Shown here in pieces: positions 1 to 64,000 of a stretch of 64,000 nucleotides of DNA. This DNA is from Crambe crambe (taxonomy: Eukaryota; Porifera; Demospongiae; Poecilosclerida; Crambeidae): the NCBI GenBank assembly GCA_963924555.1, contig OZ004582.1, forward strand, positions 4,402,001-4,466,000. The letters run 5' to 3'. Every line of letters starts with the position of its first letter. Position 1 is the first letter of the stretch. The notes beneath the pieces are model-generated. The model ran no database searches and had not been told where the DNA came from. It saw only the letters and a list, made by a program, of their open reading frames with translations. The translations under genes were made by a program, and so were the position numbers.

Positions 1-131
1 TAATTAGCTCGTAGTTTGGTATTATTGGTGATGGGTAAGGGGATACTTGACTTAAGTTCACTCTCTTGAACGTTTTCAAACCGCACACAGCCATCCCTAC
101 TTTTCTTTTTTATTTAGAATCCTTTACTTGT
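1..131. repeat. Foldback MITE family A, right half, cut by window edge
   Basis: This is one arm of the long palindrome that is complete at 7817-8156 and 35231-35520. Shared landmarks, in order, are a TAGTTTGGTATTATTGGTGA-like block, GGGTAAGGGG, CTTGAC..AAGTTCACTCTCTTG, an AACC..CACA block, CATCCCTACTTTT, and the end TTTACTTG. The other arm would lie left of the window. It sits in an intron or the 3' part of the ARNT gene and codes for nothing. Confidence 0.8.
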
Positions 132-604
132 AATTAGCTACACCTAGCATTAAATCAAAGCTGCTGATCAGGCACCTGTTACTGATATGATCTCATTCCA
201 GCTTAAGAGGCATTGAGCTACCACTGAATTTGAGTGTTGCTATGATTTGCTAGTCTAGTGTCTAGTGCTTATCGTTAGCTTGTAAACTATCAAGTAGTCT
301 AGATTTTGTTCATCCTTTAGAGCCAGCTGGATCATACATAGATTGACCTCAGAATTCATGTTGGTAAGTCCTTGGTTGTATGGCTATAGTGAATTGGTCA
401 TTTTGTTGTAGCGAAACAGCAGAAGTTCTTCTGAACATGATCCTGTAGTCATAGCCCAAACATATGGGAGGGTCATAATGCTCTCCTGCACCGCCCATGC
501 CTAACTAGACAGTTCTACAATAGTTTTATCTCCCTGTGATTTCGTGTACCAAGCCCTCCACAATCATAACTAAAAAGAGGGCCTGGGGGACGAGGCTAGC
601 TGAC

Positions 605-1280
605 CTTGGGATGTAGAAGGTCATAAAGACATGATCCTGTCCAATTTTCAGGTTCCTCATTTAGGACATCACTAATAGTATCAGAAACAAAGAGAACTTT
701 GGCTTGTGTGCATTCAATTATTAGCATAAATCCATTGGCAGCCTGCATGGAGAATACAAGAAATTAAAGGAGATAGTTGAAACTACAAAACTGTACTTAC
801 TTCTACTACTAATTGCTTCAGTTCTTCATCAGTAAGAAATCCTGGCTTATAATCTGAAGATGCATGAGGATCACCACGCAAGTTTTTCATATGATCAACT
901 GCCATTTTAAGAATTGATAGTTTATCCAAGCGACGTGGAACTGCATTACATGCTGGAATCATCTGGGCAAGCTCAGCCATATAACGATTCATTCGTTCAC
1001 GTCGCCTCTTTTCCACTTCACAATGTTGAGAACGCCTGGAAAAATGTTTTATAATTGCAAAGGTGAGACCAATGAAAGACTATAATTATGTTACAAGACA
1101 CCAGAGTGTCAGGTAATCACAATTTGGTAGAATAGTGAAATATCGATGTCAAAATTGTTCACAAGATATCAATACTATTACTTTGCTTCTGTAGTAGGCT
1201 TGTTGCCACTCCTGTGTTTTCCTTCTTCATCATCTGATCCGCCATCATCAAAAGACACACCAGAGTAAGAGGAATTATTC
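605..1280 (-). CDS. ARNT: ARNT-like bHLH-PAS transcription factor, partial
   Basis: Class II bHLH-PAS partner protein that heterodimerises with class I bHLH-PAS factors (AhR, HIF, SIM type) in the nucleus. Three consecutive exons are visible: 1182-1280 (acidic lead-in rich in D and E), 801-1035 (bHLH) and 605-742 (start of PAS-A); phases match at both junctions. The basic region reads SQHCEVEKRRRERMN, with the H, E and R positions that contact E-box half sites, followed by the helix-loop-helix through DKLSILKMAVDHMKNLRG. PAS-A begins AANGFMLI and includes VLFVSDTISDVL and SCLYDLLHP. The Trp and SxLYDxxHP pattern fits ARNT slightly better than BMAL, but the bHLH is close to both. The remaining PAS and C-terminal exons must lie left of the window; the first coding exon, which must end with two codon bases, was not found between 1281 and 2970. 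Confidence 0.88.
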
Positions 1281-2970
1281 CTATAAGAATTATAATACAG
1301 TAAAATCTCAGGACAGCAAACAGTTTGTGGAGGGTGTTCGATATGCAATTCTACATCACAAATATTTTGAGAGCAAAATTTTTTTTCAAGGGCAGGAGCT
1401 AATCTAAAGAACACGTTATAATACATACTTCAGCTGTTTGCTCATAAATTCTATGAATCTCCCCATATGATGTGATTTTTACCACTCAAAATATTAGTGA
1501 TGTAAAATTTTATGAGTTGGTGAGACAGGCTTCAGAGAAGTATAGTGGGGGTGAAAATGTTTTCCTTTATGCAGGAAGCAATCACTGATTGCTGACTAAA
1601 CAAAATGTACCTACGTTACTAGCAAGATAAATGGAAATGTCAGCCAGTCCCATTTTTCATGATGAGGAACAGGAAAGCCAAGAGCGGGATGAACAACCAC
1701 CGGTGATAAGATTGTGCACAGGAGCGCCAAAGATGGGGAGCTAAACAAAAACTCTACCCATGAAATATAAACAATGTCATAATACACTTTGCCAAGCAAG
1801 TCAAATGGCCAAGTAGATATTTCTCTTGGTTTCTGCGCTGATAGCTTTTCTTCCAATAAAGCTCAATAAAGCGGTGGATAGGAAGATCAAGAGCTACAAT
1901 GCCTTATGATTTGTTCTACTTAAACATGATCTCTATGTCCTTGATTGGAATAGTCAGCTTATGACAAAGAATGACAATCGTAGCTTGATCCAGGTATGAG
2001 ACCAACTTCAATAGGTGCAGTTTTATCCTCCCTGCTCTAAATTTATAGTTTTTTATTTGCACACTAAAATTTTTTTTTTGTAGTTACCCATTACCCTAAG
2101 ATCATGTAAAAATTAACTGAAAGTGCAAACCCTCAGGCCTGAATTTCAACTGTATGGGTGCATCTTTTCAACTGTCCAGCTGTCAGTGTGGAAAAAGAGG
2201 AATATACTTCTAGATGGCTACGCCTCTTCTCAGGCTCTCTTGGCTGAAGGATTTCCCTTTTTTTAAATCAATAACACACGTGCTCGTAGCTGTTTTAGCT
2301 CCTAGATCAAGGCGTGATAGGCAGATAGACAAAACGATCACTATAATCCTTGCACATGTGCTGAGGGTTAATATACTTGGAGAGGTGCCAATCATGTTTC
2401 CTTTTCATAGACCAGACCATACATACTCCAACTGCATCTAAGTAGCCTTATTGGTAAAAAAAGAAGAGACTAAACTTGGAACCAGCATAGATTTTATATG
2501 CACATATCCGAATAACAGGTACACTAGCCTTGTACCCAGGCCCCCCAAGGTTGTACATGTGTGAAATTATTTAACCACAAAACCTTAGATACGCAGGGTG
2601 ATGACAAAAAATGGACAATAGATCACGATTGAGCTATATAGCTGATGACAACTGCCCAGCTAGCTACCCAGCTGATACTTCATACTGGGCATCCTGGCTT
2701 TCAGAAAGGTAGGCTGGGGCATCCTGGCTTTCAGAAAGGTAGGCTGAACCACATAATGATAGATGGTCTCTTGGTATGCTGAAACACTTCTCGATATCTT
2801 CAAGGCAAACAGCCACAAAACAATACATACTTAGCCCAGGCCGTACACATATGGCATAACCTATATTCCTGGAATTACAGGAAAATCCATAGTTCTTGAT
2901 TTAGCTGTGGGTTTTAGGGTCAGTACAATGATATTATCTACAACACTTTCACCCACTCTGAGGTTGCTCC
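1281..2970. other. ARNT 5' intron or upstream region, no gene found
   Basis: I see no convincing exon here, although the first ARNT exon should be in it or immediately right of it. It holds scattered pieces of the CCCAGGC-type inverted-repeat family near 2520-2550 and a perfect tandem duplication at 2687-2746. Short open frames on both strands lack splice-site or codon support. Confidence 0.5.
2687..2746. repeat. Perfect 30-bp tandem duplication
   Basis: Two identical, adjacent 30-base units, each starting GGGCATCCTGG and ending GGTAGGCTG. No mismatch between them, so the duplication is recent. Non-coding as far as can be seen. Confidence 0.95.
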
Positions 2971-3422
2971 TTACAGCTTAGCTTTCTTTGTTACAGGTCC
3001 TTCTGATTTTCGTTGTCCATGGATGACTGTCCCTGAAGAGGAGCCTCCTGGTTGAGGAATATTAGGTGGCAATATCTGTTGTTGTTGGTGATGTTGTTGT
3101 AATTGCTTCATGACTCCAGGTATTCTGGGCAGATTAGGGAGCTGATTAACTGAAGGGAAAGGAGCTTGAGAGGACGTCGCAAACCTGGATGTTGGTAGGG
3201 TTCCTTGTACTAGCTGATTTGAGGCATTAGGACTGCCTCCGGAAGAGATCATGCCTGGAGCTACATTCATCTGCACACAACATATCACACACAGACGTAA
3301 TCAGAATGACTAGCTACGCCGTCTCGGAGTGGTTGGCTAGTCACTCTTACCTTTGAAATCGCTTCAAGAATCGGTTTATAGTTCGCCCCGTCAGCACAAA
3401 TGTAAAGCAGGAAAACGGAAGT
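2971..3422 (-). CDS. Gln/Pro-rich small nuclear-looking protein, unidentified
   Basis: The firm part is an exon at 2971-3270 preceded by a pyrimidine-rich acceptor ending TGTGCAG and ending in a stop. It encodes 99 residues from a Met at its first codon: Ser/Asn-rich start, a PNLPRIPGVMKQLQQHHQQQQ-like low-complexity centre, and a basic tail ending EGPVTKKAKL that resembles a nuclear localisation signal. An upstream exon ends at 3351 with a good donor and stays open to 3422 (an in-frame TAA lies at 3423-3425) reading ADGANYKPILEAISK in the same phase but without a Met. Either that exon is 5' UTR and the protein starts at 3270, or a start exon was missed. The gene lies only about 30 bases downstream of the POLR1F stop on the same strand. 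The length and tail recall small Mediator or TFIID-type subunits, but I cannot assign it. Confidence 0.5.
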
Positions 3423-3454
3423 TTAGTACAAGTAATTTGAAATAAAATTATACA

Positions 3455-4105
3455 CTATTTTTTCTTAATTTTGATTCTCTTTCTTTTTTTGGCACTATTC
3501 CTAATGAATTCCTCAGTATCTGATAAATGTAATTGGCTTGTGCTTGAATTACAACAGTCACTATAGTGTTCACCAGTTAGTGATAGAATATCACCTGCAG
3601 TATCCAATGACACAACTTTGAACCAAATGCAAGAACCATACTCGCATCCCGAAGGAAATGTGTTGCTAAAGCCATTCTTGTGCCAATTTCTGCCTTTGGA
3701 AATCACAGAGACATTGAAACAGTCAAAGAGAAGACATCCAACATGATCAACACCTATTTTGTTAACTGTTCCACATAGTAAGCTACCCAGTACAGGTCTG
3801 AATACATAGGCAGTGTAAGTTATGTCAAAGTGAATATGGGGCTGTTCATCCATAATCTTCGCTTCATTCTGAATTGCGCGAGGTTTAGAGTAAGATAGTA
3901 ATACACCATTAAACTGAGAAGAGTATCTTAGTATTTTTCTGTTGATGTGCTCAGTGATTCCATTTGAGACTCTTCCAATATAACACGGAAGGAGAGAAAG
4001 GTGTTCTTTTACCGTCATGTTACGGAAGCAAGATGAATCATCGTTTTTTCTCCTATCTGCACAAATAGGTAGTAGTTCAGGGATCCTAGAGAAAGACTTT
4101 GTCAT
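3455..4105 (-). CDS. POLR1F: RNA polymerase I subunit RPA43
   Basis: Subunit of the RPA43/RPA14-type stalk of RNA polymerase I; it contacts the initiation factor Rrn3/TIF-IA for rRNA transcription in the nucleolus. A single intronless frame of 216 residues starts at the Met encoded at 4103-4105. Residues about 30-90 form the N-terminal Rpb7-like tip domain; the signature stretch HIHFDITYTAYVFRPVLGSL leads into the OB/S1-like domain (CGTVNKIGVDHVGCLLFDCF, NVSV). The protein ends in a basic tail KKRKRIKIKKK, as in animal RPA43. It is shorter than the human protein (about 340 residues), mainly through a shorter C-terminal extension. It shares a 218-bp divergent promoter with RPL27A, a sensible pairing of two ribosome-biogenesis genes. 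Confidence 0.9.
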   Translation of the reverse strand: MTKSFSRIPELLPICADRRKNDDSSCFRNMTVKEHLSLLPCYIGRVSNGITEHINRKILRYSSQFNGVLLSYSKPRAIQNEAKIMDEQPHIHFDITYTAYVFRPVLGSLLCGTVNKIGVDHVGCLLFDCFNVSVISKGRNWHKNGFSNTFPSGCEYGSCIWFKVVSLDTAGDILSLTGEHYSDCCNSSTSQLHLSDTEEFIRNSAKKRKRIKIKKK

Positions 4106-4323
4106 TCTTGGCCCCGGCCGGCCTGGCAGCTAGCTAGATCTAGATATAGAGCTAGAGCTAGCTAGCTAGCTAGCTCGCAGGAGTGGCCGCGCCGCGCGAG
4201 ATGTTGCGCGCTAGTATAGCGCGCGCGTAGCGCAGCTCACATGATCATGTCATGATCATGTCATTACATGTCCACGCGCGCGCGCATGTCCCACATTATT
4301 AGCTAGCTAGTTAGAGGACAAAG
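4106..4323. promoter_or_regulatory. Divergent POLR1F/RPL27A promoter
   Basis: 218 bp separate the two start codons. The interval is unusually CpG-rich for this window, with several GCGCGCG runs, an AGCTAGCT block near 4143-4175, and a repeated ATGATCATGTC motif around 4240-4262. No TATA box is placed convincingly for either side. The shared position suggests co-regulation of Pol I and ribosomal protein expression (inference). Confidence 0.7.
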
Positions 4324-5020
<697 letters not shown>

Positions 5021-5136
5021 CATTGACTTGTACGATTAACTGCCTGACCTTTTGACAATAAATTAATTTATCACAATCTTTTAATAATAATTATAATAAT
5101 AAACTTCAATCTAACCACTCAGTTTAGTCAGGGTAT

Positions 5137-5871
5137 TTAGGGATAAGGTTGTCCAGGATAAGGTTGTCCAGGATAGGGTTGTCCAGGATAAGATGGAGGT
5201 GGATAAGTTTGGCCAGGAGGTGGTGCATATTGCTGCTGCGGAGGTGGTTGATATGGTTGAGGTGGTGGGTTAACTGCAATAAAGTGACAGTACTGAGTGC
5301 AAAGGTAGGAGCTTGTAATTCCGTCAACCCACTCCTAGATACAGCACTTACTATAAGCAGGGGGAGGTTGAGTTCCAACTGGGTAGTTGGGAACAGGAGC
5401 TACAGGAACTGGAACTTGCTGAGTAACAACCACGACTTCCCTTGGTGGTGGTGGTCCAACATGTGCCACATTGACATGTCCATGGTGATGATGGCCATGT
5501 CCATGATGATGGTGATGTGCTACATCATGAACTAAATCAGCTCTCTGTCCTGCATGCACAGCTTGATGATGTTTATTTGCTGCTTTAGCCTGAAAAGAGC
5601 TATTATAATAAGAGTTGTCTTACATTAGTAGCTACTTACCTCCAGCTGGATAGCCTTTCCAATATTTCCATGTAAAGCTGCATTCACCGCTCTGCCATGA
5701 AGGCGATCTTCCTGCCTCTCTAAGCGAGCTTCTTGCTATTAAAAAATAAAATTCTTATATAAAATGAACTTCTTGCTACTCAATCCATAATATAATTATA
5801 TCAAGCCTACTAAATTAAGTTATGCTCACACGAAGAGCTTTCCTTTCTTCTCGTGCCCAATGTCCAGCCAT
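5137..5871 (-). CDS. His-rich, Pro/Tyr-rich tail protein, unidentified
   Basis: Four exons (5830-5871, 5640-5735, 5352-5589, 5137-5273) splice in frame to 170 residues starting MAGHWAREERKALR. Residues about 10-60 are charged and alanine-rich, probably helical (QEARLERQEDRLHGRAVNAA). Residues about 60-85 hold His/Gly clusters (HHHHHGHGHHHHGH) that could bind metal. Then comes REVVVVTQQVPVPVAPVPNYP, and the C-terminus is a disordered Pro/Tyr/Gln tail ending in three PYPGQ-type repeats. Such tails occur in ESCRT/ALG-2-interacting and prion-like proteins, but no folded domain is recognisable. It is head to head with FAM193 and 116 bp from the RPL27A stop. The in-frame junctions and repeats make it a real gene; the function is unknown. 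Confidence 0.8.
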
Positions 5872-6186
5872 TTACCTATAGTTGGAACTCTTGCTTTGAT
5901 AGAATAGTGGTGTCACATGATGGAGAAGATCACGAGTTCGTCACTCTCTTATATTCATAGCTACCCTGACCCTTTATTTTCCAGCCCCGCCTTTCGTTTT
6001 GTGTCATGTGCAACAGTGCAGTGGGCATCTATTGGATATTATTTGGTATACGTATGGTAATCGGAAGATTACTGTTAAAGCATGCAAGAGAATAAAGATG
6101 GAGGTTGATCGATGCCTTCGCCGTTCTTGATCACTCATAAGGAAGACGTTTGACTTAATAATAGAAACTGGAGTTAGTCAAGAAAC
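5872..6186. promoter_or_regulatory. Divergent promoter upstream of FAM193
   Basis: 315 bp between the start codons of the His/Pro/Tyr-rich gene (minus) and FAM193 (plus). It must contain both transcription starts and 5' UTRs unless untranslated exons lie elsewhere. I see no clear TATA box or known motif. Confidence 0.5.
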
Positions 6187-9100
6187 ATGAGTGAAACTAT
6201 AAATCATCAAGGAATAAAGAAGAAGACCAAAAAAAGGAAGAAGGGTAAATCTGGTAAGGGTAGTGGTGGACCCTCAACTGGAGATGTTCCCACTTCAGAT
6301 CAGCGCAACAGTAAAATGCCTAAGGTAAGAGTCAGTGATGAATGATGTCATGTAATTTTACTTTGTCTGGATTCTTACCAGAGGTAGGGGCGTTCCCCAC
6401 CCCAGAAAATCATCCTTTCCAGTTACATCTCAAAAAGTTTACTTGTAGTAACACAGTGGTTGTGGTGCATTGTTGGGGTCTCTAAGGTTTGAAGAGCCTG
6501 TGCTTTGGTGTGAGTGGGTGTGGTCATGCAGAATTTCCTCTCCAGTAAAATATCTTGTATTAAACCCTGCTTGATTTTGTGCTGATGAGTTATGGTATTA
6601 GAATTTTCTGACTTTTATGGAGTTGAAGAAGTGGGCATGGCTCCATAGAATAATAATCAATTAAAGTTTCTGCTCTTACATGCTCTCTAGATAGGCTTTT
6701 ATTCTTCCCACTTACTTCTGTCATACTAGAGCCAAAAAGCCATCTTCTAGTTCTCAGCCATTGCTTAGAAAACACAGCTAGTTCAGTGAGGCCAGCAGGA
6801 TGCCATTTCTTAGCGTAGGTATGTAGAGACATAGCGTATGGATTGATGATTCTACGACTAGCTATGCTTCAAAACTCTTGATGCAGAGCTTAACTAAAGA
6901 AGAAAGAGCACCAAAGAAAGCTTTGTGCACTGAGAATCCAGCAGCTAAGAATCATGTAAACCTGCTGCTGTGGAGGAAATTTGCACTTATGCTTAGTCTT
7001 TCTGATGTGTTTAAGTAGTCTCAGACACATTATCAGAGAGTGCTATCGCACTCTCTAGTAGAGTTAGCGTGGCTTCTCTCATTAGAAGAATACAAACTAG
7101 ACTCTGTATCTCTTCTATTCTTGCTATAGGCTGAACTAAACTGCTTACATCTGGAAAACAATGCAGAAGATGATATGTCCGCTCAAACTCCTCCAGAACA
7201 GCATCAACAATCGGCACCAGCCGTCATCTAAATCTAAAATTTTTATGATTTATTCAGATTCATCTTTGATGGCTGTAACTTCACATGCAACAATGAACTT
7301 GTGCAGTTATAACCACACAATATGCTTTTACCATCGTTATTCACACAGTTTTCCTCCAACATATCAAACAACTTCATTATAAATGATACTGTATAATGTC
7401 GGCCATTTAAAATTTATAATGACATCATTCGCACATGTCTGTCACAACCACGTGTGTGCAGCGCAGATAATTATCAATTATTGGTTATTAATAACTAAAT
7501 ATGAGTTTGTACAGTAAGTAAAGGTCATATAAAAAGTAAGAAAGGATTATTAAATAAAAATTCCATGTAGGGTTAGCCTGTACTTTTACCTGTAGTAGTT
7601 TCTGTGAACAAACATCAAAACTATGCTGACATCACTGCCCACTTTCACACTGACATCAGCTTGGTGGAAGGCAGTGATATAGGGAAGGTATCACTGCCTA
7701 AACTTTTACACTGACATGAATTAAAGCAGCTTGGTGTGAGGCTGATGTAGGGATTATTATTGAAGGCAGCATAGTTTTGATATTTATATGAACAAACTGC
7801 TACAGGTGAAAGTATGAACAAGTAAAGGGAAAAAAATAAATAAAAATGGCAAGTAGGGATGGCTAATGTGTACGGTTCAAAAAAGTTCTGCAACAAGAGA
7901 GTGAACTTCAGTCAAGTAACCCCTTACCCATTTAATATTACCAAACTACAAGCTAACTATTCCTACTTCACTCCCATGACAGATATAAAGGGAGTGAAGT
8001 AGGAATAGTTAGCTTGTAGTTTGGTATTATTGGATGGGTAAGGGGTTACTTGACTGAAGTTCACTCTCTTGTTGCTGAACTTTTTTGAACCGTACACATT
8101 AGCCATCCCTACTTGCCTTTTTTATTTAGAATAAATATTTTTTACTTTACTTGTTCATCTACTTTTTTGATGTAATGCAGGTAGAGACAAAAGTATGGTG
8201 GAGTCCATGTTTCCAGTTGGCATAAGAATCGAGGTCTGTAGCTATCACATGTTAATAGCACTGTCAGACACTAGTCTTAGTCTCTCTCACGTGCGAGACT
8301 ACACAAGCCTAGCGCGCGGCTGGCCGTCCCTTGCGTTAGTAAAGGGTCGACCCACGAGACTAGTCAGACTCGCGTGCTCAGAGAATCAAGGAGCGGGGCA
8401 TGTTTCTATATAGCACACTGTGAAAATGTCTGCCGTGTTCAAGGTCGAAAGCTAGTAGGTTGGAAAATGACGAACTATTTTTGAACACGTCGAGTTAAAG
8501 GTAAAGGATTATAGCGGAACTGTTTTGAAGTAGTTTGATATAAAAATTATAGCATTTGAATGAACCATTTCCGTGGAAGATGATGATGAATGACCAGATG
8601 AAAACGTAGTCTGGCGGGTGACGACCCCTGGTAAAAAATAGGGGTCTGGTGACATCACTATACCGGACCAGTTCTAATGGAATGTGATCAGCGCGAATTG
8701 AGGATGTCATCGCGGTCATGGAAAAAAACCACAGTCAACCGCCTGCGCAGTGCACATAACTTGTTCTTCAGTCACAGGACAAACTATAGATGGCTCAGGG
8801 GATCCAGAGCTGCAGATCTTGTCGAATGTCCATAGCAAAGGCTTTTCCCATACCCCGTAGGCAAGATCCCGAAAACATCTCTGAAACCTGCAACTGTAGA
8901 TCTTTCAGGCGACCCGCCGCCACGCCAGACTAGGCGCTTAGCTGACTCTAGCCTTGTATCCAGGCCTTTCCTCAACCTTCAAAGATTCAGTCTCGGGCTC
9001 CATGCATGGAAGATCTATGGCATCAGATTCAGCCATGCGGAAGTCGCTCTTTGGCTAATGGAATTCTTTGGTCGTGCTAATGATATTCACGATACCGCAA

Positions 9101-12100
9101 CTTCCCCCCCCCTCCGCCCCCCCCCCAGAATCGTGGAGTAAAAACTGATTCGGTATAGCAGTGTCACCAGACCCCTATTTTTTACCAGGGGTCGTTGCCC
9201 GCCAGACTAATGAAAATGGCGATTTTAGGAATCGACACTGCTTTGTCTTTTGCTCTTCATACTTCAATCCTAGCATATTGAAGGTGTTTTATCTCCAAGT
9301 CAGGAGTTATTGATAGTAGAAGAGAAATATTCCTGCATAATGAAAGAAATGTTTTATATTAGTGCAATGGGGTAGTCCATGCTTAGAGAGTACTTTCGTA
9401 TTCTCCGATAGATGGCCTTTCTATTTGGCATAAATTCATTTGTCACAGTTAAACTTGCAAAGCATCTATTGATGAACAACAATGTCTACAAGACTGTTTC
9501 ATGTACAAAACTTGTATCTTAGGCTACACAAAGTTTCTCAGCATTTTATAAGGATATTTGCGCATATGTAGATCTCTTTTGCAGTGCAGTTATGAGAATC
9601 TTACCTGCAGTTAATATGTTGGTATAGTGGAGTGTGCAGCAGTGTCTGCTGCTAGGCTAGCTAAGTGTAGTCAGTGGCCCCTTCTTTTCCTCAGGCCAGG
9701 CCAGTGCTTGAACGCATGGTTGTAGCACCGATTCATCATGGTGACTTGTGTGATGGGAATGTGTTTCCTTGGACTTAACCATGCTATGGGTTTCTGTGGT
9801 TTCTGATATTTATCTGTACCAGGAACTCCACAAGCATAAAATTACAAGGAGGGCCTAGGGATGAGGCTACCAATAAATGAGAATAACCTTGGTGTGTAGT
9901 CACCATCTACTAATACCAGGTTGTCAGCCATGTCTCGTGTCAACTGTGTCTGCATTCCTATGAAAAGGAGTGAAGATATTTTATCTTCATGGATTTGAAA
10001 CCTTCCATTTTTTCCAGACACACATTTGGAAATGAAATGACGGTGTGATTCCTCGATCAAATGATGAAATTTTCCACTCTTGCAAAACAATGTAAATATG
10101 AAGGTAGCCTTATTTGTAGCCTCGTGTGGTCCCTCCTGCACCCTCTCCCTCGCTGTGGCCTATGACCACACGATCGGTGTGATTCTTAGATATTATGCTA
10201 TAATAATTGTACCACCAGAATTCTATAGAGTCAATGAGCGTCGATACCATGATGCTATAAATGAGGTCTGGAATGGAGTGCAGCGGTGAAGAGGTTACAT
10301 GACCATTAATATGGGAAGACAATGAAAGGAATAGTTGCATGTCTAGGCTTTCTCCTTTCTGAGTACTCCCCGACTAATTTTCTTCTAGTTTTCTAGATTG
10401 CTAAAATGCCATTGAACTAGTAGGAATAATTATAATACTAGCTGCCGCTTTGTAGAAGAGCAGCTATACGCCACTGCAGCCAAGTAAGTTTCTTGGTCAT
10501 CAGCCATAAACACGGAATGTCCATGGAATTTTCAATTAGCCTATGCTACTGTTTCCAATCTATATACTTTCATAGACTAGCCCAGCCAGTGATTGTGCCA
10601 GCTAGTTGTGTTGTATTTTTTTTCGTTTTTTTACTCCTGTCAGGGTGTTATTTTCACTCTAACTATGGTGCTTGTCATTTTCACTAGCCATTATTGGAAT
10701 TTGTTTACTAAAATGTGGAGAAGGGTAACTAGGAAGGACTGACTAATCACATTAGTGGAAATGAAATATGCCTTGGGAATAAATCTAAGCCATCAGAGTA
10801 AGGGCTACTATACTTAGTGCCCTTCAGCTAACCAATCAGATTGCTCTATTCATGTTTTGAGTGTAGTGGAAAATGAATGTAGTTTGATCGAGGTCGTCAA
10901 TTCTCATTGCATTGAATAATTTTTCAGTGAGGGGTTGTCAGGTATGCATGAATAATAAAATTGTGTCTACTCGCAACACTAGTTGATATATATGTAGCTC
11001 CACTAGCAAATTACTTTGATTTCCTGTTCTAGTTAGACTGAAGTAAGTGTGAAGTAGCATAATTATTATAGTAAAATGGTATTTAACTCAATTTTTCTTG
11101 TTTTTGGTCACATGTAGCAAGTATCTGAAAAAGAGGATCAGGTGATCACTACAACCAAGTGTCACCGGTGTAAGGGAACATTTCGTCAGATGATTATCCA
11201 GAGTGATGCTTCTGTATCACTAATGCAGGTTGGTTAGTGTTGATCAATACTACTGCCTCTGTGCATGTGTGAGGGTTGCAGTACTCAGTTATGTGTCTAC
11301 ATTAACTTTGCTGCTTTAACTTTAGCTCTTGATGATCTCTCTTGTACTTTTTATTTTTTGGTTTATTCCGGGAAGAAAGCAGGATATATTACTTCTACAG
11401 AACATGCAATACCCATTACCTATTCATCTGATGACGTCCAGTGACATACCCCATCACATTAGTGATCCCAACCTGTAGAGTCTGCTAGGCCATCTCTGCC
11501 AAATCAACGGCATATTGAGCCACGAAGTGGCAAGAGGGCATACAACTTCTGGCTTTGGGTATATTGTAAGATGTTACTAAAAATAGCTTAGCATATGTAG
11601 GCTCTGCCTGGATATGTCTGGATTGTGCAGTAAACTGGATAGATACCAGTTATATGCATGCCCTCTCATCACTTTTCAGCTCGATGCATCCTTGACCAAA
11701 TCAAGTGAAGATCAGTAATATAACATGGACAGTCATGATAGCTTGCTAGTAGGCCAGTAATTTACATGCACTGATGATTCAAAATGAAAATGTGGACTCT
11801 GCATCTTGTCAACTGTATGTGAACTCTGCTAGTTCTATATTAGTAATATGGAATGAACATGCCAAGTGCTGTGCGCTGAGGATTAGCATGTTAGTGCTTT
11901 TAACTTTGTTATTGCAGTCTGCAAACTGGATGTGCCCCTCTTGTGTCCAAGAAGTGAAGTTGGAAGAAGAGAAATACTCTGTGAAGTCTTCAGCATTTCA
12001 TTCTTCTCTGCCTCCACGGTCCACAACAATAAAGGATTCTCTTACCTTGGGATCAGGAGGCTGCAACTGCAATGCTTGTGTTGCAAAACGGTAAACAGGG

Positions 12101-15100
12101 ACAACATAATATATATTGAATTGAGTGCCATCTGGATAAAATAATGTGGTCAGCATCTTGTAATATTGTTTTTTTCAATAGCTGTATTGCCAAAATTGAG
12201 ACTCTCTCACAGTTTTCCACCTCATAAAAAAAACCAGAACTCCTTATTTGTATTTCATCATTGATTAGTACAACTAAACATGAGTAGACTAGTCCTGCAT
12301 ACTACACTCTCCATGGTGCTTAATGATATTCATTATAATCATCCAGTTGTTGATCTTTTCATGTAGTGAGAATGCAGTAAGTCCTGAAGTCGAAAGAGAT
12401 GCTCATATAACACAAACCTATTGGATGGAGATACGTCATGTGGTCCGCTGTATCTATCGAGATAATATGTCTCTGAATAGTTCGTTCTCTACTTGTACAA
12501 AGACAAATTGTGAATTTCCATACAATGTTATTCTCTATGCAGGTCAAAGTAATCGTACTTTAATTGGGTCAGATAAAATGCGTATGATAGTCAAGAAATT
12601 GTGCAGCCGTGACCCTCACCAGTTTTTTCAGAGGCTAGAAACATTAGCAAGGTAAACTAGCGCAATGTATATTTGAGTCACAGTGAGCGAGTGAGCAAGT
12701 ATTCATATAGGCTTTTATGATAGCTATTCATTTGTGCTTTATGTAAGTTTATATGCAAGTGGCATACATAGAAAGCTGTAATGCTTACCTCAAACACTTA
12801 GATAAGCCTAGTGCCTACAAGCCGCTTAGATAAGCCTTGTGCCTGCTGCCCAAAAGGCTATAGAAATGTTGAGCTGATCATAGTTCATTTGTGCTTTGCT
12901 GTTGAGTTATGTAAGTACATGGCAGGCAGCTGCATGCATAGAAAGCTTAACAACAAAGCACTTAGATATGTCTAGTGCCTACAATCCACTTAGATAAGCC
13001 TAGCCCTACTATCCATGAGATGTAGAAATTGGAGCATGTGCATAAATGCACATGCAGAGCACTATTGCAGGACAGGTATGTATGTATGCCTGGGGCATTT
13101 TGGAGTGTAGACCTAGATATATATATACAATTTCAATGAGTCATGACCTGAGAGTCAGCTCGCTCACTGCAATTAACCCATTACCTATCATAAAGAAAAG
13201 TGTTCATATGTGTGCACAGTTGGCAAGTTTAAATTATGGGAGAGTGTTGTGTTTGAGCAGTAAGTAGACATAACTGTTTTTAATATTATATAGAGAGTAC
13301 CTACTTGAAGTTAAAGTACGTCTTTTGGAACAACTCTCGTGTGGTTTTAATTCATCACAGTTAGCCATTGAGTTTATTCAGATGCTTCTTGAGGAGTATA
13401 GCACTCTTTGTAATTCTCTGCCTGCCCTTTTATATCTTCTAAAGCCACTGGTAAGACCCACAATTCAATCATTTGATTTCAAAAGCAACTGGTAAGACCT
13501 ACAATTCTAACCATATTTTGTCAATAGAGGGTGATTTATCAGTTTAGCTAAAGATAATATTGTAGTGGTACTTTTCTAAATAGTGCCTAGTATAGGCACA
13601 TGGGTTCATTTAGTACGTGCATATATACTAGTTATAATTGTTAACAGAATCAGAGAGAGCAGTAGCTCTCTCTATGTAGGGATAATGTGGATGGCTGCGC
13701 CTGAGACTAATACAAAAGTGAAATTCTAGTTTCCCCACTTGGACTTAACAAAAGCTGATTATCCAGCCTACTAGAGCCTACTACAAAGTGCAGACCAAGT
13801 TTAAAGGACTAGAAAGCTTACTGTTTCAGAAATACGGCAAGCAGGTAAATCACTGGATTCTTCTTCTTCTCTGTTGTTGTTATTATTCTTAGATAACCAT
13901 ATCTCTTGAACTACTCAAGCTACAGCTATGATTTCTGGATAAATCCACTCCAAATTCTACCAGCTACAATCTTTTATACTCGTTAATCCTCGAAAGAGTG
14001 AATGAAAAAGGAGACATTACGGAGCACAGCACTCGACTAACTTAATTATTGGAAGGCTGTTTTTTTTTCTCGATAGTACACATATGCATGTATTTGATAT
14101 CCGACAGCTAGCTTAGATCTAGATATGTGGGTATGCTAGATCATAGAGTACTCTATCAACTCGGATTATAGATTCATCAATCCATCTACCGGTAGACTGA
14201 CTCTATTTCAGATTCATCTGCATCCTCCAACTTACTATAATCATTTGGCTGCTATGCTATTGGAGAACTATACATCTCAAGAAACTTCTGTTCCTGCATA
14301 GTACACATAGAAGAATAAAGCGTACATACATAAAACCATAAAGAGAGAAAAAAGACTAGGAACAAGTAAGGGAAAAACATTTCCGTTGAAATTAAAAAAT
14401 ATATAGGGATGACCATTACTCAAAAAAGTAAGGAAACAAGGGTAGGGATGAAGGATGGAAATGGGATCAATCTTTTTTATGTATATCCAGCTAATTATAC
14501 GCACTATTATCTGAAGCTACCTGACGTATATGTAGGGATTGTTGGCTGGATATACAGAACAAAGATTGATCCCATTTCCATCCTTCATCCCTACCCTTGT
14601 TTTTCAAGCAATGGTCATCATTTCAACGGAAATTTTTTTTTTTCTTATTCATAATTGAAACACACCAATTTTCAGGGTGCTAGAGACCAAGTCATATGAT
14701 TCTTCTGTTATATATTCCAAGATTTGTTTTTGAACACAGCCAATTCCTTGCTTGAGTTATGCAAATTTGAGTAATTAACCTTCAGCATATGTGCAGCAGT
14801 GCTCGTAGTAACAGTCAGTCATCGGATATTTTCTGGACAAATTCTTGTTTGCACTTTTTGATCAGAAAAAAATGATCTGACATTACATTTGTACGAAACA
14901 AGATGTAATGATTAATCACAAGCTTGATGTGCATGCGTTATATTGATACACATGAGCTCGAGTAACACAGCTGCACAGCTAGCTAGCTAGTTTGAACGCT
15001 AGTTTCTCAAGTGGCAACCAAGAAGGGAGCACCAGCTGGTGACGACAGCAGCAGCAGCCTTAGCTCTACAAGTTCATCAAAGAAGAGAGCAGTAACAAAA

Positions 15101-18100
15101 GCTACTGTGGAGAAAGGATCCTTGATCACAACAAGGTCCTGAATGCAGCTACCTGGATGAAATATGACAGAGCTGATCACTACACTTGAAGTGTGTACTG
15201 TATGCAAATGACAAAATTAGAGGCTCCAGAACTTCAGTCCTGCATTTATTGAAGGGTCAACCAATCTGTGCACTCAAGTTTTGAAGAAGTATATGCATAA
15301 GAGAGCCATGCAATTACTAAAGAAAGAACAATCTTCTGGTGTTTATGACTACGCTCCTATTGCTTGAGTATTTTACAGAATGGATGAGGAGACAAAGAGG
15401 AAAGTTTGATGTAGCTCATGTCATAGCTAAGGAGGGCATAGCCTTTGTTAAAGCTTGACAGAAATGTTCAAGCTTGTGCTACATTTGTGGACTTCATAGC
15501 TAAAACAAGTCTGTGAAGCTTTATGTGAGGCTAAATTTTTTAGCATACAAATGGATGGCAATGTAGAAAAGGAACTATGTGGCATAAGCAGATTGCTTCA
15601 AGCTGGATTATTACATCATGGTGTTTTTCTCACCTGCTTGAGTCGTCTTTGAAGGATTCATTCAAAGAATACTCTATTTTCCACTATTGATGAGTTTCTC
15701 ATGCGTATTTACTATATTTTGTCAGAGTGCATGCCCTTGAGCAGATATTGGACATTGGACAGATTTGGAGAATATTCGAATAATTTTAAATGAAGGTCCA
15801 TCAACTAGAGCCATTGACAAGCAAAAGTTTGACATAAACTACATCAAACTTTTTTCTGACCTTCCTCTTTTGTTTCCTCATTCTATGAAATACTCTAGTA
15901 ATAAGAGCGTAGTCACAAACATCAGAAGATTGTTCCTTCTTCAGTAATTGCATGGCTTGCTTATGCATGTTATTTTTTGCATGGTCTCTAAAACTTGAAG
16001 TGCGCAGATTGGCTGAGCCTTCAATAAATGCAGTACTGAAGTTTCTGGAGGCTTTAATTTTGTCGTCAACAAATCGTTTGGAAACAGTACACTTCAAGTG
16101 TGAAACGTGGTAGTGATATTTCATCCAGGTAGCTGTATTCAGGACCTTGTCGTGATCTAGGAATCATTTCTCCACAGTAGCTATTGTTACTGATCTCTTC
16201 TTATATGAACCAGTAAAGCTAAGGTTGCTGCTGCTGTCATCACCAGGTGCTGCTCCCTGCTTGGTTGCCATTTTAGAATTCAAGCTCACGAATCACGCGT
16301 GCATGCATGTCAAGCATGTGATTAATCATTACATCATGTTTTGTACACATGCATGGCTGTTAGTTGTGTTAGGTCATTTTTTCCAATTAAAGTGTTATTT
16401 AGCTACGCAAACAAGAATTGGTCCGATGACCGACTGTTACTACGAGCACTGCAACAGCATAATGAAGCTCATAGCTTGCTGAGTTTTAAACTAGCTATAG
16501 TCTGATTTTTTTGCTTCTACAGTACTAGTCTAGTACATGTATCTATGTGCATGTTGCTTAAGCTTTTACAGCTGGTACATGTTTTGCCTCCATGCTTTTA
16601 TAGAGTACATCTTTTGTACAATCATTAGACCATTTTTCAATGATTGAAGTCGGTAAAGGATAGAGACACTTGAAAATACTACGGTTTTGTGCAGTTTGAC
16701 TCTTATTCTGTTCATAGCTTACTCTAGTTTCTTATACAAAAGATCACTGAATAGGTTAATGGACTACAAGCTAGATTACTATGATATAGATGTTTACATA
16801 CTTCTGTCTTTCACTGTGATCAGGGTTCTACCCACATTGGGGCACCAATCAGCAACTGCGGCTGCCATGCACACTAGTTTGCCATCATTCTGCAACTACT
16901 AAGTAATGAGAGTGGCCAAAGGAGAATGGCATTTTGTCCATCACAAAAATCCTGCATATTTCAACTTGTAATTCTGAAGTTACACAGGTGTCAGACTCCA
17001 TTTTTTCCCTAGGATGCTTTACGTAGCAATGTAATTTTTAGATCAGGTTTCATGTGCATATGAGTGTGTGATTTGAACTTTAAACTCAAAGATGTACCAC
17101 ATATATGCATACTTGCATACTGTTCAATCTGGCACTGCGTCTTGATGCTTTGGTGCTTAGGAAAAATATTTGGTATGATTATTCTTTCTCTTTTCCTTGT
17201 AGGAGGATTGTGACTATGTACAGAAGCTTGGTATGACCATTGAACTCATGAATAAGAACATTTTTCGCGAATTAATATTTGCAGAGAGTTTCATGAGTTC
17301 CAATTTGCCCTTAATAATTGCTCAGCTTCGTTTGGCTAGCTTGGCCTCAGATCACTTTCATAGGAGTGCAGCCGATGAACTCAGTCAGAGGTACTTAATT
17401 AATACATATCAGCAATGTGTATTAGTGAAAGAGTGGGATTTAGCTGGCTTGAACATGAAATCTTGCTGTATCTTTATGACTTAAGTACATACACAGATAC
17501 ATAGCTCTTGATCGGGAAATGGAGGAAATCAGTCAGATATGGAAGTCTGCCAAAGATCTCTTAAACAATCAACAGTTGGAGGTAACAGTCATTATTTATT
17601 ATAACCAATAATGTACAACCTTTTAATCGTGTGTACTTTTGAAATAGGATCGACAGAGTCACTTTGAAAAGATAAAAGCAGATGGAGAATCTTTTAAACA
17701 GCAAGTGAAATTGCAGCATTCTGTATCTTCAAAATCTAAATCTGATGACTCTCAATCAAAAGAAGTAGAAAAGTATTGGATTTATGCCTGTATAATTATA
17801 CCGTTGGTCAAGGTTACTGCTCTTTGTATAGGAAGAAGTCTACTAAACACATACCATGTGACAACACTGATGAGTCTATCTCAAATGGAGGACACAGTAC
17901 TAATGGGGTCCTAAATCCTAATCCTATTCAGGCATTGCTACAGTCACAAATGGATGACAGTGATGAGGTTAGTTACGTAATGCTGGCATATCATTTTTGT
18001 AGACTAACTGGATACTATGGTATTTGAATAAGTATGCTTTCTTGAATGCGCTTTCATACATACTTTTATGTGATAAGAATAGTTGTCTTCAGTGTATTAC

Positions 18101-21100
18101 AATAATAATACTTGCACAGTTTGGTCCAAGTGCATTTAAATCAAAACAAGCTGCTGAGTGGTCACGACTGCTTTTCAAGTGTATAAAGCCAGTGGGTGAG
18201 CCTGATTTTCAGCTCAATGGAGACATTGGTAAGTCCATTTCATAGTGTATGTATAATTTATTTATTTATTATCTTATATATAGCCACCCATACCATCACC
18301 CTTCATCTTGATATGACCCAACTTGATCTTGCAGACTCAAAGCCCTCCTGTACACGTAGTGACTTAATGAAATACCGACGACTTGGTTTGACAGTAGAAG
18401 AAATTGTGGAAGTAGCAATGAAACTGTCGGCTTTGAAAACTCTTGGAATAAATCTTAAGATTGAAGGTTCAGCAGTCCTACAATTACTATTCCTGAGACT
18501 ACCAAATTTATGTTGGTAGATTTAATAGAAATTTTTGCATCCCACAAAATTTTCCCATTATTCTGTCATCCTCTTTCATTGAATTTTATCTTGTATAGAT
18601 TTGTTTGATGATGAAGGTTTTTCCCTTTCGGATATCAATGAAACAGTTGTTGGAAGTAGATCACGCCCTCAAGCTGATGATGTATACTTTTTAGACTCGG
18701 ATTCAGAATGTGATCCACTTGATGAATGGGCTGAAGAGAGTGGGAGAGGTTCTTCTTCGTCATCCTTGTCTTTAGATGAAGAAATAGACTTGCAAAAGGC
18801 TAAGGTATCATACAAGAGATTTTATTTTTCAATTGTTAATGGATTTATACTGAAATTTTTAAAGAAAAAAAGTTCCACTGTAGGGAGTGGGCTTATAAAC
18901 AGTAGTATGCTGTTGTGATTGAATCACACACATTCACAGGTGTCAAAAACTGACTTCTGAATTTGTTAGGATAAAAGAATTTTATCTTCTATTGTTGTTC
19001 ATATTCATAAACTTTGGGATCCAACATTTCAGCTATGTATATAGTTTCTATTTCTGGTAAAAGTGTACAGACTACACAGGTATTATGAAATACAAGTCAC
19101 TCTGTCAAGTTTAATTCTCAAGTAAGATGAACTTTGCAGATGCACTGAATGTAATGATACAGCTGTGTGAATGTCATGATATTGCTGTCTGAATGTATTG
19201 ATATAGCTGTTCAGTCAATTAAGTTCAATTACCGCAAGGAAAATAATTTTTACTTGCCTGGCAAGAATGACTGATCTTTTGTTAAACTAACAACTAATTT
19301 CGTTAACTGTACTAAATGTACTAAGCAAAATAGCTAACAAGTAAGGAAAAAACATTTCTGTGAAATAAAAAAAAAATGTAGAGATGACCATTGCTCAAAA
19401 AAGTAAGGAAATAAGTGTACGGATGAAGGATAGAAATGGGATCAATCTTTGTTTGTATATCCAGCCAAAAATCGAGATTGATCCCATTTCAATTCTTCAT
19501 CCCTACCCTTGTTTTCTTATTTTTTAGAGCAATATGAACTCATAAGTTGAAAAAATGGCTTCCAATAATCAAGTTAGTCAAGTACTGTGCTCTGTAGTGT
19601 CTCATTTTTCTTCGACTCTTTAAAGGATTGACAAGTAGAAAAGATAGTAGCTGGTAGATTTTGGAGTGGAAATACTTTTAACTCGAAACACCTCTGACTC
19701 GACATTTTCAAAAAATAGCACGTCATTTTCCAACTTGCTAGCTTTCAACCTACATCATGGCAGACATTTTTATGCATACACGTGATTCTTGGACTTTGAC
19801 TTCATAACTGACTAAGAAATCTGTCATTAGCTTTCTCTCTTGATGTTGGTCTCTCTATGCTCAGAGCATAAACCTTAGGCACTACTCTGGTTATGAATCA
19901 AGCCTTGATGTAACAATATATCGGGACTAAACACTTTCTAGTCCAAATAAAAGCAAGAATTCCTTCCATTTTTGCAGTAGGTTGCCCTTGTTAAATTACA
20001 TGAACCGTACAATGTAAATAATATAATGCAATAGTTCTGCTCTAAATAATGCTAGAGCTTCCTTCTTACCATCTTAGTATCACAGCCATCCCTACTTTTT
20101 TTTTTTTATTCAGAAAAATAAATATTTTTCTTTATTTTTATCAGAGAGTATGATAGTACTCTCTAAGTAGGGACTGCCCCATTGCACTAATATAAGTATT
20201 GTACAGGATCATTGGGTCGTGTACACATGACTACAATGGCTTATAGAAACATTCCAAGAAAGAAAATATTGTATTGGGTGTAATTTTAAACCATAAATGA
20301 AGTATCACACTACATTTGCTGCTGCAAGATCCTTACCCCAATAGACTAAGTAGTGGGTGGAGTTGGTTGACCCTGCACAATGGTTTCTCAACTAAACCAA
20401 GAAATCACTGAAATTGACCCCCTACAAAAGGCTGAAAATCGGTTATTGTTTGACTTGCTAGTGTACCTGTTGGAGTTGTAGCTTGCTAATTTTGTAATGG
20501 GTGCAGTTTTGATTGTGGCATTTTTTTCACATGAATTCTTACTTATTTATTCAGTGTAAGTGCTTGTTCTACTGTAGTTTTAACATACGTCATGAATTGC
20601 CATATTTATGGTCGCATCCCATTTGCTAAGACAGCCGTGTTTTTTATTTTCTTTAGGAAAAGGTTTTATCACGACAGGAAGGTAATGGGCATCCAGTAAC
20701 TTCTGTCTCTTCACTTATCAATGGTGGGAAGACTCGTCAACATGACTTTCTTCAGGGTATGACCATGAAGATTCGTTTCATGAAACGACTAACAGTAGAA
20801 GACTTGGACAAGCACTTCATAGCTGATGGTGGCAAAGTTATATTCAGTTCTTGCGACCAAGTCCAGATGAAACTTACTCAACTGGAATTGAGTAGTGTGC
20901 GTCTCATTACTAGTTCTGATTCATTAGGTGAGTTAGTTATTTTGTTCGTGCCCATTATTAATAGATTCGTAAGGGGGGTATATTTGATTATATCTCCCCC
21001 CTCCAATATTATAAATGCTCATATTTTTCTATCTGCCGAGTGCTTGCAGTAAACCAGTTTACTTTTCTTGTGAAGTTTTTTTTGCACTTTCTCCAACTTT

Positions 21101-22622
21101 GAGGTCATTTCTGGACTAAACATTTTTTAGTCCAACAAAAATTCCACCCACTGATTCATGTGTGGGCGCATTGTTTATTTGTAATATTATGGATGTGGTT
21201 GCCCTTGTTAAATAGCATGAACCGTACAATTGTGGTAGAGCTTCATTCTTCCCATCTTAGTACTTACTACTGTTCCATTTTCTATTTCTCAGCCATAGCT
21301 TAGCAACCGCTGATAGTTTAGTGAGGCAACCAGCATGATTAGATGTCATGTAGTGCAGTGACCCTTACCCAATACACACAAGCTATCTTCTAGTTCTCAG
21401 CCATTATTGAGATAACTCAGTGATGCCACCGAGCAGAATTTCATACCAAGTAGAAAATAAATGAAAGCACTCAAGTGCAAACCCTCAGTGCTGCAGTAAG
21501 CTTAACATGTAATGTGAATGTGCTACCAAACATGTTCTAACCTTATTGAATGCATTTCTAGTGTGTGGGACCACTATTCAAGGGCAAGGAGTGCTTGATT
21601 GTAGGTGTACATTATTTGATAAATTGCAAGCTTGTTATTTGCAGCTATCAAAATCATTTAAAAGTGTTAGTTGCCTCTTTGTGTTGCCATCTGTGAGATC
21701 AGGTATGTACTAATGAAATGCCATGTGATGAAAGGGGTGTGGCACCACACGTGCACATTTCATAATTGTATATGTGCATTATTTGGAATTTCAGTGTAGA
21801 ATGAAGCTGGCAGTTTGCAGCTCAAATGTAGAGCTCTATTGAAAATTTAACATTTAACTGCAATGGAAAAATCATTCCTCTGTTGGTTGAAATCTCACTG
21901 AGAGAACAGTAGAAGTTGGCCATTTCATTTGTATACTGTTTGGGGTGTGGTGATGTCAGAGCAGATACTCCTTGTCGATTCCTTTGAAAATAATACGAGT
22001 TTGCCTACTTTGATGCAATGCACTCATTTTCACTCCAATGTTTGCACTTAGGGTATGTTAAATACTCTTAGTGGAGTATGTGTGAGCTGTACGTCTTAGA
22101 TATGGTCACTGGAACATGGGTCAGCATTAAAAATGATGCCTAATGGCTGTGAAGCTAGCTAGTCAGCTTGTATGTTTAGTTTTACAGCCACTAAGTGTGC
22201 TATTAGCCTACACATGCTCCAGTAAGCCTATCTGAGAATTTTAGCCCCCTTCCTACAGCACGATAAGCTGGCCATCAGCTCTAAGAGCTTGTTTCTACAT
22301 ATTTAAGTGATTCTTTGGGTATCTCACCTTCGGTAAGAAGCATGAACTTATAACTTTTAAGAGTTTGGAGGGAATACTTGTAAAATACAGCGACCAACTT
22401 TTGTATAATTTCTGATGAGAATTGTACAATGAGTTCTTTCTATAATATCATAAGAATGCTTCTCATATTTCTTCCCAGTAATGCAGGCATACAAAACAAT
22501 CCAAAACGTAATAAAGTAAGAAATGATTTTTTTCATTTTTAGTTACCCTGATTGTCACATATTTGTGCTAGTGTCTGTCTCAAGGGTTGAATATTCACCA
22601 TTTCAGAGATCTTGTGCATGAT

Positions 22623-22653
<31 letters not shown>

Positions 22654-25600
22654 AAAAGACTACTGTAACCCTTTTGTGCATACGCGGAGGGTTGATAAAA
22701 TAAATAATGTAATGTTTTTGCTCTTATATGCACTCTAGAGCTTCCTTCTTCACATCGTAGTACTGTCTACTCTCTTACTAGAGCCTAATAATTATTTATC
22801 ATCTTTTCTTACTCGGCCATTGCTCAGCAATCACTGATACTTTAGTGAGGCCAGTTGAAATGAATGCCATTTTTATCCCTCACATAATAATGCGTAACAT
22901 CAACAACCCTTATTCAATACATGCAGAGTGAAGCTAGATGAAGCCATAGGTATAGTGCTATATATGACAGAGCTACTCAGCCATGAAAGCTTTATGCATG
23001 GAGAATCCAACAACAGAGAGTCGCGTCAAACTAGGTAGGCTTTCCAGTGCAATTATAACTTAACTATCATTCTACCTTCGGCTATTCCCTAGGCTTTAGT
23101 TGGTGCTTCAGCTTCTCTCCTAGTTGGAAACCATGCCCCTTACATGGCATGGTCATTTCTCTACTTGGTATCAGGTTGCACTTGAAAAATTATATACCAA
23201 GTAGAAAAAAATGTTTTCGGTCTTACATGCACACTCAAGCTTCAGCCAGCCATCTTCTCTTTCTCAGCCATTGCTAAGCAAACACTGTGAGGCCAATGGA
23301 ATGGAATCCTTGTATGTATGGGACCCTTACCCAATACACGCATGCTTACAGAGTTTAGGGCTTAGACTAAAAGCTAAGGCTTCAAATAATTATAGCTAAC
23401 TAGTCAACCATGAAAGCTTTATACACAAAGAATCTAACAGCTGGAAAATCACCAATGACTAAGGTATAGGCTTTCCAGTTTATACGCTTGGAAATATAGA
23501 CTAACAGTACATTGTTGCTCTTCACTAGGCTTTAGTTGGTGCTTCATAGCAAGAAACTAGACTCTTGTTTGAAACCCTGCCCCTTGTGCAGCACAGTATC
23601 CATTGTTCTAAAATGCTATATCATTTTGTACTTGGTATGTGGTTCCCCTTGGAAGAAAAGTATATACCTAATAGAAAAGATAATGTTACTCCATTGATAT
23701 TCTTCTACAATGTGTCACTTAATATGCACTTGGCTCTTATAATAAAGGAAAGATAGAGTGTAAGCAGGCTTTCATATTCAATTTTATAGGTGATGACCTT
23801 GGGCTGGATTGTGATCCTACTCATTTGGATTTGCCTCCTATGAACCCTTTATCAGCCAATCATAAAACTCCCGAAGACTATGTATTTGTCCATACTGATT
23901 CCCATCGTGAGTTTATGGACTTACTTCTTGAGAAGCGCAAGCAATTGGAGAGTACTATCAGCCAAAAAGAAAAGGAGCGCAGAAACCTAAAGAAAGAAGC
24001 CAGTGATTGTATGAGGCAGAAAGATGGTTGCAAGAATCCAGATATAGCTGCAAGTACGTAGTTTGTTGCACATGCTCCATGATGCATTTGGTTCGTAGGT
24101 GACTAGTAATTGATTGTGGAATAAGGCCATAGTGATTTGTAAAATTTATAAATTGAAATGAGCATGCTCACTATACCTGATTGTCATCAGAACTTTAATG
24201 ACTTTTCATCTTGACAGGTTTGTCTATACTCCTGTATCCCCCCCAGCCTATATTAAATTCTGATATGCTATAAATGTAGTCTTTACTGGAACTTATTACA
24301 TAGATTTGCCTCGCTATCATGTAAGAGACCAGCAGGAATCCTTCACATCCCAAACATGTGAAAAGAGTACCGAAAACCAATCAAAAGATGATATAAAATC
24401 CACCAGTTTCAAGCCCCTATATCTCTCTAAAGGCTCTAAACCTTGTCAGTGCTCTGCTTGTGTTGGAGCTGTAGCTACTATCATCACTCCTGTGAGTCAA
24501 AGCTATTACAAGAGATATGAGGAGCCATGTAAAATGACTTCTTTACAGTACAAGTATATATTACACAGTTCTTTTTTTTTTTTTTTTTTTTTTTCTGCAT
24601 AGAATTATCAAAAAGGTTTGAATGGAACTTCTTCAAGTACTATTACCATTGAGTGTTCTCTCAGTACCCACTTGGAAAGTGACCAGAAATCTTCCACAAC
24701 AACTGGTGATACGGACTTGTTGGTGCGAAGCAAAACGTCAAATGTTAATGTGACATTTGACATTGCCAATACATCAGAATGTAAGTAGAATCAATACACT
24801 AGAATACACTATAGATAGCTTGTACGTACATAAACAGTTTTTAACTAACTAAACTATTCCCCTCCCTCCAATAAGCATCCACTTCACCTCTGTCTAAGGA
24901 AGGCTTATGGCAGAATTGGATGTCTACTAGTGGTAGTGCTCAACTAGAGAATGAATCTCATGTTGCAAATGGTAATCATCACCATGGAAGCTATCATCAT
25001 TGTCACTACAATGAAGGAGGGGAATATCAAAAGAGATGTGAATCTGAACACGCACATTCATCTGGTTCATCAGGATTTGACAGTCATTCACAATCTGGGT
25101 GGGTCACACTGTAGATATCTGTTTTTATTATTAAGCAAGCAAGAAAAATAAGTGGTTGGGAAACTTACATTAATTTGATTTACATAGTCCTAGGTTATGA
25201 ATTTTTATGTTAGTTAATTCTGGGTTTCTCTTTTAGTACTTGTGGCAACCATCACTCGAATGCGTCATCATCGTCATCCTCTTGCATTAACAAAGATGGT
25301 GGTACACATGAGAGTGGGTCTAGCCATAATTTTGGAAATGGGCCAGGGAGCAGTTCTGGAGAAGTTCCTCGTCGTTATTGCCCTTGCTGTTACTGTGAAC
25401 TATTTGGACACAATGTGGTAAGCTACTTGCAAAGTATAGTACCTTTATTGCATGTGCATTGAGAATCTTCAACTGTTAGCCTCCAACAGCTCCTACCAGT
25501 CAAAATTATACTAAGCGCAGAGACATTATGAGGCACAAATTAGAAGAAAAGAAGAAGAAACAGAAAGAGCATGATGGTAGCAAATCAGGTAAAGAAAAAT

Positions 25601-26409
25601 CCATTTATCCACTTGCAGCAGTAGTGATGTTTTTTGGTGTGGATATCAGGAAATGGACAAAGAGGCAAAGAAGAAGAGCAGCAGACATCAGTAGAAGAGT
25701 TGTTAGCATTTATAGAAGGAGGTGAATGTGAAGAAGGGGAGCAGAATACTAGTTCTAAAGCATCCAAGCGTCAGAAGAAGAAACAGAAGAAGGTATGACG
25801 TGCATTTAAGATGTAAAACTATTTTCTGGTAGCTTGCATTAATACTAATACTTCCTTTTCATTAGCAACAGACTTCTAATTTCCATGGTAACGAAGGAAG
25901 AAACCTTAATGACAGAGTTACAACACCTGACCACTTCCTTTTCCATCATTTGCATCAAGGAGGATCAGCTGATGTTTTACTCAACAGCCTCATATCTGGA
26001 GATCATACCCGAAGAGGTATAAACTAGCTTTTAATTAGTTGTAGACCAGAGTCATGATTTTAATGTTTCATTCCTAGAGAAAACTATTAATGGTCCTCAT
26101 CTACATGAAAATTCACAGCACATCAATGAGGTACAGTGAATCTAGACACTAGTCTGAAAGTGAGTTTGCCTTCCCTCACTTCCCACCCAGGAATCTGCAG
26201 AACTCAACGGAGATGAATATGACAACGAGTTAGAAGAGTTCAAAAAGTGAGCGTATGGTTGCTGGTCAGATTATAGCCATTTGGTGGTATGCATGAAAAC
26301 CCTTCACCTCTTTTTTTCTAGGTTCTGTTTCGCAGATGCTCCTGCTGGTCCACGCATCAAGATGGCTATACCTTTGAAGATGAGTGACATTATGTCCAAG
26401 ATTAAATGA
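6187..26409 (+). CDS. FAM193A: FAM193 family protein (24 exons)
   Basis: Exons: 6187-6324, 11118-11228, 11918-12090, 12367-12651, 13294-13450, 17203-17390, 17497-17581, 17648-17772, 17832-17967, 18120-18228, 18335-18466, 18599-18804, 20657-20927, 23790-24053, 24304-24491, 24603-24780, 24876-25098, 25237-25417, 25480-25588, 25650-25792, 25866-26016, 26078-26130, 26191-26246, 26322-26409. They join without a phase conflict into 1250 codons including stop, matching human FAM193A (about 1265 residues). Features: a Lys-rich start; CxxC-containing segments in exons 2-3 ending CNCNACVAKR; an RYIALDREMEEI helix region (exons 6-7); DLFDDEGFSLSDINETVV; KPCQCSACVGAV (exon 15); His-rich HHHGSYHHCHY (exon 17); RRYCPCCYCELFGHN (exon 18); a coiled Lys/Glu stretch; SVEELLAFIEGGE (exon 20); and the C-terminal FAM193 motif FCFADAPAGPRIKMAIPLKM. 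Vertebrates have two paralogues; a sponge may have one, so the A suffix is provisional. The molecular role is poorly known; the Cys/His clusters suggest zinc binding. Exon 11 uses a weak donor (GAAG then GTTCAG), chosen because the stronger-looking site 51 bases later gives an immediate stop. Confidence 0.92.
6590..6835 (-). repeat. Dispersed CAGCCATTGCT-type repeat, single copy
   Basis: Reverse-orientation copy of the repeat that clusters at 21250-23650 and 51020-52010. Shared landmarks are CTTACATGC.CTCTAGA, TCTTCC, CTAGAGCC, TTCTCAGCCATTGCT and CAGTGAGGCCAGC. Lies in FAM193 intron 1. Confidence 0.6.
7817..8156. repeat. Foldback MITE family A, complete copy
   Basis: A near-perfect palindrome of about 340 bp: arms of roughly 150 bp running AACAAGTAAA, (A/T)-rich, AGTAGGGATGGCTAA, TTCAAAAAAGTTC, AGAGAGTGAACTTCAGTCAA, TACCAAACTACAAGCTAACT, then the loop around 7980-7990 and the same sequence inverted. 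Transcribed RNA would form a long hairpin. It is in FAM193 intron 1 and has no coding content. Confidence 0.93.
8423..8503 (+). repeat. Dispersed repeat, inverted copy at 19683-19772
   Basis: An 80-base block around AAAATGTCTGCCGTG, GGTCGAAAGCTAG, GGTTGGAAAATGACG and TTGAACACGTCGAG recurs in inverted orientation at about 19683-19772 in another FAM193 intron. Non-coding. Confidence 0.65.
8607..9210. mobile_element. TAGTCTGGC-type element with long inverted ends
   Basis: Both ends carry the same roughly 50-bp sequence in inverted orientation: TAGTCTGGCGGG, CGACCCCTGGTAAAAAATAG, GGGGTCTGGTGACA at the left, its complement at the right ending CCAGACTA. The element is about 600 bp. Its interior contains a second inverted-end fragment near 8895-8935, a CCAGGCC-type fragment near 8955, a C-rich run at 9104-9123, and a RecQ-like helicase scrap. 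Related ends bound elements at 43837-44556 and, more distantly, 53817-54344. Confidence 0.8.
8810..8925 (-). pseudogene. RecQ-type helicase fragment captured in element
   Basis: On the minus strand about 25 residues read FRDVFGILPTGYGKSLCYG, which is RecQ-family helicase motif I: Walker A GYGKS inside LPTGYGKSLCY. It is preceded by an AG acceptor-like site and soon runs out of frame similarity, so it is an isolated exon-sized scrap and not a functional helicase. It probably derives from a host RecQ gene or from a RecQ-like helicase in a larger transposon. Confidence 0.7.
9211..11117. other. FAM193 intron 1, right part, no gene found
   Basis: No exon-like frame with splice support. The block around 9815-9880 (CCAGGAACTCCACAAGCATA, GGGCCTAGGGATGAGGC) is similar to 545-600 in the ARNT intron, so it is another dispersed repeat of the CCCAGGC-end family. 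Confidence 0.5.
14361..14650. repeat. Foldback MITE family B, copy 1
   Basis: Palindrome of about 290 bp. Arm landmarks: AACAAGTAAGGGAAAAA, TAGGGATGACCATT, GGGTAGGGATGAAGGATGG, AAATGGGATCAATC, then loop, then the inverted arm ending in T-rich sequence. Its outer ends share the AACAAGTAA(A/G)GGAAA and TAGGGATG motifs with family A, so the two families probably use one transposase. In FAM193 intron 5. Confidence 0.9.
15012..15540 (+). pseudogene. hAT-type transposase N-terminus, plus-strand arm
   Basis: The forward copy of the sequence found inverted at 15800-16271. It starts GTGGCAACCAAG (the Met codon is mutated to GTG), encodes a Ser-rich stretch and KKRAVTKATVEK, and then loses frame. Later segments near 15290-15480 match the minus copy (MHKRAMQLLKKEQSS, FDVAHVIAKEGIAFVKA). 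Frame breaks and stops show it is dead. Confidence 0.75.
15800..16271 (-). pseudogene. hAT-type transposase N-terminus, minus-strand arm
   Basis: Reads from ATG at 16271 MATKQGAAPGDDSSS, through a TGA in place of the usual Trp after TVEK, then FLDHDKVLNTATWMKYH, SRNFSTAFIEGSANLRTSSF, RDHAKNNMHKQAMQLLKKEQ and on to about 15803. This is the N-terminal region of the ZBED/C17orf113-like hAT transposase-derived family, upstream of the catalytic core. With 15012-15540 it forms a head-to-head inverted pair in FAM193 intron 5. Confidence 0.78.
19336..19535. repeat. Foldback MITE family B, copy 2
   Basis: A shorter copy of the 14361-14650 palindrome with the same arms (AACAAGTAAGGAAAAAACA, GAGATGACCATTGCTC, GAAATGGGATCAATC) and a smaller loop. 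In FAM193 intron 12. Confidence 0.88.
21250..23650. repeat. Cluster of dispersed repeats with ACCAAGTAG ends
   Basis: At least three degenerate copies in FAM193 intron 13. Each runs from ATACCAAGTAGAAAA, through a GCTCTTA(C/T)ATGC.CTC block, TTCTCAGCCATTGCT(C)AGCAA, GTGAGGCCA, ACCCTTACCCAATACA, ATGAAAGCTTTATGCA and CTAGGCTTTAGTTGGTGCTT, to CTACTTGGTAT.GGTTGC. The first and last blocks are inverted versions of each other, which suggests short terminal inverted repeats, but a tRNA-derived SINE is not excluded. A (CA)n tract lies at 22627-22650. Confidence 0.65.
22627..22650. repeat. (CA)n microsatellite
   Basis: Twelve uninterrupted CA units followed by an A run. Intronic. Confidence 0.95.
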
Positions 26410-26539
26410 TAACCATTATTGTACTTCTTTTTTTTTGTCTTCAAAACCAGATCTTTGCTATTGTATGAAAATGTATTTATTCCCAGATTATTATTTTCAT
26501 GGTAAAGGAATATTAATGAAAAAGTTGTTTTATTTCATT
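26410..26539. other. Convergent 3' ends of FAM193 and BARD1
   Basis: Only 130 bp lie between the two stop codons. The minus strand has AATAAA near 26475-26480, close to the FAM193 stop, so the BARD1 3' UTR probably crosses most of the gap, and transcripts of the two genes could overlap in antisense. Confidence 0.65.
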
Positions 26540-29500
26540 TTAACAGCACTCTGATTTACTTTTACTTGATGACATTAACTTATAGTGAGTTAGACAATCC
26601 AGTATCCATGTAGCTGCCACTACTGCCACAACTGAGTCTTTACCTTTGCATAGTTCAATCCATTTTCTCTTCATTGGTGTGTCACCAGCAGTCGGATCAT
26701 ACACAATGAAGATGCTATGCAGGAAATCTCTTCCTGCATGATATGGACAAGTTGGAATATCTAAATGAATGCTTGATGAATTGGGTTCTCTGGATAATAT
26801 GACTCCCCCAGATAATTTCACTAAGAGAAGCAAGTCTTCCTTCGAAGGATTGGGGGGAGAATATTCCCCACAAAAAAAGAATGCACACCCATCAAATAAT
26901 CCTGGAGCCTGTAAGGAGAATATTATGATAAAGAGATGTGCAAACCAGAAACTAGGGTATGCTTGTTTAATATAATATGGGTGAGTGAACAAAGCATTGG
27001 TACCCTAAAAGTTCTTATACAAACAGCAATCTTTAGGTCTGAATTTTTCCCCCCAAGTAATAGGGAAGAATAGTGCCAAGGTGTCGCTATAAAATCTTTA
27101 CTAGTTAAACTGTGGAACCAGATATTACTACAGAGAAGATTTAGTGCATACTATACTAAGCTTTCACTATTATAAATCATCTCTAATAGGAGAGCATATT
27201 CCCTATAATAAGGTGTTTCTTATAGTAGCAGGCAGCATTTTAATCTTGTTCATCATTTAGGGATATACACTATGCATGCATGTTAAACTAAAGTATTGAA
27301 GTGCTAACCCGCACTCTAGGAGTGCTTAGCTAGTTTGCAGATAATTATTGAGCAGATCTCCAGGTATCTACTCAATTGGCATATGCAGAATTTTCCCCCC
27401 TTCATAGGTTTAGTATTTAATATTATAGTGTCTGGTTCCACAATTGATCATTTTTTGGCTAGTATTCTTGTAACAAGTTTCTGTTGGTGGTTACTGGAAG
27501 AGTTTATATATAAACTTACTGACTGGATTGTATACGTATTATATGGTTCCATTTACAATAGGTATGACAAGAGTACCTTTAGTAAAGCGTTTTCTCTCCC
27601 TTTCTTGCATACATCTGTCTGAATCATAGTGCCACCAACCATCACACTAGAGACTTCATAAGGCGTTTCATCAACCCAATCATTCTCTGCTACAGATTGA
27701 GTGATCCCTATCATAAAGTTCTTGAATAAATAAATAAACTTCTAGGGCAATGTGCAGTATTATTTTTTATAGCAAGCAAGTAGAGCAAGCCAGACCTCTT
27801 ACCCACCCACCCACCCGCATATGCGAAGGGGGAAAAGGAGTCTGGTCAAACTGAAAGAAGGTTTTGTTCACATTATGCCATGAAAATTGTGGTGGACATG
27901 TGCAGTATATAGGTCATTGTGCGTTACCATGACATCATTGAGAATTATCTTGATGCGCGCGAGTTTTCTAATCTGCATGCCTAAATCTGTATGTGACCTA
28001 TAATATTCCGCATGTTAAAAATTGTGTACTAGGTGCTGCGTATACGCGCGTGCTCTAAGAAAAATTGCTCTGACTATGCAGAACAACTTCAGACTATTGA
28101 GTTTGCTTAGACCTTTTGGAAGAGACTGTGCTTTAACTCCTTAGGTGAGTAATGTAAGTGGTACTAACCAGAGAGGCTGTAGAAATCAATAAAGCAATTA
28201 TAATTGGAGCATGTGCATTATGAACATGCAGGGTGCTACATAACAGCTGCATAAACAGGAGGCTGTATAATGCTTACTACAAGCACTCAGAAAGTGCCTA
28301 TGATCCACTTAGGCCTCTATGACCATTGTACCCAGGCTCGAAATTATGCAGAGGCGTCCTCTGCTTCTGCAAAAATTTTAGAGCCTGGGGACAAGGCTAC
28401 TATGACATATTATGCTCTAGCTGTTTGGATGAGTCATGACCCGAGCGAGAGTCAGATCACTCACTTCGCTCGCTCGCTGAATTATGATTACTGCATACCT
28501 AACTATTAATATGCATACATTCAAATCTGATAATCCAAAGTCCTTTTGCCACACCACAAAGGAATTTAAAGGTGCGTAAACAGGCTCCATTCTCTCCACA
28601 AGCTGTTATAATATGAGACACTGAAAGGGGAAAAATGGTGCTCAGTACTCATATATATAGCATAGAACTGATTAATCCACCTTCATTGTTAAATGAAGAT
28701 ACAACCTCAGCTTTCAATTCCTTAGCAAGCCTCATTAATGTTTTCTGAGAGGGGGGAAAATCTCTTGACAAGTATACTCATAAATGATATGAATACCTTC
28801 TGAATAAGATCAAGTCCAGTCCCTAACAATACCACTTTACTTTTGGTACCATTCAACTGAGGAGATGCCTATGAACATGTACAGAAATTGATTAACACCA
28901 GTCCTATGATAATTTTCATGAGTAAAAAATGTCAGATCCTATTATTAAAATGAAGAAAACATTATTTAAACTTACCTGCTTAGTTTTTGGTATGACAGAA
29001 TTTCGTTTAAACAAAGAAAAATTTGTGACTGTACGGTTCATTGACTCTGTCTGACACAAATCCTTAGGAGTAAAACCATACTTATTTCTGAAAGCAAACA
29101 AAAAAACAACACAGCTATCATGTGCCCATATCATTTATGAAGCTGTAAGATCACCCACGTTATAAGTAAATTCTGCTTGATATAAACAAACAATGTAACA
29201 GCATGGCCGCTTAAGATCTAGACTAACCTAATATTGATATCTGCTCCCTTTTCTAATAACAAAGTCACTACATCACAGTGTTGATTGGCAACTGCATCAT
29301 GAAGTGGTGTATCATTCTCATATCCTGGAATATTGACTAATGCTCCATAATCGAGCAGGGTAGAAACAACTTTTGAATGTCCGTGATTACAGGCTTCATG
29401 CTATGTATATAGAATGAGCAAAAAAGAAAAAAAAGTAATGCCTACAAGTTCTTTAAATACATAAGTGATTAACATCATACATACAAGAGGAGTCCAACCA

Positions 29501-32500
29501 GCATAATCCTTTACATTAGCATCAGCCCCAGCTTTCAATGCTTCTCTAATGAGCTTTTCATCACCCTATAATGTATATACGGTCAATTATCATACCTTTG
29601 ATAATTACAGCAACTACTCCTAGAACTGTACACGAGTTAAAACAGGTTTTTCAGTAACCCGTTAAAATGACCTTACTTGGTCATTACACTACAATCAAAC
29701 CTTTTTTGCAAGATGATGGAGTGGAGTTTCTCCTTTAGTGTTTCTTCTCTGACTAATTTTCATCTTAGAAGAAATGTGCACAGTTCCGCTTCTTTCCTCA
29801 ATCAGAGATGAAAATATATTCTCTAAAAATTTTGGTATTTAGTATCTAGATAGAATAATTGACAATATACTTGCACTGAATAGCTACATTTCAACTGCTA
29901 TATGGCTATAACACGGTCAACAGCACATGACAAGTATCAATTCACCTTTCTCACTGTTCATCATCTTTTCTTGATATCTTGAACTTGTGACAGGTGGAGC
30001 TTCCGAGTCAGAACTATGGGGTCGATGATCAGAATACCTAAAATTGGATATTCGTTTTTTATGTGCTGAAGTTGTTTGAGAATGTAATAATCGTTTTGAT
30101 GCCCTATTCTTCTTCAGTACAGTGTTGATGCAATTAGCTACGCCTGCTGCTTGCTTTAATTTAAGTTCTACTAAATTTATATCTGTGTTTGCCAAGTCAA
30201 TATTGATTTCAGGATGATCACTGGTCTCTGATGAAGATCTATAACGGGTATTATTCCTTGAAAGAGAATTTAACATTTTCCTAGATATTTCCTGATCACC
30301 AATCATAGTGTTCTCATCTCCCCAGACTTTTTTATTGTTGAATGATTCAAAAGGGATACTAGATGGTGATAGGGTAGGGATATCAGACCTACTAGGTGAC
30401 GAAAGGGTTTCGATATCACAGTTGAATATTGAAGATGGCAATGATATACACTTTCGGTCTCTTTGGAATACTTTGGCTTTCTTCTTTAATTTTAGTGAAG
30501 AATGAAGCTTGAATTGATCAAGTTTGGGTTGTGTGGTTTCTGCCGAAGGATTACTATCTGACCAAGAAGAACCCACAGACAGTTCTGATGTTGAACCAAT
30601 ATAATCGAAGAGCTTGCGACTACTACATAACAGATATCCACAATCAATATCTGATCTAGTTTGGAACGAATTTTGATTATCATTAGAAGATCTAATTGTC
30701 CGCTTTATATCAAGAAGAGCTCTGATCATATTGCTGAGTTGTCTATTTAAATAAACATCCTTGACCCAAGCTGGTACTTTACACTCGGGACATTCTGAAC
30801 CTCCACCACTAAGTGCTAGATGAATGCAATCACTATAAAAGAGAGATGTACAGTAGTTCATAATAGTGATATGTGAGAAAACCCCTTTTAGTCACTAAGT
30901 CTTATAGTACTAATAATCCTACTATGCTATGCATGAAAAACAACAACAAAGCAAACAAAGAACAAAACCAAAAACAACAACAAACAAACAACAATAACAA
31001 AAAACGCACTTGCAAAATGAATGGCCACATGTGCTCAGAGTAAAAGGTTCATGAAGGAGTTGATTGCTATTAAAAATAGAATAAGCTATTATATGTACGT
31101 GTTTAATGATAAAAGCTATTATGCACTAATTATGTTTAATAGAAATAGTACTTTCATGGATGTGAAACTCCTGATTATATAGAATTGATTAAAATGGTCA
31201 TTACAGTGCTTAATAATGGAGGTGTAGCTGCTGTTTGTGCCCTTCCATAGAGATTCGCATCAATCGTGGCTGACTATCGTTTGATAGCCGGTTATGTAAT
31301 CTAGTTTTATTAGTTTCATCTCAATACAGAAAATAGTAGGAGAATTAGCCAACAATGAGTCCTCAAAAAACAATAAAATTTTCTTTTGCACTCCGCGCAG
31401 GAGGGGACACATCCTCTTCCTGCACCCTCCTCCTCACTGTGGCCTAACACTCACATGATTGCCACAGATCCACTTCTCCCCCTCCCCCCAATGAAAAAAT
31501 CCTGTATGAAACCCTGTCTAGTTTGATTGATTAAGCATGCACGTGTATTGCACTGGTGTGCTCGATGGATAGTAACAGCTGCAGTATGGATTTTCAGCAC
31601 TACTTCAAGCCAGCTTCGTCTCTCCCTGACTGGAAGGGGCACCAAGGCTGCTAATAATGTGCCTCTTCTCTATAGCAAACTTTGTTACATCCCATGGCTT
31701 CAGTAGAGGACAGTCCATCACTGAGTAGAACAGCTAGTCCTCACCAGATCAGATTGTGGTTTATGTATAGGTTATTGCATGAAATGGAGGAGTTAGGAAC
31801 CTGAGAGCTGTTGCTAAATTACCAACTTAGACTACAGCTGGCTAAGTGCTATAGCCCTCAGTGCTTAGTGTATAATGGAGACACAATGAGTCATAAATAG
31901 GTGATTTTCACTGTACAGCTTATCAAACAATTCAAGTACAAATCAATGCAAAATATAATCATAATTCATAATAAGATTTGGAACAAGATAATGGATTATG
32001 CAAGGATGAAGTCACGTCACCTAGTCACTGCGCCAGGATTTGACTTCATTCTTGCATAATCTCATCCATTCTCTTGTTCCAATTCTTTCTCGATCAGTTA
32101 ACTAGTCATCCCTACATCACCTTGTGTTTCTTCTTTTAAATTCTCTTTGCAGGAGGTCATTAGTGCTGTATCGATAACCATCTCATTATAACTGCTTGCT
32201 ATGCCACTATTTTGTGATTACTTTTAGCAGGTGGTTAGTGATGTATATCTATAGCTTAAAAAAATTAAGTTGTAGTCTTGTCCTCAGGCCTGAGATGGTA
32301 GTGGGAGAGAGGCAAGGTAACTGTAGCTGAAGTACAAAACATCATCCTTGCTTCATGAAATTCATAGCTCTTGTGTTACAATGTTGGATCACAATAAAGC
32401 CTGGGAAGCAATTTAGTATTCAGTTCTAAATAGATATAGCTGAGCTGCTCAATCAGCCCACTTATTTTTATTTCTAAATAATGTGACCTCAGAAGTAATA

Positions 32501-34509
32501 TTTAGTTCACTCTTATCAAGCTCTAAGTGTTTTAATGAGCCTGCATGAGAATGATGCGAGCACTATGAGTGCACCAAGATCAGAGTGATCTAAACTATTT
32601 AGTGCTGATCACATGACTTGGGTCTAATCAACTCCAGTTAGCTCAGCACTAACCCAGAACATACTTATGACTCATTGAATCCAATAATTAATAATTAATT
32701 CCAGTTTGAAACCCAATGTAACTAAAGTCTATAAAGAAGACAATTAGCTCATTTACTGTAAGCACTACAGAAGTTCCTCGAAACATTTAGTGTACATAAA
32801 AGTGTGCTTTAAGAGATTTAAAGCACACTTTTCAGAGGATCTGATTGGTCACTAGTCATGTGACCAGCTCTAAAGCTTTTTTAGAATTTCGAGTCATGGC
32901 AACTAGTTATGCTTAATGGCATAGTCAACTGTACTAAGAAAGTGCTTTTTTCCCCCGAGTGAACTAGAGGCTAAACTGATAGGACGTGGACCTAGTCTGG
33001 TACAGATCTATATATAGAATATGGCCCAAATGCAGCCCAATTTTTCTCCAGATCGTGCCATCATGATTATGAATGAACCTGAAGAATGAGCTATTATTGT
33101 TTTTCTGTGTCGAGCCTTTCAGCCTCCAAGATTCTCCTGCCTGGTATTAAGTTCACTAACTAGTTGTGAAGTGAGGCTCATCTACAAAATATCTTTTATT
33201 GGGCGAGTGAAGTCTGCCCATTAACGAAATCAATCTTACTCTACAAAAATTTTCAATCTGTATGTAGGAAAATTTTCAATCTGTATGTAGGTACGTGTAT
33301 GTATATATTGGGGTCAAAGTTCAAATCACAAGTTTCATTCTATACACTCAAAGAAGACTATTTTGCATGCAATACGGTGACATCATCGGCTAACTGAGCA
33401 TGTATGCTCATCCTACAATGCTATTGCATTTCCCTAACCGGCCTAATAGTTGGTAGGTATTTCACATTGCTGCTCCAAGCTGATATACGTAGCTAGGCGG
33501 GAGTACAGAGCACTGTGAATAAATCGAACCGCTTATTTCAATGAGTGCCACTGATAATACACGATATTATTCTTACGCATGTAGGTAAATTAATTTTGTG
33601 TTTGACAGCATCTTTTTCTGACTGTTCCAGTACAGTACAATAAATTGTTGATCCTCTACACAGTAGAGATAACTATACCAAGGTTTTAGCTACAGCTACA
33701 CGCATCCACATTATGAAGTGGATGGTAATGGACGTTGCAGTGCGCTGTTCCAAGATTCCCTAAAACTGCAGTAATACCATTGATCATCATCATAATTAAT
33801 GTATAGTAAGAAACTTTTGAGGCCCAAAATGTTTGTTTTTCACGTATAAAAATTTCAGTGACAGCAATCCACACCTCAGGTTATAACTCTTCTTGATCAG
33901 GTCATTAACTCACACATATACCATGCACACAACATAGTGTACAAGCAAGTATTCAAGGGATATAAACATTTCCTACTATGAACTTTTTTGTGGGCATATC
34001 TACAGAGATCTGACTAGTGTGTTAACTTATTGTTTCAACTCCTCTACTAGAGACTGGTTATATCTCCTGTGCACTGTTCTACCAAGCTGACTAAGTATTA
34101 CTCCCCAGGACTCATGGGACGAGTCGTGTATTGGCTAGTCACCAGACTCTTGCGGTTGGCGCATGAGACTAGGAAAGGGTTTGGAGACAGCGATGTACAG
34201 TGCCAGTTCTTGTGGAATGCACTACCGCATCATATCATAGCTCAACAGTTATCAACTTAGATCTGCACTCAGCACTGTCCCCAGCTGGTAAAGGGTCAAC
34301 TACACAACGGCACTCAAGCCCAATATTCTGATGCATGGTAGCTGTCTAGACCAAGTAATTTAACATGGAGATACCAGTCCTATGATACTGCTGCTACACA
34401 ATAACTGTAGTTCGTTTCTGTGCACGTTACATAGATCTCCTCACCACATTGAGCATTGCAATTGACTCTCCAGTAGCACTACGGCCGAAGTAGTTGCAGA
34501 CCAGGACAT
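26540..34509 (-). CDS. BARD1: BARD1, BRCA1-associated RING domain protein
   Basis: RING/ankyrin/BRCT partner of BRCA1 in the nuclear ubiquitin ligase for histone H2A and homologous recombination. Exons (5' to 3'): 34445-34509, 31010-31066, 29946-30832, 29701-29822, 29485-29565, 29228-29400, 28976-29087, 28797-28868, 28681-28744, 28519-28620, 27577-27707, 26540-26908; all phases agree, giving 744 residues (human 777). The RING has all eight zinc ligands: C19, C22, C35, H37, C40, C43, C55, C58, followed by [17 protein letters not shown], the helix used for pairing with BRCA1. One 887-base exon encodes the disordered middle. Ankyrin repeats occupy about residues 358-475, with [25 protein letters not shown] and [10 protein letters not shown] nearly identical to human. 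Tandem BRCT domains span about 505-610 ([17 protein letters not shown]) and 623-735 ([16 protein letters not shown]). The first exon was found through its split Cys codon next to the divergent promoter; intron 1 is 3.4 kb. Confidence 0.96.
27111..27443. repeat. Possible MITE with TGTGGAACCAGA ends
   Basis: TGTGGAACCAGA near 27111 reappears inverted as TCTGGTTCCACA near 27432-27443, about 330 bp apart, within BARD1 intron 11. The interior is AT-rich with internal CTATAATA-type inverted pieces. No target duplication was seen. Confidence 0.4.
28327..28400. repeat. Short palindrome from CCCAGGCTC-end family
   Basis: GTACCCAGGCTCGAAATT and its degenerate complement AATTTTAGAGCCTGGGGAC bracket a small loop. 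These are the outer ends of the family seen at 52624-53169 and 60071-60604, here almost abutted, so the copy has lost its interior. In BARD1 intron 10, between the exons for the first and second BRCT domains. Confidence 0.7.
31067..34444. other. BARD1 intron 1, no gene found
   Basis: 3.4 kb without an exon-like frame. It contains the foldback at 31980-32080, a block near 31390-31450 (CTGCACCCTCC, CTGTGGCCTA) that resembles 10130-10170, and a 24-base direct repeat at about 33246-33292. Confidence 0.6.
31980..32080. repeat. Foldback element, third type
   Basis: GGAACAAGATAATGGATTA, GCAAGGATGAAGTCA at the left and the complement TGACTTCATTCTTGC, CCATTCTCTTGTTCC at the right form a roughly 100-bp palindrome with a short loop. 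A CATCCCTAC motif lies just outside, similar to families A and B. Confidence 0.85.
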
Positions 34510-34606
34510 TGCCGCCTTTGCGCTCTTCACCTAAGGTTAAAGTTCATTAGAGGTTTAAAGGTTATTACCATGGCAACTTAATCTTTGCAGCGCAGCCTAC
34601 AGTGCT
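34510..34606. promoter_or_regulatory. 97-bp divergent promoter with RFX X-box
   Basis: Between the start codons of BARD1 (minus) and the 349-residue gene (plus). At 34564-34577 the plus strand reads ATTACCATGGCAAC; its complement GTTGCCATGGTAAT matches the RFX X-box consensus (GTTGCCATGGYAAC) at 13 of 14 positions. RFX sites of this kind drive ciliary genes in animals, which hints at the role of the plus-strand gene (inference). With 97 bp in total, both genes must share this core. Confidence 0.75.
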
Positions 34607-35966
34607 ATGGATTATGAATGCGACCTTCGGCGCCTATTTCGTCCTCCTATTGATCATCTCTCCTCTACAGAACAACTATGTAGATTCAGACAGAGAGACA
34701 TGGTTCCTTCTCACTTGTACAGACTGGGACTTCGTCTTTTTACAGAAAAGGATAAAGTTTGTCGTCGAAGAGTGACAACATTAGAGGAAGGAGATCTCGA
34801 GATCAAGCAAGTCTATCCAGGAAAGCGCTACAGCTATGCCAACACTGCACATAAAGAAACAAGTGAGTTGCCAAAAATATTAAATATCATGCAGGCAAGG
34901 CTGGATATTTGTAATCCAATCAGAAGTTACATTTCTTGGCTTATATGCATATAAAAAGATCAGAGCTGAAATGATATATAGCTGCTAGCTATGTGATTAC
35001 TTTTTTTGTTGTTCATAATAATTTATGAAACAAACCACCGACGTTTCAGCCAGAATACTCCAGTGTGATACAAAAAATGTTCTTATATTATAGCTAAGCT
35101 CATTGCTGTAAATCAGGAAATTTTCGTTAGATAATAATTCATGTTTTGAAGTTAATTTGAGCTTACTTGTAATTAGCTTTTACCATACAAGGTAATTACA
35201 TCCCATTGCTATACTATTGCTATGTATTGTAACAAGTAAAGGAAAGGAGATTTACTAAATAAAAAGGAGAAGTAGGGATGGCTGTGTGTGGTTCCAAAAA
35301 GTTCAGCAACGAAAGAGTGAACTTCAGTCAAGTAACCCCATACCCATCACCAACATTACCAAACTATATGAATCCTACTTCACTCCCATGACGAGGGATG
35401 GAAGTAGGAATAGTGGCTCGTAGTTTGGTATTGGTGATGGGTAAGGGGTTACTTGACTGAAGTTTGTTGCTGAACTTTTTTGAACCACACCTACTTTTAT
35501 TTTTTATTTTTTCCTTTATGCAATTACTTTCATTGAGGACACTATTATTCCTTCAGATGATGATAGTAATGATGATATTTATGATGATTTTAAGCTAATG
35601 CGTTATAAAAAGTTATTGGCTGAACGTACTGCTCTTCGGACTTCTCTTAATGGTCTTGGAACAACTAGAAGATGGTTGCTATCTAAAACAAGGACTCCAT
35701 TAGAAGAGAGCCAGCTTGCTAAGCTGATTAATCCACAGGTATAATATTTAAGATCTGGGTTGTGTGAAAGATATGCGAGTCTGATTTATAATTGCCAAAT
35801 GTATAAAAAAATCCTGGCACAGCTCAAATGGTTGCCATTATACATTTGACCACAGCCTATGAAGGATTTGCATTCAGATAATAAGAATGCTCTATTTTCT
35901 CAATCTCATGTCATGTCAGCTCAGATTACAGTGAAATTTGTACACAGAGTTAAAGAGCACAATATT

Positions 35967-36000
<34 letters not shown>

Positions 36001-39000
36001 GAGGGGAAAGTGTACATAGCTATAATGTATGCATACACTATGGCTTTTGGAACTAGCTCCCCCTAAGAGTGATTTTTAAAGTACTAGTCATTACTAACTT
36101 CTGCTCCAACACATGTGTGATATGCAACAATAAATTATGATATATGAAATGCAGGAAAAGGATATTGAAATTGATAGTTCTGAACTGGGTCTAATAAGAC
36201 ACATTGATAAATGTAAAAAGGAAGAAATAGAAAAATTCAATGCTTTGATGTTGTACTTGGACAGGAATGGTGAGTTTCCTTACTACATACAGAGATCGAG
36301 TTTCTTGTTTTGAAATGGTAATAAAGGTGCTTCTCACTATCTCCAAGTTTAGTAGAGTGATTATGTGCCTAAATTCACTGGGATTAACCCCAAATTCGGA
36401 TTTGCAAATTAAAGAGTAGATCCAGGTGAATAGGCAAGTTCTGATCATTATCAACTTACCAGGGATTTGCTTGAATAAAATATATATGAGGATCCACTAG
36501 TTGCCCATATCTCTGGACATAATTATTATCTTCATAATAATATTGTAGCATTTCAGTATCCTTCTGACCAATCAATAGAAGACATGGTATTTTTAATGCA
36601 ACCACGAGCATTACTATCCAGCAAGTTGCACAAGATGGATAAGTCCAAAGCTGTTAAAAATAAATCCAAAGCAAATCAATACAAAGGATTTCAAGGCCAT
36701 AAGAAACCACAACTCTTGAAGCTGGTTACTGGTAATTCCAAAGTGGAAGCAAAAGTGAACACTTGGTTAACTCACCAACAACACCTACAGTTAATGATGT
36801 AAGTCAAATTTAATCATGTACCATAGTCTTAATCATACCTCAGGTTTTCCAACACAGAATCCCCTCAATATCTAGGAATCCTCAGCACTTTTTGGGCTTA
36901 GCAAATAATAATTTTAACTACAGACTTGTAATATGCAGTAGTGAAACAAAGCAACAAGCTACAATGTATGTATTCATTAGTCTCACAAGCTGACTGTGCC
37001 TGGGCTGGCCAGCAATTTAAAATACAGGATTTTGCATGATCTTTGCACATTGAATTCCAAAAGCTGCCATGCACATGCTCAAAATTGTCTTACAACTAGC
37101 ATGCAATATCAATGAAGGTTTGCATTTACCTGGGGCTCTACCAGCTTGGGTACCCCAATACTCACCGATGAGAAGTCAGTTGCCAAGCAATTTGAGCATG
37201 CATGTGGCGCTTTTGGAATTCAATGTGCAAAGATCGCACAAAACCCTGTATCCCAAGTGTGAGATGTGCGCAATAATTAAAAGGGGCATGGCCTCAGATA
37301 TAGTGGCTCAGTAGAAGATTATCTCACTTTCTGGACATTAGTGAGTAAAACTGATAGCTAGAGTCAGTACTTTATTTCTTAAAAGGCCCCATAAAGCAGG
37401 TCTGAGGGGGCTATGTAGTGATCTTACAGAGATCAAGAGCTACTTGCACTGATTTCTTTCCCAGCTGCACTGCATTGATTTCACACACACAAAAAAGTTA
37501 TTTAAGCATGACAATGATGTAATTTCTACATAGTCCCCTGCAATATTGAGCTCCTGGCAAAGAATACTTTTATCCTAGTGCGAGTGAGGGGAGGCAACCA
37601 GTTTTACTCTAGTGTCACTTTAACTCACTAGCCATGAAGAAATATTTAGTACAAAATTATTTTTTTTATTTCTCTCAGCTAACATAAAATTCATAGTTCT
37701 CATAAAAATTAGCTTTATGAAACAATGTACACAGATGATATCTGCTATTACAGATACCTGGCACTTTAGGGCCAGTCTGACAATCAAAGAAGGGAGCATG
37801 CAAAACACCAGTGCACACCTGCTAGAACGTTTTTTATACTAGCTAGAAAAGCTTGTTGGGTTTGATACATGGAATTTTAATGTTATTCATTGACCAACTC
37901 TCTGACCACCGTCAACAAGTGGTCTTCAGTGGGGTCCCGTGGATGTAACATCTAGGGATCCATTCTTGGACCCCTATTGTTCATCATTGCAACGGACTCC
38001 CTGTCTGATGTCCCAATCTCCAACTTAGCAAGAATAACAATGTAGTACTGAAAGAATAACACGTTGAAAGGATTCATTCATATCTCATGGCTCTCGAAGG
38101 ATGTCAACCTCATCAATAATTACCAATAATGGATTTATGCTCAACATTACAAAGTCTATAGTTATCTCGAGGAATCAGAAAACCACCTACCCAATCTTTG
38201 TATAGGCCTATGTGCAATTGACCAAGTGACAAAAAAGAAAATATATTCATTGACCACATTTCAAACCCAACAAGCTTTTCAGAGAGTAGCCAGCATAAAA
38301 GCAGAACTTCCAAGCTCACATACTTAGGGTGGCATTCTGTATACCAGCTTGCTCTAGCTATCTCGCATGACTGTGTGTGTAGTACACTCAAATATGGATT
38401 TAAAGTTCAAGTGGCCTCTTTGATTTTCGGGCTAAGCATGACACTATTACCAAGTCAAGCCCATGGAAGTGAATCACTTACCTGGCACTTAGTCAATGCT
38501 CAGTTGATTCATCAGTACTTACTACCAAAAGTTGTCGTCTTCTATATAGACTACCCCTCTTAATCCAATAACCGTACAGATGTTTGTAGTGAAAAAACTA
38601 GGAGTACAATGAAAATAAAAATGCTTAGCCCAAAATGCCTCCTTGAAATCCTGACAGAATTGCATGACAGAGGCCAAAATTAACATGGCTTAGTGGGACA
38701 CTGAAGTTTCACTTCCTATTGTATTTCATAATTGTTACCCATCCCCTTTATGCTATTATTACAATCAATTATTACAGGGGATCTCATGCACTTAGGACTT
38801 CTGTGTCTGGCAGTACACATCGGTTGGGATCACCGCTGGATAAAGTTAGATTGTGGATGCCAATGCCACCAGACAAAGCTATCCGCTCACATCATAGCAT
38901 ATTCATGTCACTACAGCAAGATAGATATTATTTGAGTAAGAATGAACAAAGGCTTGCATGGCCTGAAAATGATACTGGACGTGTACAATTTGGAAGTGCC

Positions 39001-39024
39001 ACAAGAAAACAATATCAAATATAA
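34607..39024 (+). CDS. Unidentified 349-residue basic protein
   Basis: Five exons (34607-34862, 35557-35738, 36155-36269, 36549-36798, 38778-39024) join in frame to 349 residues. No named domain is recognised. Visible features: MDYECDLRRLFRPPIDHL start; an acidic DDSNDDIYDDF segment; LRTSLNGLGTTRRWLLSKTR (about residues 108-127); EEIEKFNALMLYLDRN, probably helical; a Lys-rich stretch about 215-245; and a C-terminal KVRLWMPMPPD .. RLAWPENDTGRVQFG block ending RKQYQI. The pattern of a short W-L-x-K helix, a basic linker and a Pro/Trp-rich tail loosely recalls EFCAB12-like ciliary proteins, but no EF-hand is visible and I do not assign it. Support for a ciliary role comes only from the X-box at 34564-34577. 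It ends 110 bp from the TYMS stop, tail to tail. Confidence 0.82.
35231..35520. repeat. Foldback MITE family A, second complete copy
   Basis: Same arms as 7817-8156 (AACAAGTAAAGGAAA, AGTAGGGATGGCTG, AACTTCAGTCAAGTAACCCC and complement), more diverged and with a shorter right arm. It ends about 35 bases before exon 2 of the 349-residue gene, so its T-rich end may contribute to the polypyrimidine tract. Confidence 0.92.
35970..35999 (+). repeat. Run of 30 G residues
   Basis: Uninterrupted poly-G of 30 bases followed by AGAGGGG, in intron 2 of the 349-residue gene. It could form quadruplex structure or be an assembly artefact in length. Confidence 0.95.
37832..38300. mobile_element. AAGCTTGTTGGG-ended element with LINE scrap
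   Basis: TTTTATACTAGCTAG .. AAAGCTTGTTGGGTTTGA at the left and TTTCAAACCCAACAAGCTTT .. GCATAAAA at the right are inverted copies about 470 bp apart. The same ends bound a small derivative at 42317-42457 in TYMS intron 4. In intron 4 of the 349-residue gene. Confidence 0.7.
37890..38035 (+). pseudogene. Non-LTR reverse transcriptase fragment
   Basis: In two overlapping frames about 45 residues resemble the LINE RT region before the FADD box: DHRQQVVFSGV, then GSILGPLLFIIATDSLSDV, which matches the widespread GVPQGSILGPLLFIIYINDL motif. A frameshift and a stop separate the parts. Confidence 0.7.
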
Positions 39025-39134
39025 CTTTTTTGACTACTGGTGTTGAGGAGTATGAAATATTCACTAGCTATGGGTCTACAAATTTAAAGCTACAGACTGG
39101 TTGTTGAGTTAAAAACTATTACACCAAAACAAAT

Positions 39135-52428
<13,294 letters not shown>

Positions 52429-52623
52429 TCATAATTACCAACATTTGCCACAGGCACAAAGACACTATCTAAACTGATGTTTTAGGACAACTGTACGTAT
52501 TAGAGCAGTAGCTCTTTTTCTATGTAAGGATGACTCTAAAGACTTGACACTTGACACTAAAGCTCAAATATCACTTCATACCTTATTTGTCATTGCTCTA
52601 TGCGTTAGATCAGGTCACCCACC

Positions 52624-53169
52624 TAGCCTCGTCCCCAGGCTCTAAAATTTTGTAGAGGCGGACAAAAGCGCCTGGTACCCACTGTTTGATATGCGCCAGA
52701 AATTCAGGGAATTTTATTTAATCTCTCAGTAATCTTCCGTGACACATGACACAATACTGCTGAATCAGCACTACAGCAGACAGCTACCTCTAGTTCATTT
52801 CATCATTCATGTACCAGTTCTTCGTGCCCTATCTCAGCTGGGACAACCCCACCTAGTACTGAGCAAGGAGGCTATTTGTTTGTTCATTGGGGAATAGTGC
52901 AGAGCTGAGGCTCCTCTGGATATGGAAATTCTTGCCACTATGAACAGTTTTAGAAGTGCCAGTCTTGTCTTCTCTTCTCCAGAGAATTTCATTGCAATAG
53001 CTTTCTTGGTATCTCAAATATAGCGCATGGTCATACACGTAGTTACATGATCATAAAGTGTAATAGGCAGGAATTTCGTGTGAAAAATTTTTTTGCCGCA
53101 TGCGCAAACAGTGGGTACCAGGCTCTATTTCCTGCCTCCGGATAATTTTAGAGCCTGGGTACGAGGGTA
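52624..53169. mobile_element. TAGCCTCGTCCCCAGGCTCT-ended element
   Basis: Left end TAGCCTCGTCCCCAGGCTCT, AAAATTTTGTAGAGGCGGA, CCTGGTACCCACTGTTTG; right end the complement (CAAACAGTGGGTACCAGG, AATTTTAGAGCCTGGGTACG). About 545 bp with no recognised gene. Same family as 60071-60604. It lies immediately 5' of the TYMS first exon, within about 240 bp. Confidence 0.88.
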
Positions 53170-53816
53170 ATCAGCCACCTGGTCCAGGCACATGCTTCTT
53201 GTTTTACCGATATGAACATGCATGCATGCATGCATGAAGGTTGCATTTTTATTCCTTACCAGGATCACTCCAAGCAGAACCAGTTTTCTGCCAGTCTATA
53301 AATATATCAACTCTTCCCAGAAGTTCAGTCAACTCCCTAGTCTGGGGCAAGCGAAGTGAGCCCCAATTACTATTCCATGAGAACTCTACCTACAGCTAGG
53401 TGTTTGAAGACTGTCCACATAAACATGATATGCAAGCAAACACATGGTTGCAATATGCCAGGGTTGGTTGATAGTGGGTATCAGTCATCATTCACTGTTT
53501 GGTCACAAAAAACGAATGAGTGTGACCAATTTGCATTTGTAATGAAATCTCGGTAATTAATTTTCAGAGTGGTCACAACAAAGAAAGTGGTCACTACCCC
53601 TCCAAATAATTATATTCAACTTGCGCTTCATAATCTCAAGATTTAAAAAAAAAATAATTTACAGCATGTAATGACGTGTAGGAAATGGGTTGCAAAAGAA
53701 AATGAGGCCAAGAGAACAGGCTGGGAGTCTGGCCTGGCAACAAGGAGGGGGTTAATCATGAGTTAGTATATAATGACTTTTCCCCCTTTGTGTCGTCCTA
53801 TTCCCTGGAGCCAGCA

Positions 53817-54344
53817 TAGTCTCGCGCGCCAGACGTATTTTTTGCGAGGAGGGGAAGGGAAAAATACGTCTGGTAACAATCGCCAGGTTTCCGTTCTTTC
53901 AAAGAGTGTGCATCACATGACTCGTGGGATAATAATTTACCACATGTGGGTGCGCACACAATTAAAAATCAGATCCGTCTATAGCTAAAGCTAGCTGAGA
54001 TCAAGCCGTACTCAGGCGTAGCATGGCCGACTCAAGCGCCAAGAAAGGTCTTGCAGTGACCTACCTGTTGGAAGACACACAATGCTTCCTGAGACAAAGC
54101 TCTAAATCTTGCTTGCTTGATAGCCCAACTTGTTGGCAGCAGCAGAGATTGCACTGACAGAACTCAGACACTCACAGCTAACCATGGCATTGCTTATGAG
54201 CCAAGCGCACGCGTGCGTTATCGAATTTTTGTGGTGGCAACAACATTCTGTTCTATGTCAAGAAAACCTGGCAATTGTTACCAGACGTTTTTTTTTTCCC
54301 CTCCCTCGCAAAAAAAAAAAAAGTGCGGCTGGCTAGCGAGACTA
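53817..54344. mobile_element. TAGTCTCGC-ended element in TYMS/RRP15 interval
   Basis: Left TAGTCTCGCGCGCCAGACGT, AGGAGGGGAAGGGAAAAA, GTCTGGTAACAATCGCCAGG; right is the inverted version (CCTGGCAATTGTTACCAGAC, CCCCTCCCTCGC, GCGAGACTA). The left end contains its own mini-palindrome CCAGACGTATTTTT/AAAAATACGTCTGG. A short plus-strand frame starting at 54024 inside it is not supported as a gene. Confidence 0.8.
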
Positions 54345-54550
54345 GAGCCAGCATATGTCATACCTTCTACTTGTCTTGGAATTTTTTCTGCTGAGATTAG
54401 ACATTTAGATGATTCAAATGATAGAGTTGCTTCATTTCCATTTCCAGTCTTCACACCAGGTAAAATCGAAATGTCTCGATTAGCCAAGAAGGAGCAATTT
54501 TCATCTGAACACATCATCCCGGTCGATCCCACTGCTTTCCCGCCAATTCA

Positions 54551-54562
54551 TGCGCATGCGCA
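54551..54562. promoter_or_regulatory. NRF1-like palindrome upstream of RRP15
   Basis: TGCGCATGCGCA, a perfect match to the NRF1/alpha-Pal palindrome, 60 bases before the RRP15 start codon. In animals this motif marks TATA-less promoters of ribosome-biogenesis and mitochondrial genes; its position here fits RRP15 (inference). Confidence 0.65.
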
Positions 54563-54621
54563 TGTAGCTGCTAGGTATTCTCACGTGGTAAAGGGTCGAC
54601 ATCGCAGACTAAGGATCTAGG

Positions 54622-57600
54622 ATGATGGAAGCTGTACAACCAATGAGAGATATAAAAACTCACAGTAGTATGGTGAAAATCATGGCCAAAATACTTAGTG
54701 AAGATGTTGAGGTGGGTTGAGTATTCCATACAGCCAATGGCAGGGTCATTGTACGAAGATTTATAACCTCATTGTAACAGTTGAGTGCGTTTTAGAAATT
54801 GTGACTGGTGCACATTTTTATAAATTCATAATTTGTTCTGCAACGATATTTATACATGAGTGAAGAGTAGCCACATATGCTGTTATGTAGTTGCAAGTAG
54901 CAGGCATGTTCAGTCAATTTTGGGAAGTTGTAAATCACTTACGTGGACATGAAGTGTTTGAGAAGAAAGTCCTAAAATATGCACCAGCAAAACAGTTGGT
55001 AAACAGAAGACTGAAAACATCAAGCAGATCCTCAGAAAAGTACCCCAATAAACTTTAGTTAGAACTAATTTCCATCATTTATTACTGATTATCAGGGTTT
55101 CATACAGTGGAGTGGGAAGGAAACCCCCCTTTGACTGAAATCCCCCCCGAACTTATAAATGAAAATCACTATTGAATGTTTTTGGTTTTAAACATGTCCT
55201 GAAAAGTGGGGTACAGCCACAACTTTGCTTTGAATGTTAGACACTGAGACCAGGTATTTAGAAACCCGAGGGCCCCTGGCAGCCCGAGTGGAGCAAGGGT
55301 GCTACTAGGGGCCCAAGGATTTCTAAATACCGTAGATCCCATTGGTCAGGGTGTCTAAACATAGCCATGGCAACCTACTGTTTCCAAGCAGCGCTCTCTA
55401 TCGTCTACGGAGCTGGCTAGCTAGAGCCAAAGTGATGTTGAAATTTTTCGATGTAAACGTTGACATAACTGACCAGTACCCCAGCTCATCATACCCTACA
55501 TGTCTCTCCAGAAGGAGGAGTTGTCAGAAGTTGTGTCTGTGCCAAAGAATCTTGACTGGCTATTCTCTCATACCACCCACGGTATTTTCTCCTGCAAGCA
55601 ATTCAAACCTTCAACAGGTCAACTCCTGCCAACTATTTATTCCATTGGTTCAAACAAACTATCACAAAGTGTCATTCTTTGTGAGTATGGTACGTTTATT
55701 GAACTCTGTACCAGCTCCCTATCTTCAAATATTCAAATAGTGCATTTAAAATAGCTATCAAAAAGTTTTTATAGTGTAAAATTGTTGTTATTTTTTGTTT
55801 TGTTTTGTTTTTGTTGTTTCGTTTTGGTTGTTGTTTCTTTTTGTTGTTGTTTTTCCTCATTGTTCCTTCATTATTTTTGTATCTTTTGTGTAGTAACATT
55901 AGCTTATGCTAGTTGATGGTCCTGGTGTTGTACACCAAATTGTATACAAAAAAATGTCTTGGAGAACCGTGATGCAGTGCATGGGGGATATGGAAACTAG
56001 CTTAAAGAAAAGGACTTTGAAGACGTCATCTCCAAAATGCTCGCTTCAGCAGTCACACCACCAAGTTCCAGAACCCAGCTCCTCCCCCCTAAGTCTAGCA
56101 TGCTGCATTTAAAAGTGATAGTGAAGTTGAAGAAGCTAGGTCTAGTGGTATTCCAGAAAAAAAACGAAGCAGGACACACCAATCCTTGTCAGATAGTATT
56201 AATTGAGGAGGATGATAGACCCTATCTGAAATATACAGATGTATTGAAGAACAGACCAGGAGGGATTAATAACTCTATAGAGGCTGTAGATGCCAATTGG
56301 CGTCAGGCATCTCTGACACATTTCTCAAATTCAGAAATGTTAGGTGATTTGATAGTCCAACTGCATCGACAGCCAGTTTGTTTTTCTTTTTTGTCATGGT
56401 CCCTGTCCATGGTGGTATCAGTGACAGGAGGCCTCTTCCTGTGCAGGGGGGGGGGGGCTGGCCTGTCAGTTGAGGTGCGATATTTACAGCTGCGTTTAGA
56501 TCCATGTAGACAAACTGCTTTGATTGGTCTTTAGGATGTCTGCAGTTTGTGCTATAGAGTCTGGAGTATGACCTCTGTCCATCTCTCTTGTTGTAGCTAG
56601 ATAGTTTCCCCATGCAAAGATTACATGTCTGATGTTTTATATTCATCCACTATCTTCCCTCTGAACCTGCTTGACATAGCTTTCTGATGCCCACTGTGGG
56701 CAACGGCTGGCACCTTTTCATCTGATCGAGTCAGGACCAGTCCCCATACAGGATGATGCAGTCGGGGGCGTATGTCGAGGCCACCCTGTCAAGGAATTGA
56801 GCCTCGCTGCTCTTGCAATTGCAGAACAGCCTGAATCTCCATCTCCACTTTTGTTGCCTGTAAAAGGCATTGGCCTTGTAGTCGAACATCCTCTTCTCTT
56901 CTAGGTAGTGCAGGAACTCTTCCAGGTCATTCGTCCTGCAGGAAAATTTGGAGAGTCTGGTCTTGAGCACCTTGACCATGACAGACTTCTTCTTCCTGTT
57001 CAGCATGTTCCTGTTTCTATCCTGCCCACCATGTCTATTCTGTCCAGAAAGAGTTTAGAGAAAGTTTGGGACCAAAATTCCCCCATCCTCAATGCCAGTT
57101 CCCCTTTTTTCCCTTCTTTCCACTTGGGGATTTCATGGAGACTTGGTTCAAGCATGCCAGTATAGTGGCATGGTTGACAGGTGGTACTTCTTTAGTACAT
57201 AGACGATATGCCTTGAAAAAGAATAGGCCAAGTTTGGTGAGTTCATGCACTTTGAGAACCTCTTGCTCTATCTTTTCCCGTCTGGAACCACACTGGATAG
57301 CCTGCACTTTACAGAGAAGAACTCCAATTTACGACTGCAGTGCATTAGACTGCTTCAATGCTTTTATGCAGAGTGGTAATGATAATATCACTTGGAACCA
57401 ACCTTTTCTTGTACTTCACCATGTTCCAAAGATGAATGAAATCTTTGCACTGGACCAAAAAAAAAAAAAAAACCAGTAAAAGCAACTGTCTTCTGCAGCA
57501 GTGAATACAATTGTCACTAAGTGGTTTCCAGATATGTGCACGCATGTCAAAACCAAATCTTTGGTATTCTTCCAGAGCACTTGGGCATAATATGCTTAGT

Positions 57601-60600
57601 AAGACAGTTGCAAGACTATGTACAGGAGCTGGAATTGAAGGGTTTAAGAGAAAACACTCATTGAGAGTGTTTTCTTTATGTCAACCAAAGTGGAGTTAAT
57701 TAGCAATTAGTGATGGAAAGGACAGGCTATAGAAGTCTGGAGGGAGTAAGAAGTTATGAACATACATCACAAGTGTGCCCTGCAACTGACCAGTCAGATT
57801 GCTCTATTTAGCAGAGCTATGTTCTAAGTGTACATGACAGCATGACAGTAATTAAAGTGGGTGGTTAGCCCCCAAAATGATTTTTTACAAGCGCGCTCAT
57901 AGTCCCAAAAATTATTTAAAATTAGTATAATCTCTGGATGGATTTTTTTAAGTTATACAGTTTTTTTGGCCTTTGTTGCAGCATTTTAGTATTGAGGCCA
58001 TGTGTTAGATTGGTAGGCTGCTATTCATGTTGTAGAAAAAATTGCCTAATTTTCTATGTGAGTTATATATCATTCATACAATACTCATAAATTATCCGCT
58101 TTAAATCTAAATTGGATAGTTACGCAATTTATAAAATTAATAGCCTCACAAATTATGTAATAGTTATAGTACGGTGCCGAGGAAATTATGGCTGTGAACA
58201 GTCCGAGGGCTGTGACCATACTATAACTATTATATGTTCCACCTGATTGGCTGACTAGGCTCCGCCTTTAGGCTACCGCAATTTCCCTACGGCAATTTCT
58301 GTCTCGGTATGTATACTGCTGTTAATACTGACCAGTCCCTCCCTCACTTCAACTTTGTCAGTGAGGAAGAACTTTCTAAACTTAGAGATGGTTTGTACCC
58401 TCTAGTGGAACTTAAAAATTTTAGTTCATGGAAAGATTGTAGAAATAGCAGCTTTCCTCTGGAGGACCAAGTGTCTGATGATATTTTGCAGTGCACTGAT
58501 GCACAAGTATATACTATCTGAGACCTTTTCTTATTATCAAGACCAGAAAATATAATGGTGAACAGTATCCGAGCAACTTTGCACGGTCTTTTTTGTAGCC
58601 TATTATAACAAGTGAAGAAACTTTCAAAACATACTTATTATTGTATCTCATGATTTCTTTACTCTAAGAAGGACTTAACTTTATAGCTAGTCCTATCCCC
58701 TGGGGGAGGACTTTATGCCAGTTAAAGTACTACTGGTGGCTGGGTGGAATATATGAATGCACAGTGCAATTTACAGATTATCACCATTTCTAAATGGATT
58801 AAAATGGGTGTATGTGAAGCCTTGTCAAATCATGCTATTGTGTATCTTACTGGTATAATTTGTATTTTGGCTTAGTCAGATGGGATCTTAGCATTATCTA
58901 GAAGAACATATGACAAACTTGAAGTACCTGAAGATGTGAAACAGCAACAATTCAGAGACGACTTGAATGAACAAGGTTTATAAGATTTTCACTAAAATGC
59001 TTACTTAAAATCGATAGTCAAGTGCTCATCCTGTGTGATACTTGCAATTTTGTTTAACCCATGCTTATGGCTTTTATATATAGAAACCAAATAATGCATG
59101 AGCTCAGGACTTGGAGCCTGGGTATAGGAGTCAGTTCTGAATCCTGTTACAGCTTGCATATACCCGGGGTTCTGATTTTCTTTCCAATATTTTGGTTTGT
59201 TATGTCTATGTGGGAAGTAGCCACATTCTTTGCAAGCTGTCATGATTTCCATTAGTTTTGTGGCTATCCTCTAATAAGCATACCATCCCAATATATCTGT
59301 ATCTGACATGCATTACATCATTATGGTCAGCATTTGCAAGTGCAATGAGCTTGGCAGGTGATAAAGACGTAATAAGTTCTGTAATTGATGAATGAGAGGT
59401 TCCAAAATCAAAATCACTGAAATGCTAACCCTCAGCATGTGTATAAGGTAGCAGCGTCTGAGTGGCCACACAGTGCCTGCATGTGAATAGCTATCCATTA
59501 TTAGCAGAACTATCAAGACAGTCTGGACAGAGTGAATTGTTTATAGAAGCTGCCTCCTTTCCTTTCTGGAATAAAGCCTTTTAAATTGAAGTTTTGAAGT
59601 ATTCTAATCACTACTGGCTACAGAGTCATGCACATACAGACAGATGCACACTGAGACCAATAAGTTGAGATCAGCTATGGTGCCACCTGAAGCAATGCTT
59701 CTTTGTTCATGGATGGATGAAGGAGATTGGGATTATAATCTGCACGGGTTACTATGAGTAGGGAACGGATCACTACTCTCAGTCACACATATGAAGTAGG
59801 ACTGGGAACAGTGATTTAACTAGCACATTAATTAGTATGGTACTATTTATTTTTTGAATAGATTTTTTATCAGGGGAGGAGATGAGTGACAATGATGGTG
59901 ATGATGAGATGATCAACAAACCGGAGGAGGCAGCAAGTAGAGATGTTGTGAAGGAGTGTCATATCCTTCCTCAAGAGAGATACACAGAGAAAGAGAAAGA
60001 ACTACAAAGAATAGCCACTAATGGAGGTTAGATACTTAGGATATATAGCAGGGTTAGCAGACAGGAATACTAGCCTTGTACCCAGGCTCTGAAATTTTGT
60101 GGAGGTGGACAAAAGAGTCTGGTACCCACTATTGCACATGCCAAAATCCCCCATGATTCGGATTTGGTGGATTTGTAATCTCTGCATGACACCATACTGC
60201 TGAATTAGCACTGCAGCAAACAGCTCGGTCTAGTTCATTTGTTCTTCTTTGCAGACATATCCCATCTCAGTTGGGACAACCCCACCATTCATTAATTTAA
60301 CTGAATTTCTTTCCTGTTCAATCAGAAGTATGGCCTTGTTGGTACCAATAGTTATCTTCACTCATTGCTTTGATGGTGGACCAGGCTAGGGAATGGTGGA
60401 GCCTGAGGCTGTGATCATCTCCTCTGGCTTAAGGGAGAGCGGCTTATGGATAAACTCTTTCCACTATGATATCTGTGATGTCACAACCATCATTAAGTGT
60501 AATAGGTGGGAATTTTGTGTGAGAATTTTGGCACATGCGTGAACTATGGGCACCAGGCTCTATTTCTCTCCTCCATAAATTTTTAGAGTCTGGGGACGAG

Positions 60601-61741
60601 GCTAACAGGATTACAAAAAAGGCAGTACATTTCAAGCTATGCAGTAATTGAATGCAAGTGTATGTAGCTATCTGGCTGAAACAGCCACAAATCTGGAGTT
60701 GCAAGCTTGCCTGTTGCATTTATGTACATGGAGCATGTGCATTATGCACACAGCACTGCATGAAGATATGTACTACCGAGACTGTGGAATAGATTTTTTG
60801 CTTGGCTTTAAAGAAGTAGACCCCTTCTTTAGGGACACTTACTTACGTATTAGTCTAGCTCAACATTGATTTTAGCTCGCAAATAGACACCCTATAGGTA
60901 AGCACTTCTTCTTCCATGTACTGGTGACTGCATATAGACTGTAGACTCCTGCTAAAAGGAAATACGTTTCTAAGTCCTCCAGGATCTCAACCATTCATTA
61001 ATTTATTAGGGTTATCTAGCTATAGTTATTTTAAACCATTAAGTTGTATATAGCATCTCCCTTTTTAGTTGTGCAACTATTCAATGCTGTCAGTAAACAT
61101 CAGAAAGAAGTGGAGGCTAAATTAAAGGAAGCAGGAAACTCAGAGAGAAAGAAAATAAAAGGTATGCCAGAAAGAAGTAAGGAAATGAGCAAAGTAGAGA
61201 TGTACAATCATGACTGTGTATAGTATTTTGAAGTAATCATCATATCATGTGAATATGGTGCATTTGTAATTCAATTTTTATAACGTATGTTAACTCTATA
61301 CATATCAGTTGTATCAGCAGTTGGTAAGAAGGACTTTATTGATCATCTTAAAATGAGCAGCAGAAAATTAGCAACCAAGGATGTAAGTTTTTGTAAGATT
61401 AAACACGGTTACTATGGCTGATTTGATTGTGCCAACCATTGTGACATGACCCCTGGGGTTAAGCTGATCTTTTCACTTCAGTGTAGACACTTGTTACATC
61501 GTTATTCAAGTCAGCATTAATATAAAATAATAAGCCCTCCCCCTTCCAAAAAAAATTTGGGCCCATGCGATGTGTTTTTTTGGTGTTTTTTTTTTTTTTT
61601 TGGAAGAGTGCTTCAGATAGTGCAGTCTCTGAACCAACATGGAATGTCTTACGAGAAGACTTCATGAAAGGCTCACAACTGAAGGATTGGGACAAAATAG
61701 AACAAAAAATGTCTGAAATAGATAGTGATGACACAGAGTGA
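54622..61741 (+). CDS. RRP15: RRP15 pre-60S ribosome biogenesis protein
   Basis: Nucleolar protein required for processing of the large-subunit pre-rRNA. Exons 54622-54711, 58876-58975, 59862-60026, 61069-61161, 61309-61382 and 61607-61741 are phase-consistent, 218 residues (human about 282). Diagnostic parts: SSMVKIMAKILSEDVE in exon 1; EKEKELQRIATNGVVQLFNA, VSKHQKEVEAKLKEAG across exons 3-4; VGKKDFIDHLKM (exon 5); PTWNVLREDFMKGSQLKDWD near the C-terminus. The start at 54622 follows an in-frame TAA at 54610-54612; a second ATG follows immediately. The protein is shorter than human mainly before the MAKIL motif and in the middle. Intron 1 (4.2 kb) carries the Fanzor/recombinase remnants. The final acceptor TGGAAG follows a 17-base T run. 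A polyadenylation signal AATAAA is at 61882-61887. Confidence 0.93.
54712..55880. other. RRP15 intron 1, left part
   Basis: No exon joins RRP15 in phase here. Short frames such as GMFSQFWEVVNHLRGHEVF (near 54908-54965) and LSEVVSVPKNLDWLFSHTTH (near 55520-55580) look protein-like and may belong to the recombinase-type element that follows, but I cannot confirm that. Confidence 0.4.
55880..56330 (+). pseudogene. DUF3504/Crypton-type recombinase remnant, N-terminal part
   Basis: In shifting frames the plus strand reads a Ser/Pro-rich segment, KSDSEVEEARSSGIPEKKR, and then DDRPYLKYTDVLKNRPGGIN. The last part resembles the LxYxEDxSKNxPGG motif of DUF3504 proteins (the ZMYM/QRICH1/KIAA1958 group, derived from Crypton tyrosine recombinases). 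Similarity stops at about 56330 and resumes at about 57500, on the far side of the Fanzor remnant. Confidence 0.5.
56440..57455 (-). pseudogene. Fanzor (eukaryotic TnpB-like nuclease) remnant
   Basis: Fanzors are RNA-guided RuvC-type nucleases related to bacterial TnpB. On the minus strand, from 57455 down: CKDFIHLWNMVKYKKRL (uncertain), REKIEQEVLKVHELTKLG and PVNHATILACLNQVSMK (57307-57100), then after a frame break KRMFDYKANAFYRQQKWRWR, SSEAQFLDRVASTYAPDC and IILYGDWS (57006-56734), an in-frame TGA, LDQMKRCQPLPTVGIRK, VDEYKTS in a second frame (about 56631-56651, carrying the RuvC-II Glu), and finally TCNLCMGKLSSYNKRDGQRS, YSRLYSTNC and MDLNAAVNI with the RuvC-III Asp at about 56480. The zinc ribbon keeps CNLC and the last Cys, but one expected Cys is Ser (LYSTNC). 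At least two stops and two frameshifts, and only about 1 kb instead of 1.6-2 kb: a dead, partly deleted copy. No guide RNA sequence was identified. Confidence 0.85.
57485..57699 (+). pseudogene. DUF3504/Crypton-type recombinase remnant, C-terminal part
   Basis: Reads KPNLWYSSRALGHNMLSKTV, ARLCTGAGIEGF and KHSLR. This matches the C-terminal tyrosine-recombinase region of DUF3504 proteins (WY..LG.N.L...V..LC..AGI.GF..NHSLR), including the HxxR catalytic motif. The frame then degenerates and stops at 57699; the catalytic Tyr is not seen. Confidence 0.72.
58155..58235. repeat. Hairpin with ATAATAGTTATAGTA arms
   Basis: ATGTAATAGTTATAGTA and TACTATAACTATTATAT are near-perfect complements about 45 bases apart in RRP15 intron 1. 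An independent structure, not one of the larger families. Confidence 0.75.
58976..59861. other. RRP15 intron 2, one unexplained minus-strand frame
   Basis: A minus-strand frame at 59001-59252 reads TACKECGYFPHRHNKPKYW and QAPSPELMHYLVSIYKSHKH, with protein-like composition, but I found no neighbouring exon and cannot identify it. The rest shows nothing recognisable. Confidence 0.35.
60071..60604. mobile_element. TAGCCTTGTACCCAGGCTCT-ended element
   Basis: Inverted ends TAGCCTTGTACCCAGGCTCT, GAAATTTTGTGGAGGTGGA at the left and TTTAGAGTCTGGGGACGAGG, CTA at the right; 534 bp, no gene. Second full copy of the 52624-53169 family; interior blocks (CAGCACTGCAGCAAACAGCT versus CAGCACTACAGCAGACAGCT) also match. 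In RRP15 intron 3. Confidence 0.9.
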
Positions 61742-61983
61742 CTTACATAGTGTATCATGTACTACCTTCAATGAACAATAATGTAAATGCATCACACAGG
61801 GCCTACTGCTCTCCAATCATGTCTTTCTATGTTCAAGAATTTCCAGATTATGCACTACAAAGTACTCCAAATTTTCATGAAAATAAAAAATACACAAATT
61901 TTGCTAGTCAGCCATCATGTCTATAATAATGCACATTTCTACATACAGGATAACAGTTGCATATCAAAGTTCAACCTTGAAAG

Positions 61984-62430
61984 CTATTTGTTTTTGAGCA
62001 ACTGTTTAATTTCATCAGATTCTGCACAGTCAGCATAAGGGGTTCCATCTGGTGCTTTACCCTTGCTATCTGCACCCTAAAAAATGAAAAATAAAAAGAC
62101 ACAATACACAAAAAATTCACACCATCAAGTTGTACCTTATTCAATAGCATCTGTACACAGTCTTTATGATCTTCATATATTGCTGCCAAAAGTGGTGTGA
62201 TCCCATGTTTGTCTGGATCCTGTAAGGAAGCACTGTTACACCTAAGGACGCCTACAGTTCCAATTTGCTTGCTACTTTTACCTGTTCACTACTGGTGTGA
62301 GTGCTATTACAGAACTTACATTAACTTTTGCTCCTCTGCTACATAAATATTCAATAACTTTTACATGGCCATAATCTGATGCATAGTGAAGTCCCTTTCG
62401 TCCATTCAATATTTCAGCATTTACATCAAA
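61984..62430 (-). CDS. MTPN: Myotrophin, partial (first exon not found)
   Basis: Small ankyrin-repeat protein (V-1) that binds and inhibits actin capping protein CapZ in the cytoplasm. Three exons, 62320-62430, 62136-62219 and 61984-62076, give 95 residues ending in TAG. The order is FDVNAEILNGRKGLHYASDY, GHVKVIEYLCSRGAKVN, DPDKHGITPLLAAIYEDHKD, CVQMLLNK, and GADSKGKAPDGTPYADCAES ending EIKQLLKNK. Human myotrophin is 118 residues and matches block by block; the missing roughly 22 N-terminal residues (the first ankyrin helix) correspond to one exon that I could not find up to 64000, so it probably lies right of the window. Tail to tail with RRP15, 242 bp between stops. Confidence 0.92.
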
Positions 62431-64000
62431 CTGGTGGAGAAAAGATGATTCATTTAATTTCAAGACTATTATGATTATGATAAAACTCATGAGGGAGTAA
62501 TAAATTATTCGAAGCTGAACGTTTTACTGAAGATTCAACTAAGCAGTTTATATCCTAGAACTAAGGGACTTGCATGCATTTACATGAGTCTGAACTTAGA
62601 CATTAATTTTAATTAAAAGCTGTTTGGCTGTATGGGAACCACCATTTCCTGAAATTAATGGTGCAGAAATTACCCGTGCCAATTAGCTAACTATGCAGAC
62701 ATCATATCTTACTGCCACTCACATTAATGAACATGTACACATTTATTAGTGCACATATGCATGCTATACCGGTATGTGTAATGTGTGTGCTATCTTCACT
62801 TTGACGATAGATATCCTATAGTTCATTGAGTGTCAGGCTAGAGAAACTTCAGTGCAAGTGGAAGGAGATTGAACTGTATGCACTAATTATAACCCTTGAA
62901 CAAACATTTAACACAGCAGGTGTTATCTATGAAGTGAGCCTGGTTTGAAGTGTAGGCTAATCACCTAGCTATAACTATAGTTAATTGGTTTACTGCAACT
63001 CCACCATCATGTACATACCTTTAGGTGGGTATTATTGGCGGCTACTAATTTTAGCGTTTTAAGGGAACTGTATTTGGCGGGTATTAATTTTAGCATTTTG
63101 AGCTTTGTGTAATTTTTTAATGCAAGTTCATATGAAGTTGCTTCAAGAATATCAGGCACAAACAATACAATGCATTATTGTGTCAGTAACTATCATTGGA
63201 GAGTTAGTTTTTGTAGATTGAACAAAAAAGGGAATAGTGATCCATCTATCACACCTGTCACTCCTGCCTTTTTCCACCCCTACTGCTGCCATTCTTGAGT
63301 CCATGAAATTAGATGATGAAGTATCTGAAACAGAGTCTGATGAAGACAACAGCGATCTAGCTAGCTAGCTAACTCCGCCAGGACACTCACATTCACACAG
63401 CTAGCCTAGTTTGACACTTTTTGTTCAATATTACTTCTAATTATACGAAATTTTATTATTACCGTGTGGTTAAATTAGTGAATAAAGGCCTACTCGCTAA
63501 ACTCACTAAATTAACAGGTCGCCAATAATACCCACCTTAAGGTAAGCTGCATATTTCAATTTTCTGCTACGATAACTATTACAGAATTAAAATGCTTCAC
63601 TTATTAATATTCTCTTTTTTCACTGTCTAGCAGGCTCTTCTACCGTTTTACGTTTATTAAGAAATTGTGTGATACACTGTCTGCAGAATTATATGTAAAT
63701 GTGACTTGAAGGTTCCTAAGATGATAATTATTACAGAATTAAGCAATGTTTTGAGATGCCTTTCGCCATCTTCCTACTGTTCTATGTGTACCGAAATTTC
63801 ACTACAATACACTGTCTCCATAATGTAAATGTGACTACCTAAGACTGTAGCTCTGAACTATGTAACCCACGTCAACATCACACCATGAAAAGCGTATAGT
63901 AAAAGTCTCAATATAAACCACCAGCAGCTTTAATAAACTGTTTACATTCACTATTCATGCCTTGCTATGTATGTGTCATAGATTTACCAACTGCCTTTGG
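62431..64000. other. MTPN intron 1, no exon found
   Basis: Contains the mariner-like MITE at 63018-63542. Apart from that I see no coding frame with splice support. Two CCTAAGA(T/C)-flanked blocks near 63700-63720 and 63835-63850 share AATGTAAATGTGACT with each other. Confidence 0.5.
63018..63542. mobile_element. Mariner-like MITE with TA target duplication
   Basis: Left tip CCTTTAGGTGGGTATTATTG and right tip complement CAATAATACCCACCTTAAGG are inverted copies of more than 20 bp, each flanked by TA (63016-63017 and 63543-63544). The 525-bp interior has a short minus-strand frame starting SSSDSVSDTSSSNFMDS but no transposase. The TA flanks fit the Tc1/mariner superfamily. Confidence 0.85.

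Follow-up and report, generated by a model that had tools for sequence, protein, structure and literature searches.

The 64-kb window analysed here (the whole stretch of 64,000 nucleotides, on contig C3 of the Crambe crambe assembly) carries on its minus strand, at 57322-56266, a dead Fanzor1 gene, the remains of an RNA-guided nuclease. Its parts are given below with their tblastn matches to metagenome relatives (P0005, P0006) and to an uninterrupted sponge frame at locus L023.

57131..57322, minus strand: N-terminal piece of the decayed Fanzor1 (L023 frame residues 20-84, 35%; P0005 residues 16-78, 49%; tblastn)
57021..57110, minus strand: second N-terminal piece, in another frame, ending at an internal deletion (P0005 residues 85-114, 50%; tblastn)
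56731..57024, minus strand: central C-terminal piece, YKANAFYRQQKWRWRF ... YGDWS, up to the in-frame TGA at 56733-56731 (open frame 56731-57054; tblastn with P0006 and L023)
56624..56650, minus strand: VDEYKTS segment with the RuvC-II Glu, in a different frame (sequence and frames)
56479..56649, minus strand: zinc-ribbon remnant with CNLC, one Cys of the second pair being Ser (open frame 56275-56649; alignment columns)
56502-56479, minus strand: RuvC-III DLNAAVNI (open frame 56275-56649)
56270..56358, minus strand: decayed guide-RNA-like right end with core GGACTATCAAATCACC (3 mismatches), two hairpins and the inverted repeat
56270..56305, minus strand: element right end (86% match to the L029 right end across 36 nt)
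56266..56269, minus strand: TTAA adjoining the right end, a probable target-site copy (sequence)

An earlier note on this DNA had called the feature a decayed Fanzor, and all the motif strings it quoted lie on the minus strand where it had placed them. The identification is borne out, within the Fanzor1 group, by a match to the metagenome protein P0006 at 57018-56335 (tblastn in the 64-kb window, 42% identity over 245 aa, E = 1.2e-45) and by a match to the intact frame of L023 on contig C19 (tblastn, 40% over 198 aa, E = 1.1e-34). Additional N-terminal pieces were detected with metagenome proteins at 57322-57155 and 57110-57024, in two other frames (tblastn). An unrelated zinc-ribbon protein could be argued for from the failure of Pfam's own models to recognize any of the three decayed window pieces when these are scanned alone; against it stand the P0006 match and the ~40% identity to a frame that matches solved Fanzor1 structures. 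We reject this alternative, whose probability we regard as negligible.

The note had ascribed the death of the gene to stops and frameshifts. A TGA stop at 56733-56731, directly after YGDWS, and the position of VDEYKTS in a different frame from the CNLC...DLNAAVNI piece, which implies at least two frameshifts flanking VDEYKTS, agree with this, but the damage is greater than the note allowed. The copy is without ~260 residues (~122-381 in C19 numbering), including the RuvC-I DPG motif with its Asp; by tblastn, this region is deleted and not just frameshifted. The piece that follows the deletion starts at residue 356 of P0005 and residue 391 of P0006. The zinc ribbon retains the CNLC half quoted in the note, but Cys 541 has become Ser, which leaves three of the four zinc cysteines. 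The RuvC-II Glu segment and the RuvC-III Asp also persist, and the RuvC-III Arg is lost.

The limits of the feature need revision as well: the motifs lie within 56440..57455, as the note had it, but the right end of the element, at ~56305-56266, extends beyond the end given there. Across 36 nt it matches the L029 right end at 86% identity (pairwise comparison, E = 5e-7). No left end was identified for the window copy; the best candidate, at 57646, was equaled by 106 to 364 of 500 shuffles, depending on which of four end patterns was used, and was rejected as no better than shuffles. A location within an intron, also claimed in the note, is not established, as six open frames within ~3 kb gave no Pfam family. 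Elsewhere in the window, open frames that encode a BARD1-type RING and a BRCT domain (26540-30891, minus strand) probably represent a sponge BARD1 gene, and two long open frames of 352 and 432 aa with no match in Pfam (47596-50022, plus strand) are perhaps one transposon or gene. The window copy itself is an ordinary fossil, and the interest lies in its family, which has guide-RNA-like ends and repeat-flanked scars.

The note's guess that the genome holds better-preserved relatives proved right. In the whole genome (143.14 Mb, 119 contigs), a 107-aa piece from the window matches 14 places including itself, and thus 13 others (best E = 4e-20, all 18 candidates scored); the Pfam family PF07282 was found at six places (all 10 candidates scored). 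The relative at L023 on C19 is an uninterrupted frame of 654 codons, with a Met at residue 10, that carries all catalytic residues: DPG, DEFRTS, four cysteines and DRDRNAAAN, that is, a RuvC-I Asp in the DPG motif that is invariant in this frame and nine relatives, the RuvC-II Glu, a C4 zinc ribbon and the RuvC-III RD. A profile built from the C19 frame and nine metagenome relatives retrieved three PDB sequences at E ≤ 1e-3, all of them Fanzor1: SpuFz1 (E = 8.4e-63), PpFz1 (E = 3e-50) and GtFz1 (E = 4.1e-49). The match extends along most of the Fanzor1 proteins of Spizellomyces punctatus (SpuFz1) and Guillardia theta (GtFz1), with which the C19 frame shares the DPG, E[FY]xTS, zinc-ribbon and RD motifs. 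Unlike these proteins, the sponge family has a sponge host and a carrier with TTAA/CCCT ends, and the window copy is dead. Metagenome relatives P0001-P0014 are 41-54% identical to the sponge protein, and P0001-P0015 carry the precomputed Pfam label PF26935. Viral contigs yielded 33 pattern matches, none of which was confirmed as a relative.

The young copies are 2.2-kb elements that are flanked by TTAA duplications, have piggyBac-like CCCT... inverted ends and contain no transposase. Four of them (L023, L024, L026 and L027) share ~96-97% DNA identity over their main part, with 90% in one segment of L027, and their similarity has sharp limits. In L023 and L024 the ends are TTAACCCTAGAACTAC on the left and GTAGTTTAAGGGTTAA on the right, and the short inverted ends begin with CCC (CCCTAGAACTAC / GTAGTTTAAGGG). 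L023 shows the TTAA duplication only. The right flanks of L023 and L024 both continue with AAGAGA, as seen by eye. A 14-mer from the right end occurs 20 times in the genome, versus 2 for its reversed pattern; the older lineages L025, L031, L033 and L034 share this right end, differing by one mismatch at most, and L032, L029 and the window copy have a related one. L029 also has a matching left end, equaled by 0 of 500 shuffles with the L032-type pattern and by 8 of 500 with its own. The base 5′ of TTAA is A or T at 12 of 14 sites versus a background of 66%, which is not striking.

Canonical piggyBac ends are of the CCC type. The sponge elements resemble the piggyBac superfamily in their TTAA duplication and CCCT inverted ends and differ from it in having no transposase inside: by coordinates, none of 62 matches to the piggyBac domain (PF13843) lies in a Fanzor element. 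A partner transposase with the same ends (TTAACCCT) was not found, and the one transposase 3′ flank inspected (L073, 576 nt) has no GGGTTAA end. We infer that a piggyBac-like transposase probably mobilized the Fanzor1 elements in trans.

The last 76-96 nt of the elements start with the core GGACNATCNAGTGACCC, present with 0-4 mismatches in 19 right ends, and finish in GGGTTAA. At L023 the final codons of the frame, which encode SSDP, overlap with the core; a passage of Saito et al. (PMC10432273) likewise describes omega-RNA that can overlap the Fanzor gene. In 10 of the 13 right ends folded alone, a closing stem is predicted that encloses two inner hairpins and pairs UGACCC of the core with GGGUUA, which comes from the inverted repeat and TTAA; it did not form in L028, L029 and the window copy, and in L031 it formed in a short stretch and gave way to another fold in a longer one. 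Passages of Yoon et al. (PMC10711439) describe a Fanzor1 reRNA scaffold that is predicted to include the TIR and TSD. According to a passage of PMC10432273, the TAM of GtFz1 is TTAAN, like the TTAA of the sponge elements; a passage of a later paper, in one sentence of which two names are swapped, gives it as TTAA.

The support for the fold differs among lineages. Folding-energy z-scores are about -2 for L023 and L034 and weak for L025 (-0.70) and L031 (-1.41), and lineages differ in the sequences that make up hairpin I. For 15 copies, RNAalifold predicted 16 pairs; both partners have changed in six of them, and the covariation term is small. The full topology was obtained for six of nine sequences (four of the six being closely related) and partly for L032, and L029 and the window copy were without it. 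Because the same topology arises in 33-100 of 500 shuffles of the interior per sequence, the fold of one lineage alone proves little. A covariance model placed its best match in the window at the right position with E = 0.52; as a nearly equal match (0.6) lies elsewhere, this result is supportive only. The model matched four of 13 other loci at E ≤ 1, and no Rfam family reached its gathering threshold in the window. With these predictions, the conserved right ends of the relatives look like guide RNAs in most lineages, much as the earlier note had guessed in supposing that conserved 3′ flanks could specify one, and by analogy with known Fanzors the DNA that flanks the element beyond TTAA would serve as guide.

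The sequences next to the right ends carry a further signal. At nine of 21 right-end loci (L024, L026, L035, L049, L065, L066, L068, L069 and L070), the bases that immediately follow the right end are found again upstream of the insert, as a duplication of 11-19 nt with at most one mismatch. Eleven loci had been chosen by eye on the resemblance of their right ends, before the flanks were seen, and one place was added for its exact core; the choice was made by eye because an end search allowing up to two mismatches gave fewer places than its reversed control (96 versus 236). The 21-locus test left out L025, L028, L031, L033 and L034 (5′ end undefined), L029, L030 and L032 (older lineages) and L060 (left end only). 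Mismatched pairings of loci reached 11 nt in 11 of 420 cases, and no permutation out of 100,000 reached the observed sum (0 of 20,000 in an earlier test with 16 loci). All nine duplications begin within 4 nt of the right-end GGG, and eight start at TTAA. Manual reading gave a duplication of TTAA plus 9 nt in L026, L035 and L068 and of TTAA plus 10 nt in L024, L065, L066 and L069; in L049 it is TTAA plus 12-13 nt, in an inverted arrangement whose reading was chosen after L049 had been seen, and in L070 the 11 nt after TTAA are duplicated and TTAA itself is not. An exact 9-nt duplication in L063, TTAATGTAA, falls below this class. The long duplication is absent from the other 12 loci (L023, L027, L036, L037, L043, L061-L064, L067, L071 and L072), and none was found in the whole upstream stretch of L025, L031, L033 and L034 (best 7.5 points).

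The duplicated sequences flank inserts that are mostly 5′-truncated, the shortest being ~16 nt (L066) and the longest a whole element (L024). Exact 20-mers from right ends outnumber those from left ends 11 to 3 in the genome, although left ends may be more divergent in other lineages. In L035 and L024, filler separates the duplication from the element; in L063, L068 and L069, GGG and TTAA are separated by 3-4 extra bases; and L026, L027 and L035 begin at the same GGACCC. L024, which lies in locally repeated sequence, carries its own left flank twice, the additional copy lying outside the left end. In the truncated copy of L049 (1480-1900), the right end and its flank are inverted with respect to the 5′ part, and both share TTAAGGTACTATGCATG. 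A right-end fragment at L072 (120-200) ends at GGG without TTAA, beside a long palindrome. Duplications of 11-19 nt, mostly TTAA plus 9-10 nt, that flank mostly 5′-truncated right-end copies are a new observation.

The duplications could have no link to Fanzor, having arisen by abortive gap repair after piggyBac-type excision, by later tandem duplication or by chance. The 12 loci without a duplication and the repeated surroundings of L024 would fit such an origin, which we nevertheless consider improbable given the permutation and mismatched-pairing results and the position of the breaks. piggyBac-type insertion and excision act at TTAA alone, and only TTAA is duplicated; excision breaks the DNA at TTAA and not ~10 nt past it. 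For ~10 more bases to be duplicated, an empty site that is still intact has to be broken beyond TTAA.

We propose that such breaks were made by the nuclease itself. In working copies, the 3′ end of the transcript would fold into a guide-RNA scaffold that includes the right inverted repeat and TTAA, with TTAA serving as the TAM and the host DNA that flanks the element as the guide. Once the element had been excised, or where an allele had none, the nuclease would cleave the empty site at least ~10 nt beyond TTAA. The broken end distal to the TAM would then restore the element by copying it from the sister or homologue. This end would match the right flank of the donor to its tip and copy leftwards into the right end, and the TAM-side end would finish in bases that the donor has elsewhere; because the TAM-distal end alone matches the donor to the tip, scars with right ends only are predicted, and the 11-to-3 excess of right-end 20-mers fits this. 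Copying that failed and was joined to the TAM-side end would leave TTAA plus ~10 nt, a truncated right end, and again TTAA plus ~10 nt. The outer copy of the left flank at L024 is what copying through the element from a same-locus donor would leave, unless the target was already repeated. Against homing, 12 of the 21 loci lack a long duplication, and the extra bases in L063, L068 and L069 are not predicted by simple copying. On balance we lean toward this account, in which the window copy is a dead, internally deleted Fanzor1 from a transposase-less TTAA/CCCT family with a predicted guide-RNA 3′ end, RNA-guided homing and scars from failed copying. Of this account, the protein family, the element ends, the duplications and the predicted fold of most lineages are shown here, and RNA-guided cutting, homing and the transposase partner are inferences.

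The break positions bear on the proposed cut. Passages of PMC10432273 report Fanzor cuts at 16-21 for SpuFz1, at 14-17 on one strand for GtFz1 and at 19 for NlovFz2, and cuts of the target strand at +9 to +14 for MmeFz2. The left breaks of the sponge scars, at +9 to +13, are nearer to TTAA than most of these. Since reported cuts fall mostly at +14 to +21, with the MmeFz2 target strand at +9 to +14, some trimming of ends may be needed.

A serious rival to homing is RNA-templated insertion, in which the Fanzor transcript or its 3′ guide RNA would have been reverse-transcribed at a nicked TTAA (target-primed), either by a host LINE enzyme or with the help of Fanzor's own cut, to yield 5′ truncation and duplications of 13-14 nt. 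The order of duplication, 5′-truncated insert, precise 3′ end and duplication is what such insertion would produce, and the extra TTAA-like bases at three right junctions fit it too, as does the GGACCC start shared by L026, L027 and L035 if these came from one transcript start; alternatively, the left-end hairpin may have produced this shared start. However, no poly(A) or other tail was seen at the right ends, eight of nine duplications start at TTAA, and the flank copy outside the left end of L024 would not be expected if the transcript began within the element. We judge RNA-templated insertion to be less likely than homing.

A similar pattern has been described in an alga. Passages of Bao and Jurka (2013, PMC3627910) report three Fanzor1 Helitron families of Chlamydomonas (CRe-1, -2 and -3) with 5′ truncation, intact 3′ ends, TSDs of ~7-19 nt or longer that immediately follow TTTT, and sequence captured past the 5′ end; in a Fanzor-less Helitron, one of 200 copies had a TSD. 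In the same passages the authors called the pattern one-ended transposition and could not tell if Fanzor had caused it. The CRe copies, as these passages present them, resemble the sponge copies in the truncation, the intact 3′ ends, the short duplications beside a target tetranucleotide and the captured 5′ sequence, and they differ in the Helitron carrier, in the position of TTTT outside the duplication and in the variable length of the latter. The geometry is alike in sponge and Chlamydomonas despite unrelated host and carrier.

TnpB in IS200/605 was reportedly proposed by Meers et al. in 2023 (cited in a passage of PMC11870625) to cut the emptied site, after which the element is restored by repair. 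The sponge case shares this logic of cutting and restoring and differs in that the TnpB system is bacterial, that homing in the sponge is read from scars only, and that TTAA lies inside the predicted scaffold. In the Fanzor and TnpB papers covered, mostly as passages, we found no homing-scar reading of the sponge-type or the Chlamydomonas pattern, and the passages gave no report of a Fanzor on a sponge or TTAA/piggyBac-type carrier.

We conjecture, with confidence and doubt in equal measure, that the scars are fossils of homing: a Fanzor1 carried by a TTAA-type, piggyBac-like element would have repeatedly cut emptied sites ~10 nt past the TAM and left scars from 16 nt to full length, homing would also account for the "one-ended" copies of Chlamydomonas, and it would be a general natural function of eukaryotic Fanzors. 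A passage of Yoon et al. (PMC10711439) treats the natural role of Fanzor nucleases as an open question. If the scars are genuine, they are a record of cut place, TAM and break repair in the germ line, and the question of function becomes answerable by comparing haplotypes and genomes; if the conjecture is true, homing can be read from genome sequence alone. The family adds a sponge host and a TTAA-type carrier to the Fanzor record.

The uninterrupted copy of L023 lies within a local tandem repeat array on C19 (L023 1-592 and 8052-8640; L057, L058 and L039), other units of which may include empty sites.
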